NCBI RefSeq assembly: GCF_900141805.1
Contig: NZ_FQYN01000002.1
Coordinates: 310,001-374,000, forward strand
DNA: 64,000 bases
Reading direction: 5' to 3'
DNA from: Hymenobacter daecheongensis DSM 21074
GTDB taxonomy: Bacteria; Bacteroidota; Bacteroidia; Cytophagales; Hymenobacteraceae
Shown: positions 1-64,000 of the stretch, in pieces
Layout: each line of letters opens with the position of its first letter
How positions within the stretch are numbered: position 1 is the first letter of the stretch
The notes under the pieces: generated by a model
What the model was told of the DNA's origin: nothing
Database searches by the model: none
Seen by the model: the letters and a program-made list of their open reading frames with translations, nothing else
Translations under genes and position numbers: made by a program

Positions 1-1056
1 GCCGGCGGTGCGGCGCTGCTCGGCCGGGATGCTGGCGTGCGTCATGGTGGCAGGGTGGCCCGAAAGGCTTTCCACGCCGCCTAAGCTCTCGGCCAAAGAG
101 AACAGTTGGAATTTCTCCAGCGTGGCCACGGCGTCCTCTTTCCGGTCGCCCTTCAGCACGAAGGAAATCATGCCGCCGAAGTCGTTCATCTGCCGGGCGG
201 CAATTTCATGGTTGGGGTGGTCGGGGAAGCCGGGCCAGTACACTTTGTCCACTTTGGGGTGGGCCTTGAGGTATTCGGCCACCTGGCGGCCGTTTTCGCA
301 GTGGCGCTGCATGCGGATGTGCAGGGTTTTGAGGCCGCGCAGCACCAGGAAGCAGTCCTGGGGGCCGGGCGTGCCGCCGCAGGCATTCTGGAAAAAGCTC
401 AGCCGCTCGTGCAGCTCATCATTGTTCACTACCACGGCGCCCATCACCGTATCGGAGTGGCCGGCCATGTATTTGGTCAGCGAATACATCACCATGTCGG
501 CGCCCAACGCCAGCGGGGTTTGCAGGTAGGGCGTAGCGAAAGTGTTATCGACAACCAGCAAAGCGCCGGCTTTTTTGGCCACGGCCGAAGCGGCGGCAAT
601 GTCGATGACGTTCAGCAGTGGGTTAGTGGGCGTTTCGACCCAGATGAGCTTGGTGCGCTCGGTCACGGCGGCCTGCACGGCCGTCATGTCGTGCATGGGC
701 ACAAAGTGGAATTTGATGCCGTAGGTGGCGTATACTTTGGTAAAGAGCCGGTAGGAGCCGCCGTAGAGGTCGTTGGTCGAAATCACCTCGTCGCCGGGCT
801 GCAGCAGCTTCACGATGCAGTCGATGGCGGCCATGCCGGAGGCGAAGGCCAGGCCGTGCTTGCCGTTGTCGAGTGCCGCCAGCGCATCCTGCAGCTGGGT
901 GCGGGTGGGGTTGTGGGTGCGCGAATACTCAAAGCCCTTGTGGTCGCCGGGCGAGCGTTGCACATAGGTCGAGGTCTGGAAGATGGGCGTCATAATGGCC
1001 CCGGTGGAGGGGTCCGGGTGCACGCCGGCATGAATGGCTTTGGTTCCGAATTTCAT
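1..1056 (-). CDS. Trans-sulfuration PLP enzyme (cystathionine gamma-synthase type), 3' end outside window
   Basis: This is a Cys/Met-metabolism PLP enzyme of fold type I. The visible 352 residues begin MKFGTKAIHAGVHPDPSTGA and contain the PLP-lysine motif SLTKYMAGHSD, with Lys at about residue 195. The YSRTHNPTR and SGMAAIDC segments, and the late motif MTHASIPAEQRR, are also typical of the family. Family members are about 380 residues, so only about 30 are missing beyond base 1. Cystathionine gamma-synthase (O-acyl-homoserine plus cysteine) and cystathionine gamma-lyase cannot be separated by eye. The start is the ATG at 1056. A TAnnTTTG promoter box lies about 55 bases upstream. The gene diverges from the DUF2167 gene. 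No SAM riboswitch-like leader was seen. Confidence 0.93.
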   Translation of the reverse strand, partial: MKFGTKAIHAGVHPDPSTGAIMTPIFQTSTYVQRSPGDHKGFEYSRTHNPTRTQLQDALAALDNGKHGLAFASGMAAIDCIVKLLQPGDEVISTNDLYGGSYRLFTKVYATYGIKFHFVPMHDMTAVQAAVTERTKLIWVETPTNPLLNVIDIAAASAVAKKAGALLVVDNTFATPYLQTPLALGADMVMYSLTKYMAGHSDTVMGAVVVNNDELHERLSFFQNACGGTPGPQDCFLVLRGLKTLHIRMQRHCENGRQVAEYLKAHPKVDKVYWPGFPDHPNHEIAARQMNDFGGMISFVLKGDRKEDAVATLEKFQLFSLAESLGGVESLSGHPATMTHASIPAEQRRTAG

Positions 1057-1110
1057 AAGAGATTTTTTGCGGGAGCAGAAAAGTAGGCAGGAATGGCCCA
1101 GGGGCACCAC

Positions 1111-1118
1111 CAAAGGTA
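1111..1118 (-). promoter_or_regulatory. Candidate Bacteroidota -7 promoter box for the trans-sulfuration gene
   Basis: On the minus strand the octamer reads TACCTTTG, a full match to the Bacteroidota -7 consensus TAnnTTTG. It would give a leader of about 45-50 bases before the ATG at 1056. A TTTTG lies upstream but about 15 bases away, which is shorter than the usual spacing, so the -33 element is uncertain. Confidence 0.45.
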
Positions 1119-1228
1119 AGCACCCCAGACAGACAAAAGTTTTTTGAGAATACAATCCGGCTGGGATGGGAGCGCCGGAACCGCTATCTTGGTGACAAAA
1201 TCTTATTCACACTCAACTACTTATTTTT

Positions 1229-2203
1229 TTGAAACAACTCCTACTCTTGTGGGCCCTGCTGGGCCTGGGCCTCGTTGCGCAAGCGGCCCCCACCCCTGTT
1301 GATTCGGCCGCCTTGTACCAAGCCCGCATCGACTCCATGCAGGCGGCCCTGCACTACCAGACCGGCACCATCCAGCTACCCGACGGGGTAGGCACCATCA
1401 GCGTGCCCGCCGGCTTTCGCTACCTCGACGCTGCCCAGAGCGAGCGGGTGCTCACCAAATACTGGCGCAACCCCGACGGCACATCGTTGGGTATGCTCTT
1501 CCCCCAAGCCAAAGGCCCGCTCGACAAAGACAGCTGGGCCTTCATCGTGGAATACGAAAAGGTCGGCTACGTGAAAGACGATGATGCCGACAAAATCAAC
1601 TACGATGAGTTGCTCACGGAGATGAAGTCGGATGTGGAAGAGGGCAACCAGGAGCGCATCGATGCCGGCTACCAGCCTATCAAGCTCATTGGCTGGGCCG
1701 CCAAGCCCTACTACGACAAGGACAAAAAAGCCCTGCATTGGGCCAAAGAAGCCCAATTTGGCGACGACCCCGACTACGTGATGAACTACAACCTGCGCCT
1801 GCTGGGCCGTAAGGGCGTGCTGGTGCTGAATGCCGTGGGCGCGCCGGCCCAGCTGGGCGAGGTGCGCCGGAGCATTCCGGGCCTCATTGCCGGCATCAGC
1901 TTCGCAAAAGGCCTGCAGTACGGCGACTTCAACCCCAGCATGGACGAGGTGGCCGCTTATACCATTGGCGGCCTGGTAGCGGGCAAGGTGCTGGCCAAAG
2001 TGGGCCTGATTGGGTTGCTCCTCAAATTTGGCAAAGTGATTTTGCTGACGCTGCTCAAGTTCTGGAAAGTAATTCTGGTGTTCTTGGCCGCTATCGGGTC
2101 GGCCATTCGCCGCTTCTTTAGCAGAAGCGCGGCCCCGCAGGAGCAGGAGCCCCAGTTGGCTCTGGAGGCCGAAACTTCTACGGAAGCAAAAGAGGAAGTG
2201 TAG
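1229..2203 (+). CDS. DUF2167 family membrane-anchored protein
   Basis: The 324-residue product has a signal peptide (about residues 1-19). A soluble region follows with the conserved strings LGMLFP, YVKDDDADKINYDELL, LIGWAAKPYYD and LGRKGVLVLNAV, all typical of DUF2167. Near the C-terminus, AAYTIGGLVAGKVLAKVG leads into one or two membrane segments and then a short charged tail. The family's function is unknown, so no role is assigned. The start used is TTG at 1229, because no ATG lies at a sensible place before the signal peptide. This start is less certain than the gene itself. A hairpin with a T-rich tail follows the stop. Confidence 0.88.
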   Translation: MKQLLLLWALLGLGLVAQAAPTPVDSAALYQARIDSMQAALHYQTGTIQLPDGVGTISVPAGFRYLDAAQSERVLTKYWRNPDGTSLGMLFPQAKGPLDKDSWAFIVEYEKVGYVKDDDADKINYDELLTEMKSDVEEGNQERIDAGYQPIKLIGWAAKPYYDKDKKALHWAKEAQFGDDPDYVMNYNLRLLGRKGVLVLNAVGAPAQLGEVRRSIPGLIAGISFAKGLQYGDFNPSMDEVAAYTIGGLVAGKVLAKVGLIGLLLKFGKVILLTLLKFWKVILVFLAAIGSAIRRFFSRSAAPQEQEPQLALEAETSTEAKEEV

Positions 2204-2232
2204 CCTTTCCGCCCCTACTTTCGTTCTACCTT

Positions 2233-2266
2233 CGGGTCGGCTGCTTCCAGCCGACCCGTTTGTTTT
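2233..2266 (+). terminator. Rho-independent terminator after the DUF2167 gene
   Basis: An 11-bp perfect stem (2233-2243 with 2248-2258) with a CTTC loop is followed by TTTGTTTT. It lies 30 bases after the DUF2167 stop and just before the next start codon, so the two genes are probably separate units. Confidence 0.7.
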
Positions 2267-2276
2267 AAGGCTGCCC

Positions 2277-2996
2277 ATGACGTTCCTGAAAGAGCTTTTC
2301 CAGAAAAACGCCTCTACCCTGCTTTCCATGCTGCTGCTGGTGGCCATGCCGGTGGTGGGCAGCTCGTCGCTGTCGTATATGCTCTACAGCAACCAGGCGC
2401 TGCTGCAAAATCTGTCATTGGGGCAGGCGCTGCTGTATTTTGTGGTCATTGCCTTCACTATGGCCTTTGCCCTCACCCCCACCACGTTCGTGGCGTTGGC
2501 CACGGGCTTCTACCTGGGCTGGGCCGGCTTGCCGGGCATGGTGCTGGCCTACGCGCTGGCCGCGCTGGTGGGCTACACCGTCGCCTCCCGTCTCGACCAC
2601 GGCAAGATGACTGCCTTTCTGCACCATTTTCCCAAGGCCGAAGCCGTGATGCGGGAGCTGAAGTCCGAAAGCCTGCAGCTCATCATCCTCACGCGCATTT
2701 CCCCGGTGCTGCCCTTCGCCCTGATGACGTTCGTGCTGGCCGTAATGCGCATCGACCGGCGGCGGTTTCTGTTGGGCAGCGTGGTGGGCATGCTGCCACG
2801 CAGCCTGTTTTTCTACTGGCTGGGCACCAAGGCTCAGGATGTAGTCACGCTATTGCGCAACCCCGACACCGGCACTGCCGGCAAGCTACTGCTCCTGGGG
2901 CTGGTCGTGGTGTCGCTTTTCGGCCTCTACTACATTTTCGACCGGGCCCTGAAGCGCGCTCTGGGCCGGAGCGCCGGAAACAGCGAAAAAAATTAA
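2277..2996 (+). CDS. TVP38/TMEM64 (VTT/DedA-like) inner-membrane protein
   Basis: This 239-residue polytopic membrane protein has five or six hydrophobic segments. It shows the VTT-domain signature: a re-entrant-like LTPTTFVALATGFYLGW segment, later LTRISPVLPFALMTF, and GMLPRSLFFYWLGT near the end. VTT proteins are thought to act in lipid scrambling or membrane homeostasis, but no substrate can be read from the sequence. The C-terminus is basic and cytoplasmic in character (RALKRALGRSAG). The ATG at 2277 follows a terminator hairpin by about ten bases. The gene stands alone and is followed by the tRNA. Confidence 0.9.
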   Translation: MTFLKELFQKNASTLLSMLLLVAMPVVGSSSLSYMLYSNQALLQNLSLGQALLYFVVIAFTMAFALTPTTFVALATGFYLGWAGLPGMVLAYALAALVGYTVASRLDHGKMTAFLHHFPKAEAVMRELKSESLQLIILTRISPVLPFALMTFVLAVMRIDRRRFLLGSVVGMLPRSLFFYWLGTKAQDVVTLLRNPDTGTAGKLLLLGLVVVSLFGLYYIFDRALKRALGRSAGNSEKN

Positions 2997-3083
2997 AACT
3001 GACTTTCAGCCGCTTGCGTCGTTTCAGGAAGATTTTTGCGGGCAAATTCGCTTCCGGGCTTGTATAGCTGAAAGCTTTGCTCC

Positions 3084-3091
3084 TATCTTTG
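3084..3091 (+). promoter_or_regulatory. Promoter of tRNA-Arg (TATCTTTG -7 box)
   Basis: The octamer TATCTTTG fully matches the Bacteroidota -7 consensus TAnnTTTG. A TTG at 3060-3062 sits 21 bases upstream, the spacing expected for the -33 element. Transcription would begin near 3098, about 15 bases before the mature tRNA 5' end. Confidence 0.6.
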
Positions 3092-3112
3092 CATCTCCAA
3101 AACGGAAAAGAT

Positions 3113-3186
3113 GGTTGTGTAGCTCAATTGGATAGAGCATCTGACTACGAATCAGAAGGTTTAAGGTTCGACTCCTTACACGACCA
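3113..3186 (+). tRNA. tRNA-Arg (anticodon ACG)
   Basis: A complete cloverleaf can be drawn. The acceptor stem is GGTTGTG with CACGACC (one G-T pair) and the D-arm is GCTC/GAGC. The anticodon stem TCTGA/TCAGA holds the loop CTACGAA, so the anticodon is ACG. The variable loop has five bases and the T-arm is TAAGG/CCTTA with loop TTCGACT. The discriminator base is A at 3186, and CCA is not encoded. The A at position 34 is expected to be edited to inosine by TadA so that CGU, CGC and CGA codons are read. A terminator follows directly. Confidence 0.96.
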
Positions 3187-3197
3187 CAGAGTACATG

Positions 3198-3236
3198 AAA
3201 AACCCTCTTTGCAAGCTGCAGAGAGGGTTTTTTGTT
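3198..3236 (+). terminator. Terminator after tRNA-Arg
   Basis: The stem AACCCTCT (3201-3208) pairs with AGAGGGTT (3222-3229) and runs into a T-rich tail. It sits 12-15 bases after the tRNA end. Confidence 0.85.
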
Positions 3237-3239
3237 TTT

Positions 3240-4048
3240 GATGTGCGACGCGGTGTGCGCCGGCCGGCTCCCCTTCTATTCTTTTTACGTTTATCATAAC
3301 ATAAAAGCTGCGCTACATCGGTGCGCCTACTGCCGAATTTGAAACCGGCGAGGAGTATTCTATCCTGGTCGTATGTTAATGAGAATTCTCTGAGTTGAAG
3401 AAAGCCAGCGGGCCAACTCATAAATACGCTAATCTGGCCATACTGCTCAAATTCTGGCAACCGCCGGCTATGGCTTACCCAACCACTGGGCGTAATGAGG
3501 GAACTATCTAGTGGGGCATAGCCTCTTAGAGCGGCCAGTGCGCCACCACTTACCAGCTCACGGTGAGCCAAGGCCAGCACTTTGGCTCACCAGGTGACGC
3601 TGCTAAGGCCTTCGTAGTCCTTTTGGTGGTAGCAGACTATATACCTATACCTTAGATCAATAGTCCTGACTAGTTGCAAGGCTATTTTGTATCTCGGAGA
3701 ATACCGTGCTGAGACTTTCAGCAACCTAGCTCTGTTTGTCTTCCTCTTCCTTCCAGCCAGGTGGACGATACTCGGGAGGGAATTCGTCCCAGCTATTTGC
3801 AGGGTAAGGAGGATCAGGGAATCCCGAATCACCCTCACGCACAGCATTTTTCCACCAATCTAGTACGGCACTACTCCATTTCTTAAGTATCTTAAAAATC
3901 ATATATTTATAATACAGTGAGTTCTTTTTTTAATTATTGTGGGCAACATCGGCGATAATTGTATAAAACAGCATTTATACATACTGCTGGCTGCTGGCGA
4001 ATCTAGAGCCGAGCTTATTTGTACTATCACAGGCGAATTCACAACCGA
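3240..4048. other. AT-richer gene-poor stretch between tRNA-Arg and the acyltransferase gene
   Basis: About 800 bases here are lower in GC than the rest of the window, and base composition shifts right after the tRNA gene. The only ORF I can support is the 58-residue minus-strand ORF at 3726-3902. On the minus strand one frame stays open from 3847 to about 3180 except for a single TGA at 3587. Its translation, with segments such as RRLPEFEQYGQISVFMSWP, looks partly protein-like but matches no family I know. It could be a decayed gene. No integrase, direct repeat of the tRNA end or IS element was found. Confidence 0.4.
3726..3902 (-). CDS. Small hypothetical protein, 58 residues, Trp/Pro/Glu-rich
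   Basis: An ATG at 3902 opens a 58-codon frame ending in TAG at 3726. The product starts MIFKILKKWSSAVLDWWKN and continues with an acidic, proline- and tryptophan-rich segment (NSWDEFPPEYRPPGWKEEE). It has five tryptophans, a basic amphipathic N-terminus and no signal peptide. The composition is typical of a real small protein rather than a shadow frame, and no annotated gene overlaps it. I recognise no family. The low GC and the position beside a tRNA suggest an accessory or recently acquired gene, possibly the intact end of a decayed locus. This is inference. Confidence 0.45.
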   Translation of the reverse strand: MIFKILKKWSSAVLDWWKNAVREGDSGFPDPPYPANSWDEFPPEYRPPGWKEEEDKQS

Positions 4049-5314
4049 ATGAGTCCTTTCATCGAGAAATACACGCCATTTGCAGGTGTCTCACCGGCCC
4101 GAAATATAGATGCAAATCTAGAAGCATTGCGCGGCATTGCGGCTTTCTTGGTGGTGTTCTTTCACTACGTCGACCCGAGTTTCAAGCCGACAGGTGCTGC
4201 CGCTTATACGCCTCCCGGCCACCTGAGTGTACTGATCTTCTTTATTCTATCAGGCTATGTTATCGGCTTGGCCTACATGGATACCCCCATTACGCCCGCC
4301 AGCATCGTGCTGTACCTGCGCAAGCGCTTGGTGCGGTTGGTGCCCATCTACCTGATATGCATGGTGCTCACCTTGCTGGTCGCTACGCATTCCTATTCGG
4401 CCGGCACGCTGCTGAGCAACTTCACCTTTGGCCAGGTCCTGTTTTCCCCTGTCATTCTGGAAAACGAGCCCATCTGGTCGCTCAACTTTGAGGTGCTGTT
4501 TTACCTGTTGTTCATCCCGATTTCGCTCTACCATCTCAATCCACTGCTGCTACTGCTGGCCGCCACGCTGCTGGGTGTAGTCAGCGCCGTGCTGTACCCC
4601 TCCTTTGGCAGCCCGCTGCTTTCGTCCTATGCCTTTGGCTTCAGTTACTGGCTAATGGGCCTCTGTTTGGCGCAATATCTGCCCGTGGCTCCCGGTCCCC
4701 GGCCAGCGGCACTCATGCTCAGTTCCATTTTTCTGCTACTGGCCATTGGCAAGTTCAATGTGGTGCTCGTGCCGCTGCAGAGGACAACAGCGGCGCTATT
4801 TGGGGGCACGCTGAATTTTCCAGCTACAACGGGCACGTGGTACCAGCGCATTATTGAGTTTGAAGATTATGCATACCTGCCTTTCTGCCTGCTGATTGTC
4901 TTTGTCTTTACCCGCAAGACCTTCCCGGGGGCGCAACTCGCCATCGGGGCCCTGATTCTAGCGCCTAGCCTGACCTTCATTCATCTGGTACGTCATCCAA
5001 TTGAGGGAGATAAAGAGCTCTGGCTGCTTTCTGAGGTCTTCTACCTGATTGCTCTGGCCCTGTACGTGTTTCAGTTGCCGCTGGAGCGCCTGACCCGTCC
5101 GGTTGTCGACAAGCTGCTGGCCACGGGGGCGCTGTCCTACGGCCTATACCTGGTGCACTACCCGATCCGGTTTCTGTTTGATCGGTTCACTCTCTACCAG
5201 GGAACGGCCCTGACATATTCGTTGCGCTACATCGTGTACTTGGTGGCGACTTCAGCTGCGGCCTACTGGTTGGAAAAGAAATTTCAGCCCTGGGTCCGGG
5301 CCCGGTTGCTGTAA
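4049..5314 (+). CDS. Acyltransferase family 3 (OafA/YrhL-like) membrane protein
   Basis: This 421-residue protein has about ten membrane segments. The N-terminal LEALRGIAAFLVVFFHY contains the Arg-x10-His arrangement that marks acyltransferase-3 enzymes. IFFILSGYVIGLAY and LSYGLYLVHYP near the end are also typical. Such enzymes transfer acyl groups (often acetyl) to sugars of O-antigen, exopolysaccharide or other extracytoplasmic glycans. The target cannot be deduced here. I chose the ATG at 4049, ten codons downstream of an in-frame TTG at 4019, because it places a short charged tail before the first membrane segment. The gene is monocistronic, ending in a strong terminator, and its 5' flank is unusually AT-rich. 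Confidence 0.9.
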   Translation: MSPFIEKYTPFAGVSPARNIDANLEALRGIAAFLVVFFHYVDPSFKPTGAAAYTPPGHLSVLIFFILSGYVIGLAYMDTPITPASIVLYLRKRLVRLVPIYLICMVLTLLVATHSYSAGTLLSNFTFGQVLFSPVILENEPIWSLNFEVLFYLLFIPISLYHLNPLLLLLAATLLGVVSAVLYPSFGSPLLSSYAFGFSYWLMGLCLAQYLPVAPGPRPAALMLSSIFLLLAIGKFNVVLVPLQRTTAALFGGTLNFPATTGTWYQRIIEFEDYAYLPFCLLIVFVFTRKTFPGAQLAIGALILAPSLTFIHLVRHPIEGDKELWLLSEVFYLIALALYVFQLPLERLTRPVVDKLLATGALSYGLYLVHYPIRFLFDRFTLYQGTALTYSLRYIVYLVATSAAAYWLEKKFQPWVRARLL

Positions 5315-5318
5315 ACGA

Positions 5319-5350
5319 AAAAGCCCCGACCTAAGCAGGTCGGGGCTTTT
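5319..5350 (+). terminator. Strong terminator after the acyltransferase gene
   Basis: A perfect 14-bp stem (5319-5332 with 5337-5350) with an AAGC loop starts with A-run and ends with T-run. It is symmetrical and could work on both strands. Confidence 0.88.
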
Positions 5351-5603
5351 AGCCTGCTATAGGGCATAGCAATGAAGCATACCCGAATTCAGACAGCCTA
5401 CGCCAGGAATATTTAAGCCCTCCGGCATTAGGAGATGCGGCGCGTCTGGCATGAGGAGACTGTAAGGGCCGTTGCCGCCATGCCGGCAGTTTGCCAAGTG
5501 CTGCTGGCCGCTTAGCAAAACTCAGGCGGTAGTTTGAGGCCCGACGCTGGTTCACACCGGCCGTTTTTTTGGTGAGCATTGCTACGGGTAGAAGCTTGGG
5601 CTG

Positions 5604-6749
5604 CTATTTCAGGGAAAACAGGTGCGCCTGTAGCTCTCGGTCGGTGGCGGCTGGATCAATGAATCGGCTCACTATCTGGCGCTGCTTGTAGCCCAAGACG
5701 GTGATGGTAACGGCGGGGTTGATGCTGTAGAGGAAGGCCGATTCATTATCATCAGGAGCAGGAACGTACACCACGGCAACCTCCCGGAGCCGGGCCTGCC
5801 GGGCGAAGCGCTCCAGCAGCTGCCGCACCGCCGCGGCGGGCTTCCGCTCGGGGTTGGTATAAATGATGAAAGCCCGGAGCGGCCGGGGGCCCCGCCGCTG
5901 AAGCTGGCTTTCCCAATAACGAGCCATTCGCCTGAGCGTATCGGACGTGACGGAGCGAGTCCAGATTAGTACCCCCTCCCCGCTGCCGTAGGCGCACATG
6001 GGGCAGGTGCGCTTGCCTTCGTCGGGCCCCCACACATGCCAGGGCTGAAACGAAGGACACTCCTGGCCGACGAGCAGCCCGGATTGGGTGGGCCTGCGGT
6101 CGAATTGCGGCAGCAGGCGTATGTCGCGCTGCCCAACCAGCGTATCCTGGTGCAGCGTCAGTGCCACGCCGCCGTAGCGCGGGAAGCCATCGGACTGCTC
6201 CAGCTTGGCCCAATATGATTCCGTCAGAAACGGGTCGCCGGCAAACACAAAGTCGCTGAGGTAGTAGCACTGCCGTTGGGATGGAGCCTTCACGTAGAAA
6301 TGGATGTGCGCCGGAATGGTTCTGCCGGGGTAAGGTCCGGGCTTGACGGTGCGCAGCTCGTAGCGGCCCTGGACATCGGTGCGGAGCCAGCCGCGGCTGT
6401 AGCCGTGCCACCACGCATGAGACGTTGGGGGCTCGGTGCCGAGCTTGGCGTAGCGGCCTCGGGCGTTGGTCTGATAAAAGTACATGGCCACGTTGGGAGC
6501 CGGCGTGCGGCCGTCCGATTCGTACACGGTGCCCGTGATGCGCAGCGGCGTGCCCGCAGCCGTATCGGGGGCAATGCGGGTGCGCCAGGAAGTAGGGCGG
6601 CGCTCGTTGAACACGCAGCAGTCGCAGGTGGGCGGCTCACTTGCCGCCGTCGCGGGCGTACCGACAGGCGGAGCGGTATCTTGGGAGGCAGACTGACAGG
6701 CCGGGGCGAGGGCCAGCCAACTAACGAGCAACAAACGAATAGGGAGCAT
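5604..6749 (-). CDS. Lipoprotein with intradiol ring-cleavage dioxygenase-like domain fused to a CxxC domain
   Basis: The 381-residue product from the ATG at 6749 has a lipoprotein signal (LAPAC, Cys18). A Cys-rich stretch CDCC lies at about 42-45. Residues about 68-215 form an intradiol-dioxygenase beta-sandwich carrying the expected Fe(III) ligands: Tyr100 (GRY), Tyr140 (GPYPGR), His148 and His150 (AHIHF). Residues about 235-381 form a second domain with a CPMC motif at 249-252, and look like a thioredoxin-like fold. Protocatechuate-type enzymes cleave catechols, but a membrane-anchored form outside a catabolic operon more likely acts on an extracytoplasmic aromatic or has another role. A longer frame reaches 6884, but the signal peptide fixes the start. 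The gene diverges from the LytTR regulator, which may control it. Confidence 0.85.
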   Translation of the reverse strand: MLPIRLLLVSWLALAPACQSASQDTAPPVGTPATAASEPPTCDCCVFNERRPTSWRTRIAPDTAAGTPLRITGTVYESDGRTPAPNVAMYFYQTNARGRYAKLGTEPPTSHAWWHGYSRGWLRTDVQGRYELRTVKPGPYPGRTIPAHIHFYVKAPSQRQCYYLSDFVFAGDPFLTESYWAKLEQSDGFPRYGGVALTLHQDTLVGQRDIRLLPQFDRRPTQSGLLVGQECPSFQPWHVWGPDEGKRTCPMCAYGSGEGVLIWTRSVTSDTLRRMARYWESQLQRRGPRPLRAFIIYTNPERKPAAAVRQLLERFARQARLREVAVVYVPAPDDNESAFLYSINPAVTITVLGYKQRQIVSRFIDPAATDRELQAHLFSLK

Positions 6750-6796
6750 GGGCAGGGCTTTTCCACAAAGCACGGCAGGCGCTATATTCAGGAGGC

Positions 6797-6830
6797 AAAA
6801 AGTAGAGCAACGACCAAAAAAGTAGAGCAA
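6797..6830. promoter_or_regulatory. Direct repeat pair with 20-bp period, candidate LytTR operator
   Basis: The 14-mer AAAAAGTAGAGCAA occurs at 6797-6810 and again at 6817-6830, exactly 20 bases apart. It sits in the 135-base space between the divergent lipoprotein and LytTR-regulator genes. LytTR domains usually bind paired direct repeats about two helical turns apart, so this is a good candidate operator for autoregulation and for control of the lipoprotein gene. The motif itself does not closely match well-known LytTR consensus sites. Confidence 0.5.
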
Positions 6831-6884
6831 GCCGGCGGCGGCGTTCGTCGCAAAAGGTGGTCGTTGGTCGTAAAGAGCAGGCAT

Positions 6885-7760
6885 ATGATCTTAACAACCT
6901 TTCATTTACGCTTTGCAGGCGCAGCTATTGCCCGTCTGCGGGGGCTGCACCCAGGTAGCCTGCTTCGGCAGTCGTCGCTGGTGCTGTGGGCCGCTATCAC
7001 GCTGCTGTTTCTCTACGAGCGGACCTACCTGATTCAGAAAGCCGGTCTGCCGCACTTCGTGGCCTGCGCGGGGGTGCGGGTGGGGTTATTGCTTCTGCTC
7101 TGCTACGGGCATAACAGCGTGTTGGTGCCCCGGCTGCTGGCGCGGCGGCACTACGGGTGCTATGCGCTGGTCCTAAGTGTGGCAGTGGGAGCCTACCTAC
7201 TGACCCAGAGCGCCTACGACCACTACCTGTTTGGCTTTGTCATTGGCGACCAGGAACGGGCGGGTCTGTGGCGGAATCTGCCTTATAACCTGCTGGTGAC
7301 GGGCTGGTATCTGCTGCTCACGCATTTGGTAGCCCGGCGGCTGCCAACTCGCGAACCTATGCAGGAGCCAAGTGCGCTGCCCGCGTCAGCGGAGAGTACG
7401 GCCGAGGAAGTGGTGATTAAAACCGGGGGCGAGTGGATGCGGCTGCCGGTGGCCGCCATTCGGTACGCGCAAGGGCTTAAAGACTATACCATTCTATATA
7501 CCCCGACGGGAAAGCACTTGGTGAAAGGCTCTATCGGCAAGGTGGCCGAATGGCTACCGGCCGGCTGCTTTCTGCGGGTGCACAAGTCGTATCTGGTGGC
7601 CAGGCAGCACATCAGGTCCGTATCGAGCACGGAAGTAATGCTGGAGGGGCAGGCAATTCCTATCGGAAGGGCGTATGCTACTGCTCTGGCTGAGTTCAAA
7701 CAAGCCACTACTGCTACTGCCCAATCTGCAACTACCTCATCAACAACGAAAAGCCACTAG
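6885..7760 (+). CDS. Membrane-bound LytTR-family DNA-binding regulator
   Basis: The 291-residue protein has four hydrophobic segments in its first 155 residues, resembling the membrane part of LytS-like histidine kinases but without a kinase domain. A linker follows, then a LytTR DNA-binding domain from about residue 180 to 280. This domain holds the typical motifs IRYAQGLKDYTILYT, KHLVKGSIGKVAEWLP, FLRVHKSYLVARQHI and IPIGRAYA. Such one-component membrane regulators are common in Bacteroidota. The start is the ATG at 6885. A longer upstream frame is an artefact overlapping the divergent gene. A direct-repeat pair lies about 55 bases upstream, and the neighbour at 6749 is a likely target. Confidence 0.88.
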   Translation: MILTTFHLRFAGAAIARLRGLHPGSLLRQSSLVLWAAITLLFLYERTYLIQKAGLPHFVACAGVRVGLLLLLCYGHNSVLVPRLLARRHYGCYALVLSVAVGAYLLTQSAYDHYLFGFVIGDQERAGLWRNLPYNLLVTGWYLLLTHLVARRLPTREPMQEPSALPASAESTAEEVVIKTGGEWMRLPVAAIRYAQGLKDYTILYTPTGKHLVKGSIGKVAEWLPAGCFLRVHKSYLVARQHIRSVSSTEVMLEGQAIPIGRAYATALAEFKQATTATAQSATTSSTTKSH

Positions 7761-7836
7761 TTACAGGAACAGGCGGCAGCTACTGGCTTTGGTAGATGAT
7801 GTGGTTTGGAGCGGAGCGAAAAGAAGCCGCGGCGGC

Positions 7837-8823
7837 TTACAGCTCGTGTGGGGCCGGCTGCCCGGCGGCCCAGGCATCGAGGCTGGCCAGGGTGGCCTCG
7901 GCAATGTTGGTGAGGGCCTCGCGGGTAAGGTAAGCCTGGTGGCCGGTCAGAAATACGTTCGGGTAGGTGAGCAGCCGGGCGTAGGTGGGGTCGCGCAGGG
8001 GCTCGGCGCTATGGTCGCCGAAGAACAGGCCCTTTTCGCGCTCATATACATCGAGGCCGAGGTAGCCCAGCTGGCCCGAGTCGAGGGCGAGCAGGGCAGC
8101 CTCGGTGTCGAGCACGCCGCCGCGGCCGGTGTTCACCAGCAGCACCCCGCGCTTCATCCGGCTCAGCAGCGGGCCGTCGATCAGGTGGTGGGTCTGGGCG
8201 TTGAGGGGCGTATGCACACTAATGATGTCGGCCTGGGCGCACAGCTCGGGCAGCGCCACGTAGCGCAGGCCATACGTGCGGGTCAGCTCCTCGTTCGGCT
8301 GCACATCAGTGCCCAGCAGTATGCAGCCGAAACCGTGCAGGATGCGAGCCACCACGGCCCCAATACGCCCCACGCCCACGATGCCCACCGTTTTGCCGTG
8401 CAGGTCGAACCCAATCAGCTCATCGAGGCAGAAATCATTCTGGCGCAGCTGGCGGTCGGCCTGGCGCAGGTGGCGGCACAGGGCCAGCATCAGGGTCACG
8501 GCGTGCTCGGCAATGGCGTAGGGCGAGTATTCGGGCACGTTGGCCACGCGCAGGCCCAGGCGGCGGGCGGCGGGCAGGTCTACGTTGTCGGTGCCGGCCG
8601 AGCGCACAGCCACGGCGCGTACGCCCAGGGCAGCAAGCTGCTCCAGCACTGGGGCCGACAGGTCGTCGGGGGCAAAAACGCCTACGGCCTGCGAGCCTTG
8701 CGCCAAAGCCACGGTATCGGCCGTGAGGCGGTCTTCCACCAGGTGCAGCGTGTGGCGGCCGGCGTTGGCACGGGTCAGGAAAGGCCGTTCGAAGGCCAGG
8801 GTGCTGAATACGGTGACTTGCAT
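7837..8823 (-). CDS. 2-hydroxyacid dehydrogenase, D-lactate dehydrogenase-like
   Basis: This NAD-dependent D-2-hydroxyacid dehydrogenase has 328 residues, a normal length. The Rossmann motif GIVGVGRIGAVVA lies near residue 150. The catalytic Arg is in NTGRGGVLD, the Glu in GLDVYEREKG and the His in LTGHQAYLT. Conserved stretches such as RSAGTDNVDL, VPEYSPYAIAEHAVTL and ITGHQ-like ends fit the LdhA subgroup, which reduces pyruvate to D-lactate. The exact substrate is inference. The ATG at 8823 begins MQVTVFSTLAFERPFL, the usual N-terminus of this group. A longer upstream frame is ignored. It lies 110 bases after the P-type ATPase on the same strand and may be co-transcribed. Confidence 0.9.
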   Translation of the reverse strand: MQVTVFSTLAFERPFLTRANAGRHTLHLVEDRLTADTVALAQGSQAVGVFAPDDLSAPVLEQLAALGVRAVAVRSAGTDNVDLPAARRLGLRVANVPEYSPYAIAEHAVTLMLALCRHLRQADRQLRQNDFCLDELIGFDLHGKTVGIVGVGRIGAVVARILHGFGCILLGTDVQPNEELTRTYGLRYVALPELCAQADIISVHTPLNAQTHHLIDGPLLSRMKRGVLLVNTGRGGVLDTEAALLALDSGQLGYLGLDVYEREKGLFFGDHSAEPLRDPTYARLLTYPNVFLTGHQAYLTREALTNIAEATLASLDAWAAGQPAPHEL

Positions 8824-8933
8824 AGTCGAAATAAAAAAAAGAAGATGGAGCGCCGCCGCCCGGCGGGGAGCGGTGGCCCCGGTTAAGATACCGCAAGGTT
8901 CCGACACCCAGCCAATAATCCCTATTATGAATT

Positions 8934-11522
8934 TTATCCCGCTGGCACCCGCGGCCCGGCCCGGTGCCGCCCGATGAGCTTGTGCAGCTCCACGCTCCAG
9001 AACACGAGGCTGGACACGACCACCGTGAGGCCCAGCTCGGCCAGCGTGAGCGGCTGAGTGTGGAAAAGGCGGTTGAAGAAAGGCGTGTACACAATGAGCA
9101 GGTGCAGGACCACCGTCAGCACCACGGCTCCCAGCAGGGCTTTGTTGGAGAGCAGCCCAATGCTGAAAACCGACTCCCGGCGCGAGCGGATGGCCAGCGA
9201 CAAACCCAGCTGGCTGAAACACAGCACAGTGAAGGCCATCGTTTGCCAGCGCGGCAGCCCCCGCCCAATGGCCCAGGCCTGCATTCCGACAGTGAGGCCC
9301 GCGATGAGCAAGCCCACGGCGAGAATAAACCAGCCCAGCCCGTCGGCGAAGATGGTCTGGCGCGGGTCGATGGGCGGGCGGCGCATGCTGTTTGGCTCGG
9401 AGGGCTCGTAGGCCAGGGCCAGGCCCGGCAGGCCGTCGGTTACCAGGTTGATCCAGAGCACGTGAATGGCCAGCAGCGGCACCGGCAACCCCAGCAGCGG
9501 AGCCAGAAACAGCGCCCCGATTTCGCCCGCGCTACCGGCCAGGATGTAGCGGATAAACTTGAGGATGTTGTCGAAGATGCGGCGGCCGTGGCGCACGGCT
9601 TCCACGATGGTGGCAAAGTCGTCGTCGAGCAGAATCAGGGCCGCCGCTTCCTTGGCCACCTCGGTGCCGCTGCTGCCCATGGCAATGCCGATATCGGCGT
9701 TTTTGAGAGCCGGCGCGTCGTTTACTCCGTCGCCCGTCATGGCTACGTACTGGTGCCGGGCCTGCAGGGCGCTGATAATGCGCAGCTTCTGTGCCGGATC
9801 GACGCGGGCGTACACGCGCACCCGCGGCACCAGCGCGGCAAAGGCCGGCTCGGCCAGGGCCGCCAGCTCCGGGCCGGTCAGCACCACATCATCATCCGAC
9901 GAAATAATGCCCAGCTTCCGGGCAATGGCCTGGGCAGTAAGCTTATGGTCACCGGTAATCATGACCGGGATGATGCCGGCGGCCCGGCACTCGGCCACGG
10001 CCTGGCGGGCGGCTTCGCGGGGCGGGTCGAGCAGGCTGGCGAAGCCTAGGAAAGTGAGGCCGGTTTCTACGGCGGCGGGCGTGAGGTTGGTGGGCAGGGC
10101 GGGCAGCAGCCGGGCCCCGAAGGCCAGCACCCGGTAGCCCTGGGCGGCCTGCTCATCCACGCGCCGGGTCAGGTCGGGCACGGCGGCGTGCTGGCCGGCC
10201 GCCAGCCGCTCCAGCAGGCTGCCGGCACTGCCTTTGGTGAGCACCAGCACACCCTGCGCGGTCTGGTGCAGGGTGGTCATGCACTTGCGCTGCGAGTCGA
10301 AGGGCAGCTCAGCCAGGCGCGGAAACTGCCGCTCAAGGGCGGTGCGGCCGTATTCCTGCTCTTCGGCATACCGGGCCAGAGCCACTTCGGTAGAGTCGCC
10401 CAGCCAGTGGCCGGCGGCGTCGCGGGTGGTATCGGTGTTCAGGGCTAGGGCCGCGAGCAGCAGGTTGCGGCCGTCCAGGGCGGGCAGCGCGGCCGGCACT
10501 TCGTAAAGGTTCTCCACCGTCATCTGGTTGCAGGTGAGGGTGCCGGTTTTGTCGGTGCAGATGTAGGTGACCGAGCCCAGGGTTTCCACGGCCGGCAGCT
10601 TGCGCACCAGTGCCTGGCTTTTCATCAGCCGGCCCGCGCCCAGTGCCAACGACACGCTGACCAGCGCCGGCAGGGCCTCGGGCAGGGCCGCAATAGCCAG
10701 CGAGATGGACACCAGCAGCAGGTTTTCCCACGGCTCGCCCCGCAGCCAGCCCAGTGCGAAAAACAGCCCCCCGATGCCCACGGCCGCCACCGACAGCCGC
10801 CGACCCAGCGTGGCCAGCCGCTTCTGCAGGGGCGTTATCACCTCGGCCGTCTGGATGAGGGTGGCAATGCGGCCCAGCTCGGTGTGCATGCCCGTGGCCA
10901 CCACGTAGGCCGTGGCGCGGCCGTTGGTCACGGCCGTACCCTTGTAGCCCAGGTTGAGCCGGTCGCCGAGCGGGTAGTCGCCGCTGGGCAGCGCCGCCGG
11001 GCTCTTCTCCGCGTTGGCCGACTCGCCGGTCAATGACGACTCGTCTACCCGCAGCGCGTGCGTTTCCAGGAAGCGCACGTCGGCCGGAATTATGTTGCCG
11101 GCTTCGAGCAGCACCACGTCGCCGGGCACCAGCTCGGCGGTGGGCACGGTGGCGGGCTGGCCGTCGCGCAGCACGCGGGCGTGGCTGGCCGCCATTTGCC
11201 GCAGGGCTTCCATGGCTTGGTCGGCCCGATATTCCTGCACAAACCCAATCACGGCGTTGAGCACCACGATGGCCAGAATCACGTAGGCCGAGCGGGCCTC
11301 GCCCACCAGCACCGACACGCCGGCCGCCGCCAGCAGCACCAGAATCATCACGTCGGCCAGCTGGTGCAGCAGCAACTGCCACACGCTTTTGCGGCGCGCA
11401 TCGATCAGCTGGTTGGGGCCGTGTTCGGCCAGCCGCTGCCGGGCCGTAGCCGCGTCGAGACCGGTGGGGGCGGTCTGCAGCGCCTGCGCTACGTCCGCCA
11501 GCGGGGCCAGATGATACTCCAT
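8934..11522 (-). CDS. Cation-transporting P-type ATPase (P2, Ca2+-ATPase-like)
   Basis: The 862-residue protein has the full P2-ATPase layout. It starts with an N-terminal cation-ATPase domain (TARQRLAEHGPNQL) and membrane segments M1-M2. The actuator domain carries DESSLTGES. M4 contains AALPEALPALVS. The phosphorylation motif DKTGTLT has Asp at about residue 324, and the hinge is MTGDGVNDAPALKNADIG. M5-M10 include LWINLVTDGLPGLALAYEP. The M4 and M6 residues are those of Ca2+/Mn2+ pumps rather than heavy-metal pumps. M4 reads PEALP where SERCA has PEGLP. It probably exports Ca2+ or a similar ion from the cytoplasm. The ATG at 11522 is followed by a normal N-terminus. Confidence 0.92.
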   Translation of the reverse strand: MEYHLAPLADVAQALQTAPTGLDAATARQRLAEHGPNQLIDARRKSVWQLLLHQLADVMILVLLAAAGVSVLVGEARSAYVILAIVVLNAVIGFVQEYRADQAMEALRQMAASHARVLRDGQPATVPTAELVPGDVVLLEAGNIIPADVRFLETHALRVDESSLTGESANAEKSPAALPSGDYPLGDRLNLGYKGTAVTNGRATAYVVATGMHTELGRIATLIQTAEVITPLQKRLATLGRRLSVAAVGIGGLFFALGWLRGEPWENLLLVSISLAIAALPEALPALVSVSLALGAGRLMKSQALVRKLPAVETLGSVTYICTDKTGTLTCNQMTVENLYEVPAALPALDGRNLLLAALALNTDTTRDAAGHWLGDSTEVALARYAEEQEYGRTALERQFPRLAELPFDSQRKCMTTLHQTAQGVLVLTKGSAGSLLERLAAGQHAAVPDLTRRVDEQAAQGYRVLAFGARLLPALPTNLTPAAVETGLTFLGFASLLDPPREAARQAVAECRAAGIIPVMITGDHKLTAQAIARKLGIISSDDDVVLTGPELAALAEPAFAALVPRVRVYARVDPAQKLRIISALQARHQYVAMTGDGVNDAPALKNADIGIAMGSSGTEVAKEAAALILLDDDFATIVEAVRHGRRIFDNILKFIRYILAGSAGEIGALFLAPLLGLPVPLLAIHVLWINLVTDGLPGLALAYEPSEPNSMRRPPIDPRQTIFADGLGWFILAVGLLIAGLTVGMQAWAIGRGLPRWQTMAFTVLCFSQLGLSLAIRSRRESVFSIGLLSNKALLGAVVLTVVLHLLIVYTPFFNRLFHTQPLTLAELGLTVVVSSLVFWSVELHKLIGRHRAGPRVPAG

Positions 11523-11860
11523 GCGGAAGCGTTGGCTAGTAGTGGGTTTAGCAGATTCAGAACCGGCCGGCCTAGCTACGCCCCCGGCTAAAGAACTGCG
11601 CGCTGACTGGCAAACCTTATGCGCAGCTCCAAGCCCGACCCATGATTTTTGTCACCTTCCTTTTGAAGCGGCAGCAAATGTGGTGGCCGGGCAGAGGCGG
11701 CCCAAAGTTTATAGATGCTGGCTCGTTCTCGCGTTACGCCTCACCCCCCGCCCCCTCTCCGAAAAGGAGAGGGGGCGCCGGACGAAAAACACAGGAAAAT
11801 CAAGGCAGAACGTATCGACTCTACCCCACCAGCATGCCGGAGCCCGGCCGCGGCGCGGGC
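11523..11860. other. Intergenic region with a GC-rich hairpin
   Basis: No ORF in these 338 bases looks real. The stretch holds the 5' flank of the P-type ATPase gene and the 3' flank of the DUF547 gene, plus the GC-rich inverted repeat at 11749-11777 listed separately. Confidence 0.5.
11749..11777. repeat. GC-rich inverted repeat (12-bp arms)
   Basis: The arm CGCCCCCTCTCC at 11749-11760 pairs perfectly with 11766-11777 across a GAAAA loop. A run of Cs precedes it. Elements of this sequence type are common as dispersed intergenic repeats in many bacteria. There is no T-tract, so it is not a standard terminator. Confidence 0.6.
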
Positions 11861-12652
11861 TTACTGCTCATTGAGCTGCCAGTTGTAATCGAGGTAGCTG
11901 ATTTTGGTATTCGGGTCCATTTTGGTGGCCGCGTATCTGTTCACCCAGCTCACCACCGTCTGGCCATTGCTGGTCCAGTCGCCTTTGTACCAGTCGAAGT
12001 ACTTGGAGAGCTGGGCGGCGGCTTTGCCGGGCTTGTTCTTGGCCGGGTTGTTCAGAAACTCGCGGCCCTGGTCGTCGAGCTGGCTTTCTAGCCGGGCAGC
12101 CGTATAGGCCTCGTTGCGCAGGCGCGGGCAGCTGATGGAGGCGCACACCAGCGCGAAATGAATCCGCGGGTCGTCGTACTTTTTGCGCAACGTGCCGTGC
12201 TCAATGTTGTCCAGGCTCATTTTCTCGCCGCCGATGGCGAAGAACTTAGCGGCCCAGGGCGTGGTCACGAACGGAATCTGGATTTTGGTGCCGATGTCCT
12301 TGATACTCTGCACCGGGTAGTGGTCCAGCACCAGCCGAATGGTGTAGGCATTGTAAGCGTTTATCCAGTAGGCAATCTGCTCTGGGCGGCTCCAGCCGGC
12401 CGCGGGCGGGTTTTTGCTCAGCAGCGCCAGGTATTGGTTGAACGCCGCCTGGTCGGCTTTCCAGGCCTTGTAGTTCACGAGCCCTTTCGGGTTGACGTAC
12501 TTTTTCAGCAGCTTATCAAAAGCGCCGTGGTCGACTGCGGCGACCACCAGTGGCGTGGGTCGTGGGGCCATTGCTGTGGGCCGCGTGGGTGGGGCTCCGG
12601 CGCTGAGGGCCACTACAGTTAAAAACAGAGTGGGCAAAGAAAAGAGGGACAT
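11861..12652 (-). CDS. DUF547 domain protein, exported
   Basis: The 263-residue protein has a signal peptide (MSLFSLPTLFLTVVALSAGA) followed by a short Pro/Thr-rich linker and a DUF547 domain. Diagnostic stretches are FDKLLKKYVNPKGLVNY, AYWINAYNAYTIRLVLDHYP, SLDNIEHGTLRKKYDDPRIH and FALVCASISCPRLRNEAY. The family's molecular function is unknown. From general knowledge, DUF547 genes often sit beside the TIGR04282/TIGR04283 glycosyltransferase and ArsS genes in other genomes, and here the gene is divergent from such an operon by 300 bases. That makes a shared pathway plausible. The start was set at the ATG at 12652 because it begins the signal peptide. Confidence 0.88.
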   Translation of the reverse strand: MSLFSLPTLFLTVVALSAGAPPTRPTAMAPRPTPLVVAAVDHGAFDKLLKKYVNPKGLVNYKAWKADQAAFNQYLALLSKNPPAAGWSRPEQIAYWINAYNAYTIRLVLDHYPVQSIKDIGTKIQIPFVTTPWAAKFFAIGGEKMSLDNIEHGTLRKKYDDPRIHFALVCASISCPRLRNEAYTAARLESQLDDQGREFLNNPAKNKPGKAAAQLSKYFDWYKGDWTSNGQTVVSWVNRYAATKMDPNTKISYLDYNWQLNEQ

Positions 12653-12952
12653 GGGCAGGGTTGTTTTTAAGTAGTTAGCGGTAAAAAAGCAGGATACCGG
12701 CTTCCCGTCCGGCGTATGTACCAGCCACGAAGTCACCCAGACCGCCGCCTAGTCCAGCTATACGTACGGCCCCCGCAGGAAAGATTTGACCAGCGCAAAC
12801 TCCCCGCCGGTATCTTGTCGTAAGATATCGAGAATCATACCGCGCTACCGCAGCCTTGATGTCCTTGCTTCCGGCCCAAGCCTTATCGGTGGCACCTGCA
12901 CCAGCTGCGCCAAAACGGTGAATCCGGTACTTTCCCTGCTTCTGCCTGCCTC
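12653..12952. promoter_or_regulatory. Divergent intergenic region between the DUF547 gene and the arsenosugar-like operon
   Basis: These 300 bases must hold promoters for both directions. On the plus strand TATCTTGT near 12811 resembles TAnnTTTG with one mismatch and could serve the operon. I see no ORF or clear operator. Confidence 0.35.
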
Positions 12953-13648
12953 ATGACGACGCTCAGTATCATCATTCCTACCTACAACGAAGCCGCCAGC
13001 ATTGGCGGGCTGGTGCGGGAGCTGCGCCAATATGCCGCGCCGCAACAGGTAGAAATACTGGTGGTAGATGCGGGCAGTCCCGACGGCACGGCCGACCTGG
13101 CCCGGCAGGCCGGCGCTACGGTGCTCTGCGCCCCCCAGCCCGGCCGGGCGGCCCAAATGAACTACGGGGCCCGGCAGGCAGCGGGCGAAATTCTGTATTT
13201 CGTGCACGCCGATGTAAGCATTCATCCCGAGTACGTCAGCACCATCCGGGAAGCGGTGGCCGGGGGCTTCGAGGCGGGCTGCTACCGCTTCCGCTTCGCG
13301 TCGCGGCATCCGCTGCTGCGGCTCAACAGCTACGGCACCCGCTTCCGGGGCCTCATGAGTCGGGGCGGCGACCAAACCCTGTTTATCACACGCGCCCTGT
13401 TTCAGCGCCTGCGGGGCTTCGACGAGCAGTATTGCATCATGGAGGATTTCGACATGATCCGGCGCATCCGGCAGTACGCCCGCTTCCTGATCGTGCCCAA
13501 AGACGTACTAGTGTCGGCCCGCAAGTACGAAACCAACGGCTGGCTGCGGGTGCAGGTGGCCAATCTGACGGCTTTCGCGCTGTTTTTCCTGAAGGTAGCG
13601 CCCGCCCGCATTGCCCGCACCTACAAGGCAATGCTCAACTACCGCTGA
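12953..13648 (+). CDS. TIGR04283-type family 2 glycosyltransferase (annotated family: arsenosugar biosynthesis)
   Basis: The 231-residue GT2 enzyme has the GT-A start LSIIIPTYNEAASIGGLV. A metal-binding region ILVVDAGSPDGTADLA is followed by RAAQMNYGARQAAGEILYFVHADV, which is diagnostic of this subgroup. The catalytic-region strings are GGDQTLFI and FDEQYCIMEDFDMIRR. One hydrophobic C-terminal segment could bind the membrane. The family name comes from its linkage to ArsS, and the acceptor is not known. The gene opens a five-gene operon. Its TGA overlaps the next ATG (TGATG at 13646-13650), so translation is coupled. Confidence 0.9.
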   Translation: MTTLSIIIPTYNEAASIGGLVRELRQYAAPQQVEILVVDAGSPDGTADLARQAGATVLCAPQPGRAAQMNYGARQAAGEILYFVHADVSIHPEYVSTIREAVAGGFEAGCYRFRFASRHPLLRLNSYGTRFRGLMSRGGDQTLFITRALFQRLRGFDEQYCIMEDFDMIRRIRQYARFLIVPKDVLVSARKYETNGWLRVQVANLTAFALFFLKVAPARIARTYKAMLNYR

Positions 13649-14652
13649 TGCTGCCCCGCGTGCTTGTGACCGGTGCCAACGGCTTTCTGGGCCGCCACCT
13701 CGTGCAGCAGCTACTGGCACGGGGCTACCCGGTGCGGGCGCTGGTGCGCCCCCACTCGCCAACTCCCAACCCGCCGCTGCCGCCCCTTTCCTCGCTTCCT
13801 ATTGAGGTGTGGGAAGGCGATATTACGCGGCCCGCCAGCGTGGCCGGCTGCGCCAATGGCTGCGGGGCCATCCTTCACGCCGCGGCCCTGGCGCAGGTAA
13901 ATCCGGCCCGCGACCCGGCGGTGTGGGCCGTGAATGACGGCGGCACCGCCACGGTGCTGCAGCTGGCCCGGCAGGCCGGCATCAGCCGGCTGGTGTACGT
14001 GGGCACGGCCAACGTCTTCGGGTTTGGCAGCCGCCAGCACCCCGGCAACGAAACCCGGCCCTTCAGCGGCCAGCGCTACGGCCTAGACTACATGGACAGC
14101 AAGCGGGCCGCCACTGGGCGCGTGCTGCGGGCCGTGGCGCAGGAGCAGCTGCCCGCCGTGCTGGTGCATCCCACGTTTATGCTTGGCCCCGGCGATGCCC
14201 GCCCCACCTCCAATGCTCTGCTGCTGGAGCTGTACCACGGGCGGCTGCCGGGCTACCCGGCCGGTGGCAAAAACTACGTGCACGTCCGGGATGTGGCCGT
14301 CGCCACAGTCAATGCTCTCACCCAGGGTCGCGTTGGCGAATCCTACATTCTGGGCAACCAGAACCTCAGCTACCGCGACGCTTTTGCGCTGATGGCTCGC
14401 CTGATGGGCGTGCGCCCCCCGAGCCTGCTGCTGCCCCCGGTGCTGGCCCGCCTGTATGGCGCGGCCTGCGACGCGAAAGCGCGAACTACCGGCCGCCCGG
14501 CTCGGCTCAACTCCGCTATGGTGGCGGTGGCCAACGACGGGCACTACTTCAGCGCGCAGAAAGCCCGCGCCGAGCTGAGCCTGCCCCAAACGGACCTGGA
14601 GCAGGCCATCACGGAGGCTTTTCACTGGTTTAAAGCGCATCACTATGCCTGA
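13648..14652 (+). CDS. NAD(P)-dependent extended-SDR epimerase/reductase
   Basis: The 334-residue extended short-chain dehydrogenase begins MLPRVLVTGANGFLGRHLV, with the TGxxGFLG nucleotide motif. The catalytic Tyr and Lys are in YMDSKRA (YxxxK). NYVHVRDVAVATVNAL is the usual substrate-domain motif of this class. Similar enzymes act as dihydroflavonol-reductase-like or nucleotide-sugar epimerases/reductases, so a sugar or small polyketide-like substrate is possible. The start is coupled to the preceding glycosyltransferase stop, and the 3' end overlaps the next gene by eight bases. This tight packing ties it to the arsenosugar-like pathway, although such an enzyme is not a standard partner of ArsS. 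Confidence 0.88.
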   Translation: MLPRVLVTGANGFLGRHLVQQLLARGYPVRALVRPHSPTPNPPLPPLSSLPIEVWEGDITRPASVAGCANGCGAILHAAALAQVNPARDPAVWAVNDGGTATVLQLARQAGISRLVYVGTANVFGFGSRQHPGNETRPFSGQRYGLDYMDSKRAATGRVLRAVAQEQLPAVLVHPTFMLGPGDARPTSNALLLELYHGRLPGYPAGGKNYVHVRDVAVATVNALTQGRVGESYILGNQNLSYRDAFALMARLMGVRPPSLLLPPVLARLYGAACDAKARTTGRPARLNSAMVAVANDGHYFSAQKARAELSLPQTDLEQAITEAFHWFKAHHYA

Positions 14653-15535
14653 CGCCCAACCCCGGCCGGCTCCGGTCCTCAGCCCCGGACAGGTTCGGCC
14701 CGGCCCCTTTGCGGAGGCGGGCCGGGACGCGTTTGCGGGCAAAGTGGCGTTGGTAACCGGGTCCGAATCGGGTATCGGGCGCGAGACGGCGCGGGCGCTG
14801 TGCCGGCAGGGCGCGGCCGTGGTGCTCAACGGCCGCAATGCCCAGCGCCTGGCCCAGACCCGGCAGGAGTTTGAGGCGGCCGGCTTCGCCGTAACCAGCT
14901 GCGTGGCCGACGTAACGGACTACGCGGCCTGTGAGGAGTTGATTGCGGCGGCCCTTGAGGCGTTCGGGCAGCTCGATATTCTGGTCACCAATGCCAGCAT
15001 CTCGCAGCGCGCCTACTTCGCTGATATGCGGCCCGAGGTGTTCCGGCAGGTGCTCGACAGCAACGTGTACGGCACGGTGTATCCGCTGAAAGCCGCCCTG
15101 CCCCACCTGACGCGGGCGCGGGGCAGCGTCACGTTCATCTCCTCTATTTCTGCCCTGAACGGAATGCCCAGCGGCTCGGCCTATTGCGCCGGCAAGGCGG
15201 CCGTGGCCAACCTGGCGCACACGCTGCGGCTGGAGCTGGCCCACACCGGCATTCACTTCGGGGTGGTGCACATCGGCTTCACCCAAAACGACCCGGACAA
15301 GCGCGTGCTGGATGCGGCGGGGCAGCCCGTGCCCATCGCGCACCGGCCGCCGCGCTGGCAGAAGTCGCAGGCCGAGGTGGCGGCCATTATTCTGGACCAC
15401 ATCCGCCGCCGCCGGCAGCGCACGGTCATCTCGACCCTGGGGCGGCTTATCGTACTGATTCATACCTACCTGCCCCGGCTCGGCGACTGGATCGTGCTGA
15501 CCACCACGCGCCGCCTGCGGCATTTTTATGAATGA
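14645..15535 (+). CDS. Classical SDR-family oxidoreductase
   Basis: This 296-residue classical short-chain dehydrogenase starts with an extra 28-residue Pro-rich leader, after which comes FAGKVALVTGSESGIGRETA. The TGxxxGIG motif is intact. The NAS motif reads LVTNASI, and the catalytic Ser, Tyr and Lys are in FISSISALNGMPSGSAYCAGK. A basic, partly hydrophobic C-terminal tail (IRRRRQRTVISTLGRLIVLI) follows and may associate with the membrane. It belongs to the same translationally coupled operon, overlapping the gene before it by eight bases. Substrate unknown. Confidence 0.88.
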   Translation: MPDAQPRPAPVLSPGQVRPGPFAEAGRDAFAGKVALVTGSESGIGRETARALCRQGAAVVLNGRNAQRLAQTRQEFEAAGFAVTSCVADVTDYAACEELIAAALEAFGQLDILVTNASISQRAYFADMRPEVFRQVLDSNVYGTVYPLKAALPHLTRARGSVTFISSISALNGMPSGSAYCAGKAAVANLAHTLRLELAHTGIHFGVVHIGFTQNDPDKRVLDAAGQPVPIAHRPPRWQKSQAEVAAIILDHIRRRRQRTVISTLGRLIVLIHTYLPRLGDWIVLTTTRRLRHFYE

Positions 15536-15620
15536 GCAAGCCAGTAAATCGGCTTGTCGCTCGTTCCCGTACGTCTTCCTCCTGCAACCAACTCCCGGTG
15601 CTGCCTGTTCTCTAAAGCTG

Positions 15621-16670
<1,050 letters not shown>

Positions 16671-16704
16671 TTCTCTAACTTATTGCTTAGCTGCTTGCTG
16701 GCCG

Positions 16705-17316
16705 ATGGCTGAACACCTTCTCATTTTTGCCCGCCACCCCGAGCTGGGCCAGGTCAAAACCCGCCTGGCCCACACCGTGGGGCCGGCCGAGGCGCTGCGC
16801 GTGTACCGCGAGCTGCTGGCCCGCACCCGCACCGCCACCGATGGCGTGGCCGCCACCAAAACCTTGTGGCTGGCCGGCCAGCCGCTGGCCGCCGAAGCCG
16901 CATTCGACGACTGGACGGGCTACGCGCAATGCCCGCAGCCCGCCGGCGAGCTGGGCGAGCGAATGCACCAGGCCTTCGCCGCCGCATTTCGGGCCGGGGC
17001 CACCGCCGCCGTCATCATCGGCACCGACTGCCCCGAGTTGACCACGGCCCACCTCAGCGCCGCCTTCGCGGCGCTGGCCCACCACGACCTGGTGCTGGGC
17101 CCGGCCCTCGACGGCGGCTATTACCTTCTGGGGATGCGGACTTTGGTGCGCGACGTATTCGAGAATAAGCCCTGGAGCACCGCGGCCGTGCTGGCGGCCA
17201 CCCTGGCCGATGCCGACCGGCTGGGCCTGCGCGTCGCGCAGCTGCCGGCCCTGCAGGATATCGACACCGCCGACGACTTGCGCGCCTGGCAGCGCCGGGC
17301 GCTTTTAAAAGCCTGA
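16705..17316 (+). CDS. TIGR04282/DUF2064-type glycosyltransferase (annotated family: arsenosugar biosynthesis)
   Basis: The 203-residue protein begins MAEHLLIFARHPELGQVKTR, the conserved nucleotide-binding start of DUF2064. It contains IIGTDCPELTTAHLSAAF, a DxD-like region, and VLGPALDGGYYLLGM, all diagnostic. It closes with DIDTADDL. The family resembles nucleotidyltransferases and cofactor-guanylyltransferases, so it may make or transfer a nucleotide-activated sugar. It starts 34 bases after the ArsS-like gene and ends the operon. No clear terminator follows, so some read-through into the histidine kinase gene is possible. Confidence 0.9.
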   Translation: MAEHLLIFARHPELGQVKTRLAHTVGPAEALRVYRELLARTRTATDGVAATKTLWLAGQPLAAEAAFDDWTGYAQCPQPAGELGERMHQAFAAAFRAGATAAVIIGTDCPELTTAHLSAAFAALAHHDLVLGPALDGGYYLLGMRTLVRDVFENKPWSTAAVLAATLADADRLGLRVAQLPALQDIDTADDLRAWQRRALLKA

Positions 17317-17424
17317 TTTTCCGGCGCTGTAGCGCCCAACTCCCAAGAATTCCCTGCCCAAAACCAGCAGCAGCAGCCGACAGCGCTCCGGCGGGGCCAC
17401 TGCCACCGGCCGGGGCCGGTTTTG

Positions 17425-17432
17425 TACCTTTG
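17425..17432 (+). promoter_or_regulatory. Candidate promoter of the hybrid histidine kinase gene
   Basis: TACCTTTG is a perfect TAnnTTTG -7 box. It ends only nine bases before the ATG at 17442, so the transcript would be almost leaderless. The upstream -33 element is not clear because the flank is GC-rich. Confidence 0.4.
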
Positions 17433-17441
17433 TGCTTCCTT

Positions 17442-20150
17442 ATGTCCGATCTTTCCCTGCCTTCCGCTTCACCCGCTCTGCCGCCCACGCTGGCGGCGGC
17501 CCACCACGAGATTCTAGCCCTGCGCACCGCGCTGGCGGCCGCCGGGCAAGCCCCGCCGGCCGCCACCCAGACCTACCTGAATATCCTGCTCAGCTCGCTG
17601 CCCAATGGCCTGCTGCTGCTGGATGAAAACGACCGGGTGGTGCTCGTCAACGATGCCTACTGCCGGCTGCTGGGGCTGCCGCTGCCCGCGGCCGGGTTAG
17701 TCGGCATGGCCAGCGCCGAGCTGCTCCCGCTGGTAGCGGCGCAGTTGACTGATCCGGCCGCGTTTCGGGCAGCGGCGGCCGCCGCCAACGGACAGCAAAA
17801 TCCCGATCCGAACTACAAAGTGGCGATGCCGCTGCTCGACGGGCGCACGCTGGAACTGGACTTCATTTCGCACACCGATGCCCACGGGAACCAGCTCAGA
17901 CTGGTACATTATTGCGACGTGACCGAGCGCAACCGCACACAGGAAGCGCTGCACGCGCTGGCGCGCTTTCCGGAGCAGAATCCGAACCCGGTGCTGCGCT
18001 ACGGCCGGGAGCGGCAGCGCCTGTATGCCAACGCGGCGGCCGAGCGCCTCGCCTCGGAAGTGCCGGCCGACGAGCTGCAGCAGATTCGCGCCCGCCTGCA
18101 CGATTTGACCACGCAGGCTCTGGACAGCGGCGAAACCAGCCGCATTGAGCTGCACTCGCAGGGACGCTACTTTAATACGTGCCTGGTGCCCAATAATGAC
18201 GAAGGCTACGTGAGCATCTACATGGTGGACGTCACGGATCTGAAGCAGATTCAGCAGGCGCTGCTCGACCGCGAAAAGCGCTACCGTGACCTGCAGCACT
18301 ACACCCAGGCCATGATTTGCACCCACGCCCTCGATGGCACGGTGCTCAGCCTGAACCCGGCCCTGACCAACCTGCTGGGCTACTCGGAGCAGGAGCTGGC
18401 CGGCCGCAACATGGCTTCGGTGATGCCCGCCGAAGACCAGCCCGGCTTTGCCGAATACCTGGAGCGCATCGGGCGCGTGGGCGAAGAGCAGGGTGTGCAG
18501 CGCGTGCAGCCCCAGGACTCCGACAGAATTCATTACTTGCTCTACCACAGCGTGTTGGTGCGCGAAGCCAACCAGAAGCCCTTTGTCATTGTGCACTCGC
18601 ACGATATTTCGGAGCGCATTGAGGGCGAGCGAGCCCTGCGGCAGGCCAAGCGGGCGGCCGAAGATGCGGCCCGCGCCCGCACTAATTTTCTGGCCAACAT
18701 GAGCCACGAAATCCGCACGCCCCTGAACGGCGTGCTGGGCATGGCCGCCCGCCTCGACAAAACGGCGCTCAACCCGCAGCAGCGCGAGCTGGTGGGCATC
18801 ATTCGCTCGTCGGGCCAGCACCTGCTCACCGTCATCAACGACGTGCTGGATATGGCCAAGATCAGCTCCGGCAAGCTGGAGCTGAACATTGAGTCGTTCA
18901 ACCTCTGCGACTCGATGGGGCAGGCTGTGCAGCCGCTGGCTTTGCAAGCAATGGAAAAAGGCCTTCGCTTTGAGGGCACGCCCCTGCGCGACAGCTGCCC
19001 CTACCCGTGGGTGCTGGGCGATGCGCACCGCCTCAACCAGATTCTGATTAATCTGGTCAGCAATGCCATCAAGTTTACGCCGGTGGGCGGCAGCGTAACG
19101 GTGGTGGGCGAACTGCTGGCCGAAACCGCCGAAGAGCTTACCGTCGAGTTTCGGGTCACGGATACCGGCATTGGCATTGCGCCGGAAAAGCTGGAGCACA
19201 TCTTCGAGAACTTCACCCAGGCCTATGCCGATACGGCCCGCAACTTTGGCGGCACCGGCCTGGGCCTGAGCATCAGCAAGGCCCTGATTCAGCAGATGGG
19301 CGGCACGCTCAGCGTGACCAGCGTGCCGGGCCAGGGCAGCACCTTTGCTTTTTGCCTGAGCCTGCCCCGCGCCACCGCCCTCGCCCAGGAAATCCCCACG
19401 GCCGCCTACGATACCGGGGCGCTGCGCGGCCGCCAGGTGCTGCTGGTGGAAGACAACGAGATAAACCGCGTGGTGGCCCGCCTGCTGCTCGAAGAATGGG
19501 GCGTGGTGCTGGATGAGGCCGAAGACGGCCCCGCGGCCCTGCGCAAGTTTGAGCAAGCCCCCTACGATCTGGTGCTGATGGATATTCAGCTGCCCGGCAT
19601 GAACGGCATGGCCGTGACCGCCGCCATCCGCCAGCACCCCGACCCCGTGCGGGCCGCCGTGCCCATCGTGGCCCTCACGGCCAACGCTTTTTTGTCGGAT
19701 GCCGAGCAGTACCTGGCCGCCGGCATGAACGACTGCGTGGCCAAGCCCTTCGACGAAAACCAGCTGTTTGAGAAGCTGGTGCGGCTGCTGAAGCCCGCCG
19801 CCCCGCTCTACGATCTGGCCCAGCTGCAGGCGCTGGCGCGGGGCAAGCAGTCGTTCGTGCAGACGCTGGTGCGCTCCTTTCTGCACAACGTGCCCACCAC
19901 GCTGGCCGGCCTGCAGGCTGCCGCCGCCGCCGCCGACCACGCCGAGCTGGCGCGGCTGGTGCACTACATCAAGCCCAACCTGATTGCCTTCGGCATCAGC
20001 CGCGCCCTGCCGCTGGTAGCGGAGCTGGAGCTGCTGACGGCCGGCCCCCCCGCGCCCCGCGTGCCGGCCGCCGTGGCCGAGCTGACTGCCCTGCTGCAGC
20101 AGGTGCTGCTGGCGCTGCCCGCCGAGCTGGCTGCCCCGGAGCTGCTGTAG
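17442..20150 (+). CDS. Hybrid sensor histidine kinase with PAS domains, receiver and Hpt domain
   Basis: The 902-residue protein lacks membrane segments. After a coiled start come three PAS-like domains (about 45-165, 170-265 and 280-395). The HisKA domain has ANMSHEIRTPLNG with His422, and the HATPase domain has NLVSNAIKFTPVGG, VTDTGIGIAPEKLEHIFENF and GGTGLGLSISK. The receiver domain has Asp714 in VLMDIQLPGMNG. The C-terminal Hpt domain has a candidate His840 in RLVHYIKPNL. So it is a cytoplasmic multistep phosphorelay kinase. The output regulator is not encoded nearby. The ATG at 17442 is preferred over a TTG four codons upstream because it directly follows a promoter box. Confidence 0.93.
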   Translation: MSDLSLPSASPALPPTLAAAHHEILALRTALAAAGQAPPAATQTYLNILLSSLPNGLLLLDENDRVVLVNDAYCRLLGLPLPAAGLVGMASAELLPLVAAQLTDPAAFRAAAAAANGQQNPDPNYKVAMPLLDGRTLELDFISHTDAHGNQLRLVHYCDVTERNRTQEALHALARFPEQNPNPVLRYGRERQRLYANAAAERLASEVPADELQQIRARLHDLTTQALDSGETSRIELHSQGRYFNTCLVPNNDEGYVSIYMVDVTDLKQIQQALLDREKRYRDLQHYTQAMICTHALDGTVLSLNPALTNLLGYSEQELAGRNMASVMPAEDQPGFAEYLERIGRVGEEQGVQRVQPQDSDRIHYLLYHSVLVREANQKPFVIVHSHDISERIEGERALRQAKRAAEDAARARTNFLANMSHEIRTPLNGVLGMAARLDKTALNPQQRELVGIIRSSGQHLLTVINDVLDMAKISSGKLELNIESFNLCDSMGQAVQPLALQAMEKGLRFEGTPLRDSCPYPWVLGDAHRLNQILINLVSNAIKFTPVGGSVTVVGELLAETAEELTVEFRVTDTGIGIAPEKLEHIFENFTQAYADTARNFGGTGLGLSISKALIQQMGGTLSVTSVPGQGSTFAFCLSLPRATALAQEIPTAAYDTGALRGRQVLLVEDNEINRVVARLLLEEWGVVLDEAEDGPAALRKFEQAPYDLVLMDIQLPGMNGMAVTAAIRQHPDPVRAAVPIVALTANAFLSDAEQYLAAGMNDCVAKPFDENQLFEKLVRLLKPAAPLYDLAQLQALARGKQSFVQTLVRSFLHNVPTTLAGLQAAAAAADHAELARLVHYIKPNLIAFGISRALPLVAELELLTAGPPAPRVPAAVAELTALLQQVLLALPAELAAPELL

Positions 20151-20237
20151 GCGAGGCGGCAGTTTGGCCGCTACTGGTGCCGAGCCACCCGGCGCTGGTG
20201 GCGGCCAGACTGCCCCAAAACGTAGCGGGCTTGTTTG

Positions 20238-20245
20238 TATCTTTG
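20238..20245 (+). promoter_or_regulatory. Candidate promoter of the ferredoxin-reductase gene
   Basis: TATCTTTG fully matches the -7 consensus TAnnTTTG. It would give a leader of about 140 bases before the ATG at 20394. No convincing -33 TTG at the right spacing was seen. Confidence 0.4.
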
Positions 20246-20393
20246 CGCCGCGGCCGGGTTTTCCGGCTGCAAAGTCCGTTCCCAGGGTGATTTAGTCCGG
20301 CTTTTGACTGCTAAATCCGGTGGGGCAGCCAACGTTTCGGGCGGGTTTGCTGTTAAACCTGCGGCCACGGGCTGCTCATTTTTTGTTTTCTGC

Positions 20394-21410
20394 ATGACCA
20401 ATTCGATTTCCACTGATATCTGCATTATCGGCGCCGGGCCGGTAGGACTTTTCGCCGTTTTTGAGGCTGGTTTGTTGAAGCTGCGTTGCCACGTGGTAGA
20501 TGCTTTGCCGCAGGTGGGCGGGCAGCTTTCCGAGATTTATCCCAAGAAGCCGATTTATGACATTCCCGGCTTCCCCGACATTCTGGCCGGCGACCTGGTG
20601 CGCAACCTGATGCGCCAGATTGAGCCCTTCCACCCTACTTTCACGCTGGGCGAGCGGGTCGAGCACTTCCGTAAGCTCGACGACGGCACGTTTTCCCTCA
20701 CCACCGCCGACGGCACCGAGATTCTGTGCAAGGCCATTGCCATTGCCGGCGGCCTGGGCTCGTTTGAGCCCCGCAAGCCCGCCATCGACAGCCTCGACAC
20801 GTACGAGGCCGGCAAGGGCGTGTACTACATGGTGCGCGACCCCGAAACCTTCCGCGACCAGCGCCTCGTCATTGCCGGCGGCGGCGACTCAGCCCTCGAC
20901 TGGACCATCTTTCTGGCCGACGTGGCCAAGGAAGTGACGCTGGTGCACCGCGGCACCACGTTCCGCGGGGCCGCTGACTCAGCCGAAAAGGTGAAAGCCC
21001 TGCACGATGCCGGCAAAGTGCGCCTGGTGCTGAGCAGCAACGTGACCCACGTGCACGGCAACGGCAGCCTGGAGGCCGTCACCATCACGGCCAACGGCGG
21101 CGAAACCGAGAGCCTGCCGGTCGATTCGTTTATTCCGCTGTTCGGCCTCACGCCCAAGCTCGGCCCCATCGGCGAGTGGGGGCTGGAGCTGGAAGACGAC
21201 GCGGTGAAGGTGAACACGCTGGACTACTCCACGTCGGAGCCCGGCATTTTCGCCATCGGCGACATCAACACGTATCCGGGCAAGCTGAAGCTGATTCTGT
21301 GCGGCTTCCACGAGGCGGCCCTCATGGCCCAGGGCGCTTTCAAGCACATCAACCCCGATAAGAAATACGTGCTCAAATACACCACCGTGAACGGGGTGCC
21401 CACTCTTTAA
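20394..21410 (+). CDS. Ferredoxin--NADP reductase, type 2 (thioredoxin-reductase-like)
   Basis: This 338-residue flavoprotein has an FAD-binding GAGPVG at about residues 13-18 (ICIIGAGPVGLF). It also has VGGQLSEIYPKKPIYDIPGFP and an NADP-binding LVIAGGGDSALDW. The closing FAD motif is GIFAIGDINTYPGKLKLI. It has the thioredoxin-reductase fold but lacks the CxxC redox pair, which identifies YumC-type ferredoxin-NADP reductases. The downstream neighbour is a [2Fe-2S] ferredoxin, so they probably form an electron-transfer pair. The upstream frame to 20235 is open but gives no plausible protein, so the ATG at 20394 is used. Confidence 0.93.
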   Translation: MTNSISTDICIIGAGPVGLFAVFEAGLLKLRCHVVDALPQVGGQLSEIYPKKPIYDIPGFPDILAGDLVRNLMRQIEPFHPTFTLGERVEHFRKLDDGTFSLTTADGTEILCKAIAIAGGLGSFEPRKPAIDSLDTYEAGKGVYYMVRDPETFRDQRLVIAGGGDSALDWTIFLADVAKEVTLVHRGTTFRGAADSAEKVKALHDAGKVRLVLSSNVTHVHGNGSLEAVTITANGGETESLPVDSFIPLFGLTPKLGPIGEWGLELEDDAVKVNTLDYSTSEPGIFAIGDINTYPGKLKLILCGFHEAALMAQGAFKHINPDKKYVLKYTTVNGVPTL

Positions 21411-21420
21411 AAGTAGCGGC

Positions 21421-21490
21421 AAGCTATAAGCCGCAAGCTGCAAGCTCGTTCAACTTAGTCAGGACGTTTGCAGCTTGCGGCTTATAGCTT
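21421..21490. repeat. Large hairpin: 23-bp perfect inverted repeat between reductase and ferredoxin genes
   Basis: Bases 21421-21443 are exactly complementary to 21468-21490, separated by 24 bases. Each arm contains repeated AAGCT and GCAAGCT units. The element fills the gap between two genes that look like an operon, so it may attenuate transcription or protect mRNA. No U-tract follows the right arm. Sequences with this composition occur as dispersed intergenic repeats in related genomes, as far as I recall. Confidence 0.8.
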
Positions 21491-21510
21491 GTGGCTTGAA
21501 GCTAAGCAAG

Positions 21511-21837
21511 ATGACTGACGAAGTACGCGTGTATGTGGAGGAAGCGCCCGGCCACCGGCGCGAGGTGACAGGGCCAACCGATATGGGGCTGAGTCTGATG
21601 GAATTGTTGAAAGCCGATGGCTACGATATTCAGGCTACCTGCGGCGGTATGGCGCTGTGCGGCACCTGCCACGTAGAGGTGCTGGCCGGCCCCGAGCTGC
21701 CCGAGCCCTCCGACGATGAGCTGGCCATGCTGGAAAGTCTGCCCGTGATGAGCCAGGGCAGCCGCCTCTCCTGCCAGATTCGCCTCACCGAGCGCATGGA
21801 CGGCCTGGTGGTGCGCCTGATGCCTCAAAACACGTAG
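21511..21837 (+). CDS. Adrenodoxin-type [2Fe-2S] ferredoxin
   Basis: This 108-residue ferredoxin has the plant/adrenodoxin cluster ligands Cys44, Cys50, Cys53 and Cys88, in CGGMALCGTC and RLSCQI. The EPSDDELAMLESL segment with its acidic helix is typical of adrenodoxin-like partners for reductases and oxygenases. It probably takes electrons from the reductase encoded immediately upstream. The acceptor is not in the window. The start is the ATG at 21511, just after the hairpin. An upstream in-frame start at 21475 lies inside the hairpin arm and is rejected. Confidence 0.93.
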   Translation: MTDEVRVYVEEAPGHRREVTGPTDMGLSLMELLKADGYDIQATCGGMALCGTCHVEVLAGPELPEPSDDELAMLESLPVMSQGSRLSCQIRLTERMDGLVVRLMPQNT

Positions 21838-21878
21838 GCCAGGCACAATTTAGCCCGTGTGCGCCGCGTTAAGGCGGC

Positions 21879-22751
21879 ATGGCTATTTCTACTTTTGGTA
21901 CTTATTCTTTTAACCGCGGACTCTGGGGCTGCGGTTTTTTGTTGTCTGTCGGCTTCGCGCCCGCTCACGCCCAGCGCGGCCCTGAACTGAGCCTGAGTGG
22001 CGGGCCAGTGCTAAGCCGCGCCGCGCTGACGCGGCACAACTTGCCCGATAATTTTCAGATATGGTCCGGGTTCCATGTTGGTGCCGCGCTGCGCCTGACG
22101 CTGCCCGTGCGCCCCTGGCTGGGTCTGGGGCTGGAACAGCGCATCACTGGGCTGCCCCGGGGATTCACTTACCGCGTCGAAAACAGCAGCCGGGGAACCA
22201 GCATCGGCAGCGAAGCACTGTATCAATACGGAGTGCGGGCCGTGCTCTACGACGTATGGATGCCGGGGCCGCGCTGGGCAATGGACGTGGCCCTTACCGG
22301 CTCCTACGCCCTGCCGCTATACAACGCCTACCAGCACAATGGCCCGCTCTGGCACACCGCCGCCGACACCCGCCCCACTACAACCCGGCCCCTTATTGCC
22401 GTCACCGAAACCCAAAGCGGCGGCACGCCCATGGCCGGCCTGGAAGCGCTGCTACACTTCGAACTGAGCCCACGCCAATCCTTGCTGCTCACGGCCACCT
22501 ACCAGCGTGGCCTGCGCCGGTTCAGCGAAATCCGCTCTACCCAGGCCGATTTCCTCGACGATACCGGCACCCTGCAGCAGGGCAGCTTTGTGGCCAGCAG
22601 CCGTGGCTCCTACGCCGCCGTGCAGCTCGGCTACGGCCTGCGCCTGGGGGCCGCAGAGCCCCGCCGCCTGCCCACGCCCCGCACTCCGCGCTACGGGGCC
22701 CAGCCCACTGATGCAGACGAGTTGCTAGGTGACCTGGAGACAAACGAGTAG
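21879..22751 (+). CDS. Exported outer-membrane beta-barrel-like protein, unknown function
   Basis: The 290-residue product begins with a long signal peptide (cleavage near AHAQ, residues 28-31). It continues with alternating polar and hydrophobic stretches ending in aromatic residues, such as FHVGAALRLTLPVRPWLGLG, WAMDVALTGSYALPL and YAAVQLGYGLRLGA. These are typical of an eight-stranded outer-membrane barrel. The tail is Pro/Arg-rich and acidic. No family was recognised. It follows the ferredoxin gene by 41 bases on the same strand but is functionally unrelated as far as can be seen. Confidence 0.7.
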   Translation: MAISTFGTYSFNRGLWGCGFLLSVGFAPAHAQRGPELSLSGGPVLSRAALTRHNLPDNFQIWSGFHVGAALRLTLPVRPWLGLGLEQRITGLPRGFTYRVENSSRGTSIGSEALYQYGVRAVLYDVWMPGPRWAMDVALTGSYALPLYNAYQHNGPLWHTAADTRPTTTRPLIAVTETQSGGTPMAGLEALLHFELSPRQSLLLTATYQRGLRRFSEIRSTQADFLDDTGTLQQGSFVASSRGSYAAVQLGYGLRLGAAEPRRLPTPRTPRYGAQPTDADELLGDLETNE

Positions 22752-22770
22752 CGCCAGCGTGCGGTATAAC

Positions 22771-22927
22771 AGCCGCAGCGCGGCGGCAGGTTTGTAGAGA
22801 ATTGTGCCTAAAACAATTCAAAAGCCGCGTAGCGGTGACAGAGCCGTTCGGGCATTTCTGTCACCGCTATGCGGCTTTTCCTTCTCTACCGGTTTCCCTA
22901 CTACAAACCTGTCGCCGCTACGCGGCT
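22771..22927. repeat. Nested inverted-repeat element (REP-like cluster)
   Basis: The inner palindrome pairs 22820-22840 with 22859-22879 (21-base arms, one mismatch). The outer arms 22771-22797 and 22901-22927 are complementary over 27 bases with four mismatches. The sequence GCCGCTA-GCGGCTTT is shared between inner and outer arms, so three or four copies of one REP-like unit are present. The element lies between convergent genes and may also stop transcription from both sides. Confidence 0.65.
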
Positions 22928-22961
22928 TTCTTGCAACGCTAAAATAGCCGTATGCTGGCTT

Positions 22962-23405
22962 TTACCGGCGGCGCTTCTTGTGTACCACTTTCTTCTTGGC
23001 TGCGCCGGATTTGCTGGTTGTTTTGCGCTTGTGGGCCGAAGAAGTAGCGCGGTGGTGCGTGGTGCGGCGGCGATGATACGTGCGGTGCGGGGCGGCTTTG
23101 GCGGCCGGGGCGGCGGTTTCCTCGGGCTTGGCTTCTTCGGGGCCGATGAAGGAGGCCTGGGCGGTGGCCTGCTCAATGGCTTCGTCGTGGGAAGCTTTGA
23201 GGGCGGCGGCCTGCTTGCGGCGCACGGGCATCAGAAAATCCCGCTCGGCCCGCTCCCGCGCCGAGAGCTTTTCTTCGCCGGGCAGCTTGGTGACGGGCAC
23301 TGCCACTGCTGCTCTGGGCTCGGAGGTATTTCTGGCACTTTGCGCAACACACGGGGCGCTGCTCAGCAGCAACCCAACAACTACATAAAGGCTTCGCATT
23401 GACAT
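22962..23405 (-). CDS. Exported basic protein with Lys/Arg/His-rich tail
   Basis: This 147-residue hypothetical protein has a clear signal peptide (MRSLYVVVGLLLSSAPCVAQ). A charged helical middle (EEKLSARERAERDFLMPVRRKQAAALKASHDEAIEQ) is followed by an alanine/proline hinge. The last 40 residues are almost entirely basic, with histidines (HRTYHRRRTTHHRA) and a lysine-rich end (KKKVVHKKRRR). The tail suggests binding to nucleic acid, lipopolysaccharide phosphates or metal. This is inference only. The start may be Met1 at 23405 or Met3 at 23399. Convergent with the barrel gene across the REP-like element. Confidence 0.6.
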   Translation of the reverse strand: MSMRSLYVVVGLLLSSAPCVAQSARNTSEPRAAVAVPVTKLPGEEKLSARERAERDFLMPVRRKQAAALKASHDEAIEQATAQASFIGPEEAKPEETAAPAAKAAPHRTYHRRRTTHHRATSSAHKRKTTSKSGAAKKKVVHKKRRR

Positions 23406-23539
23406 CGTTTCAAAAACTCGGAAGCCGCAAAATTACGGCCAGCCGGCGCAGCTCGCAAGCCCCCGTTTTTGTTCGGCCGTGCCAAAGCCGTTTTCAGCGG
23501 CCTGAGGCAAGCCTGCAATCTGAAAAATCCAGCTTTTTC

Positions 23540-26500
23540 CTATTTCTCCCCTAGCGCGCTGATTTGCACCCGCGTACCGGCCGAGTGCGCTTCGAATTCC
23601 GGCGCATACAGGCACTGAATCTGGCTCAGGCCGCCCGAGAAATTACCGCCCTGGGTGGCCCGCAGCCGGTATTCGAAGGTGTGCGTGCCTTTGGGAAAGA
23701 AGCCGATGAAGAAGTTGGTGGCCGCGTCGCGGGGGCTCTCGTAATAGCCCAGGCCGCTCTGGTAGCGGTAGCCCGAGGTCTGGCCGATCAGCTCCAGGCC
23801 GGCGGCGCGCTGGTCTTTGAGATGCACGTACTCCAGGTCGCGGTCGGCGCGCAGCACGAGGCGCACCACCAGCACGTCGCCCACTTTTAGGGGTGCGGCG
23901 GCGGTGAGAGGCTCCAGCACGGGGCCGCCGGCAGTGCGCTGCTCGCGGTAGAGCTGGCGCTCCAGCTGCACGGGCGTGGCGGCGGGCGTTATTTTATCAA
24001 TCTGCTCGAAATACTGCCAGTACAAGGCGCCCCAGGCCACGCCGGCATCGGTTTTCTGCACCGTCACGCGGCCCTGCGCGGCCTTGATTTCGGCGGCCAC
24101 CCAGGTCGTTTTGAAGTAGCCGGTGCCGGCCTGCTGGGTGGTGGGCACCACGGCTTTGCCTCCTACTGACACCTTGATAGGCTGAACTGGCCGGAGCCAG
24201 TCGGAGCCGCGCAGCAGCAGGGCGTAGCAGGCATCGGCGGTGGCGCGGGTGCTGGCCCAGCTCTGGGTTTGCTTCTGCTTGAGCAGCCAGAGCTTCATCT
24301 CATCCACCGCTTTCTGGTCGTTATTGATTTCGTCGAATGCCTCGATGAGCGTGGCCTGGGTTTCGGTGGGGGCTTCGCGCCAGTAGTAGCCGCCGCGCAC
24401 ATCTTTCCAGTACATGCCCAGCTCGGGGCTGTGCAGAGCGTTTTCGCTGAGGGCCGTAAGGATATCTTTCACCGCGGCCGGCGCCGCTTTCTGCCGGTGC
24501 AGGGCCAGCGCCAATTGGGCCTGCAGGTAGCGCGTACGGTTGGGCCAGAACGTGGCGGCCTGCTGCTGATAGTAGGCCAGCGCGGGCTGCGCCGCCTTCG
24601 CCACGGGCTGCTGAGGCCAGAAGCTGCGGGCGTACAGGGCCTGAATGTGGAGGTCAACGAGGTGGTCTTTTTTCAGGTCCGCGCCCTTTTGGCGGCGCAG
24701 CTCGGCGTAGTCGTTCTGCAGCTGCTCGTCGAGGTAGCGCAGGGCATTTTCGAGCAGAGGGCGGGCTTTCTGATCCTGCAAAGCATCGAATGCCCCGAGC
24801 CGGCGCAGCTTGCCAAAGCCGGCCACGATGACCTGGGTGATGTAGCGGTCATCGGGCATTTTGTCGAACCACGGGAAAGCGCCGTTCGGGGCCTGCAGCA
24901 GGGTGAGCTGCTGTAAGGCGCGGGCAATTTCGGCGCGTCCGCGCGCTTCGTCGAACAGCTCGCCCAGCCGCCGCATCCGCTCCGTCTCCGATTGGGCATC
25001 GCGCACCCAGGGCGTTTCCTGCAGCAGCAAGCTTTTCAGCTCTTGGTTCTGCTCCAGCTTGCTGGTGAGGGCAGTTTTATCACCGCTGGCGGCGGCCCGC
25101 TGCCACTCGGCCAGCACGGCTTTCAGGCGCGGGTTGCTCTGCAGAATCTTCGCCGACAGCATGTTGGCATACAGCCGGCTGAAGATCTGCTCGGAGCCCT
25201 GGTACGGATACTCCATCAAATAAGGCAGGGCCTGCACGGCGTACCAGGCGGGGTTTTCGGTCATTTCCAGCGTGAGCGAATAGTTGCGCCGCGTGGCCGA
25301 AGTAGTGCTGACAAGCTTCTCCAGCGCAAACTCCCGCGTAGCCGGCCCCACGATGGGCAGCGGCAGGCTTTCGGTGATGAGCATGCGGTTGGGCAGCACC
25401 GGCAGCGTGTTTTCCTCGCCGTCTTCGATAGTTGTTAGTTGTTGGTTGTCAGTTGTTGCTTTGTTCTGGCGGCGCTGCTTGCTCCGCTCCTTTTTCTCCT
25501 TCCCTGAAAACTCTCCCCGCGCCACCACGCGGTAGGTAATGGCTTCGAGCGGCACCTGGCCTTCGGCGGTTTCCGGGATGCTCAGGTTCCAGCTCAGGGC
25601 CTGGCTTTGGTTGGCGCTCAGATCGAATTTCAGCTGGGCCGCGCTTTTCAGCACGCGACTATCGATGGGCTGCTGGGTGCGGGCATCGAAGAGCAGCAGC
25701 TGGGCGGTGCCCTGCATGGGGTCCGCAGTTAGGTTGCTGAGCTTGGCCGAGAAGGTGAGCTGGTCGCCTTCGCGGAAGAAGCGCGGGGCGTTGGGCGTCA
25801 CCTGGAGCTGCTTTTGCGTCACCAGGTCGCGGCGGAGCAGGCCGCTGTGCAGGCGCAGATCGTGGGCCAGGGCCAGCAGCTGCCAGCGCGTCACGGCCTC
25901 GGGCATTTGGAATTCGAGCACGGTTTCGCCCTGGGCATTGGTGCGCAAATCGGGCAGCCAGAAGGCCGTTTCGCGGAAATCCTGGCGGGCCGGCACCAGC
26001 GAGAGGTCGGGCGGGCCGGCGGCGGGGGCTTTGCCTTCCAGCCCCTGCGCGTCCGCGGCATTATCGGTGTTACTTTGCACCGTGGCGGAGGCCATTTCTA
26101 TCATCGGGGCCGCCATTTTGCTGCGCGCGCCTCTAAGATGAACACTCATCCCAGTGGCTTTCCCCTGTACAGCTTGGGTCACCCTTACTCCCTGCAAACC
26201 CGACTGGTCAGCCATTTCCAGGCCCCCGCCGTAGCCGTAGTACTGGCCAAACGCGCCCCAGGTATTGAGCTGCGGCCAGGCAATTTCGGCCGGGTACGGG
26301 CTTAGCTTCATCAGAAACAGCACCCGCGGCACGAGTGCGCCAAACTCGCCCTGCCAGCCGAAACGAGGCGGATAGTAGCTGCCGCCAAACGCCAGCGCCT
26401 CAAAAAAGTGCGGCCGGAAAGCGTCCAGCGACTGGTCATAAAGCGTGGCCAGCAGCTCGGCGGCGGCGGGTTTGCCATCGGCCTGCCGGATGGTGATGCG

Positions 26501-29500
26501 CCAGGTTTCCTTCTGGCCGGGCAGCAGCTTGTCGCGGAACGTGGCGATGCTCAGACGCAGCGGCGCGGGCGGCGCGGCCACCTGCACCGTGGCCGTGTGG
26601 CGGTAGATGCGGTTGTCGCGGACCTGGGTGGTATGCACGAAAAGCGGCGTGGCCAGGCCGGCCGTATCGGCCGGCACTACCACGCGGCGCTGCTCATTGG
26701 CGGCCAGCGTAAGCCATTCTTTGCGCAGCAGCCGGCTGCCGGCTTCCACCTCCACCAGCACGCGGGCCCCGGCGTGGCGGCTGCCTACCAGCACGGTGGC
26801 CGACTGACCGGGCGCCACGGAATCCTGCAAACTCACAAACCAGTCGGGCGTGGCGTAGGGAATGGTAGCGGCCTGCGAATCGTAGAGTGTGAAGCGCTGC
26901 GCGGCCTGGGCCGAATCGGCGGTGGCGGCGCGGGCCTGCAGCTCGTAGCGGCCGGTGGGCAGCGTGGCCAGCAGGGCGCTCAGCTCGGGCAGGCGGGTGT
27001 TTTTTTCGGTGTCGAAGGGCAGCTCGCGCAGTAGCTTTTGGTCGAATTCCTGACTGTCGTCATTAGCGGGAATATTCTCCGGCACGCCGGCGGGCTGGGG
27101 CTTGGGCGTGAGCGAAAACAGGCGTAGCGTGCCCGCCACGGGGCGCGGCTGGCCGGTAGCGCCGGTGCTCAGCAGCTGCACGGGCGGCAGCTTTTGCCGA
27201 TCAAGCATAGTAGGCAGCACCAGCTGCAGCTGCACCGGCTGATTGCCCAGCACCACGGCCTGGACGCCGGTGCGGGTTTCGCCGGCAGCGTCGGTCACGT
27301 CGGCGGTGGCCTCAAACTGGTGGCCGGGCTGCCAGCGGTAGCCATCGGCAGCCTCGCCCGGCGCGGCCACGAAGCGGATGCTGAACCGGCCCTCAGCATC
27401 GGTCTGGGCAGTGCCGTGGGCAATTTCGGTTTCGCCCGGCCCCAGCGGCCGGCCGGGGCCCATTTTGCCGTAGCCGCCGCGGCCGCCGTAGCTGAACAGG
27501 GGCAGCAGCACGCGGCGTACCACGCGGTAGTTCACGCGGGCCCCATCCACGGGCTGGCCGGCGTAGGCCACGGCCCGGCCGCGCAACACTAGCTCTTTGC
27601 CCAGCTCGGGCGTGCCCGCCACGGGCTCAAAGGTGACGGCAAACGTGGGCCGCTTGTAGTCTTCCACCGCGAAGCTGATGCTGCCGTGGTCGGTTTGCAG
27701 GCTCATTTCGCCGTTCAGCAGACTGGTGGGCAACACAAACGAGCCGTGAAAGCTGCCGAAACCGGAGCTGGTGTAGGGCAGCGTCTGCACGGTTTGCCCG
27801 TTCACGTCCACCAGCCGCACGCTGCCGGACTGGCGGGCCAGCACGTGGGCTTTGCCCCGCAGGCTTTCGGTCAAAATGCCCTTGAAATACAGCGTTTGGC
27901 CGGGACGGTAGATGGCGCGGTCGGTAAACAGAAACGTGCGCGTCTGGGCCTGCTCCCGGGGCTCGTAGTAGGCCGAATGGTAGCGACCGAAGCCGCCAAG
28001 CTGCATGGTATCGGGGCCGCGCACGATGCGAATCCAGTCGAGGTATTCGCGGCCCGCGCTGATGTCCGCGTTTTCGGGCGCGGGGGCCGGGAAGTGCAGC
28101 TCGCCCTGGGCATCGGGCTGCTGGGCGGGGCCGGCACGGTGGCTGATTTTGCGCGTCACTGGGTCGTAGCGCGCATAGGTGGGCAGCACCTGTGCGTCGG
28201 TGAGCAGCGCGCCGCTCTGGCGGTGCAGCAGCAGCACATTGTTCAGGCGGGCGCGCTCGTCGAAATGGGTCAGGGCGCTCAGCTCGCTCACGGCCAGCAC
28301 GCCGTAGCTGGTGGCGCTGCCGGGCTGGTTTTTGGTCGGGTTATCGGCTCGGTTGCTCAGCAGCAGCAGGTAGTGCCCCACAGGCAGAGCAGGCCCTGCC
28401 CCTACCACCTGCTGCGGCCGGTAGGGCGCGGCGGGCGGCGGCACCGGCAGGCTCCAGGTGGCAGCCGGGGTGGCAGCCAGGGCGCGGGCGTAGCGCCGCT
28501 CAAAGGGCACCTGCTGCCGCTCCTGCGAATCGGAGTAGCGCTGCCACTCGGCCAGCGTGAGCCGGTAGGCCCACAGGTGCAGCGTTTTCACGTTACGGGC
28601 CGTGGCCTCCAGTCGCCACGCCCGGTTGGGCAGCACCACCGCATCGGCCCCGAAGCCCACATTAGCCTGCTCGATTTCCTCACGCACCCGGCGGGCCATT
28701 TTCGCTCCGCGCGAGTTGGGAAAGCGGCTTTCGGCGTCTTTGGCCAGCTCTACAGCCTTGCTGGGGTCGTTGCCTTTATATTCTTCGGCCAGCCGGGCCC
28801 CAAATTCGGTGCCGATGGGCAAGTCGGCATAGTCGGCGGCCAGGCGCTCCAGCGTGGTTATATAATTCAGCCGGGCTGTAGAAGCGCCCTGCTGCCGCAG
28901 AAAATCGACGCGCTTCAGGTCCACGGCGGCCAGGGCGGGGCGGTTTTTCGCATCCAGTAGTCGGAATTGGGTAAGCTGCTGCAGCGCCTGCAAAGCATGG
29001 AAGCGGCTGTTGAGCGAGTCGGCGGCGGGGGCGCTTAGCGGCAGCGCGGCAAACTCGCGGGCCGAGCCGAACAGGGCCGGCGCGGTGAGCTGAAACTGCG
29101 CGCCGGGCCGGGTGATATAAAATTCTTCATTCTGCAGGTCGTCGATGGCGCGGTGAGCCAGCAGGTCGTAGAGCGTGGGGCGCAGCTGGCGGCCTTCGAC
29201 ATCGCCGCCCGCCACGGAGTAGCCCAGCGCGGCCAGCCGGAGCTGCTGCTGGCGCTTGGGCTCATCCTGCAGCGAGGCCCGATAGTGCCGCACCACGGCG
29301 CTGCCGAGGCGGGCCGCGTCCCAGGTGCGCAGGTCGTTGGCGCTGGCATCGGCGGAGTCGGGGGCGGCGGCGCGGGTGCGGTCGTAGAGCTGGTAGCGGT
29401 GCTGCTGGTAGTAGCGGGCGTAGAGCTGGCCCAGCAGGCTATGCAGAATGGGGCGGGCCGGGAAGCGGGCCGTCTTCAGGTCGGTTTCGAGCAGGCCAAT

Positions 29501-29776
29501 GGCCTTTTCGTCGGCTTCTTCTTCCTTGGCCTGCAGCAGGCGCAGCTTATACAGCACCGCCCGGAGGTACTCCGGCGCATCCTGCTGCTGGCGGGCGGCC
29601 AGGTAGATTTCCTCTACCAGCTTGCCGGCCGAGGCAGTCTGGTTTTTCTTCAGCAGGGCATCAATCTGCTTCCACTTCCGGGGGTCGGGCCCGCCGGGGT
29701 TGGGCGGTGAGGACTGCGAAGAACCAGTGGAAAACAGCATCAGCAGGGCGAGTAAGCTCAGCAGGAAGGGACGCAT
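23540..29776 (-). CDS. Giant alpha-2-macroglobulin family protein lacking the thioester cysteine
   Basis: The 2078-residue exported protein starts with a signal peptide (MRPFLLSLLALLMLFSTGSS) and a helical region of about 400 residues. Macroglobulin domains follow, with the MG2-type strings FTDRAIYRPGQTLYFKGIL and VEDYKRPTFAVTFEP. The alpha-2-macroglobulin core (FRETAFWLPDLRTNAQGE, WQLLALAHDLR) is next, then a helical thioester-type domain. In that domain the usual Cys of the CxEQ thioester is Gly1527 (YPYQGSEQ), so no thioester can form. Family members trap proteases or guard the envelope. This one could still work by conformational trapping. An odd Lys/Gln/Asn-rich insert lies near residues 1425-1455. 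No pbpC partner gene is nearby. The start at 29776 begins the signal peptide. Confidence 0.9.
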   Translation of the reverse strand: MRPFLLSLLALLMLFSTGSSQSSPPNPGGPDPRKWKQIDALLKKNQTASAGKLVEEIYLAARQQQDAPEYLRAVLYKLRLLQAKEEEADEKAIGLLETDLKTARFPARPILHSLLGQLYARYYQQHRYQLYDRTRAAAPDSADASANDLRTWDAARLGSAVVRHYRASLQDEPKRQQQLRLAALGYSVAGGDVEGRQLRPTLYDLLAHRAIDDLQNEEFYITRPGAQFQLTAPALFGSAREFAALPLSAPAADSLNSRFHALQALQQLTQFRLLDAKNRPALAAVDLKRVDFLRQQGASTARLNYITTLERLAADYADLPIGTEFGARLAEEYKGNDPSKAVELAKDAESRFPNSRGAKMARRVREEIEQANVGFGADAVVLPNRAWRLEATARNVKTLHLWAYRLTLAEWQRYSDSQERQQVPFERRYARALAATPAATWSLPVPPPAAPYRPQQVVGAGPALPVGHYLLLLSNRADNPTKNQPGSATSYGVLAVSELSALTHFDERARLNNVLLLHRQSGALLTDAQVLPTYARYDPVTRKISHRAGPAQQPDAQGELHFPAPAPENADISAGREYLDWIRIVRGPDTMQLGGFGRYHSAYYEPREQAQTRTFLFTDRAIYRPGQTLYFKGILTESLRGKAHVLARQSGSVRLVDVNGQTVQTLPYTSSGFGSFHGSFVLPTSLLNGEMSLQTDHGSISFAVEDYKRPTFAVTFEPVAGTPELGKELVLRGRAVAYAGQPVDGARVNYRVVRRVLLPLFSYGGRGGYGKMGPGRPLGPGETEIAHGTAQTDAEGRFSIRFVAAPGEAADGYRWQPGHQFEATADVTDAAGETRTGVQAVVLGNQPVQLQLVLPTMLDRQKLPPVQLLSTGATGQPRPVAGTLRLFSLTPKPQPAGVPENIPANDDSQEFDQKLLRELPFDTEKNTRLPELSALLATLPTGRYELQARAATADSAQAAQRFTLYDSQAATIPYATPDWFVSLQDSVAPGQSATVLVGSRHAGARVLVEVEAGSRLLRKEWLTLAANEQRRVVVPADTAGLATPLFVHTTQVRDNRIYRHTATVQVAAPPAPLRLSIATFRDKLLPGQKETWRITIRQADGKPAAAELLATLYDQSLDAFRPHFFEALAFGGSYYPPRFGWQGEFGALVPRVLFLMKLSPYPAEIAWPQLNTWGAFGQYYGYGGGLEMADQSGLQGVRVTQAVQGKATGMSVHLRGARSKMAAPMIEMASATVQSNTDNAADAQGLEGKAPAAGPPDLSLVPARQDFRETAFWLPDLRTNAQGETVLEFQMPEAVTRWQLLALAHDLRLHSGLLRRDLVTQKQLQVTPNAPRFFREGDQLTFSAKLSNLTADPMQGTAQLLLFDARTQQPIDSRVLKSAAQLKFDLSANQSQALSWNLSIPETAEGQVPLEAITYRVVARGEFSGKEKKERSKQRRQNKATTDNQQLTTIEDGEENTLPVLPNRMLITESLPLPIVGPATREFALEKLVSTTSATRRNYSLTLEMTENPAWYAVQALPYLMEYPYQGSEQIFSRLYANMLSAKILQSNPRLKAVLAEWQRAAASGDKTALTSKLEQNQELKSLLLQETPWVRDAQSETERMRRLGELFDEARGRAEIARALQQLTLLQAPNGAFPWFDKMPDDRYITQVIVAGFGKLRRLGAFDALQDQKARPLLENALRYLDEQLQNDYAELRRQKGADLKKDHLVDLHIQALYARSFWPQQPVAKAAQPALAYYQQQAATFWPNRTRYLQAQLALALHRQKAAPAAVKDILTALSENALHSPELGMYWKDVRGGYYWREAPTETQATLIEAFDEINNDQKAVDEMKLWLLKQKQTQSWASTRATADACYALLLRGSDWLRPVQPIKVSVGGKAVVPTTQQAGTGYFKTTWVAAEIKAAQGRVTVQKTDAGVAWGALYWQYFEQIDKITPAATPVQLERQLYREQRTAGGPVLEPLTAAAPLKVGDVLVVRLVLRADRDLEYVHLKDQRAAGLELIGQTSGYRYQSGLGYYESPRDAATNFFIGFFPKGTHTFEYRLRATQGGNFSGGLSQIQCLYAPEFEAHSAGTRVQISALGEK

Positions 29777-29896
29777 ACGGCAGATTCGGGTGGGGTGGCA
29801 AGGAAGGCAAAATTCAGATGCCCTGGCGGGCAGAATTCCACAGCGCGGCCGGGGCGGCAGCAAAATGCGGACGGATTCTGCCGCTGCCTCTAAACG

Positions 29897-29943
29897 CCGT
29901 TGTCCTCCTCTATTGGTGCTTTACCAACGGAGGAGGACAACGG
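29897..29943. repeat. Inverted repeat (14-bp perfect arms) upstream of the macroglobulin gene
   Basis: Bases 29897-29910 pair perfectly with 29930-29943, both arms made of CCGTTGTCCTCCTC-type sequence. It separates the DinB-like gene from the macroglobulin gene on the minus strand. There is no T-tract on the minus side, so termination is uncertain. Confidence 0.55.
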
Positions 29944-29973
29944 TTTCTTATGCTTGTGCAGCCTCAGCCGGCG

Positions 29974-30558
29974 CTAGTCAATCACCATGCCCACGCCATC
30001 GAGCACGCGCTCGGCTTGCTGCACGTGGCGCTTCAGGTGCACCACCAGCAACTCCAGCTGGTCGGTGAGGCGCAGGTAGAGCAGAGGAATGACGGGGTTG
30101 GGAATGCGGATGCCGTTGGCATTCACGGTGCGCGCCTGCTCCACCAGGTTGGCCAGCTCGTCGAGCTGGCGGCTGAATACCTCCACCACGGTGCGCGGCA
30201 GGCGGCTGCCGCTGGGCGCGTACTGCTGCGGCGACTGCAGGGGTTTTTCGCTGGCCGGCGTTTGCATGGCCACAATCAGCTTGCGGCCAATGAAGCCCGT
30301 TTTCACGGTTTCGGCGGGTTTGCTGCCGCTTTCCTGCGCCTGCTTGAGCTTGCGCGCCATCACGGGCAGCACGTGGCCGCCGATGATATTCAGATGCTCC
30401 AGGCACTGCCCGATGCTCCACTTGCCGGGGGCCGGGCGGCGGTTGAGCTGGTCGTCGGAAAGGGGGCGGAAGCGCTGCGCGGTCAGCTCGCGCAAGGCCC
30501 GCAGCTCGGCGGCAAGCTGGTCCAGAAATTCGGTGGTGCGGGGGGCGGTTTGGCTCAT
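29974..30558 (-). CDS. DinB-like four-helix-bundle protein
   Basis: This 194-residue protein resembles DinB_2/DUF1569 proteins. LNRRPAPGKWSIGQCLEHL is the typical first-histidine helix, with IPLLYLRLTDQLELLVVHLKRH near the end. DinB-like proteins form four-helix bundles that often bind a metal through three histidines and act as thiol transferases or stress proteins, so no specific reaction is assigned. The start at 30558 (MSQTAPRTTEF) is preferred over upstream codons that would give an atypical N-terminus. Confidence 0.8.
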   Translation of the reverse strand: MSQTAPRTTEFLDQLAAELRALRELTAQRFRPLSDDQLNRRPAPGKWSIGQCLEHLNIIGGHVLPVMARKLKQAQESGSKPAETVKTGFIGRKLIVAMQTPASEKPLQSPQQYAPSGSRLPRTVVEVFSRQLDELANLVEQARTVNANGIRIPNPVIPLLYLRLTDQLELLVVHLKRHVQQAERVLDGVGMVID

Positions 30559-30683
30559 AACGATGGCGGCGCGGAAGATAGGGCGGGCAACCAGCCGTAA
30601 TATTACGCGCTCTGGCTGGTTTCTTGGCAATTACGTGCCGATTTGGCAATCATTTTCCCCCGGATTCCCGGTATCTTGCCGCC

Positions 30684-31655
30684 ATGCTTTATCCCCGATT
30701 CTGGCTGGTAGCGCTGCTGCTGGCCGCCTTTTATCCGTTTTTCGGAGCCCATGCCCAGGCCGTGCCCAACCCCGGCGAAAACATTGCTTCCCTGGTTACC
30801 TTCGGCGCGCAGGGCGACCAAAGCTGGGGTGATGACGACCACACCCAAACCTTCTTTTTCCTGATTCCGAGCGGCAACCGCCAGGCCGTGTACATCCGCG
30901 TGTATGACCCCGACTGCGGCGGCCAGCTCGACGAAGCCAAATTTGGCTGGAACACCACCACCGATTTCAGCCTGTATGGCGGCCCCGGCGCGCACAGCGG
31001 CCCCGATGCCCGCACCAATCAGCCCACCGGCAAGTACCGCTCGGGCACGCTGCTCAAGCAGCAGACGTTCGGCAGCGAGGCCACCTACGATGGCAAGTGG
31101 TTCACCTTCGGGCCGCTCAATCCGCTGGAGGGCGAGCTGGTGCCCGAGTTTCAGGGCCACGTGTTCAAGCTCATTGCCCAGGGCAAAACCGGCGACGACG
31201 GCAACCTGTACCGCTACTTCCTGAGCACCAGTCCCACCCAGAACATTGCGGTGGAAGGCGGCAACGCCTTCACCTACGAATACGCCTTCCGCCTCTCGCC
31301 CCAGCGCCAGGCCCGCACCCACCTCTACCCGTTCGTGAATGACCGGGTGGTCAGCATCCGGCAAAGCAACTTCGACCTCGACGGCGACGCGACGCTGAAG
31401 ATTTTCAGCGTCGCCAAAAACGGCCACAAGGCTACCGTCAGCGCCGATAACGTGTGGGCGCAGAGCGTACACCCTATCACGGCCAAGGAGCAGGGCCTGT
31501 CGCTGGATCTGCAGCTCACCTCCATTTCCAAAGCCGCCAACGACCTGGTTTTCTACGTCACCGACCAATACGACGTGGCCCTGCCCTTCTTCGCCATTCC
31601 GCTCGGCGGCCCGCCGAAATATCAGTACGATGTGGATGTGAAAATCCGGCGGTAA
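30684..31655 (+). CDS. Exported hypothetical protein
   Basis: The 323-residue protein has a signal peptide (MLYPRFWLVALLLAAFYPFFGAHAQ) and an extracellular or periplasmic body. That body contains TFFFLIPSGNRQAVYIRVYDPDCGG, NTTTDFSLYGGPGAHSGPDA and NFDLDGDATLKIFSVAKNG. The many aromatic and glycine-rich strands suggest a jelly-roll or beta-sandwich architecture. No family was recognised. It is divergent from the DinB-like gene with about 125 bases between them, and its neighbours give no functional clue. Confidence 0.7.
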   Translation: MLYPRFWLVALLLAAFYPFFGAHAQAVPNPGENIASLVTFGAQGDQSWGDDDHTQTFFFLIPSGNRQAVYIRVYDPDCGGQLDEAKFGWNTTTDFSLYGGPGAHSGPDARTNQPTGKYRSGTLLKQQTFGSEATYDGKWFTFGPLNPLEGELVPEFQGHVFKLIAQGKTGDDGNLYRYFLSTSPTQNIAVEGGNAFTYEYAFRLSPQRQARTHLYPFVNDRVVSIRQSNFDLDGDATLKIFSVAKNGHKATVSADNVWAQSVHPITAKEQGLSLDLQLTSISKAANDLVFYVTDQYDVALPFFAIPLGGPPKYQYDVDVKIRR

Positions 31656-31698
31656 GGGCCGGGTGGAAGGGCTGCGTGTAGTTTGTCCTCTGCGCCGC

Positions 31699-31858
31699 CT
31701 GTCATCCTGAGCCCCGCGAAGGACCTTCCTCTTTCTGCACTGCAAAACTCCTTTCAACGCCCAAAGCCCTTTACCGCTGCAACGGTAATGGGCTTTGCTC
31801 ATTTCAAAAGCCTCTTCACTTAACGGAGGAAGGTCCTTCGCTCTGCTCAGGATGACAG
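31699..31858. repeat. Dispersed hairpin repeat, copy 1
   Basis: The left arm at 31699-31731 starts CTGTCATCCTGAGC and contains GCGAAGGACC. The right arm at 31826-31858 is its imperfect complement. A smaller stem, CAAAGCCC with GGGCTTTG, lies inside at 31762-31797. A shorter relative of the same element lies at 59881-59972. Repeats with this sequence are widespread between genes in Bacteroidota, as I recall. No transposase is present. Confidence 0.75.
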
Positions 31859-31946
31859 TCGATTATATAACAGCAGGCGCAAATAGATGGTAGCACTTTG
31901 AATTACTGCACGGCTTCTCTATCTAGCAGAGCTAATTAGAATTATC

Positions 31947-32966
31947 GTGCAGAATATCCCCGTTAACAAAAGGCCGTCCGGCTGGCGGCGCTACCTGCGC
32001 CGGCATTTTGGCTTCTCGCGCCGCGAAACCTCCGGCTTCGTTTTCCTTTTTCTGCTACTGCTGTTCTGGCTGGCAGCCCCGTGGCTGCTGCGCCCCGCGC
32101 TGCCGGCCTACGACCCCGCGCCCGACCAACGGCAGCTCGACCAGCTGGCTACGGCGCTGGCGGCCCAGCGGCAGCCGCGCGTATACGTTTCGCGCTACCC
32201 GCGCCGGCCGTATGCCCGCCGCCCGGCCGTGCCGCAGGTGGCGCTGGCTCCCTTCGACCCCAATGCCCTTTCGGCCCCCGACTGGGAGGCCCGCGGCCTG
32301 CCGGCCTACGTGGCCAAGCGCCTCGTGCATTTCCGCGACGTTATCGGCGGTTTCAAAGCCAAAGCCCAGATAAAGCGCACCTACGGGCTGCCCGACTCAG
32401 TATACGCCCGCCTGGCGCCTTATATGCAGCTGCCCGACCAGCTGCCGCCCCGCGCCGCCCGCCCACCGCGCGACTACGCCGCTTATGCCGGCAGCCGCTA
32501 TGCGGGTAAAGAATTCGGCCCGAAGCCGCCCGGCAAATTTCCGCGCAAGCCCACGCACCTGGCCGCCTTCAACCTGAACACGGCCGACACGACGCAATTG
32601 ATGCAGATTCGCGGCATCGGGCGCGGGCTTTCGGCGCGGGTGGTGGAATATCGGCAGCGGCTGGGCGGCTTTCTGGGCCCTGGGCAGCTAAGCGAAATCT
32701 ATAGCCTGCGCGACGCGCCGGACCTGGTGGACAGCCTGCGCAAGTACACGTTTGTGACGCCCGGCTTTACCCCGGCGGGGCTGGATGTGAACAATGCGCC
32801 GTTTGAAGCCCTACAGACGCACCCGTATATGGGCAAGCGGTTGGCCCGCGTGGTAGTGGCTTTCCGCCAGCAGCACGGCCCCTTCCGCCAGCCCGACGAC
32901 CTGCGCCAGATCCGGATTCTGGATGCCGCCACGCTGGAAAAGCTCCGACCGTATCTGCGGTTTTGA
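31947..32966 (+). CDS. Membrane-anchored helix-hairpin-helix protein (ComEA-like domains)
   Basis: The 339-residue protein has a basic N-terminus and one membrane segment (FVFLFLLLLFWLAAPWLL). A Pro/Arg-rich linker and two helix-hairpin-helix regions follow. The first, near residues 207-245, contains FNLNTADTTQLMQIRGIGRG and RLGGFLGPGQL. The second, near 270-335, contains LDVNNAPFEALQTHPYMGKR and HGPFRQPDDLRQI. ComEA-type HhH domains bind double-stranded DNA during uptake, so this protein may hold DNA in the periplasm, but no competence gene is nearby. The start is a GTG at 31947. No ATG is available before the membrane segment. Confidence 0.85.
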   Translation: MQNIPVNKRPSGWRRYLRRHFGFSRRETSGFVFLFLLLLFWLAAPWLLRPALPAYDPAPDQRQLDQLATALAAQRQPRVYVSRYPRRPYARRPAVPQVALAPFDPNALSAPDWEARGLPAYVAKRLVHFRDVIGGFKAKAQIKRTYGLPDSVYARLAPYMQLPDQLPPRAARPPRDYAAYAGSRYAGKEFGPKPPGKFPRKPTHLAAFNLNTADTTQLMQIRGIGRGLSARVVEYRQRLGGFLGPGQLSEIYSLRDAPDLVDSLRKYTFVTPGFTPAGLDVNNAPFEALQTHPYMGKRLARVVVAFRQQHGPFRQPDDLRQIRILDAATLEKLRPYLRF

Positions 32967-32987
32967 GGCTGAGGCCTTGCGCCCGCG

Positions 32988-33809
32988 CTACAGCTTCACG
33001 GCCATCACCATGCCTGCGGCACCGCCGGGCGCATAAGTGGGCATCAGCAGCAGCTTTTCGGCTACCTTGGCGGGCAGCAGCCGGGCCGCATATGGGTAGG
33101 CCCGCCACACAGCCTCGGCCGACAAGAACCCAATGCCGGCGCCGGCCACCACGTCCGTAATCCAGTGCTTGTTGTGCAGAATGCGCATGGCCCCGGTGGC
33201 AGTAGCCACCGCGTAGCCGCCCACGCTGATCCAGGGGTTGGTTTTGCCGAACTGCTCGTGCAGCAGCGTGGCGGCCATAAAAGCCTCGCTGGTATGCGAC
33301 GAGGGAAAGGAGCTGAAATCGGTGGGGTTGTCGGGGCGCGGCTCGCGGCAGATGCGCTTGAGGTTGCTGGTCACGCCGGCATTGAGCTGGTGGGCGGCCA
33401 GATAGATAAGCGAGAAAGGCACCGCGCCGCGGGCCGGCTTCACGCCGGCCAGATGCAGGGCGTAGGCCGCCACCATGGGCACGCGGCGCGTGTAGTCGTC
33501 GAGGCGGGTGCGAAAGGTGGGAAACGTCTGCAGTGCCTCCTCCCGGATTTCCAGCCGGGCCATCCGGATCAGCTTCTGCTCGCGCCCCCAGTAGCTCACT
33601 CCAATCAGCGTGAGCGGAATGCCCACGCGCAGCACCACGGGAGCTATTGTCCGCCTCACCAACGGAGTTGCTCCGGTGGGCTTGGCTGCCAGAATCGGCG
33701 CTACGCGCTGGATAGAATCGGACTGGACCGCCGTTGCCGGCACCTGGGCCCGGACCTGAAAGCTGCTGGCCAGGGTCAGCAGCAACCCCAAAACGTAGCG
33801 AAACATCAT
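32988..33809 (-). CDS. PAP2-family phosphatase
   Basis: The 273-residue protein has a signal peptide followed by a membrane-associated PAP2 domain. All three catalytic motifs are seen: KRICREPRP (KxxxxxxRP), FPSSHTSEAF (PSGH-like, here PSSH) and RILHNKHWITDVVAGAG (SRxxxxxHxxxD-like). The enzymes remove phosphate from phosphatidic acid, undecaprenyl pyrophosphate or lipid A. The substrate is open here. It is convergent with the HhH gene, with 21 bases between the stops. The 190 bases upstream of its start show nothing notable. Confidence 0.88.
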   Translation of the reverse strand: MMFRYVLGLLLTLASSFQVRAQVPATAVQSDSIQRVAPILAAKPTGATPLVRRTIAPVVLRVGIPLTLIGVSYWGREQKLIRMARLEIREEALQTFPTFRTRLDDYTRRVPMVAAYALHLAGVKPARGAVPFSLIYLAAHQLNAGVTSNLKRICREPRPDNPTDFSSFPSSHTSEAFMAATLLHEQFGKTNPWISVGGYAVATATGAMRILHNKHWITDVVAGAGIGFLSAEAVWRAYPYAARLLPAKVAEKLLLMPTYAPGGAAGMVMAVKL

Positions 33810-34000
33810 AAAGCAGACTGATTAGAAGCAGGTTAAGTCCAGCAATTTAGGATTTATCCACTTCAGCGCAAGCCGGATCAGACCGGCGGCAGCCGTTTTT
33901 TTTAGCCCCGCCGCGACGGGTTGCGTATGCACGGCCAAGAGCCAGGCGGCGGCCCAAACTACGGGTTGCCGGGTCAAATGCCTCTTTAAGTCACTTTCAT

Positions 34001-34864
34001 ATGCTGTTTCTGTTGCGCGACAAGCTTTTTCCGGTGCTGGTGTTTCTGCAGTCGGTGCTGTGCGGCTGCGCCGCCGACGACGGCCGCGGCAACTTCGACA
34101 AGGTGAGCCAGGCCTACGACATCAAGCTCATTGGCCGCCTCGACAAGGAAAAAGTGGTGGAAAGCTCAGGCCTTGAGTTGACCGGCACCGAAGACGACCT
34201 CTGGACCCACGGCGACGGCGGCAACACGGCCATGCTCTACCACATCACCCAGCAGGGCGACCTGCTCCGGACCGTGAACCTGGCCCCGCTCACCAACATG
34301 GACTGGGAAGACCTGGCCCGCGACCCGGCCGGAAACCTCTACATCGGCGACTTCGGCAACAACCAGAACAAGCGCCGCAACCTGAGCATCTACCGCCTCG
34401 CCAGCCCCGATTTCAAGCAGGTGGATACCATTCGGTTTCGCTACCCCGATCAGCACGCATTTCCGCCCAAAAAGCCCCGCCGCAACTTCGACTGCGAGGC
34501 CTTCTACTTCTGGCAGGACAGCCTGTATTTGTTCACCAAAAACCGGGGCGAGGGCCACTGGGTGAAGCAATACGTGCTGCCCGCCCGCCCCGGCAGCTAC
34601 ACGGCCCGCCTCGCCGACAGCATCCGTATCAACACCTGGATAACGGCCGCCGACATCAGCCCCGATGGGCAGCGCGTGGCCCTGCTCGGCTACGGCCACG
34701 TGTACCTGATTGAGCGGCTGCCGGGCCGCAAGCTGTTCGACGGTGCTAAAAGTTGCCTGCCCATTCCTTCCAGCGGCCAGGCCGAAGCTGTCGTTTTTGT
34801 GAATAATCACGACTTTGTTTTCAGCAACGAAAAAGGCAAGCTCTACAAGGCCGGCCGCAAGTAG
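34001..34864 (+). CDS. Lipoprotein with beta-propeller-like repeats, unknown function
   Basis: This 287-residue putative lipoprotein has a lipobox around LCGC, with Cys23 the likely acylation site. The body shows propeller-like blades with turns such as WTHGDGGNTAMLYHITQQGD, WEDLARDPAGNLYIGDFGNN and AADISPDGQRVALLGYGHVY, each near the end of a blade. Related proteins occur in Bacteroidota next to various genes. No enzyme motif is visible. The gene is followed 71 bases later by the NmrA-like gene on the same strand. Confidence 0.7.
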   Translation: MLFLLRDKLFPVLVFLQSVLCGCAADDGRGNFDKVSQAYDIKLIGRLDKEKVVESSGLELTGTEDDLWTHGDGGNTAMLYHITQQGDLLRTVNLAPLTNMDWEDLARDPAGNLYIGDFGNNQNKRRNLSIYRLASPDFKQVDTIRFRYPDQHAFPPKKPRRNFDCEAFYFWQDSLYLFTKNRGEGHWVKQYVLPARPGSYTARLADSIRINTWITAADISPDGQRVALLGYGHVYLIERLPGRKLFDGAKSCLPIPSSGQAEAVVFVNNHDFVFSNEKGKLYKAGRK

Positions 34865-34935
34865 ATGGAGGGTCTTGGCTAAGTCTCTCTTACGCTTCTC
34901 AATACATAACTCATCTTCCCTAAATCTTCTTTCCA

Positions 34936-35823
34936 ATGGCGCAAACGATTCTGGTAACCGGAGCTACGGGCACCGTGGGCTCCGAGCTGGTGAAGGCCCT
35001 GGCCAACCGCGGCCTTGTGGTGCGGGCCGGCGTGCATTCGCTCATCAAGGGCGAGCGGCTCAAGCAGCTCAACCCCGAGGTGCAGCTGGTCGAGATAGAG
35101 TACGCCCGGCCCGAGAGCCTGCACGTAGCCCTAACCGGCACCGACCGCGTGTTTATGATTACGCCGTTCAGCGAAGATCAGGTGGCCATCGGCAAGCGCA
35201 TCATTGATGCGGCCAAGCAGGCCGGCGTGCAGCAGGTGGTGAAGCTTTCGGCCGCCGGGGCCGAGGCAGAGCCCGGCATTCAGCTGGGCCGCTGGCACCG
35301 CGAGATGGAGCAGTATCTGGAGCAAAGCGGACTGCCCTACACGCTGCTGCGCCCCGGCAGCTTTATGCAGAACTTCCTGACGTATAATGGCGAGGCCATC
35401 CGGACCGAAGGCAAGCTATATCTGCCGCTCGGCGAGGCTAAAGTCAACTACATCGATGCCCGCGACATTGCCGCCACCGCCGCTGCCATTCTGAGCAGCC
35501 CGGTGGCCGAGCATCAGGGCAAAGCGTATTTCCTCTCCGGCCCGGCCGCTGTGGGCGGTACTGATGTTGCTGCCGCGCTCAGCCAGGCCACCGGCCGCTC
35601 CGTCAGCTATGTAGATGTGCCCGAGCAGGCCGCCGCACAGGCTATGGCCCAGGCCCCCGCCTGGCTCCGCGACAGTTTGCTGGAGCTGAACCACATCAGC
35701 AAAAACGGCCACGCCGCTGGCCTTTCGCCCGTGGTAGAGCAGCTCACGGGCTGCCCGGCCCGCAGCATCGAGCAGTTTGCCAAAGACTACCGCCAGCAGT
35801 TTCAGGCCGCGCCGGCCACCTAG
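34936..35823 (+). CDS. NmrA-like NAD(P)-binding protein
   Basis: The 295-residue atypical SDR starts MAQTILVTGATGTVGSELV, with the GATGxxG motif. The NmrA-type strings VVKLSAAGAEAEPGI and LPYTLLRPGSFMQNFLTY follow. The usual SDR catalytic Tyr is lacking, as in NmrA, so it may sense NAD(P) redox state or reduce quinones like QorB. It ends at a terminator shared with the convergent low-complexity gene. The ATG at 34936 fits the Rossmann start exactly. Confidence 0.88.
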   Translation: MAQTILVTGATGTVGSELVKALANRGLVVRAGVHSLIKGERLKQLNPEVQLVEIEYARPESLHVALTGTDRVFMITPFSEDQVAIGKRIIDAAKQAGVQQVVKLSAAGAEAEPGIQLGRWHREMEQYLEQSGLPYTLLRPGSFMQNFLTYNGEAIRTEGKLYLPLGEAKVNYIDARDIAATAAAILSSPVAEHQGKAYFLSGPAAVGGTDVAAALSQATGRSVSYVDVPEQAAAQAMAQAPAWLRDSLLELNHISKNGHAAGLSPVVEQLTGCPARSIEQFAKDYRQQFQAAPAT

Positions 35824-35848
35824 CCTGCCAGGGCTTTCTACTGAAACA

Positions 35849-35882
35849 AAAAAGGCTTCCCGTTGATCGGGAAGCCTTTTTT
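35849..35882. terminator. Bidirectional terminator between the NmrA-like gene and the low-complexity gene
   Basis: A 12-13 bp stem (AAAAGGCTTCCCG with CGGGAAGCCTTTT) has a TTGAT loop, with A-run before and T-run after. It lies 26 bases after the NmrA stop and 27 bases beyond the convergent gene's stop. Confidence 0.85.
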
Positions 35883-35908
35883 CACTTCAAAATGGCAAAC
35901 CGTACATC

Positions 35909-37519
35909 CTAGCGACGGTCGTCATCGTCGCGGCCGCGGTTGCGGCGGGGCGAGGAGCCGTAGTCGCTGTCGTCGTCGTTAGGTCGATATTGATTGCGGC
36001 GGTCGGAGCCGTAGTTCTGGCTGCGGTCCTGGCTGTTGTAGTCGCCGCGCGAAGCGGAGCCGCCGCGGGCGTTGCGGTCGGAGGAATCGTACTCGTCGTT
36101 GTAGGAGCCGCCGCGCGAGCCGAAGCCTTCCCGTGAGCTGCCGCCGTAGTCGCCCCAACCATTGCCGGAGCCGCTGGTGCCGCGCCCTTCCTGCCGGCCG
36201 CCGTAGTTGCGGTCCTCCTCGCGGCTGGAAGAGCCGGCGCGGTAGCGGCGGTCGTCCTCGGGGTTAGCGCCGCGCTGCGCGTAGTCATTCAGGCCGCCGC
36301 GCTGGCCGTAGTCGTTGCCGCGGCCGGCATTCTGGCCGCTGTAGCCACCCTGGCCCTGCGAAGGGCGGTAGTCGTCGTCCTGGTTGCGGTGGCTGCCGCC
36401 GAAGCCGCTGCGGTCAGCTTCATAGCCGCGGCTGTTGCCGTAGTGCGAGCCGCCCGACGAGTTGCCGTAGTCGTTGCTGTAGCCACTGCCGCGGCCCTGG
36501 CGCGAGCCGTTGTCGTTCTGGTAGCTGCTACCGCTGTAGCGGTCCTGATTCTGATTGTATGGCTGCCGGCCGCCATAGGCGTTCTGGTCGTTGCCGTAGC
36601 CGCCCTGGTTGCCATAACCCTGGCTGCGGTAGTCGTCCGGCCGGCCCGCGTTGTACTGCTGGTTGCCCGAGCCAAAGTCGCTGCGGTTCTGGTAGCCGCC
36701 GCCCTGCGGTGGGCCATAGCTGCCCGGCGAGTGGCCGTAGTCGGGGCGCTGGCCGGGCTGGTTATAGGGCCCCTGACTGGTCCAGCTGCCCTGGCCGCGG
36801 CCGTAGTCCTGCTGGTTTTGGCCGCCTTGGTAGTGTTCTGGGCGGCCGTCGTAGTTGCGGTAAGAGTTGTGCTGGCCGTAGCTGCCACCGCCATACTGCT
36901 CGCCGCCATACTGCTGGTCGTGGCCGTAGTGGCCGTCGCCGCGGCCAGGGGTTTCGCGGTATTGGTTGCCGTAGCCGCCCTGCGTATTGCCGTAGCCCTG
37001 GCTGCCAAACTCGCCGCGGGCCGCACCGCTCCGCTGGTTTTCCTGGCGGTCGTGGTCCTGGTAGCTGCCTTGGGTGCTGTTGCCGAAGTTGCCGCCGTAA
37101 GAGTTGCGGTCGTCGCTGCTGGCTACGGGGTTGTTGCCTTTGCGGGCCGAGCCGCTGGTTTTGCTGCCCGTGGCTTTAGTTCCGGCCGGTGCCGAAGTGC
37201 TCTTTTTGCTGCTGCTACTGCTGGTTTTAGAAGCCCCCGCGCTGCTAGCTTTGCTGCTGGCCGAAGTCCCGGCTTTCAACTCGCCTGGGTTGGCGGGGCG
37301 GTTTTCGGTCCCGGCGTTCCCACCACCCACGGCCCCCTGGCCCATACTTGCTTCCGAGGCTGCCAGCGTTTCGCTCGAAACCCCAGGCCGGGCCGAGCTG
37401 CCCATTCCTGATTCCGATGCGCTGCTGCTCATGGGCATAGCGGAGCCCGCGCTGCCATTCGATTTGGCAGTGCCATGGCCCTGATCCTGATTCGCGGAAT
37501 TTCTCTCTTCGTTTTTCAT
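35909..37519 (-). CDS. Prion-like low-complexity protein rich in Gly, Tyr, Asn, Gln, Ser, Arg, Asp
   Basis: The 536-residue product from the ATG at 37519 begins MKNEERNSANQDQGHGTAKS and has no signal peptide or membrane segment. Residues 1 to about 135 are Ser/Ala/Gly/Thr/Lys-rich. Residues about 140-536 consist of degenerate units such as GYGNQGGYGN, YGGEQYGG and GRGNDYGQRGG, ending in a strongly charged NRGRDDDDRR tail. Aliphatic and Cys residues are almost absent. The mix of Tyr, Gly, Asn/Gln and Arg-Gly resembles FUS-like prion domains that phase-separate. I know of no characterised bacterial family it belongs to. The near-match promoter TATAATTTG lies at 37572-37580 on the minus strand. 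It diverges from a cold-shock gene. Function unknown. Confidence 0.8.
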   Translation of the reverse strand: MKNEERNSANQDQGHGTAKSNGSAGSAMPMSSSASESGMGSSARPGVSSETLAASEASMGQGAVGGGNAGTENRPANPGELKAGTSASSKASSAGASKTSSSSSKKSTSAPAGTKATGSKTSGSARKGNNPVASSDDRNSYGGNFGNSTQGSYQDHDRQENQRSGAARGEFGSQGYGNTQGGYGNQYRETPGRGDGHYGHDQQYGGEQYGGGSYGQHNSYRNYDGRPEHYQGGQNQQDYGRGQGSWTSQGPYNQPGQRPDYGHSPGSYGPPQGGGYQNRSDFGSGNQQYNAGRPDDYRSQGYGNQGGYGNDQNAYGGRQPYNQNQDRYSGSSYQNDNGSRQGRGSGYSNDYGNSSGGSHYGNSRGYEADRSGFGGSHRNQDDDYRPSQGQGGYSGQNAGRGNDYGQRGGLNDYAQRGANPEDDRRYRAGSSSREEDRNYGGRQEGRGTSGSGNGWGDYGGSSREGFGSRGGSYNDEYDSSDRNARGGSASRGDYNSQDRSQNYGSDRRNQYRPNDDDSDYGSSPRRNRGRDDDDRR

Positions 37520-37830
37520 AGGAGTGATGGTGGGATGGTGAGGAATGGTGAAAAACAAATGCTCAAGTGCCCAAATTATACGCGCCCGAGTAAGCATTGT
37601 TTTTTTCTGCCAGAATCCTGTACAATGCCTTTCCGGGCCAGCCAGTCCGGTTTGCGCGCCGGTTTTGCCGGTCCGGCGCGGCGGCTTTTTTGCGGCTCTC
37701 CGCCCGTAGCGCCCCGAAGCGGCACCCGCTTTAAATTCCGGCGCGGGTTGCGCGCAGTTAGAAAAACGGTAGTAGTTTTACTGCATTCTTTCACCCTAAT
37801 AGGTCAGAATTACGACCGCAAAAGCACGCT
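37520..37830. promoter_or_regulatory. Divergent promoter region between the low-complexity gene and the first cold-shock gene
   Basis: These 311 bases carry no convincing ORF. Toward the low-complexity gene, the minus-strand string TATAATTTG (37572-37580) is close to the -7 consensus. Toward the cold-shock gene no exact TAnnTTTG was found. The last 90 bases may be its 5' leader. Confidence 0.35.
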
Positions 37831-38022
37831 ATGAAAACGGGCAAAGTAAAATTCTTTAATGAGTCCAAGGGCTTCGGCTTCATCGTTCAGGACGACGACA
37901 ACCAGGATATCTTCGTACACCAGACCGGGCTGATTCACGAAATCCGGGAGAATGACCGGGTATCGTTTGAAGTTATCGAAGGCAAGAAAGGCCTCAACGC
38001 CGTGAAGGTGGAGCGCATTTAA
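37831..38022 (+). CDS. Cold-shock protein (CspA family)
   Basis: This 63-residue cold-shock domain protein carries RNP1 KGFGFI (residues 13-18) and RNP2 DIFVH (26-30), with an otherwise standard OB fold. It binds single-stranded RNA or DNA and acts as an RNA chaperone. The N-terminus MKTGKVKFFNESKGFG is typical of the Bacteroidota group. It is separated from a second, similar gene by a terminator, so the two are independent transcription units. Confidence 0.96.
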   Translation: MKTGKVKFFNESKGFGFIVQDDDNQDIFVHQTGLIHEIRENDRVSFEVIEGKKGLNAVKVERI

Positions 38023-38053
38023 GCGCAGTTGGCTGCCGCCGCTTACTCATTGC

Positions 38054-38092
38054 CCAAAGCCCTGGCTCCGGCCGGGGCTTTGTTGTTTTTCG
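38054..38092 (+). terminator. Terminator after the first cold-shock gene
   Basis: The stem CAAAGCCCTGGC with GCCGGGGCTTTG is followed by TTGTTTTT. It lies 32 bases beyond the stop codon. Confidence 0.8.
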
Positions 38093-38274
38093 GCCGGGCC
38101 AAGTAGACCGCCAGGCTCATCCGGCACGGAGCTTTAGCAGAGCCGATTCGGCAAATCAAGGCGTGCTACCCCACCAGCAGAAGTCGTGCGCTGGCAATTT
38201 TCGATTTCCCGGCCTTGGCAAGTGGAAAATAAATATACCTTTACTCCATCCTTTCACTCCCATCAAGCAGTTGT

Positions 38275-38469
38275 ATGAGCACCGGTACCATCAAATTTTT
38301 CAATGAAACCAAAGGCTTTGGCTTCATCACCCCCGACGGCGGCGGTGAGGACATTTTCGTGCACGCTACCGGCCTCATGCAGCCCGTGCGCGATGCCGAC
38401 AAAGTTGAATTCGAAGTGCAGGAAGGCAAAAAAGGCCTCAATGCCGTTAGCGTGCGTCTGGTAAACTAG
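38275..38469 (+). CDS. Cold-shock protein (CspA family), second copy
   Basis: The 64-residue protein shares RNP1 KGFGFI and RNP2 DIFVH at the same positions as the protein encoded at 37831. It differs in the loop (TPDGGGEDIF), so this is an old duplication rather than a recent one. An RNA-chaperone role is expected. The upstream string TACCTTTA near 38235 is one base from the -7 consensus and would leave a short leader. A strong terminator follows 45 bases after the stop. Confidence 0.96.
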   Translation: MSTGTIKFFNETKGFGFITPDGGGEDIFVHATGLMQPVRDADKVEFEVQEGKKGLNAVSVRLVN

Positions 38470-38512
38470 CTTTCGCATTCCCTCGTCCCCGACTCTGTAC
38501 GAGTCGGCCGGG

Positions 38513-38556
38513 CACAAAAAAACCTCCCCGACTACGGCCGGGGAGGTTTTTTTGTG
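38513..38556. terminator. Strong bidirectional terminator between the second cold-shock gene and gldH
   Basis: Perfect 18-bp arms (38513-38530 with 38539-38556) include A-run and T-run on opposite sides. It can stop both the cold-shock transcript and the convergent gldH transcript. A smaller palindrome CCGACTC/GAGTCGG lies just upstream at 38489-38507. Confidence 0.88.
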
Positions 38557-38568
38557 CTTGCGCGAATT

Positions 38569-39048
38569 CTATGGAGCGGCCTTCGCCACCCGCACGCCCA
38601 CGGCCATGATGCCGGGCAGCTGATCCTGGCGCATGTACTGCTCCAGCATAATCTTGTAGGTGCCCGGCTGGCGAAACTGCTGGCGTGGCAGGGCCAGAAA
38701 CTGGTGGTCGTAAATATCGCCGGTGCCGCTGCCGCTGGGCTCGCCGGTCTGCGGGTCCATCAGCAGCATCTGGTGCAGCAGCTTCGAAAGCGGCTTGCCG
38801 TCGGGACCGGTCAGCGTGTGCTTCACATACAGATTGTAGTAGCCGTACATCGAGGCGTTGCGGATGTTGAAATACACATCGTAGCGCTGCGTGGTATCCG
38901 TGATGGTGAACTCGAAGGCGGGCTTCACCTGCACGGCCCACACGTTTTCATCGAGGTCGGTATTCTTCTCATATACCTGCGCGGGGTCGCAGGCGGCCAG
39001 GGCGAGCAGCAGGCTCAACGCCGGCAACAAACGAAACAGCGGGCGCAT
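38569..39048 (-). CDS. gldH: Gliding motility lipoprotein GldH
   Basis: The 159-residue lipoprotein has a lipobox LALAAC with Cys20. GldH landmarks follow: YEKNTDLDENVWAVQVKPAF, ITDTTQRYDVYFNIRN, GTGDIYDHQFLALP and EQYMRQDQLPGIMAVGVRVAK. GldH is an outer-membrane lipoprotein needed for gliding in Flavobacterium and linked to the type IX secretion machinery. In this window two secreted proteins carry T9SS sorting domains, which agrees. The gene starts three bases after the PSP1 gene's stop, so the two are co-translated. Confidence 0.92.
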   Translation of the reverse strand: MRPLFRLLPALSLLLALAACDPAQVYEKNTDLDENVWAVQVKPAFEFTITDTTQRYDVYFNIRNASMYGYYNLYVKHTLTGPDGKPLSKLLHQMLLMDPQTGEPSGSGTGDIYDHQFLALPRQQFRQPGTYKIMLEQYMRQDQLPGIMAVGVRVAKAAP

Positions 39049-39051
39049 ACC

Positions 39052-40692
39052 TTACGAAGCTGAAGGAGCTGATGGGGCCGAAGGAGCTGCGCCGCCTTCG
39101 GGCCGGGGCCAGCCGCCGCGCCGCGACGACGATGAGCGGCCGCCGCGGCTGCCGCGCTCCGAGCTGCCTTCGCCGCCCGAGCGGGCCGGATTCTCGCCAC
39201 CCGCCGGGGGGTTGGCCGCGCGGGGCGGCCGGCCTTCGCCACGCGGCGGCCGGGCTTCCGGGGTGCCTTCGGGACGGGGCGCATCGGCGCGGCGGCCTTC
39301 ACCGCGCCCTTCGGTGCGGCCTCCTTCGCTCCGGCCGCCGCGGTTGTTGCGGCGATTCATGGGGCGGGCGGCGGCCCCGCGGGGGCGGCGGGCTTCCTCG
39401 GCGGCAGCGCCGGCATCCGGTGCGCCGGCTTCGGCCGGAGCGGCGGGCGCTTTCGGAGCATTGCCGGTTGGGCGGCCCGACCGGGCGGGGCGCTCGGGAC
39501 GCTCGGTGGCGGACCCGGCCAGCGGAGCCACGCCGGTGGCGTCGTCGGCGCGGCCTTCGCGGGTGCCGGGCTTTTTCTTGCGCTTCACGCGCTTGCCGGC
39601 TTTTATCTTGTCGTCGAGGCGGTCGAGGTTGCCTTCTACGTGGGCCGAAACCTCGGGCTCGCGCTCCTCTTCCTTCACTGGGGCCAGCAGACTTTCGGGC
39701 TTCTCGCCTTTTTTGTTTAGCTCCTGCACTTCCCGCACGCGCTCCGTGCTCAGCATCACCCAGTTGTTGTCGCCCTTGAGGGCAAACCACATGCGCTTCT
39801 TGAAGATGTCAGTTTTCTGCAGAAAGGCATCGCCCTTCTCCGTAATGAGGGGGCGCTGCACCTGCGGGATGTCTTTCAGGGCATCGAGGTAGGTATCCAG
39901 CTCGTAGTTGAGGCAGCACTTGAGGCGGCCGCACTGGCCCGAGAGCTTGGCCGGGTTCAGGCTCAGGTTCTGGTAGCGGGCGGCGGTAGTGCTCACGCTT
40001 TTAAAATCGGTGAGCCAGGTGGAGCAGCACAGCTCGCGCCCGCAGGAGCCGATGCCGCCCAGGCGGCCGGCCTCGTGGCGCAACGAAATCTGGCGCATCT
40101 CCACCCGCACCCGAAACTCGTCGGCGAGGCGCTTGATCAGGTCACGAAAGTCCACCCGGTCTTCGGCCGAGTAGAAGAACGTGGCGCGGGTGCGGTCGGC
40201 CTGGTACTCCACGTCGGAGAGCTTCATTTTCAGGCGCAGTTCTTCCACCACCGAGCGGGCCCGGAACATGGTGCCGGTTTCCAGGTCGCGCACGGCTTCC
40301 CAGCGCTCAGTATCCTGCGGGGTGGCCACGCGCAGAATGTTGCGGATGTCTTTGGAGTCGGTGGGAACCTTCTTCTTTTTCATCTGCAGACGCACCAGCT
40401 CGCCCTTCAGCGAGACGTGGCCGAGGTGCCAGCCGTTGCTGCCGGCATCCACCACCACCGCATCGCCGGTGACGAGCGGCAGGCGGCTGCTGTTGCGATA
40501 GAAGTCTTTGCGGCCGCCTTTGAAGCGGATTTCAACCATGTCGAAGCCCTGGAAGTCGCTGGGCAGCTCCACATCCTGGAGCCAGTCGAATACATTGAGG
40601 CGGGTGCAGCCGCTGCTACAGCTGCCTTTCGAGCCGCAGCCCTTGGCAGTAGTAGAACAGCCCCCACCGGAGGAACAGGAAGTGCAAGCCAC
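39052..40692 (-). CDS. PSP1/RicT-type protein with long Arg/Gly/Pro-rich disordered tail
   Basis: The 546-residue protein has a Cys-rich N-terminus (MACTSCSSGGGCSTTAKGCG) followed by a PSP1 domain of about 300 residues. The Cys motifs GSCGRELCCSTWL and SGQCGRLKCCLNYE would fit Fe-S binding, as in Bacillus RicT (YaaT), a partner of RNase Y. Roughly the last 190 residues are a low-complexity tail rich in Arg, Gly, Pro, Ala and Glu (GGRSEGGRTEGRGEGRR), which is not part of the PSP1 domain and lengthens the protein well beyond a typical PSP1 protein. An RGG-like tail suggests RNA binding. It is immediately upstream of gldH, as in other gliding Bacteroidota. Confidence 0.9.
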   Translation of the reverse strand: MACTSCSSGGGCSTTAKGCGSKGSCSSGCTRLNVFDWLQDVELPSDFQGFDMVEIRFKGGRKDFYRNSSRLPLVTGDAVVVDAGSNGWHLGHVSLKGELVRLQMKKKKVPTDSKDIRNILRVATPQDTERWEAVRDLETGTMFRARSVVEELRLKMKLSDVEYQADRTRATFFYSAEDRVDFRDLIKRLADEFRVRVEMRQISLRHEAGRLGGIGSCGRELCCSTWLTDFKSVSTTAARYQNLSLNPAKLSGQCGRLKCCLNYELDTYLDALKDIPQVQRPLITEKGDAFLQKTDIFKKRMWFALKGDNNWVMLSTERVREVQELNKKGEKPESLLAPVKEEEREPEVSAHVEGNLDRLDDKIKAGKRVKRKKKPGTREGRADDATGVAPLAGSATERPERPARSGRPTGNAPKAPAAPAEAGAPDAGAAAEEARRPRGAAARPMNRRNNRGGRSEGGRTEGRGEGRRADAPRPEGTPEARPPRGEGRPPRAANPPAGGENPARSGGEGSSERGSRGGRSSSSRRGGWPRPEGGAAPSAPSAPSAS

Positions 40693-41227
40693 GGCTTGGG
40701 GAGGATATATAGTGAAGCGGAAAAATCCGCACGGAATCGGTTATGAACAAAGATAGGAATTTAAGGTCCGGCACCGATCCTCACCCGTCGGGCAGCCGGA
40801 GCGGGCCGCAGGTTAGCGCTGTTTCCAGGTTGGGGTATCGACGGAAGTAGCGCAGGAATCCGTTGCGCCACGAGTCGCGCGAGTTTCTACTTACTGGGTC
40901 TACCACACATTAACCCGCGAAATGCTACAGTTGATTGTAGCGCAGGGCGGATAGTAATACGGTGGCACCAGAACGAGCCGATGGCAAAGCGGGCCGCTGG
41001 CTAGGCCGCACCTACCACATCAAGGAATAAGAATTGAAAATATATAATTTCATATTTATACCCAATTGAAGCCAATTCCACTTTAAAGGCAACGTATTGA
41101 CTATAATTTTGTCATTTTGATAATTTAATTCGAGATGGTCATTGACATTCACAATATAAGCGCCTACCTTTTGCACATAATTCATCACTCTCTCACCAAC
41201 CAACCTCTTTCCAACCCAACAAAACCC
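40693..41227. other. Intergenic region with an AT-rich promoter block
   Basis: This 535-base stretch lies between divergent genes. Bases 41030-41130 are strikingly AT-rich against the GC-rich background. On the plus strand TAATTTTG at 41104-41111 matches TAnnTTTG and may start the metallopeptidase transcript with a leader of about 110 bases. A 63-residue minus ORF at 41012-41203 has no supporting feature and is not listed as a gene. Confidence 0.4.
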
Positions 41228-42037
41228 ATGAAAATAAATAAACTCCTGTCTGCGGTGGCCATCTGCGCCTGTTCGGTATCAATGCTTTCTTCGTGCCAGA
41301 AGAAAGAAGAAATCAAGACTACGGAGCAGCTGTCGGAAGACACGCTGAGCCAGATTCGCCAGCTGGGCTTCGGCACCTCGGATGCCCGTAAAGTAGACGG
41401 GGGTGTAGTGGTGGAAGGTGATATTTTGCTTACCAACGAGATGCTGAGCAGCAAGCCCGACCACTCGCTGGTACGCGTGGGCCAGGATGAGCAGTACCGC
41501 ACCACCAACCTGGTAGGCGGTCTGCCGCGGGTGCTGACCGTGAGTGTATCGAGCCAGTTTCCGAGCGGCTACGTGCAGGCTGCCGACGAAGCCATTCGTC
41601 GCTACAACGCACTGGGCCTGCGCATCACGATGCGTCGCATCACTTCGGGCACCGCTGATCTGCCCATCACGTATTCGGCCAACCTGGGTCCGGGCGTGCT
41701 CGGTCAGTCGGGGGGCTTCCCTTCCAATGGCAACCCGGCCCCTGGCTTCAAGCTGGCTCCGAGCGTAATTGGCAGCCGCAGCATCAACAACGTGGCCACT
41801 ATCATGGCGCACGAGATGGGCCACTGCATCGGCTTCCGCCACACCGACTATTTCAACCGGGCGTATAGCTGCGGTGGTGCTTACTCCAACGAAGGTGCCA
41901 GCAGCGTAGGAGCCATCCTCATCCCCGGCACGCCTTCCGGCGCCGACCCGAACTCCTGGATGCTGGCCTGCATCGGCTCGACCGGCGACCGTCCGTTCAC
42001 GGCCAACGACCAAACGGCCCTCAACTACGTGTACTAA
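41228..42037 (+). CDS. HEIGH-type zinc metallopeptidase lipoprotein (M57-like)
   Basis: The 269-residue lipoprotein has a lipobox LSSC with Cys23. Its catalytic motif MAHEMGHCIGFRHTD gives zinc ligands His195, His199 and His205 with Glu196 as base, in the HExxHxxGxxH arrangement. This fits the dual-action HEIGH family found in Bacteroidota. Several Cys in CGGAYSNEGASS and MLACIG may form disulfides. It is likely cell-surface or periplasmic, and its target is unknown. The start was set at the ATG at 41228, which begins the signal peptide MKINKLLSAVAICACSVS. A strong terminator follows. Confidence 0.9.
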   Translation: MKINKLLSAVAICACSVSMLSSCQKKEEIKTTEQLSEDTLSQIRQLGFGTSDARKVDGGVVVEGDILLTNEMLSSKPDHSLVRVGQDEQYRTTNLVGGLPRVLTVSVSSQFPSGYVQAADEAIRRYNALGLRITMRRITSGTADLPITYSANLGPGVLGQSGGFPSNGNPAPGFKLAPSVIGSRSINNVATIMAHEMGHCIGFRHTDYFNRAYSCGGAYSNEGASSVGAILIPGTPSGADPNSWMLACIGSTGDRPFTANDQTALNYVY

Positions 42038-42068
42038 GGCTGTCGGGCTTTCCTAAGCCAAACAAACA

Positions 42069-42102
42069 AAACCCCTGGTTCCTGTTGGAGCCAGGGGTTT
42101 TT
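42069..42102 (+). terminator. Terminator after the metallopeptidase gene
   Basis: The stem AAACCCCTGG (42069-42078) pairs with CCAGGGGTTT (42091-42100), followed by more Ts. Confidence 0.85.
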
Positions 42103-42215
42103 CGTGGGTGGGGGGTTGTAAAGCGGTTGGGGCGTATCGATGCTTGTTCGGCGACTTTAAAGCTATAGGCCGCCAAATCTGCCCGACGGGTAGGTCTTAT
42201 TGCACTATAGGGCTT

Positions 42216-42383
42216 ACGCGCAGTCGCTCGGCAGGGCCGAGTGACAACTACACCGGAGCGGCTATGCCGCGAGCGTCCCGCGCCGTTTGGGTTCGGTATT
42301 GCTCGTTCAGGCGGCGCGGAGCAATTCGCAGCACAGCTGCTCAAAGCGTAGTCGTCGCTCAGCACAGCCGAGCGACTGCGCGT
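42216..42383. repeat. MITE-like element with 17-bp terminal inverted repeats
   Basis: Bases 42216-42232 are exactly complementary to 42367-42383. The 134 bases between contain smaller palindromes such as CGGCTATGCCG and CGCGCC/GGCGCG. The element lies in the 385-base gap between convergent genes, which holds no convincing coding sequence. No transposase and no clear target-site duplication were seen, so it could equally be a structured RNA or a REP-type element. Confidence 0.5.
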
Positions 42384-42422
42384 GCGCAGCAAGCCTTGTT
42401 AGTATCATTACTGAATCATCCA

Positions 42423-45071
42423 TTACAGGATCATAATGCGGCGCACTATCCGCGGGCCGCCGGCCAGCTGGCAGTGCAGCAGATACGTGCCCGGCCGCAG
42501 CCCCTGCGTGGGAAGCTGGTTGATGAAGCCCGCGAAAGTGCCCTGCCGCAGCCACCGGCCCAGATTATCGTAGAGGTTCAGCTCGAGCGTGGTGCCCACC
42601 GGGCCGACCACACTAAGCGGCGCACCGGCGGCCACCGGCACCGGAAACACCAGAATTCCCTCACGACGCACCCGAAACACGGACTCCACCTTACTGTAAA
42701 ACAGGCGGCCCCCGCTGTCCTGTAGCTCCAGTCGGTACTGGTTGTAGCCCGGCTCCGCCTCCGAATCGGTGAGCGTGAACTGAAGCTGTGCTACCGGGCG
42801 CTGGGTGAGCACGGTGCGCCAGGTGCCTTGGCTCAGGCGCTGCAACCGGAGCTGTTGGAGCCGGAACGTGCTGCCCAGCTCCACCAGCAGCTGCACGGTG
42901 TCGGCCACGGGCTGCCGGGGCAGGAAGCTGCGCACGTAGCAGTCGGCCCCTGCCGGATCCAGCGTGATGGTGGAGCCGCGCTCGGCCAGCTGGCCGCGGA
43001 ATACGGGCGCTACGGCATAATAATAAGGCGCGGCGCGGGCGCTGCCGGCTAAAAGCTGCAGGGTATCGGAGGTGAGCAGCAGGGGCTCCAGCTGCGTGGC
43101 ACCCAGGCGGTAGAGCTGGTACTGGGTGGCTCCGGGCACCCGCGGCCAGTAGAGCAGGGTTTCGTCGGGGCAATTATAGCCGATGCTGAGCGGCAGCGGC
43201 CGGGCCAGCGCAACCGTATCGGACACGAACGTGCCGGTGGGAGTCACCATGCGCAGCTGGGCCAGCGTGGTAGTGTCGGGGGCTAGCCAGGCAAAGGTGC
43301 GGGCAACCAGCGGCACGGCTGCCACGGGCCGCCACGCGGCGCTGCCCTGGGGCCGGTACTGAAGCTGCCCGGTAGCGGCCGGCCCCGCCCACTGCCAGCG
43401 CAGCCGGTTGAGTTGGCCGGGGCGCACGTTGCCCAGCCGGTTTGGCGTGAGCCACTCAAAGCCGCTGTTCAATTCATAGGCGATGCTGAATGCCTGCGGG
43501 CCGGCCGTCACGGCATAGCCGCGCACCAGAATCTGATACGTGCCGGGCGCGGGGGCCATCAGCGTAATCTGCTCGGCGTTGTTGAGGTGGTCGGGGCGGC
43601 GGCGGGCGGGCAGGGCCAGTGAGTCGGGGTGCGGGTAAGAGCTTAGCGTCCAGGGCAGCCAGGGGCCGCCGCTGCCGGCCAGCATCACATCCAGGTCGTT
43701 GACCAGGGCTGTGGCAGCATTAGCAGCGGCTTCCGGGTCGGTCCAGGTTAGCGTCAGCCGGAGCTGCTGGGTGCCGGGCGGCACTACCAGCGTAAACGGC
43801 ACGGTTTGCCCCTGCCTTACTGTACCCTGAAAGTAGCGGCGGTCGAGCACCGTGCGCACGGCCCCCAGCGCGTCGGCCTGCCCGAAGCCGGCCACGAAAT
43901 CCACTTCGGGGCGGCCGGTGTCGTCGGCGCTGGTGAGCAGGGCAGCCTTCACCAGTGCCGATGGTGGCAGCAGGCCGCCATTCTGCTCGCGGTAGGCCTG
44001 CTGCACCAGCAGGCTGATGCCCGATACCAGCGCCGCCGCGTCGGAGGAGCCGTCGTCGCCGAAGGCTACCAGCTCGGGCTTCACGCGGCCGTCGTAGGCG
44101 GGTCCGCGTGAGCTGCCGGCGGCCACCTCCCCCAGCGCATTGGTGGCACCTACGCTCAGCGTATTTTTCGACTGCTTAAACTGCCCGGTCAGGTTGGCCA
44201 CGGCCGGCAGCCCCTGGTATAGGCCCGTGGGGCTGGCCTGAGTACCGGAATTGCCCGACGAAAACACATGCAGCAACGCGGGATATTGGCGGGTTTGCGC
44301 GTCGTAGGCCCGGGTTTCGAGGCCGTAGTAGTTTTCGATGCTGGTGCCGTAGGAATGGTTCTGCACGCTCACGCCGCGCTGCTGCAGCTGCGCTCCGTCG
44401 TCGGGCAGCAGGTTGGCGTAGCTGGCACTGGCGATGCGGGCCTGCCAGGCCACGCCGCGGCCCGCCGGGGCCGAGTTGCCGCCGCCCGCAATAAGCGTGG
44501 CCATAGTAGTAGCGTGCGTCGAGAGGACAATGGCGGCGGGGTCAGCCGCTACCAGCCGGCCCCGAAAGTCAATATCCGTGATGTCGAGCGGGTTTTCCTT
44601 CACCGATACCGTCAGGCCCTGCCCGGCCAGCGCGGGGTAGCGACGGTGCAGCGGCGCCACGCTGTTCACCGCGAGGTCGGCCTGGTTGAGCTGGCGCTCG
44701 TCGTGGGCAGGGCGGTTGGGCCCATCTATATACTGCACCCACGGGCAGGCCGCCAGCACTGGCAGCTGCGCAGCCGTGAGGCCCGTGAGCGTGAGAATAT
44801 CGGCGGCTGCGGGGTTGGGCGAAATGGTCAGCGCCGGGAGGTTTTGCCGGGCCCAGGTTTCAAACGCTCCCCGGTTTGGCACCAGCACCCGCACTGTTTG
44901 CGGGCGGGCATCAGTAGTGGCCATCCGGCGCAGGACAGGAGCCACTTTGTCGGCGGGCAGGGCTTTTTCTAGTGTCTGGGCCAGACTTTGGCTGCCCGGC
45001 AACCCCGCAAAGCTGATGGCAAGCGCGGCCACAAAGTGCGCAAAAGAACCCAACCGGCGAAGACGCAGCAT
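42423..45071 (-). CDS. Subtilisin-like (S8) serine peptidase with T9SS C-terminal sorting domain
   Basis: The 882-residue exported protein starts with MLRLRRLGSFAHFVAALAIS as signal peptide. The S8 domain shows a catalytic-Asp region ENPLDITDIDFRGR and the His in STHATTMATLIAGGGN. Its Ser block is written GDDGSSDAAALVSGISLL instead of the classic GTSxAAP. A proprotein-convertase-like beta region and fibronectin-like repeats follow. The last 75 residues are a T9SS type A sorting domain (VFPVPVAAGAPLSVVGPVG, LRPGTYLLHCQLAGG). It should be secreted through T9SS and attached to the surface. Two other in-frame ATGs at 45083 and 45098 are possible starts. Confidence 0.9.
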   Translation of the reverse strand: MLRLRRLGSFAHFVAALAISFAGLPGSQSLAQTLEKALPADKVAPVLRRMATTDARPQTVRVLVPNRGAFETWARQNLPALTISPNPAAADILTLTGLTAAQLPVLAACPWVQYIDGPNRPAHDERQLNQADLAVNSVAPLHRRYPALAGQGLTVSVKENPLDITDIDFRGRLVAADPAAIVLSTHATTMATLIAGGGNSAPAGRGVAWQARIASASYANLLPDDGAQLQQRGVSVQNHSYGTSIENYYGLETRAYDAQTRQYPALLHVFSSGNSGTQASPTGLYQGLPAVANLTGQFKQSKNTLSVGATNALGEVAAGSSRGPAYDGRVKPELVAFGDDGSSDAAALVSGISLLVQQAYREQNGGLLPPSALVKAALLTSADDTGRPEVDFVAGFGQADALGAVRTVLDRRYFQGTVRQGQTVPFTLVVPPGTQQLRLTLTWTDPEAAANAATALVNDLDVMLAGSGGPWLPWTLSSYPHPDSLALPARRRPDHLNNAEQITLMAPAPGTYQILVRGYAVTAGPQAFSIAYELNSGFEWLTPNRLGNVRPGQLNRLRWQWAGPAATGQLQYRPQGSAAWRPVAAVPLVARTFAWLAPDTTTLAQLRMVTPTGTFVSDTVALARPLPLSIGYNCPDETLLYWPRVPGATQYQLYRLGATQLEPLLLTSDTLQLLAGSARAAPYYYAVAPVFRGQLAERGSTITLDPAGADCYVRSFLPRQPVADTVQLLVELGSTFRLQQLRLQRLSQGTWRTVLTQRPVAQLQFTLTDSEAEPGYNQYRLELQDSGGRLFYSKVESVFRVRREGILVFPVPVAAGAPLSVVGPVGTTLELNLYDNLGRWLRQGTFAGFINQLPTQGLRPGTYLLHCQLAGGPRIVRRIMIL

Positions 45072-45159
45072 GTACCCGAACATTAGAAGAAACGGCAAAG
45101 CGCAGGGCTTTTCCTGATCTGCTAAAGATAAAAGAAAGTGTACTCGGTCCGCTCAGGCC

Positions 45160-46080
45160 TCACATCTTATACACCAGAATCCCGGCAGTCGTGAGCAGGT
45201 AGGCGTACTGTTCGCCCAGCAGCACCTGCCGCACCCCGGCCACAGCAAGCGGCAGCGTGCGCTCAGCGAGGGTGTAGAGGTGGAAGAAACTGACTTTGCC
45301 CTCCGTTAAGTAATACAGCTCGTCGCCGCGGAAGCCGATGGTGCTCAGGCCGGTGAAGGGCAGCTTTTTGCGGTAGTTGCCCAGATTATCAAACACAAAC
45401 ACGCCGCTGGTGCGGTCGAGCAGGTAGAGGTTGTTCTGGTACTGGCGCAGGAAGCTAAAATCGGGTTTGGAGCGGCCAATAATCAGGTCGAGCGGGGTGC
45501 TGAGGGTGAGGCGCTGGGGCGTGGGGTCGAATTGGCGCAGCGTCAGGTCGCTTTCGTTGAACAGCCAGAGCCGGTCGTCGGGGGCCAGCGTAGCGGTCCG
45601 GATCTGGCCGTCCATAAAGTCGGTGAGGCGCACCTGGGTGATGGGGGCCATGAACCGGTCGAGCAGCAGTACCTGCTGGCGGTCGTCGTAGAAAACCAGG
45701 ATTTTGGACGTGTTCCAGGCCTCAATCTGAGCCGTGTGGCCGGGCTGGGGCGGCGAGTACACGTTCAGCTGCTGCCCATCGGCCCCGTACTGATGAATGT
45801 TGTCCTGCTCATCGGCCACATACAGATTGCCGCGCCGGTCAAGCGAAGCCGCGCCGGGCTGGCGTAGCGCAATAGTGCGCACCAGCGTCCAGCCGTTGGC
45901 ATCAGGCACCACGGCCGCACCAGGATTTTTGGCATCCAGCGGTGTGGAAGCAACCGGCGCGACTTTGGAAGCCGGAGCCACGGAGCCCGCCGCCGGCACC
46001 GTCGTCTGGGCCACGGTGAGTAGTGAGTAGAAGTTGGTTAGCAACGTCAGCAGCAAAAGCTTCCGCCCCCAATTCATCAT
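45160..46080 (-). CDS. Exported propeller-like protein in the LpxH operon
   Basis: The 306-residue protein starts at one of two adjacent ATGs (46080 or 46077), followed by the signal MNWGRKLLLLTLLTNFYSLL. Its body shows repeats such as ASLDRRGNLYVADEQDNIHQ, ATLAPDDRLWLFNESDLTLR and FDPTPQRLTLSTPLDLI, consistent with a beta-propeller. Its function is unknown. The gene starts 22 bases after the LpxH-like gene ends, so it is most likely in the same operon. The linker contains AATTCAGAATTCAGAATT, a common intergenic repeat type. Confidence 0.75.
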   Translation of the reverse strand: MMNWGRKLLLLTLLTNFYSLLTVAQTTVPAAGSVAPASKVAPVASTPLDAKNPGAAVVPDANGWTLVRTIALRQPGAASLDRRGNLYVADEQDNIHQYGADGQQLNVYSPPQPGHTAQIEAWNTSKILVFYDDRQQVLLLDRFMAPITQVRLTDFMDGQIRTATLAPDDRLWLFNESDLTLRQFDPTPQRLTLSTPLDLIIGRSKPDFSFLRQYQNNLYLLDRTSGVFVFDNLGNYRKKLPFTGLSTIGFRGDELYYLTEGKVSFFHLYTLAERTLPLAVAGVRQVLLGEQYAYLLTTAGILVYKM

Positions 46081-46102
46081 TCTTAATTCAGAATTCAGAA
46101 TT

Positions 46103-46894
46103 CTACCGCTGCTCAAAGTGCCGCAAAGCCAGGTCATGTCCATCGTATACGGCGTAGGAGCAATAATTGACCCACTCGCCCAGGTTCAGGTAGCGGCTGC
46201 CAGGCCCCACGGGCACATCGAGCGGCAGGTGGCGGTGGCCGAACACGTAGTAGTCGTGGTGGTGGCGCTGCTCCAACTCGCGGCAGTACACCAGCAGCCA
46301 CTCATCATCGCCGAAATACTGCTCATCGGCCACGGCATTCTGGATGCGGCTGCGGCGGCTCCAGGCATTGGCCAGCCCGATACCGAAGTTGGGGTGCAGC
46401 CGCGCAAACAACCACTGCGCCACCGGCGAAGCGAAAATCTGCTTCAGTACCTTGTAGGTATGATCCTTCGGCCCCAGCCCGTCGCCGTGCCCGATATGGA
46501 ACAGCTGCGGCCCGATGCGCTGGCTTACCGGCTCGCGCAGAATCGGAATGTTCAGTTCTTTGGTGAAGTAGTCGAACATCCACATATCGTGGTTGCCGGT
46601 GAAAAAGCTGACCGGAATGCCCGCGTCCGTCAGCTCGGCCAGCTTGCCCTGCAGCCGCACGAAGCCCCGCGGAATGGCGTGCTTGTACTCAAACCAGAAG
46701 TCGAAAATATCGCCCACCAGGTACACGGCCGCCGCATCGGGCGCAATCTGGTCCAGCCACCGCACGATTTTGCGCTCCCGCTCCGCCGAGCTGGCCGCGT
46801 CGGGAGCCCCCAGATGGAAATCGGACGCGAAATACACCCGGCGGCCGGGCGGCAGCGCGAGGTCAGGCAGTTGCTTCAAGCGCGTCTTCGTCAT
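46103..46894 (-). CDS. lpxH: UDP-2,3-diacylglucosamine diphosphatase (LpxH-like)
   Basis: The 263-residue metallophosphoesterase has the five expected motifs. SDFHLG gives Asp25 and His27, and VGDIFDFWF gives Asp62. FTGNHDMW gives Asn101 and His102. The remaining two are IGHGDGLG and FGHRHLP. It would cleave UDP-2,3-diacylglucosamine to lipid X in lipid A biosynthesis at the inner membrane. The start at 46894 overlaps the end of the LutC-like gene by 32 bases. A longer frame to 46954 would overlap more and add an atypical leader, so it is rejected. LpxG/LpxI-type annotations are less likely because of the motif set. Confidence 0.9.
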   Translation of the reverse strand: MTKTRLKQLPDLALPPGRRVYFASDFHLGAPDAASSAERERKIVRWLDQIAPDAAAVYLVGDIFDFWFEYKHAIPRGFVRLQGKLAELTDAGIPVSFFTGNHDMWMFDYFTKELNIPILREPVSQRIGPQLFHIGHGDGLGPKDHTYKVLKQIFASPVAQWLFARLHPNFGIGLANAWSRRSRIQNAVADEQYFGDDEWLLVYCRELEQRHHHDYYVFGHRHLPLDVPVGPGSRYLNLGEWVNYCSYAVYDGHDLALRHFEQR

Positions 46895-47522
46895 CCAGTA
46901 AAAACAACACGATGCTGCGCGGGCCGTGGGCACCGAGCACCAGCGTTTTCTCAATGTCGGCCGTGCGGCTCGGGCCGGTGGTCAAGGAAATCATGGAGGG
47001 CAGCTTGTCGCCGTAGCGCTGCTGCACCGTGCGCAGCCCGTCGCCGATGTCGGCCACAATCTGGGAGGTGCGGGCCAGCACCAGGTGCTGATCGGGGTAT
47101 ATGCTGAGGCGGCGGCCGCTGGCGCTGGCCGCACTCACCAGCACGCTGCCGGTGCGGGCCACCAGGGCCTCGCAGGTAGTCAGGCCCGCGTCGGCGTGGT
47201 CAAGCCAGCCGGTTTCATCGCTCACAAAGCCGATACCGCCGGCGTGGAGCAGCTTTTTCAGCTCCGGCTCCCACACGTAGAGGCTGTCGAGGCTTTTCTC
47301 CTTTTTGTAGGTAAAAAGCTGGTCGTAGAAATGCTCCTCGGAAGTGCAGTAGTAGAATACGCCGCCGCTGCGCACGAAGCTTTCGGCAAACGCCACGGCT
47401 AGCTCGTCGGTGGCAGGCGCAAACACCGGGCCCGCGAAATCGGGGGCTGCCGGCTGGGGCGCTGGCTGCCGCAGGGCCTCACGGATGCGGCGGAGAACAA
47501 GGTCGCGGGAAGATTCGGCCAT
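46863..47522 (-). CDS. LUD-domain protein (LutC/YkgG family)
   Basis: The 219-residue protein carries the LUD domain of lactate-utilization proteins. It starts MAESSRDLVLRRIREALRQP. The conserved inner segments are VFYYCTSEEHFYDQLF, LTTCEALVARTGSVLVSAAS and LVLARTSQIVADIGDGL, and PSRTADIEKTLVLGAHGPR is near the end. LutC works with the Fe-S proteins LutA and LutB in L-lactate oxidation in other bacteria, but neither is in this window. In many Bacteroidota this gene stands next to ftsH. The start is the ATG at 47522, and an upstream frame to 47552 adds only eleven weak residues. Confidence 0.87.
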   Translation of the reverse strand: MAESSRDLVLRRIREALRQPAPQPAAPDFAGPVFAPATDELAVAFAESFVRSGGVFYYCTSEEHFYDQLFTYKKEKSLDSLYVWEPELKKLLHAGGIGFVSDETGWLDHADAGLTTCEALVARTGSVLVSAASASGRRLSIYPDQHLVLARTSQIVADIGDGLRTVQQRYGDKLPSMISLTTGPSRTADIEKTLVLGAHGPRSIVLFLLDDEDALEATA

Positions 47523-47611
47523 AATGGGCAAATATAAGGCAATGACAGGCACCTACTACTGGCCGTAACTCAATGGGTTATCGGACAACGATTTTCCATT
47601 ACATATCACAC

Positions 47612-47647
47612 CAAAAAAAAGCCAGCCACACTGGCTGGCCTTTTTTA
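47612..47647 (-). terminator. Terminator of the ftsH transcript
   Basis: On the minus strand GGCCAGCC and GGCTGGC form the stem around an AGTGT loop, with A-run before and T-run after. It lies just after the ftsH stop at 47665 and before the LutC-like start at 47522. Confidence 0.8.
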
Positions 47648-47664
47648 TATTTCAAGCAATAAGC

Positions 47665-49782
47665 TTAGCCAATCGGGGCCGCCGCGTTGCCGTAAGGCAC
47701 ATCCGAGCGGTTGGAGTCAGTGCCGCCGTCGCTCATGCCGGGTAAGTTATTTTCCGGCAGATCGTTGCTGAGGGGCACTGGGTGTTCCTGCTTCAACTCG
47801 CTCAGGGTTTCGCTACGGTCGGTGCCGGCCATGTGGGCCTGATAGCTGGTCTGCGTGTCGTGCGGACGCTTGCCCACCAGACGGGTCAGGTCTTCCTGCA
47901 GCAGTACTTCCTTTTCCAACAATTCCTTGGCTACCACTTCCAGCTCATGGCGGCGCTCGGTGAGCAGCTCCTTGGTGCGGGTGTAGGCGTTGGCCACAAT
48001 GGTGCGCACTTCCTCGTCAATCATCTGCGACGTGGCTTCCGAATACGGCTTTGAGAAACCATACTCATTCTGCCCTTTCGAGTCATAGAACGAGATATTA
48101 CCCAGCTTGTCGTTCATGCCATACATCGTCACGATGCTGTAGGCCATCTTGGTGATGCGCTCCAGATCTGACAAGGCCCCGGTGGAAATTTTGCCGAACA
48201 CCAGCTCCTCGGCGGCACGACCGCCGAGGGCCATGCACATTTCGTCGGTCAATTGCTCGGTGTTGTACAGGAACTGCTCGCGAGGCAGATACTGTGCGTA
48301 GCCCAAGGCCGCTACCCCGCGGGGCACGATGCTCACCTTCACCAACGGATCGGCGTGCTCCAGGAACCAGCCCGCAATGGCGTGGCCGGCCTCGTGGTAG
48401 GCCACAATACGCTTTTCGCCGGGCGAAATGATCTTGTTTTTTTTCTCCAGGCCCCCGATAACACGGTCTACGGCGTCGGTGAAGTCTTGCATCGTCACCA
48501 TCTTCTTGTCGCGGCGGGCGGCAATGAGGGCGGCTTCGTTGCAGACGTTGGCAATTTCGGCGCCGGCGAAGCCGGGCGTCTGGGCGGCCAGCTTGCGGGC
48601 ATCCACATCAGGCCCCAGCGTGAGGGGCTTCAGGTGTACGTCGAAAATTTGGGTGCGGCCGTTGATGTCAGGCTTGTCGATGCTGATCTGGCGGTCGAAG
48701 CGGCCGGGCCGCAGCAAGGCCGAGTCGAGGGTATCGGGCCGGTTGGTGGCGGCCAGAATGATAACGCCGGAATCGGTGCCGAAGCCGTCCATTTCCACCA
48801 GCAGTGAGTTGAGCGTGTTTTCGCGCTCATCATTGCCCCCGGGCATATTGCCCCGAGAGCGGCTACGGCCAATGGCATCAATTTCATCGATGAAGATGAT
48901 ACAAGGCGCTTTGGCTTTGGCCTGCTTGAACAAGTCGCGCACCCGCGCCGCACCCACACCCACGAACATTTCCACGAAGTCGGAGCCCGACAGCGAGAAG
49001 AACGGCACGTCGGCTTCGCCGGCTACAGCCTTCGCCATCAGGGTTTTGCCCGTACCGGGAGGCCCAACGAGCAAAGCGCCCTTCGGAATCTTGCCGCCAA
49101 GCACGGTGAACTTAGAGGGGTTTTTCAGAAATTCTACGATTTCCTCTACTTCCTCTTTGGCTTCTTCCAGCCCGGCCACGTCCTTAAACGTGATTTTAAC
49201 CTTGTCGCCGCCCTCAAAAAGCGCCGCGCGGCTCTTGCCGATGTTGAAAATCTGGCCGCCGGGGCCACCCGCGCCGCCACTCATGCGGCGCAATAGGAAC
49301 CAGAAGCCCACCATCACCAGGATCATGAAGCCCCAGGTGCCGATGAGGTCGCCGTAGCCCTGGCGTGAGTCGATGTTGAGGCCGACCTGCTGCGTTTCCG
49401 GCAGCGTGGCCTGCATCTTGTCGAGGTCTTCCTTGAAGGTTTTACCATCGACTACCCGGAAGCTGTACTGCGGGCCGGCATCGATGGAGAGCGGACCGCG
49501 GCGGGTCAGCTCGGAGCTATACTTCTCGTTTTTAGCGGCTTCCGGCTTGAGCATTACCTCTACCAGCCGGTCGTTGATGAGCGTCACGTCGCGCACGTCG
49601 CCGGCGAGCAGCATCTGCTTGAAGCGCTGCTGATTGATTTCAATGCTGGAGCTGCTGCGGTTGATGAAGAGCATCCCGAAGATGAACACCACCAGCCCGG
49701 CCAGCACCCACATCTGCATACTGGGCCGCGGGGCGGGCGTAGGCAGAATGGGTTTCTTCTTCTTGGGCGTTGTATCTGGCAT
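47665..49782 (-). CDS. ftsH: ATP-dependent zinc metalloprotease FtsH
   Basis: The 705-residue membrane protease has two membrane segments (near residues 24-42 and 146-165) flanking a periplasmic domain. The AAA ATPase follows with Walker A GPPGTGKT (240-247), Walker [10 protein letters not shown] and the second region of homology [19 protein letters not shown]. The zinc site is HEAGH (463-467). A Ser/Asp/Asn-rich tail ends the protein ([17 protein letters not shown]). It degrades membrane and some soluble proteins and helps set LPS levels in other bacteria. The gene follows rsfS by 81 bases on the same strand. Confidence 0.97.
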
Positions 49783-49863
49783 GAAAAGGAGTTAGTGAAC
49801 GAAAAACAAAGGCGGAACACGCCGCCCACGTAATTGTTAAAACGAACTCAGGCCCGCTTTACT

Positions 49864-50250
49864 TTATACAACGGCCGTTTCTTCCGTGATATAATTGATT
49901 TCGGCATCGCCCCACAACTCTTCCAAGGCATAAAACTGCCGCCGGTCGCGCAGAAAAATATGCACCACTACGTCCACGTAGTCCAGCAGCACCCATTCGC
50001 GGTGCATGCGGCCTTCCGTCTGCCAGGGGCTCTGGCCCGTCAGCTTTTCCACTTCTTCTTCGACCGAGCGGGCAATGGCATCGATCTGGGTATCGGAAGA
50101 CGCGGAGCAGATGACGAAATAATCGGCTACCGCGTTTTTGAGTTCCTTTAAATTGAGTACAACGATGTCAACAGCTTTTTTTTCCTGCATCCCTCGTACT
50201 ACGATGTCTGCCAATCTGTCTGAATCCTGCCGAACCAGGGTACTTTTCAT
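49864..50250 (-). CDS. rsfS: Ribosomal silencing factor RsfS
   Basis: The 128-residue protein shows the RsfS/Iojap fold with LKNAVADYFVICSASSDTQI, WQTEGRMHREWVLLDYVDVV and HIFLRDRRQFYALEELWGDA, all conserved. It binds L14 on the large ribosomal subunit and blocks subunit joining when nutrients are scarce. It is the first gene on this strand, divergent from the biotin ligase by 41 bases, and probably co-transcribed with ftsH. Start and length are normal. Confidence 0.95.
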   Translation of the reverse strand: MKSTLVRQDSDRLADIVVRGMQEKKAVDIVVLNLKELKNAVADYFVICSASSDTQIDAIARSVEEEVEKLTGQSPWQTEGRMHREWVLLDYVDVVVHIFLRDRRQFYALEELWGDAEINYITEETAVV

Positions 50251-50260
50251 AGGGTATTGT

Positions 50261-50268
50261 TAGGTTTG
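50261..50268 (+). promoter_or_regulatory. Candidate promoter of the biotin ligase gene
   Basis: TAGGTTTG fully matches TAnnTTTG in the short space between divergent rsfS and birA. Transcription would begin about 17 bases before the GTG at 50292. On the opposite strand TTACTTTG at about the same place is one base away from the consensus and may serve rsfS. Confidence 0.45.
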
Positions 50269-50291
50269 AAGTCACAAAGTAAGAAAAACAC

Positions 50292-51056
50292 GTGGAGGCA
50301 CTATCCCCCCAAACGCTCTTCACGGGCCAGCAAATCATTTGGTTGCCCGAATGTGCCTCGACCAATGCCGAGGCGCAGGCCCTTATTGTCAAAAACAGCG
50401 CCACCGACGGCTGCACCATCATTACCGACAAACAGACGGCCGGGCGCGGGCAGCGCGGCAACCGTTGGGAAGCCGTGCCCGGCGAAAACCTCACGCTGTC
50501 GGTGATCTGGAGGCCCACATTCCTGGCCGCCGCCGATCAGTTCCAGCTCAGTCAGGCCGTGGCGCTGGGCGTGCTCGACTGGGCCACGGGCCTGCTGGGT
50601 CCCGATGCGGCCCTGCGGGTGAAGTGGCCCAATGATATTTTTTACGGCAGCCAGAAGCTGGGAGGAATCCTAATCGAAAACACGCTGAGCGGCCCGAAGA
50701 TTCAATATAGCGTGGTCGGAATTGGGCTGAACGTGAATCAGCGGGAGTTTGGAATGCCCACGGCCACCTCGCTGGCGTGGCTCACGGGCCGCCCCTACGC
50801 GCTGCCCACGCAGGCCGTACGCCTGCTCGAATGCCTGGAGCGTCGCTACCTGCAGCTGCGGTCCGGCCGCGTCTCGCAGCTCCGCTACGACTATTTGCAG
50901 GCCCTGTACCGCTATCAGCAGCGCCACTACTACGAGATAGAAGGCGTGCGCACCGCGGGCCAGATTGTGGGTGTAGATGAAACCGGCCGGCTGGCCGTGG
51001 AAATTGAGGGTCAGCTGCGCACGTTTGGTTTGCAGGAAATTCGCTATATTCATTAA
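50292..51056 (+). CDS. birA: Biotin--[acetyl-CoA-carboxylase] ligase, catalytic form without regulatory domain
   Basis: The 254-residue ligase carries the biotin/ATP motif GRGQRG (51-56), KWPNDIFYGSQKLGGILIE (KWPND at 111-115) and GIGLNVNQ. Its C-terminal SH3-like domain (EGVRTAGQIVGVDETGRLAV) is complete. It lacks the N-terminal winged helix of E. coli BirA, so it is a single-function enzyme that makes biotinyl-AMP and attaches biotin to the carboxyl carrier protein. The start is the GTG at 50292. No ATG is available upstream of the conserved region. Confidence 0.93.
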   Translation: MEALSPQTLFTGQQIIWLPECASTNAEAQALIVKNSATDGCTIITDKQTAGRGQRGNRWEAVPGENLTLSVIWRPTFLAAADQFQLSQAVALGVLDWATGLLGPDAALRVKWPNDIFYGSQKLGGILIENTLSGPKIQYSVVGIGLNVNQREFGMPTATSLAWLTGRPYALPTQAVRLLECLERRYLQLRSGRVSQLRYDYLQALYRYQQRHYYEIEGVRTAGQIVGVDETGRLAVEIEGQLRTFGLQEIRYIH

Positions 51057-51321
51057 GAAAAATATTTGTTCGGCGGCGGCAACCATTCCCGGCTGGCGGC
51101 CGAATGTGACGGCGTAGAGCGGGCAGCCCTTAAACCCTCGCGCAACTTTCGGGTCTGAAACCGCATCTGTGCTTCTAACCAGGCGGCCGGATTCGGGCAC
51201 GGTGCTTGTCTGGGTCAGGGCTGCCGCTCCAGTTTCAGCCGCATCAGCCGGTTGCGGCTTGCGCTGCTTGTTTCGCTAACTCAAACTGCCGTTCTGGTGG
51301 TTGCTTCAACGACTGAATGTC

Positions 51322-51966
51322 ATGAAAATCTCTACTCGTATTTTGTTGGTATGGGCCCTGATGCTCATTCAGTTTTCGGCGCTGGCGGCTACGGTCACCA
51401 TCACGGTGGGCAACAACTTCTATTCGTCGTCGCCCCAGATTCCGACGGTGCGGCCCGGCGACATCGTGCGCTGGCAGTGGCAGGCCGGCAACCACCCTAC
51501 CGTGGCCGACAACAACGAGTTTGCACCTTTTGCCATGAATTCGGCCAGCACGCTTAATTCCATAACCATTCCGGCCAACGCGCAGCCGGCAACGGTGAAA
51601 TACCACTGCACAGCCCACGCTTTTTTCAACACCTCCACCAACGCCTGGGAGGGTATGGTAGGGTCGTTTATCATAGCCACGGCCACGGCGGCCGACGAGG
51701 CCAAGCCTGCGGCTCTTTTCAGCCTGTATCCGAACCCAAGCAAGGGCGTGGTGATGGTCTCGCTGGGCCAGAAGGCCGGGCAGACGTATAAGCTGCGCCT
51801 GAGCAACCTGATCGGGCGCGAGGTGCGCACGGTGGTGCTGAAGCCGGAGACGAACGGCGCAGCCGTGGCGGTAAACCTGGCGGATCTGCCGGCCGGCATC
51901 TACTTCTACAGTCTGCTGGCCAACGACAAGCTGGTGACCACCAAGCGCCTGGTGCTGCAGAACTGA
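51322..51966 (+). CDS. Secreted cupredoxin (plastocyanin-like) with T9SS C-terminal domain
   Basis: The 214-residue protein has a signal peptide (MKISTRILLVWALMLIQFSALA), then a blue-copper domain with ligands His58 (GNHP), Cys96, His99 (YHCTAHAFF) and Met112. This is the plastocyanin arrangement Cys-x2-His with a distal Met. The last 80 residues form a T9SS type A sorting domain (LYPNPSKGVVMVSLGQKAGQ, LPAGIYFYSLLAND). It should be exported by T9SS and could carry electrons or bind copper at the surface. A frame from TTG at 51301 exists, but the signal peptide sets the ATG at 51322 as start. A terminator follows. Confidence 0.9.
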   Translation: MKISTRILLVWALMLIQFSALAATVTITVGNNFYSSSPQIPTVRPGDIVRWQWQAGNHPTVADNNEFAPFAMNSASTLNSITIPANAQPATVKYHCTAHAFFNTSTNAWEGMVGSFIIATATAADEAKPAALFSLYPNPSKGVVMVSLGQKAGQTYKLRLSNLIGREVRTVVLKPETNGAAVAVNLADLPAGIYFYSLLANDKLVTTKRLVLQN

Positions 51967-51990
51967 CCCCAGACTCTATTTTACTTTGCC

Positions 51991-52024
51991 CGAAAAAGCA
52001 GCCGTGCACCCCGGCTGCTTTTTT
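51991..52024 (+). terminator. Terminator after the cupredoxin gene
   Basis: A 12-bp stem (AAAAAGCAGCCG at 51993-52004 with CGGCTGCTTTTT at 52012-52023) carries a TGCACCC loop. Confidence 0.88.
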
Positions 52025-52092
52025 CGTGTCCTATGCCTGAGAACGGGCCATTTCTCCGTTTGAATGGGTGCGGCACGGCCGGATTTATTGCC

Positions 52093-52100
52093 TACTTTTG
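52093..52100 (+). promoter_or_regulatory. Candidate promoter of the DUF2723 gene
   Basis: TACTTTTG fully matches TAnnTTTG. It would give a leader of about 75 bases. A TTG upstream is about 30 bases away, longer than the usual spacing. Confidence 0.4.
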
Positions 52101-52183
52101 GCCCTTCACTGATTTCATTTTCTGACTAACCCCTCGTGCATCGGCGGGTGGGCCTTGCGCCTGCTCCTACTCCCAAGCAAAGT

Positions 52184-55174
52184 ATGCGTAGTTACAAAAG
52201 CCTGAATAACCTGGTGGGCTGGCTGGTTTTTGCCGTCGCCACCCTCACTTATCTGCTTACGCTGGAGCCCACGGCCAGCTTCTGGGACTGTGGCGAGTTC
52301 ATTGCCTGCTCCTATAAGCTGCTGGTGCCGCATCCGCCGGGGGCCCCTACTTTTCTGCTGCTGGGCCGCCTGTTTTCGCTGTTTTCCTTCGGCGATGTCA
52401 CCAAGGTTTCGGTGCTGATTAACATGCTCTCGGCCCTGAGCAGCTCGTTCACGGTGCTGTTTCTGTTCTGGACCATCACGATGCTGGCCAAGAAGCTGGT
52501 GCTGAACCAGCCCGGCCTGCAGGACGACCGCCTGGCCGAACCGACTATGGGCCAGACGCTGCTGATTCTGGGCGCTGGGGCCGTGGGGGCCCTGTCTTTC
52601 GCCTTCTCTGATTCGTTCTGGTTCAATGCCGTGGAGGCCGAGGTATACGCCATGTCGGCGCTGTGCACGGCGGCCGTGGTCTGGATTATGATGAAGTGGG
52701 AAAACCGCGCCGACGAGCCGGATTCCGACAAATGGCTGATTTTGATTGCCCTGGTGCTGGGCCTCAGCATCGGGGTTCACTTGCTGAACTTGCTGGCCAT
52801 TCCGGCCCTGGGCTTTATTTATTACTACCGTCGCCACCCCAACCCGACGCTGTGGGGCGGCGTGTTCACGCTGGCCATCAGCAGCCTGATTGTGGGCCTG
52901 ATTCTGGCCGGCATCATTCCGGGGCTACCGTCATTGGCAGGCGGGTTTGAGGTGTTTTTCGTGAACAGTGTGGGGCTACCGTTCAATTTCGGCCTGGTCA
53001 TTTTCCTGGTGCTGTTCATCAGCCTGATCTGGTTTGGCTTCCGCTACTCGTTCCGCAACCAGAACCGCCTCGTGAACACGGCCATGTTGTGCCTGGTGTT
53101 CATTCTGATCGGCTACTCGTCGTACCTCATCGTGCCGATCCGGAGCAGCTACCACCCCACCATCAACGAAAACAACCCCGAGGATGTGCTTTCCTTCGTG
53201 AGCTACCTCAAGCGTGAGCAGTACGGCGACCGGCCCCTGCTGTATGGGCCGCAGTTCAACGCCGAGCCCATCGACCAGAAGGAGGGCGCGCCGCGCTACG
53301 TGCGCAAGGGCGACAAGTACGTGGTGGCCGAGCGCAAGCTGGAAACCATCTACCGTGACGAGGACAAAATGCTGCTCCCGCGCATCTATAGCCCCGACCC
53401 GAGCCACCTCTACAACTACAAGAAGTGGGTGGATATTCAGGAAGGCGTGAAGCCCACAATGGGCCAGAACCTGAGCTTTCTGTTTAAGTACCAGATCGGG
53501 CACATGTACTGGCGCTACTTCCTGTGGAATTACGTGGGCCGCGAAAGCGACATTCAGCAGGCCGGCGTGGTATGGCCCTGGGACGGCGGCAAAGCCGGCC
53601 TGCCCGAGCGCATCGCCGACAGCCCCGCCCGCAACAATTTCTTCGCCATTCCGCTGATTCTGGGCTTGCTGGGCCTGTTTTACCAAGCCCGGCGCGACGG
53701 CCGCAATGCCTTTGTGGTGGGGCTGCTGTTCCTGTTCACGGGGCTGGCCATTGTTATCTACCTGAACCAGCCGCCCATCGAGCCCCGCGAGCGGGACTAC
53801 ACCTTCACGGGCGGCACGTTCGCCTTTGCCATCTGGATTGGCCTGGGTGTGCTGGGGCTGGCCGATTTGCTAAAGGCAATTTTGAAAGCAGACTCGGCCC
53901 GCGCCGGGGCGGCCACGGCGCTGGCCCTGCTGGCTCCCGGCCTGATGCTGACTCAGGGCTGGGACGACCACAACCGCTCCGACCGCTACAACTCCGTCGA
54001 TTCGGCCAAAAACCTGCTCAACAGCTGCGCCCCGAACGCCATTCTATTCACCAACGGCGACAACGACACCTTCCCGCTCTGGTACGCTCAGGAAGTGGAA
54101 GGCATTCGCACCGACGTGCGCGTGGCCGTGCTCAGCTACCTGAACACCGACTGGTACATCAACCAGATGAAGCGCGACTCCTATAAGTCGGCCCCGCTGC
54201 CGATTTCGATGAGTTCCGACGACTACGCCCAGGGCACCAACGATTACCTGCCCTACGTGGAGAATCCGGCGGTGCAGGAGGTGAACCTGAAGGAGTTCGT
54301 GCAGCTTGTGGATCAGGACAGCCCGCTGTTGCAGGTGCAAACCCAGAGCGGCCGCTCGATGCTCTCGTTCCCCACGCGCAAGTTTTTCCTGCCGGTTGAT
54401 ACGGCGGCCGTGGAAAAGCTTGGCATCATCCCGAAAGACCGCCGCAAGCAGCTCGTCTCGCGCATGGAGTGGGATATGGGCAAGGGCGCCATCGAGAAAA
54501 AAAACCTGGTGATTCTGGACATGCTGGCCACCAACAACTGGAAGCGCCCGGTGTACTTCTCCACCACCGTCAACTCCGACGACTACATGAACCTGCAGCC
54601 GTACTTCCAGCTCGAAGGCCTGGCGTACCGCATCTTGCCCGCCCGCGACCCGAACTACGACCCGCGCAGCCAGGACGATGGCTACGTGGCCCAGGACATC
54701 ATGTTTGAAAATATGATGAACAAGTTCGTGTACCGCAATCTGGACCGCGCCGACATTTTCTACGACGAAAACAACCTGCGCTTCCCCAGCAACTACCGCC
54801 GCCAGTTCTCGCGCCTCACCGATACCTATCTGGCCGAGGGCAACAAGGCCAAAGCCAAGCAGATCATGGACAAGGCCTTTGCGGTGATGCCCGACAAGTC
54901 CATTCCCTACGACTATTCGAGCCCGCAGTTTGTGGTGCCGCTGGTGCAGGTGGGCGAAAAAGCCCGCGCCAACGAGGTGATGGACACCATGACCAACCGC
55001 GCCCAGCAGGCCCTGGCCTACTACAGCACCCATAACAGCGCTCTGTTCGATATGGAAGTGCAGGCCAACCTGGCGGCTTTGCAGAGCGTGTACCGCGCCG
55101 CCGAGCAGGTAGGCGACCAGGCCCGCGCCAAAAAAGCCTATGACCTACTCAATCAGTACTACCCGCGCCAGTAA
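52184..55174 (+). CDS. DUF2723/GT117 protein O-glycosyltransferase-like membrane protein
   Basis: The 996-residue protein has about 12 membrane segments in its first 500 residues and a large soluble C-terminal half. Near the start, SFWDCGEFIACSYKLLVPHP (with Asp35 and Glu38 in the acidic pair) and GAPTFLLLGRLFSLF match DUF2723/GT117. Related C-family transferases use lipid-linked sugars. The C-terminal part has NDTFPLWYAQEVEGIRTDV, which is also typical. It probably transfers a lipid-linked sugar outside the cytoplasm. The family has links to protein O-glycosylation in Bacteroidota, but the donor is not known here. The start at 52184 (MRSYKSLNNL) fits the membrane start, and the GTG at 52136 is rejected. 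Confidence 0.9.
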   Translation: MRSYKSLNNLVGWLVFAVATLTYLLTLEPTASFWDCGEFIACSYKLLVPHPPGAPTFLLLGRLFSLFSFGDVTKVSVLINMLSALSSSFTVLFLFWTITMLAKKLVLNQPGLQDDRLAEPTMGQTLLILGAGAVGALSFAFSDSFWFNAVEAEVYAMSALCTAAVVWIMMKWENRADEPDSDKWLILIALVLGLSIGVHLLNLLAIPALGFIYYYRRHPNPTLWGGVFTLAISSLIVGLILAGIIPGLPSLAGGFEVFFVNSVGLPFNFGLVIFLVLFISLIWFGFRYSFRNQNRLVNTAMLCLVFILIGYSSYLIVPIRSSYHPTINENNPEDVLSFVSYLKREQYGDRPLLYGPQFNAEPIDQKEGAPRYVRKGDKYVVAERKLETIYRDEDKMLLPRIYSPDPSHLYNYKKWVDIQEGVKPTMGQNLSFLFKYQIGHMYWRYFLWNYVGRESDIQQAGVVWPWDGGKAGLPERIADSPARNNFFAIPLILGLLGLFYQARRDGRNAFVVGLLFLFTGLAIVIYLNQPPIEPRERDYTFTGGTFAFAIWIGLGVLGLADLLKAILKADSARAGAATALALLAPGLMLTQGWDDHNRSDRYNSVDSAKNLLNSCAPNAILFTNGDNDTFPLWYAQEVEGIRTDVRVAVLSYLNTDWYINQMKRDSYKSAPLPISMSSDDYAQGTNDYLPYVENPAVQEVNLKEFVQLVDQDSPLLQVQTQSGRSMLSFPTRKFFLPVDTAAVEKLGIIPKDRRKQLVSRMEWDMGKGAIEKKNLVILDMLATNNWKRPVYFSTTVNSDDYMNLQPYFQLEGLAYRILPARDPNYDPRSQDDGYVAQDIMFENMMNKFVYRNLDRADIFYDENNLRFPSNYRRQFSRLTDTYLAEGNKAKAKQIMDKAFAVMPDKSIPYDYSSPQFVVPLVQVGEKARANEVMDTMTNRAQQALAYYSTHNSALFDMEVQANLAALQSVYRAAEQVGDQARAKKAYDLLNQYYPRQ

Positions 55175-55289
55175 CGGCCGAGTTGCGTTTTAGATTGCCG
55201 ACAGCCGCTCCCGCTTGGGGGCGGCTGTTTTGCTGCCTCCCCGGCTGCCTGGCCCGGCGCGGCGTGCCTCAACCTCAAAAACCGCTTTC

Positions 55290-55520
55290 AGAGCCTCAAA
55301 AAGCCATTCCGCCACCCCGCCAATTGCTCGCGCTGACGTTCCGGAGGCTCGCGCCGGGGCTTCGGAAGGGCGCGCCGGGGAGTGGGAAGGGCCCGGCGGC
55401 ATTTCGGAGGCTCGGGCCGTCATTCGGAGAGCACCCGGCGAGGTTTTGGAGGCCCCCGGCGGAGCGGGGCAGGGACGTGGCCGGGCAGCAACCGGCACGC
55501 GCCCGGCGGCGGCCAAAATC
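55290..55520. repeat. Degenerate 21-bp tandem array
   Basis: At least seven degenerate units of about 20-24 bases resemble GxTTCGGAGGCxCGCCCGGCG. The repeat is readable without stops in several frames. On the minus strand it would encode heptapeptides such as ARASEMP, ARPSEAP and ARASGTS, and on the plus strand TFRRLAP, GLRKGAP, AFRRLGP. None of these frames begins with a credible signal or domain, so I treat the array as a repeat rather than as coding sequence. It lies in the 446-base gap before the GWxTD gene, which holds nothing else that I can support. Confidence 0.55.
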
Positions 55521-55620
55521 CGGGGCGGTGTTGGCGGTCAACCAGCGGGGCAGACACCCGAAACGGGCGGCTCCTACGTTCAATACCAGCGCCCAACATT
55601 GCCTAACGTGCGCTGCCCTC

Positions 55621-56838
55621 GTGAAAACTCCCCTGCTCTTCTTGCTATTGCTGCTCCTATGGGCGCCCCGCCCGGCCGCTGCCCAGCGCCGCGACTTTGC
55701 CGGGCTCTACGCGGCCCAGCGCCGCCTGCAGCTCGATACCCGCCGTGAGGCCGACAGCCTGCATTTCTACGTGCGCTTCGCCGATGGCAGCGTGCTGCGG
55801 CGCGGCCACCCGTTGCGCCTGGCCGCCTGGGCCGGCTACGAGGCCAAGCGCCCGCTCTGGCAGGATACCGTGCCCCGCCTTGGCCGCCGCATCCGGCCGG
55901 CGGGGGCGGCCAGCTGGGTCGAATTCTCGCTGCCCGCCGCCCGGCTGCGGCCCGGCCAGGTACTGAGCCTGCACTGCGGCCCCGCCGACGAAGCTGCAGC
56001 CGGCCCCGATGGCGCGTGGCTGCTGCTCACGCCTGAGCGCCTGGGCCGCGCGTTCATCCTCACCGATTCGGTGGGCGACCCGCTGCTGCGCCCGTTTATC
56101 CATAGCGGCGAGGCCGTGCGGGTGGACAGCTACGGGTCGGAGCAGCCGGTGACGGCCAAGCTGTATTCCACGGCCGGCTTTGCCGCCGCCCTGCCGCCCA
56201 TGGCCGACCCCGCCACGCAGCCGCCCGCCCCCCGCACCCTTGGGCTGCTCGATTCGCTGTTTTTTCGGGCCGGGCAGGAGCTGCGGCTGCGCCGGCCGGG
56301 GCTGTATGCGCTGCGGGTGGGCGATGCGCCCCGTCCGCTGGCGCTGCTGGTGGAGGAAAACGAGTTTCCGGCGCTGAAAACGGCCGACGACCTGATTCGC
56401 CCGCTCATCTACCTGACTACTTCCGCGGAGCGCCAGAAGCTCTACAACGCGCCCAATCCCAAGCACGCCGTGGATGATTTCTGGCTCAGCATCGCCCGCG
56501 ACAATCAGCCCGTGGCCCGCCAACTGATTCGCACCTACTATGGCCGCGTGGCCGATGCCAACCGGCTGTTTTCGGCCCACAAAGCCGGCTGGATGACGGA
56601 CCGGGGGCTGCTGTATGTGGTGCTGGGGCCGCCGGAAGCGGTGTACCGCACGGCCACGGAGGAGCGCTGGGTGTACCGGGGCACTGAGCGCGGCACGGCC
56701 ACGTACACGTTCCGGCCCAAACCGAGTACCTTTGCCCCCGAACACTATGAATTGGTGCGCCGCCCCGAGCACGAGCTGCTTTGGTATGCCGCCGTGGAGC
56801 AATGGAGAAAAGCACTGACCGCCCCGACCGCCCGCTGA
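55621..56838 (+). CDS. GWxTD domain protein, exported
   Basis: The 405-residue protein starts with GTG at 55621 and a clear signal peptide (VKTPLLFLLLLLLWAPRPAAAQ, with the first residue read as Met). It carries the GWxTD domain near residue 323 (AGWMTDRGLLYVVLGPPE), followed by an ERWVYRGTERGTATYTF core. GWxTD proteins are widespread in Bacteroidota and related phyla but uncharacterised. The frame stays open for 438 bases upstream through the tandem repeat, but that part is a low-complexity translation and is excluded. The gene overlaps the methyltransferase gene by 37 bases. Confidence 0.88.
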   Translation: MKTPLLFLLLLLLWAPRPAAAQRRDFAGLYAAQRRLQLDTRREADSLHFYVRFADGSVLRRGHPLRLAAWAGYEAKRPLWQDTVPRLGRRIRPAGAASWVEFSLPAARLRPGQVLSLHCGPADEAAAGPDGAWLLLTPERLGRAFILTDSVGDPLLRPFIHSGEAVRVDSYGSEQPVTAKLYSTAGFAAALPPMADPATQPPAPRTLGLLDSLFFRAGQELRLRRPGLYALRVGDAPRPLALLVEENEFPALKTADDLIRPLIYLTTSAERQKLYNAPNPKHAVDDFWLSIARDNQPVARQLIRTYYGRVADANRLFSAHKAGWMTDRGLLYVVLGPPEAVYRTATEERWVYRGTERGTATYTFRPKPSTFAPEHYELVRRPEHELLWYAAVEQWRKALTAPTAR

Positions 56839-57746
56839 AAGAGCGCCGCACGTATTTCGATTCTGAAAACCGCCCCGTGCCCCAGCACCGCGACCGGGAC
56901 GAGCGCCCTGCCGCGCCCCGCGGCGAAGGCCGGGAAGGCCGCCCTGTCGGCCCCGACAGCGGCAAGCCGCGCTACCCCCATCGCCCCGCCGCCGACCGCA
57001 GCATTGACATGCTTTTCGGCCTGCGCCCCATTCAGGAGGCGCTGAACGCGGCCCGCACGCTGGAGAAAATCTATCTGCTGCGCGGCACCAAGAACAGCAT
57101 GACCCAGGAAATCACGGAGCTGGCCAAGGCCGCCAACGTGCCCGTGTCGCTGGTGCCCATTGAGAAGCTGAACGACCTGACGCGCAAAAACCACCAGGGC
57201 GCGGTGGCTTTCGTGTCGCCGATTGACTACCAGCCGCTCGACAACATTCTGGCCGGCCTGTATGAGGAGGGAAAAACCCCGCTCCTGCTCCTGCTCGACC
57301 GCATCACCGACGTGCGCAACTTCGGCTCCATTGCCCGCAACGCCGAGTGTATGGGCGTGCACGCCATTGTGGTGCCCAGCCGCGGCGCCGCCCAGATCAA
57401 CGGCGACGCGCTGAAAACCTCGGCCGGCGCTCTGAACATCATTCCGGTGTGCCGCGAGCCGAATCTGAAGGAAACCATCACGTTTCTGCAGCAGTCGGGC
57501 GTGACGGTGGTGGCCTGCACCGAGAAGGCCGATGCCAGCCTCGAAGCCGGCTCCGTGGACCTGACCGGCCCCGTGGCCGTGCTCATGGGCAGCGAGGAAG
57601 ACGGCATCTCGCCCGAATACCTCAAGCTCGCCGACCACAAGCTCCGCATCCCAATGGCCGGCCAGATCGGCTCGCTGAACGTGTCGGTGGCCAGCGGCAT
57701 CATGCTGTTTGAAGTGCTGCGCCAGCGGCTGCGGGCCGGCGCTTAA
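56802..57746 (+). CDS. rlmB: TrmH-family RNA 2'-O-methyltransferase (RlmB-like)
   Basis: The 314-residue SpoU/TrmH methyltransferase has motif 1 RNFGSIARNAE, motif 2 VLMGSEEDGIS and motif 3 IPMAGQIGSLNVSVASGI with the deep trefoil knot. It begins with about 68 disordered, Arg/Pro-rich residues, then an L30e-like substrate-binding part (MLFGLRPIQEALNAARTLEK). The family modifies G2251 of 23S rRNA in E. coli, so an rRNA target is likely, but which one cannot be seen here. The start at 56802 overlaps the GWxTD stop by 37 bases, suggesting coupling. Confidence 0.9.
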   Translation: MEKSTDRPDRPLKERRTYFDSENRPVPQHRDRDERPAAPRGEGREGRPVGPDSGKPRYPHRPAADRSIDMLFGLRPIQEALNAARTLEKIYLLRGTKNSMTQEITELAKAANVPVSLVPIEKLNDLTRKNHQGAVAFVSPIDYQPLDNILAGLYEEGKTPLLLLLDRITDVRNFGSIARNAECMGVHAIVVPSRGAAQINGDALKTSAGALNIIPVCREPNLKETITFLQQSGVTVVACTEKADASLEAGSVDLTGPVAVLMGSEEDGISPEYLKLADHKLRIPMAGQIGSLNVSVASGIMLFEVLRQRLRAGA

Positions 57747-57764
57747 CTGCAGTAATTTTTTGGA

Positions 57765-57799
57765 AGAGCCCGCAGGAACTGGTTCCCGCGGGCTTTTTT
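57765..57799 (+). terminator. Terminator after the methyltransferase gene
   Basis: A GCCCGC/GCGGGC stem with a mismatched middle is followed by six Ts. It lies about 20 bases past the stop. Confidence 0.8.
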
Positions 57800-57917
57800 G
57801 CGCCTATTTTCTCGCAGGCCCCGTCGTTCTTAAGCTAAATTTTGGGCAGCTTGCAACTACGCCCAGGAAGATGCGGCTCCTTATATTATCCCCACACTAT
57901 CTTTCAGAATTCGGCTT

Positions 57918-58589
57918 ATGAAAAACACTACGCTTCCAGTCATCTTGCTCGTTCTGCTGGGCAGCGCCGCGCACGCTCAGGATACGCCTCACCTATTTGA
58001 AGTGGGCCTAGATGTTGTGAACCACTCTCCCTTCGTTTCGTCCCAAAACTCCTTTTACAACACCTACAGCAACGATAAAACCCAGTGGCTTTCTGGAGTC
58101 TTGTTCCGCTACAATCTGAACCGGTTTGCCCTGCGCACCAGCATCAACTACACCACCAATACCCAGGCAGTCGACTCCGAGAACTGCGCCGACTGCTTGG
58201 TAGGGGAATCGAAAGGCCAGGAGGCGAAGCTCAAAGTTGGCGGGCAGTACGCGCCTTTCGCCCGTGCCCCGTGGCTCTACGTTTTCTCTGATGTCTACTA
58301 CCGCCGCTACGCCTCGGAAGGTAACCTCACCGGCGGCTTGTGCGGCTGCCTGGACACCGATGTGCGCGTGAAATCCAACGGGTTTGGCATCGCGCCCGGG
58401 CTCGGGGCCAAAGTCAGAATGCTTAATCACTTCTACCTGAATCCGGAGGTGTATCACGAAGTTGGTCGCGGCACTAATACGGAAACGTATGCTGACCGCC
58501 GCACCGGAGAGCCTTACCCAAACAGCCTCCGCACGCCCACTTACCTTCGCAACCTCAGTGTCCGGCTCAACGCTATTTACGCGTTTTAA
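57918..58589 (+). CDS. Small outer-membrane beta-barrel-like protein
   Basis: This 223-residue protein has a signal peptide (MKNTTLPVILLVLLGSAAHAQ) and alternating hydrophobic/polar strands ending in the C-terminal LSVRLNAIYAF. A final Phe is common in barrel proteins. Four Cys (CADCLVG and CGCLDTD) might form disulfides in loops. No family recognised. It has its own terminator on each side and does not look part of an operon. Confidence 0.65.
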   Translation: MKNTTLPVILLVLLGSAAHAQDTPHLFEVGLDVVNHSPFVSSQNSFYNTYSNDKTQWLSGVLFRYNLNRFALRTSINYTTNTQAVDSENCADCLVGESKGQEAKLKVGGQYAPFARAPWLYVFSDVYYRRYASEGNLTGGLCGCLDTDVRVKSNGFGIAPGLGAKVRMLNHFYLNPEVYHEVGRGTNTETYADRRTGEPYPNSLRTPTYLRNLSVRLNAIYAF

Positions 58590-58616
58590 CTCCCTGCTGA
58601 CGACATGATCATTGCC

Positions 58617-58655
58617 AAAAAAGGGCCGCTGCGCAGTGCGCAGCGGCCCTTTTAG
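58617..58655. terminator. Bidirectional terminator between the barrel gene and manC
   Basis: A stem of about 16 bp (AAAAGGGCCGCTGCGC with GCGCAGCGGCCCTTTT) has a short loop. A-run and T-run on opposite sides allow it to work on both strands. Confidence 0.88.
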
Positions 58656-58677
58656 GTGTTTTGAGTCGTCGGCGGGC

Positions 58678-59769
58678 TTAATTATATCCGTGGCCCTTCT
58701 TCGACTTTACATCGGCCACGAATTCCTTCACGCGCTGCTCCTCCGTGCGCTTGCAGATGAGCAGCACGTTGTCGTATTCGGCAATGATGTAGCCTTCGAG
58801 GCCCTGCACCACCACGAGGCGGTCGGCGGGGGTTTTGATGACGCACTCGCGGGTGTCGTAGAGTAGCGCGTCGCCGTCCACCACGTTGTTGTCCGCGTCG
58901 TGGTGGCCCATGCGGTGCAGCGAGTCCCAGGTGCCCAGGTCGCTCCAGCCGAAGTCGGCAGGCAGCACGTACACGTTATCGGCCTTTTCCATCACGCCGT
59001 AGTCGATGCTGATGTTGCGGCAGCGGGTGTAGGCCTGGGTGATAAACTCGGCCTCGGCGGGCGTGCCCAGCTGAGCGGTGCCTTCGTCAAATACTTCGGC
59101 AATATCGCCCAGGTACTGATGGAAGGCGTGAATAATGGCATCGGCCCGCCACACAAACAGACCCGAGTTCCAGAGGAAGTCGCCGCTGTCCAGAAACATT
59201 TCGGCCAGCTCCAGATTCGGCTTCTCAGTGAAGGTTTTTACCTTCTTCAGGCCGTCGGGCAGCATCCCTTTCTTCTCCGCGTCGATATACTGAATGTAGC
59301 CGTAGCCGGTATCGGGGCGTGAGGGCTGAATGCCGAGCGTGATGAGAATCTCATGGTCGCGGGCCGCCGCCACGGCCTGCATGATAATGCGCTGAAACTC
59401 CACCTCGCGCAGCACCGCGTGGTCAGCGGGCGTTACGATGATGACGGCTTTGGGGTCGCGCTGCGCGATGCGGTAGCTGGCGTAAGCAATGCAGGGCGCG
59501 GTATTGCGGCCGATGGGCTCGCCCAGAATCTGATCGACGGGCAGCGTGGGCAGGTGCTGCTGCACCAGATCGGTATAGTCGCGGTTGGTTACCACAAACA
59601 CGTTTTCGGGCGGGCAGATGCCCTGAAACCGCTCGACCGTGAGCTGCAGCATGGAGCGGCCCACGCCCATCACATCATGGAACTGCTTGGGCAGCGTGGT
59701 GCGGCTGAAAGGCCAGAAGCGGCTCCCGATGCCGCCCGCCATCACGACGAGGTACGTATTTTGTTCCAT
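58678..59769 (-). CDS. manC: Mannose-1-phosphate guanylyltransferase
   Basis: The 363-residue nucleotidyltransferase starts MEQNTYLVVMAGGIGSRFWP, the GTP-binding start of the GDP-mannose pyrophosphorylase family, followed by FSRTTLPKQFHDV. EPIGRNTAPCIAYA, VTPADHAV and FTEKPNLELAEMFLDSGDFL are also typical. It makes GDP-mannose for exopolysaccharide, LPS or protein glycosylation. It is the short form without a C-terminal phosphomannose isomerase domain. The start at 59769 was chosen by homology to the N-terminal motif. The upstream frame to 59808 adds 13 unrelated residues. Confidence 0.92.
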   Translation of the reverse strand: MEQNTYLVVMAGGIGSRFWPFSRTTLPKQFHDVMGVGRSMLQLTVERFQGICPPENVFVVTNRDYTDLVQQHLPTLPVDQILGEPIGRNTAPCIAYASYRIAQRDPKAVIIVTPADHAVLREVEFQRIIMQAVAAARDHEILITLGIQPSRPDTGYGYIQYIDAEKKGMLPDGLKKVKTFTEKPNLELAEMFLDSGDFLWNSGLFVWRADAIIHAFHQYLGDIAEVFDEGTAQLGTPAEAEFITQAYTRCRNISIDYGVMEKADNVYVLPADFGWSDLGTWDSLHRMGHHDADNNVVDGDALLYDTRECVIKTPADRLVVVQGLEGYIIAEYDNVLLICKRTEEQRVKEFVADVKSKKGHGYN

Positions 59770-59880
59770 AGTTTGTAGGGCCGGAGCGGCGTGAGGAAGA
59801 GTTGCCAAGATTCGATTCTGCTAATATGTAATTTTTGTCGGCGAAGTGCCGGTGGTACTGGTGCGAGTTTTTTTTACTGG

Positions 59881-59972
59881 CTGTCATCCTGAGCCTGCGA
59901 AGGACCTCTCCCGCTTCGTTGCCCCAGGGATTACCATTGCAGTAGAGGTTCTTCGCAAGCTCAGGATGACAG
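59881..59972. repeat. Dispersed hairpin repeat, copy 2
   Basis: The left arm at 59881-59909 (starting CTGTCATCCTGAGC) pairs with 59944-59972 with few mismatches. The sequence is clearly related to the element at 31699-31858, sharing CTGTCATCCTGAGC and GCGAAGGACC. It lies between the divergent-tail regions of manC and the isomerase gene. No ORF is inside. Confidence 0.78.
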
Positions 59973-59998
59973 TGCCTTTCCCCATTTTAACGCTGCCC

Positions 59999-60976
59999 TT
60001 ACACCAGTCCTTCGCGCAGCAGGTCGTGCAGGTGAATGAAGCCACTGAAGCGGCCGTTTTCAGTCACGATGAGTTGGGTGATGTTGCGGTCCTGCATCCG
60101 CACGAGGGCTTCGGCGGCGAAGTCATCTACATCGATGGTGACGGGGCCGGGCGTGAGAATGTCGCGGGCCTGCACGGCTTCCAGGCGGGTGAAGTTGGTG
60201 AGCATCCGGCGCAGGTCGCCATCGGTGATGATGCCCAGCAGCCCGCCATCGGCCAGGCTGAGCACGGCCGTTGCTCCGAGGCGCTTGCCCGATATTTCGA
60301 GGATGATGTCTTTCAGTGGCGCGTCTTCCAGTACCTGCGGAGCCTGGTTCTGGCGGCTCAAATCGCCCACTTTCAGGTAGAGCTTCTTGCCCAGCGTGCC
60401 GCCGGGGTGCAGGCGGGCAAAGTCGGCGGAGGTGAACTCGCGCGATTCGAGCAGGCATACGGCCAGCGCATCGCCCAGGGCCAGGGCGGCGGTGGTGCTG
60501 GTGGTGGGGGCCAGGTTGTGGGGGCAGGCCTCACGCGTCACGGGGGCGTGCAGCACATAGTCGGCCTGCACGCCCAGGTACGAGTCGGCGTTGCTGACCA
60601 GCGCCGCCAGTGGCACGCCCTTGCGCTTGAGCAGTGGTACCAGCACTTTTATTTCCGGGGTGTCGCCGCTCTTGCTGATGGCAATGACAAAATCTTCCGG
60701 TTGAATCATGCCCAGGTCGCCATGAATGGCATCGGCGGCGTGCATAAACAGCGCTGGCGTACCCGTTGAGTTGAGGGTAGCCACCATCTTGCCCGCAATG
60801 TGGGCGCTCTTGCCGATGCCGGTGACCACCACCCGACCCCGTAATGAGAGTATGACAGCTACGCATTGTGCAAAATCCGGAGTTTGAGCAATGGCCGTAG
60901 CCACGCCCCGAACGGCTTCTGCTTCTTCGAGAAGCACTTTTTTTGCAATCGAGATGATGTCGTTCTGCGGTTTCAA
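59999..60976 (-). CDS. kdsD: Arabinose-5-phosphate isomerase (KpsF/GutQ/KdsD family)
   Basis: The 325-residue protein has an SIS domain, containing VTGIGKSAHIAGKMVATLNS, DAIHGDLGMI and ISKSGDTPEIKVLVPLLKRKG. Two CBS domains follow from about residue 205 onward, with the strings DILTPGPVTIDVDDFAAEAL and LIVTENGRFSGFIHLHDLLR. It converts ribulose 5-phosphate to arabinose 5-phosphate, the first step to Kdo in LPS. Together with LpxH in this window it supports a lipid A/Kdo outer membrane. The start is normal. It diverges from recQ. Confidence 0.93.
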   Translation of the reverse strand: MKPQNDIISIAKKVLLEEAEAVRGVATAIAQTPDFAQCVAVILSLRGRVVVTGIGKSAHIAGKMVATLNSTGTPALFMHAADAIHGDLGMIQPEDFVIAISKSGDTPEIKVLVPLLKRKGVPLAALVSNADSYLGVQADYVLHAPVTREACPHNLAPTTSTTAALALGDALAVCLLESREFTSADFARLHPGGTLGKKLYLKVGDLSRQNQAPQVLEDAPLKDIILEISGKRLGATAVLSLADGGLLGIITDGDLRRMLTNFTRLEAVQARDILTPGPVTIDVDDFAAEALVRMQDRNITQLIVTENGRFSGFIHLHDLLREGLV

Positions 60977-60978
60977 TC

Positions 60979-60986
60979 TAAATTTG
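60979..60986 (+). promoter_or_regulatory. Candidate promoter of recQ
   Basis: TAAATTTG fully matches TAnnTTTG in the space between divergent kdsD and recQ, and would leave a leader of about 60 bases before the ATG at 61054. Confidence 0.4.
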
Positions 60987-61053
60987 TATAGATTGAGTAG
61001 TCATCCCCGGCGGGGCTGATGCTCAAGTCTGCAACCCAATAGAGCAAGTGAGA

Positions 61054-63255
<2,202 letters not shown>

Positions 63256-63299
63256 ACCACGAATTCCGCTGATCAGGCGCTGATTTCACTGATTTTCGA

Positions 63300-63336
63300 C
63301 CGCGAGGCGGCCCTTTCGGGGCCGCCTCGTGGCGTT
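63300..63336 (+). terminator. Weak terminator-like hairpin after recQ
   Basis: A 10-bp stem (GAGGCGGCCC with GGGCCGCCTC) with a TTTCG loop follows the recQ stop, but the T-run after it is poor. Confidence 0.45.
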
Positions 63337-63430
63337 TGCGGGCGGGCTGCTTTTGCCGCCTCAGCCGGGATAATCAAAACGTTTTCGCCGGAAAGCCTAT
63401 CTTCGGAGCGACTTCACCTAATCCCTTTTT

Positions 63431-64000
63431 ATGTCCTTTCAGACTTCTTTTACCCCCACACGGGCGGGTCTTACGCTGCTGGTCGGCCTGTCGGCGATGC
63501 TGAGCGCGGCGGCGGCCGACAATCCGCTGCTGCCGGCTTTCAACCAGCCCATTGCCTTCGGCAAAGCCACCAAAGCCGACGTGCAGCAGGCCACGGCCAC
63601 GATGGTGACCAACACCAAAGCCGCGCTGAATGCCGTCTACAACGTGCCGGCCGGCAAGCGCACCTTCGCCAACACGATGGTAGCCTTCGACAACCTTAGC
63701 GACGGGGTGGACCGGGTGGCGGGGCCCATCAGCATTCTGTTCAATGCCAGCCCCGACTCCACCATCCGCAACCAGGCCCAGAAGGCCCTGGCCCAGATCA
63801 GCAAGTATGGCAACGAGTTGGCGCTGGATGAGAAGCTCTACCGGGCCGTGAAGGACTATTCCAAAACCAAGGAAGCCCAGGCTCTGACCGGAGCGCACAA
63901 GAAATTCCTCACCGAAACCATTGAGGACTACGAGCGCAACGGCTTTGCCCTCACGCCCGAAAAGCGCAAGGAGCTGCAGAAGCTGAACGACAAAATCGGG
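63431..64000 (+). CDS. M3-family metallopeptidase, N-terminal part only (window edge)
   Basis: The frame opens at the ATG at 63431 and runs off the window, giving 190 residues. A signal-like N-terminus (MSFQTSFTPTRAGLTLLVGL) is followed by a helical region, with PAFNQPIAFGKATKADVQQA, TFANTMVAFDNLSDGVDRVA and PEKRKELQKLNDKIG. This resembles the N-terminal lobe of thimet-oligopeptidase/dipeptidyl-carboxypeptidase-type enzymes of family M3. The HExxH zinc site lies beyond the window, so activity cannot be checked. The promoter string TATCTTCG near 63397 is one base off the -7 consensus. Confidence 0.82.
   Translation, partial: MSFQTSFTPTRAGLTLLVGLSAMLSAAAADNPLLPAFNQPIAFGKATKADVQQATATMVTNTKAALNAVYNVPAGKRTFANTMVAFDNLSDGVDRVAGPISILFNASPDSTIRNQAQKALAQISKYGNELALDEKLYRAVKDYSKTKEAQALTGAHKKFLTETIEDYERNGFALTPEKRKELQKLNDKIG

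Follow-up and report, generated by a model that had tools for sequence, protein, structure and literature searches.

The nearest published element that we found to the repeat array described here is BrickBuilt of Porphyromonas gingivalis, a MITE/minisatellite with 1 to 22.8 units of 23 bp and a leader and tail with inverted-repeat ends (PMC4596501). In the parts of that report on which we draw, BrickBuilt resembles our array family in its occurrence in Bacteroidota, its leader followed by a spacer-less tandem repeat, its intergenic position in several copies, and its imperfect units, one half of which is conserved and the other variable (PMC4596501). However, it differs in unit length (23 bp against a period of 21 here) and in the inverted-repeat ends of its leader and tail; our family has no conserved tail after the repeats, and no companion gene family is reported in those parts (PMC4596501). 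STAR elements of staphylococci, as excerpted in the source consulted, are also interspersed intergenic direct repeats and can be likened to the array family by description only (PMC3532100).

According to the sections of the source that we consulted, type III toxin-antitoxin systems (ToxIN) likewise have a tandem array that precedes a gene of the same strand, with unit and protein diversifying together, as in the gene-linked modules described below (PMC5086642). Compared with the systems of those sections, the modules are unlike type III in having no terminator-like hairpin ahead of the gene (25 of 26 cases), in encoding an all-helical protein, in carrying a promoter-like motif, where one is found, after the array, and in having array-only copies elsewhere (PMC5086642). 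The type III layout of an array upstream of a gene was found in 54 of 61 gene-linked regions and is absent from the copy analysed here, and a check for a ToxN-family endoribonuclease gave no Pfam match above cut-off in 12 members of the protein family; the predicted fold is all-helical. Direct repeats of about two helical turns beside a small-protein gene are found in the iteron and centromere arrays of plasmid replication and partition loci, and the modules share this arrangement. Unlike those loci, however, the modules lie on chromosomal contigs, are present as several paralogous copies per genome, and encode an acidic protein. Moreover, no partner gene (motor or initiator), nor any other neighbour, is common to all 14 module neighbourhoods, in which neighbours were identified by profile in part, although related modules share some. 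In the literature covered, which lay mostly outside subscription journals, we found no description of 21-bp arrays in Hymenobacter or Bacteroidetes, or of the PQLLE proteins considered below.

The array lies in a 64,000-nucleotide stretch of DNA, here called the window (Table 1). A preliminary description, made from the letters of the window, had reported a degenerate 21-bp tandem repeat of seven or more units at 55290-55520. The repeat is real, as the autocorrelation of this interval is 0.524 at lag 21, 0.450 at lag 42, and 0.423 at lag 63, and none of 2000 dinucleotide shuffles reached 0.524 at lag 21 or at any lag from 4 to 63, which excludes an absence of periodicity. The strongest 21-periodic 230-bp stretch in the 64 kb (55265-55494, 0.545; next separate place 0.445) overlaps the array, in which Tandem Repeats Finder reported 55350-55399 only (2.4 copies). 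A unit profile made from 17 arrays at other loci, with the array of the window left out, placed eight units with a score of 99.7 (next best place -36.8 on the plus strand and -32.8 on the minus strand), although units 7 and 8 are weak (3.8 and 1.7 bits); the bounds first given were slightly wide. By this eight-unit profile, the array belongs to what we define here as subfamily A of the 21-bp array family. Its units are contiguous, with no CRISPR-type unique spacers between them, and the leader end directly before unit 1 is similar to that of other arrays (AATT/AAAT).

Table 1. Features at and around the array, numbered from the first letter of the window.
Feature	Position	Strand	Remarks
TMEM260-like (DUF2723) gene, upstream	52136..55174	+	PF11028, E 6e-73
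Terminator-like hairpin of the TMEM260-like gene	55201..55232	+	Present in the G017 empty site too
A/T-richer leader, ending CCAATT	55264..55325	+	Two CCTCAAAAA motifs 21 bp apart
Eight-unit 21-bp array	55326..55493	+	Unit 1 is GCTCGCGCTGACGTTCCGGAG; one-base shift in unit 5 (by eye); periodicity and profile
TACGTTCA, -7-like promoter motif before the GWxTD gene	55575..55582	+	Present in G017 too
GWxTD-domain gene	55621..56838	+	405 aa; GTG start chosen by us; PF20094, E 3.7e-59

Stops over the eight units number 1, 0, 0 on the plus strand and 0, 1, 0 on the minus strand, such that four of the six frames are open where three had been counted; the minus-strand heptapeptide ARASEMP/ARPSEAP pointed out earlier is indeed read, as TARASEMP..ARPSEAP, in an ORF at 55190-55516. 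The adjoining gene is the GWxTD gene that had been named, with a profile match and with a signal peptide recognized by eye only. The array ends about 80 bp before TACGTTCA, whose -7-like label rests on what we take to be the promoter consensus. A gene for the helical protein described below is absent directly downstream, and we name the window array an orphan because its next gene is the GWxTD gene and the gene-linked copy of this genome is on contig C14.

The sister species G017, with a GWxTD protein of 77% identity, has the terminator and TACGTTCA but neither leader nor array. No array was found in 18 further orthologous intergenic regions, so that only the window has one among the 20 compared. 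Because G017 has the neighbouring genes without the array, the window copy was probably gained in this lineage, and the simplest reading of the alignment is an insertion of roughly 0.3 kb with approximate ends. An inverted repeat, GAAGTTCC...GGAACTTC, recurs before GWxTD in several species (intergenic regions L098, L099, and L105).

A search for the same unit elsewhere in the genome, as the preliminary description had suggested, found two more arrays, one from C8:665592 on, before an M28 peptidase gene, and one on contig C14 (reverse strand of L172), which gives three in all. When 204 genomes of the family were searched by pattern, related arrays turned up in 12, and the 39 matches compare with 7 obtained with the pattern reversed; two of the 12 genomes (G134 and G139, of another genus) are taken for putative coding sequence. 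A profile search of 120 genus genomes yielded accepted arrays in 13, the weakest in G070 (E 1.4e-4), and the remaining weak matches among the 65 genomes listed at E <= 0.1 are regarded as chance. A scan of named genomes with a pattern that proved narrow gave two matches, Hymenobacter guriensis (an array on NZ_JADWYK010000008.1) and Isoptericola, the latter taken for putative coding sequence; the genus of the array-bearing relatives is by inference Hymenobacter.

Typically, an A/T-richer leader is followed by eight units, with 3 to 15 seen among the arrays, and the two leader-adjacent units are the best conserved. In 18 arrays, a set that leaves out G003c (which nearly duplicates G003b and lies at a contig end) and G034b, the information per 21-bp unit against background is 30.4 bits for unit 1 and 26.6 bits for unit 2, then 15.1, 13.1, and 12.5 bits per unit for units 3-4, 5-6, and 7-8, and no conserved sequence was found past unit 8 (2.1 bits over 21 columns for units 9-10 and 1.1 bits over units 11-14). 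The array family is a bounded element, mostly of eight units and best conserved at its leader end. The last third of the unit is common within some arrays (TTCCGGAG, GGCAAAC, CCTACC), and breaks in the 21-bp frame occur occasionally (window unit 5, G106, L249, L253). We also note that an array module recurs as a near-copy at a contig end (G003:C1:1-1041; L036, L192), where it carries small indels as well as in-frame stops and may be an assembly overlap of low quality.

Genes at array sites were called with our codon-model caller and named by reading their proteins, except for M28, GWxTD, and TMEM260-like, which were profile-checked. Array copies appear stable because several sites are common to different species: after nuoN (5 genomes), before the helical-protein gene (7), and at M28, moeA, and HNH (2 each). 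Gene-less intergenic copies occupy about 14 distinct sites by our grouping and have no orientation preference, the right-hand gene being co-oriented in 11 of 21. They also occur in genomes without a close homolog of the subfamily-A protein; in G051 none was found, and G007 and G054 gave only matches of 34-59% identity that were partial or belonged to another subfamily. A dispersed inverted repeat, GTAGAGACGC..., follows the nuoN-site arrays (L046, L170) and is likewise present close to this genome's second array (L002 1285-1385). The window array is almost certainly the orphan of a gene-array module, that is, a gene-less degenerate copy of this mostly eight-unit family, and a decaying repeat array was accordingly the best of the three options first offered for it.

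The gene that follows the array on contig C14 encodes an acidic, all-helical protein of 234 aa that belongs to no known family. This connection to a gene family at another genomic location is our main point, and it lay beyond the reach of a description made from the window. Homologs of the protein are found in 18 of 61 genus genomes, and the strongest period upstream of the 19 examined (from 37 match rows) was 21 or 42 in every case. A family-alignment search of the order extended the family to 28 of 390 genomes and 6 of 129 genera (45 rows; 18 regions fetched); arrays of 6 to 21 units precede the distant members at 15 fetched loci (poor at L245 and L249), and no array was found at L242 or at L247, where the gene is truncated and no 21-bp peak was seen. 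One distant homolog, L239, matches the NCBIfam PQLLE family protein NF052641 (E 7.5e-9, 35.6 bits), and PQLLE matches were found in 14 of 395 phylum genomes (32 rows, 30 loci read), 5 of them above cut-off and mostly with 21-bp arrays upstream, AT-rich ones included; most PQLLE matches in other families have such arrays. However, this family, which we compare by name only, has an 80-bit cut-off that none of 10 homologs scanned from the genus and order searches reached, the C14 protein itself scoring 12.5 bits.

Among lags 11-40, the winning period was 21 in 54 of 61 upstream regions versus 8 of 60 downstream regions, and an autocorrelation of at least 0.5 was seen in 51 of 61 versus 1 of 60. 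In the downstream control, lags divisible by three often won (27, 12, 39), as coding sequence would give. The seven upstream exceptions are L196, L242, L273, L274, L259, L280, and L264; we think that L196 was probably missed because of a wrong start codon, since its array is visible in another analysis, and L264 looks by eye like a flagellar-like protein and so no family member. This count omits L243 (contig end), L247 (truncated gene), L272 (an apparent one-letter run, perhaps masked), and three regions near contig ends, of which L260 and L269 have a 21- or 42-bp peak and L258 has none in the 149 bp before the gene; the 61 regions are not fully independent because orthologous pairs (e.g. L174/L175) are counted singly.

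The 21-bp unit length occurs in arrays of unrelated sequence, GC-rich and AT-rich, and its constancy despite complete sequence change points to an undescribed kind of genetic module. The novelty lies in the module, of which the window copy is a gene-less member. That 21 bp are kept phylum-wide while repeat and protein change suggests a physical constraint, either two turns of the helix or an RNA of fixed length, and the same pattern also suggests a cognate protein-array pair. If true, this would add a new type to the known nucleic-acid recognition modules, one that offers many naturally orthogonal variants and whose function can be tested directly.

The unit sequences are wholly different between subfamilies, and their types track the protein subfamily. 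Across 30 modules, protein and unit similarity are correlated (Mantel r = 0.643; 0 of 5000 permutations; reverse-complement control -0.005), with r = 0.472 for the 394 pairs under 0.6 protein similarity. Mean unit similarity is 0.412 for 12 same-genome module pairs, 0.379 for unrelated pairs, and 0.487 for close pairs of different genomes. This correlation fits a cognate pair as well as simple co-inheritance, and the co-diversification may be linked descent only. Among subfamily-A arrays, 24 of 26 have leader-side units closer to the rest of the array than distal units are (p 5e-5), as do 19 of 26 other modules (p 0.015), in a test that omits arrays under 6 units (G051, G096b) and cuts subfamily-A arrays to their first 8 units; the polarity is reversed in L244 (+0.95) and L181 (+0.61). 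This polarity suggests that the leader end is either renewed or more strongly constrained.

The AlphaFold2 model of the helical protein is all-helical (mean pLDDT 91, pTM 0.69), with an internal duplication apparent from its helix order by inspection. Net charge is negative in 28 of 30 members and neutral in 2, an acidity that argues against the protein simply binding DNA on its own. Fold libraries gave nothing at E <= 0.001, the VIA-align Z of up to 10.2 (LemA) is in the range that the tool calls common for helical bundles, PADLOC recognized 0 of 19 members, and a sequence search of the PDB gave a single match at E 0.59. A phage or plasmid origin is not supported, as one family protein had no match in phages or plasmids, no viral contig was confirmed with the family alignment (one pattern scanned), and array DNA had no match in plasmids.

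Phased binding sites are the mechanism that we favour, because the only thing conserved is the length of two DNA turns. We hypothesize that the array would serve as a DNA platform whose sites, spaced by two helical turns, are bound on one face by a sequence-specific factor, which may be the helical protein acting together with a partner, or else a co-inherited regulator. The platform would lie just upstream of the promoter of the helical-protein gene, and the leader-side units would matter most. Orphan arrays could have arisen by copying of leader and array to new intergenic sites, where they may now be decaying or acting as extra or decoy sites. A -7-like TANNTTNG lies between array and gene in 10 of 26 modules, against 3.07 ± 1.6 expected from mononucleotide shuffles and 0 of 26 leaders, a statistic that is indicative because the motif was chosen after looking. 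The platform is consistent with this motif, the constant 21-bp length, the upstream enrichment, the unit-protein correlation, the empty site of G017, the leader-side polarity, and the negative results for coding, RNA folding, and terminators given below. Against it stand an acidic helix-bundle protein without a telling fold match, units in which neither palindromic half-sites nor symmetry was found (29 arrays), orphans without orientation preference, orphans in genomes in which no close subfamily-A homolog was found, broken 21-bp frames, and the 16 of 26 modules without the promoter-like motif. The binding-platform mechanism is a tentative proposal that we place somewhat below even, and the explanation as a whole falls just short of an even chance. 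We give about even weight to a broader picture of a phylum-wide two-part element, in which a strand-directional 21-bp array and a cognate acidic helical-bundle protein would co-diversify into orthogonal pairs inside one genome, with renewal at the leader end and shedding of orphans, the window array included. The window copy, with no gene and with units 3-8 worn, may with modest expectation be considered a decaying orphan that is perhaps still bound at units 1-2. The regulatory spacer proposed earlier is possible in view of the motif after gene-linked arrays, but orphans show no preference for lying before genes.

It is possible, although unlikely, that the array is a self-spreading minisatellite or MITE-like element, with leader and repeat moved in trans by an enzyme, without function for its neighbours, and with the helical-protein gene as companion or frequent passenger. 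The gene-less copies at about 14 sites, their lack of orientation preference, the empty site of G017, and the similar layout of BrickBuilt in Porphyromonas would all fit such an element. However, 18 arrays have no common sequence after unit 8, the nuoN, moeA, HNH, and M28 sites are common to different species, and a fixed 21-bp length with a gene partner phylum-wide would be unexpected of junk.

On a less probable reading, transcription of the array would yield a repetitive non-coding RNA, the working partner of the adjacent protein as in type III toxin-antitoxin systems. The order of array and gene on one strand, the joint diversification of unit and protein, and the absence of a reading frame agree with it. 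Contrarily, 1 of 26 modules has a terminator-like hairpin within the 110 bp that precede the gene (two positive controls were found; the interval is longer in some modules), the promoter-like motif, where found, follows the array, and the 12 members examined have no Pfam match above cut-off. A structured RNA is further contradicted by the folding energies of 28 arrays, which show no trend on either strand (z -2.24 to 2.16 on the plus strand and -2.99 to 2.61 on the minus strand), and by the lack of Rfam matches in 5 loci.

Translation into a heptad-repeat small protein, another option of the preliminary description, is very improbable. The open frames of the window array point towards it, as do the ATG or TTG that 17 of 18 arrays have precisely at unit 1 and one frame with third-position-like variability (0.77, 0.75, and 0.39 bits), in which, however, the sixth codon breaks the pattern and TAG codons occur. 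Coding was rejected because every frame is closed in some array, no frame being open in all 20 related arrays translated, and because open frames are at chance level in a column-permutation test (forward in 24 of 29 gene-linked arrays against 22.9 ± 2.1 expected; reverse 25 against 24.0); in the AT-rich array L244, every frame contains 3-8 stops. Finally, a chance slippage minisatellite private to the window locus, which the occurrence of an array in only 1 of the 20 orthologous regions might suggest, is hardly credible, as related arrays that share its first units, found at other loci and also in other species, contradict it.

Several variants of the gene-linked module were also observed. An inverted second array to the left of the leader, absent at the window, was detected at 6 of 30 loci (z > 3), namely at L184, L186, L195, L246, and L250, all five of subfamily D, and at L238; in subfamily D, this second array lies across an A-rich leader and forms a large imperfect inverted repeat. 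In the AT-rich module L244, an inverted copy of the unit can be seen by eye between array and gene. Subfamily C (L282, L285, L293) has a small gene pair downstream in common by BLAST, nucleotidyltransferase-like and HEPN-like by eye, which is perhaps synteny only. Some PQLLE-linked arrays (L262, L260, L275, L276) are near-perfect at 42 bp, like alternating pairs of 21-bp units.
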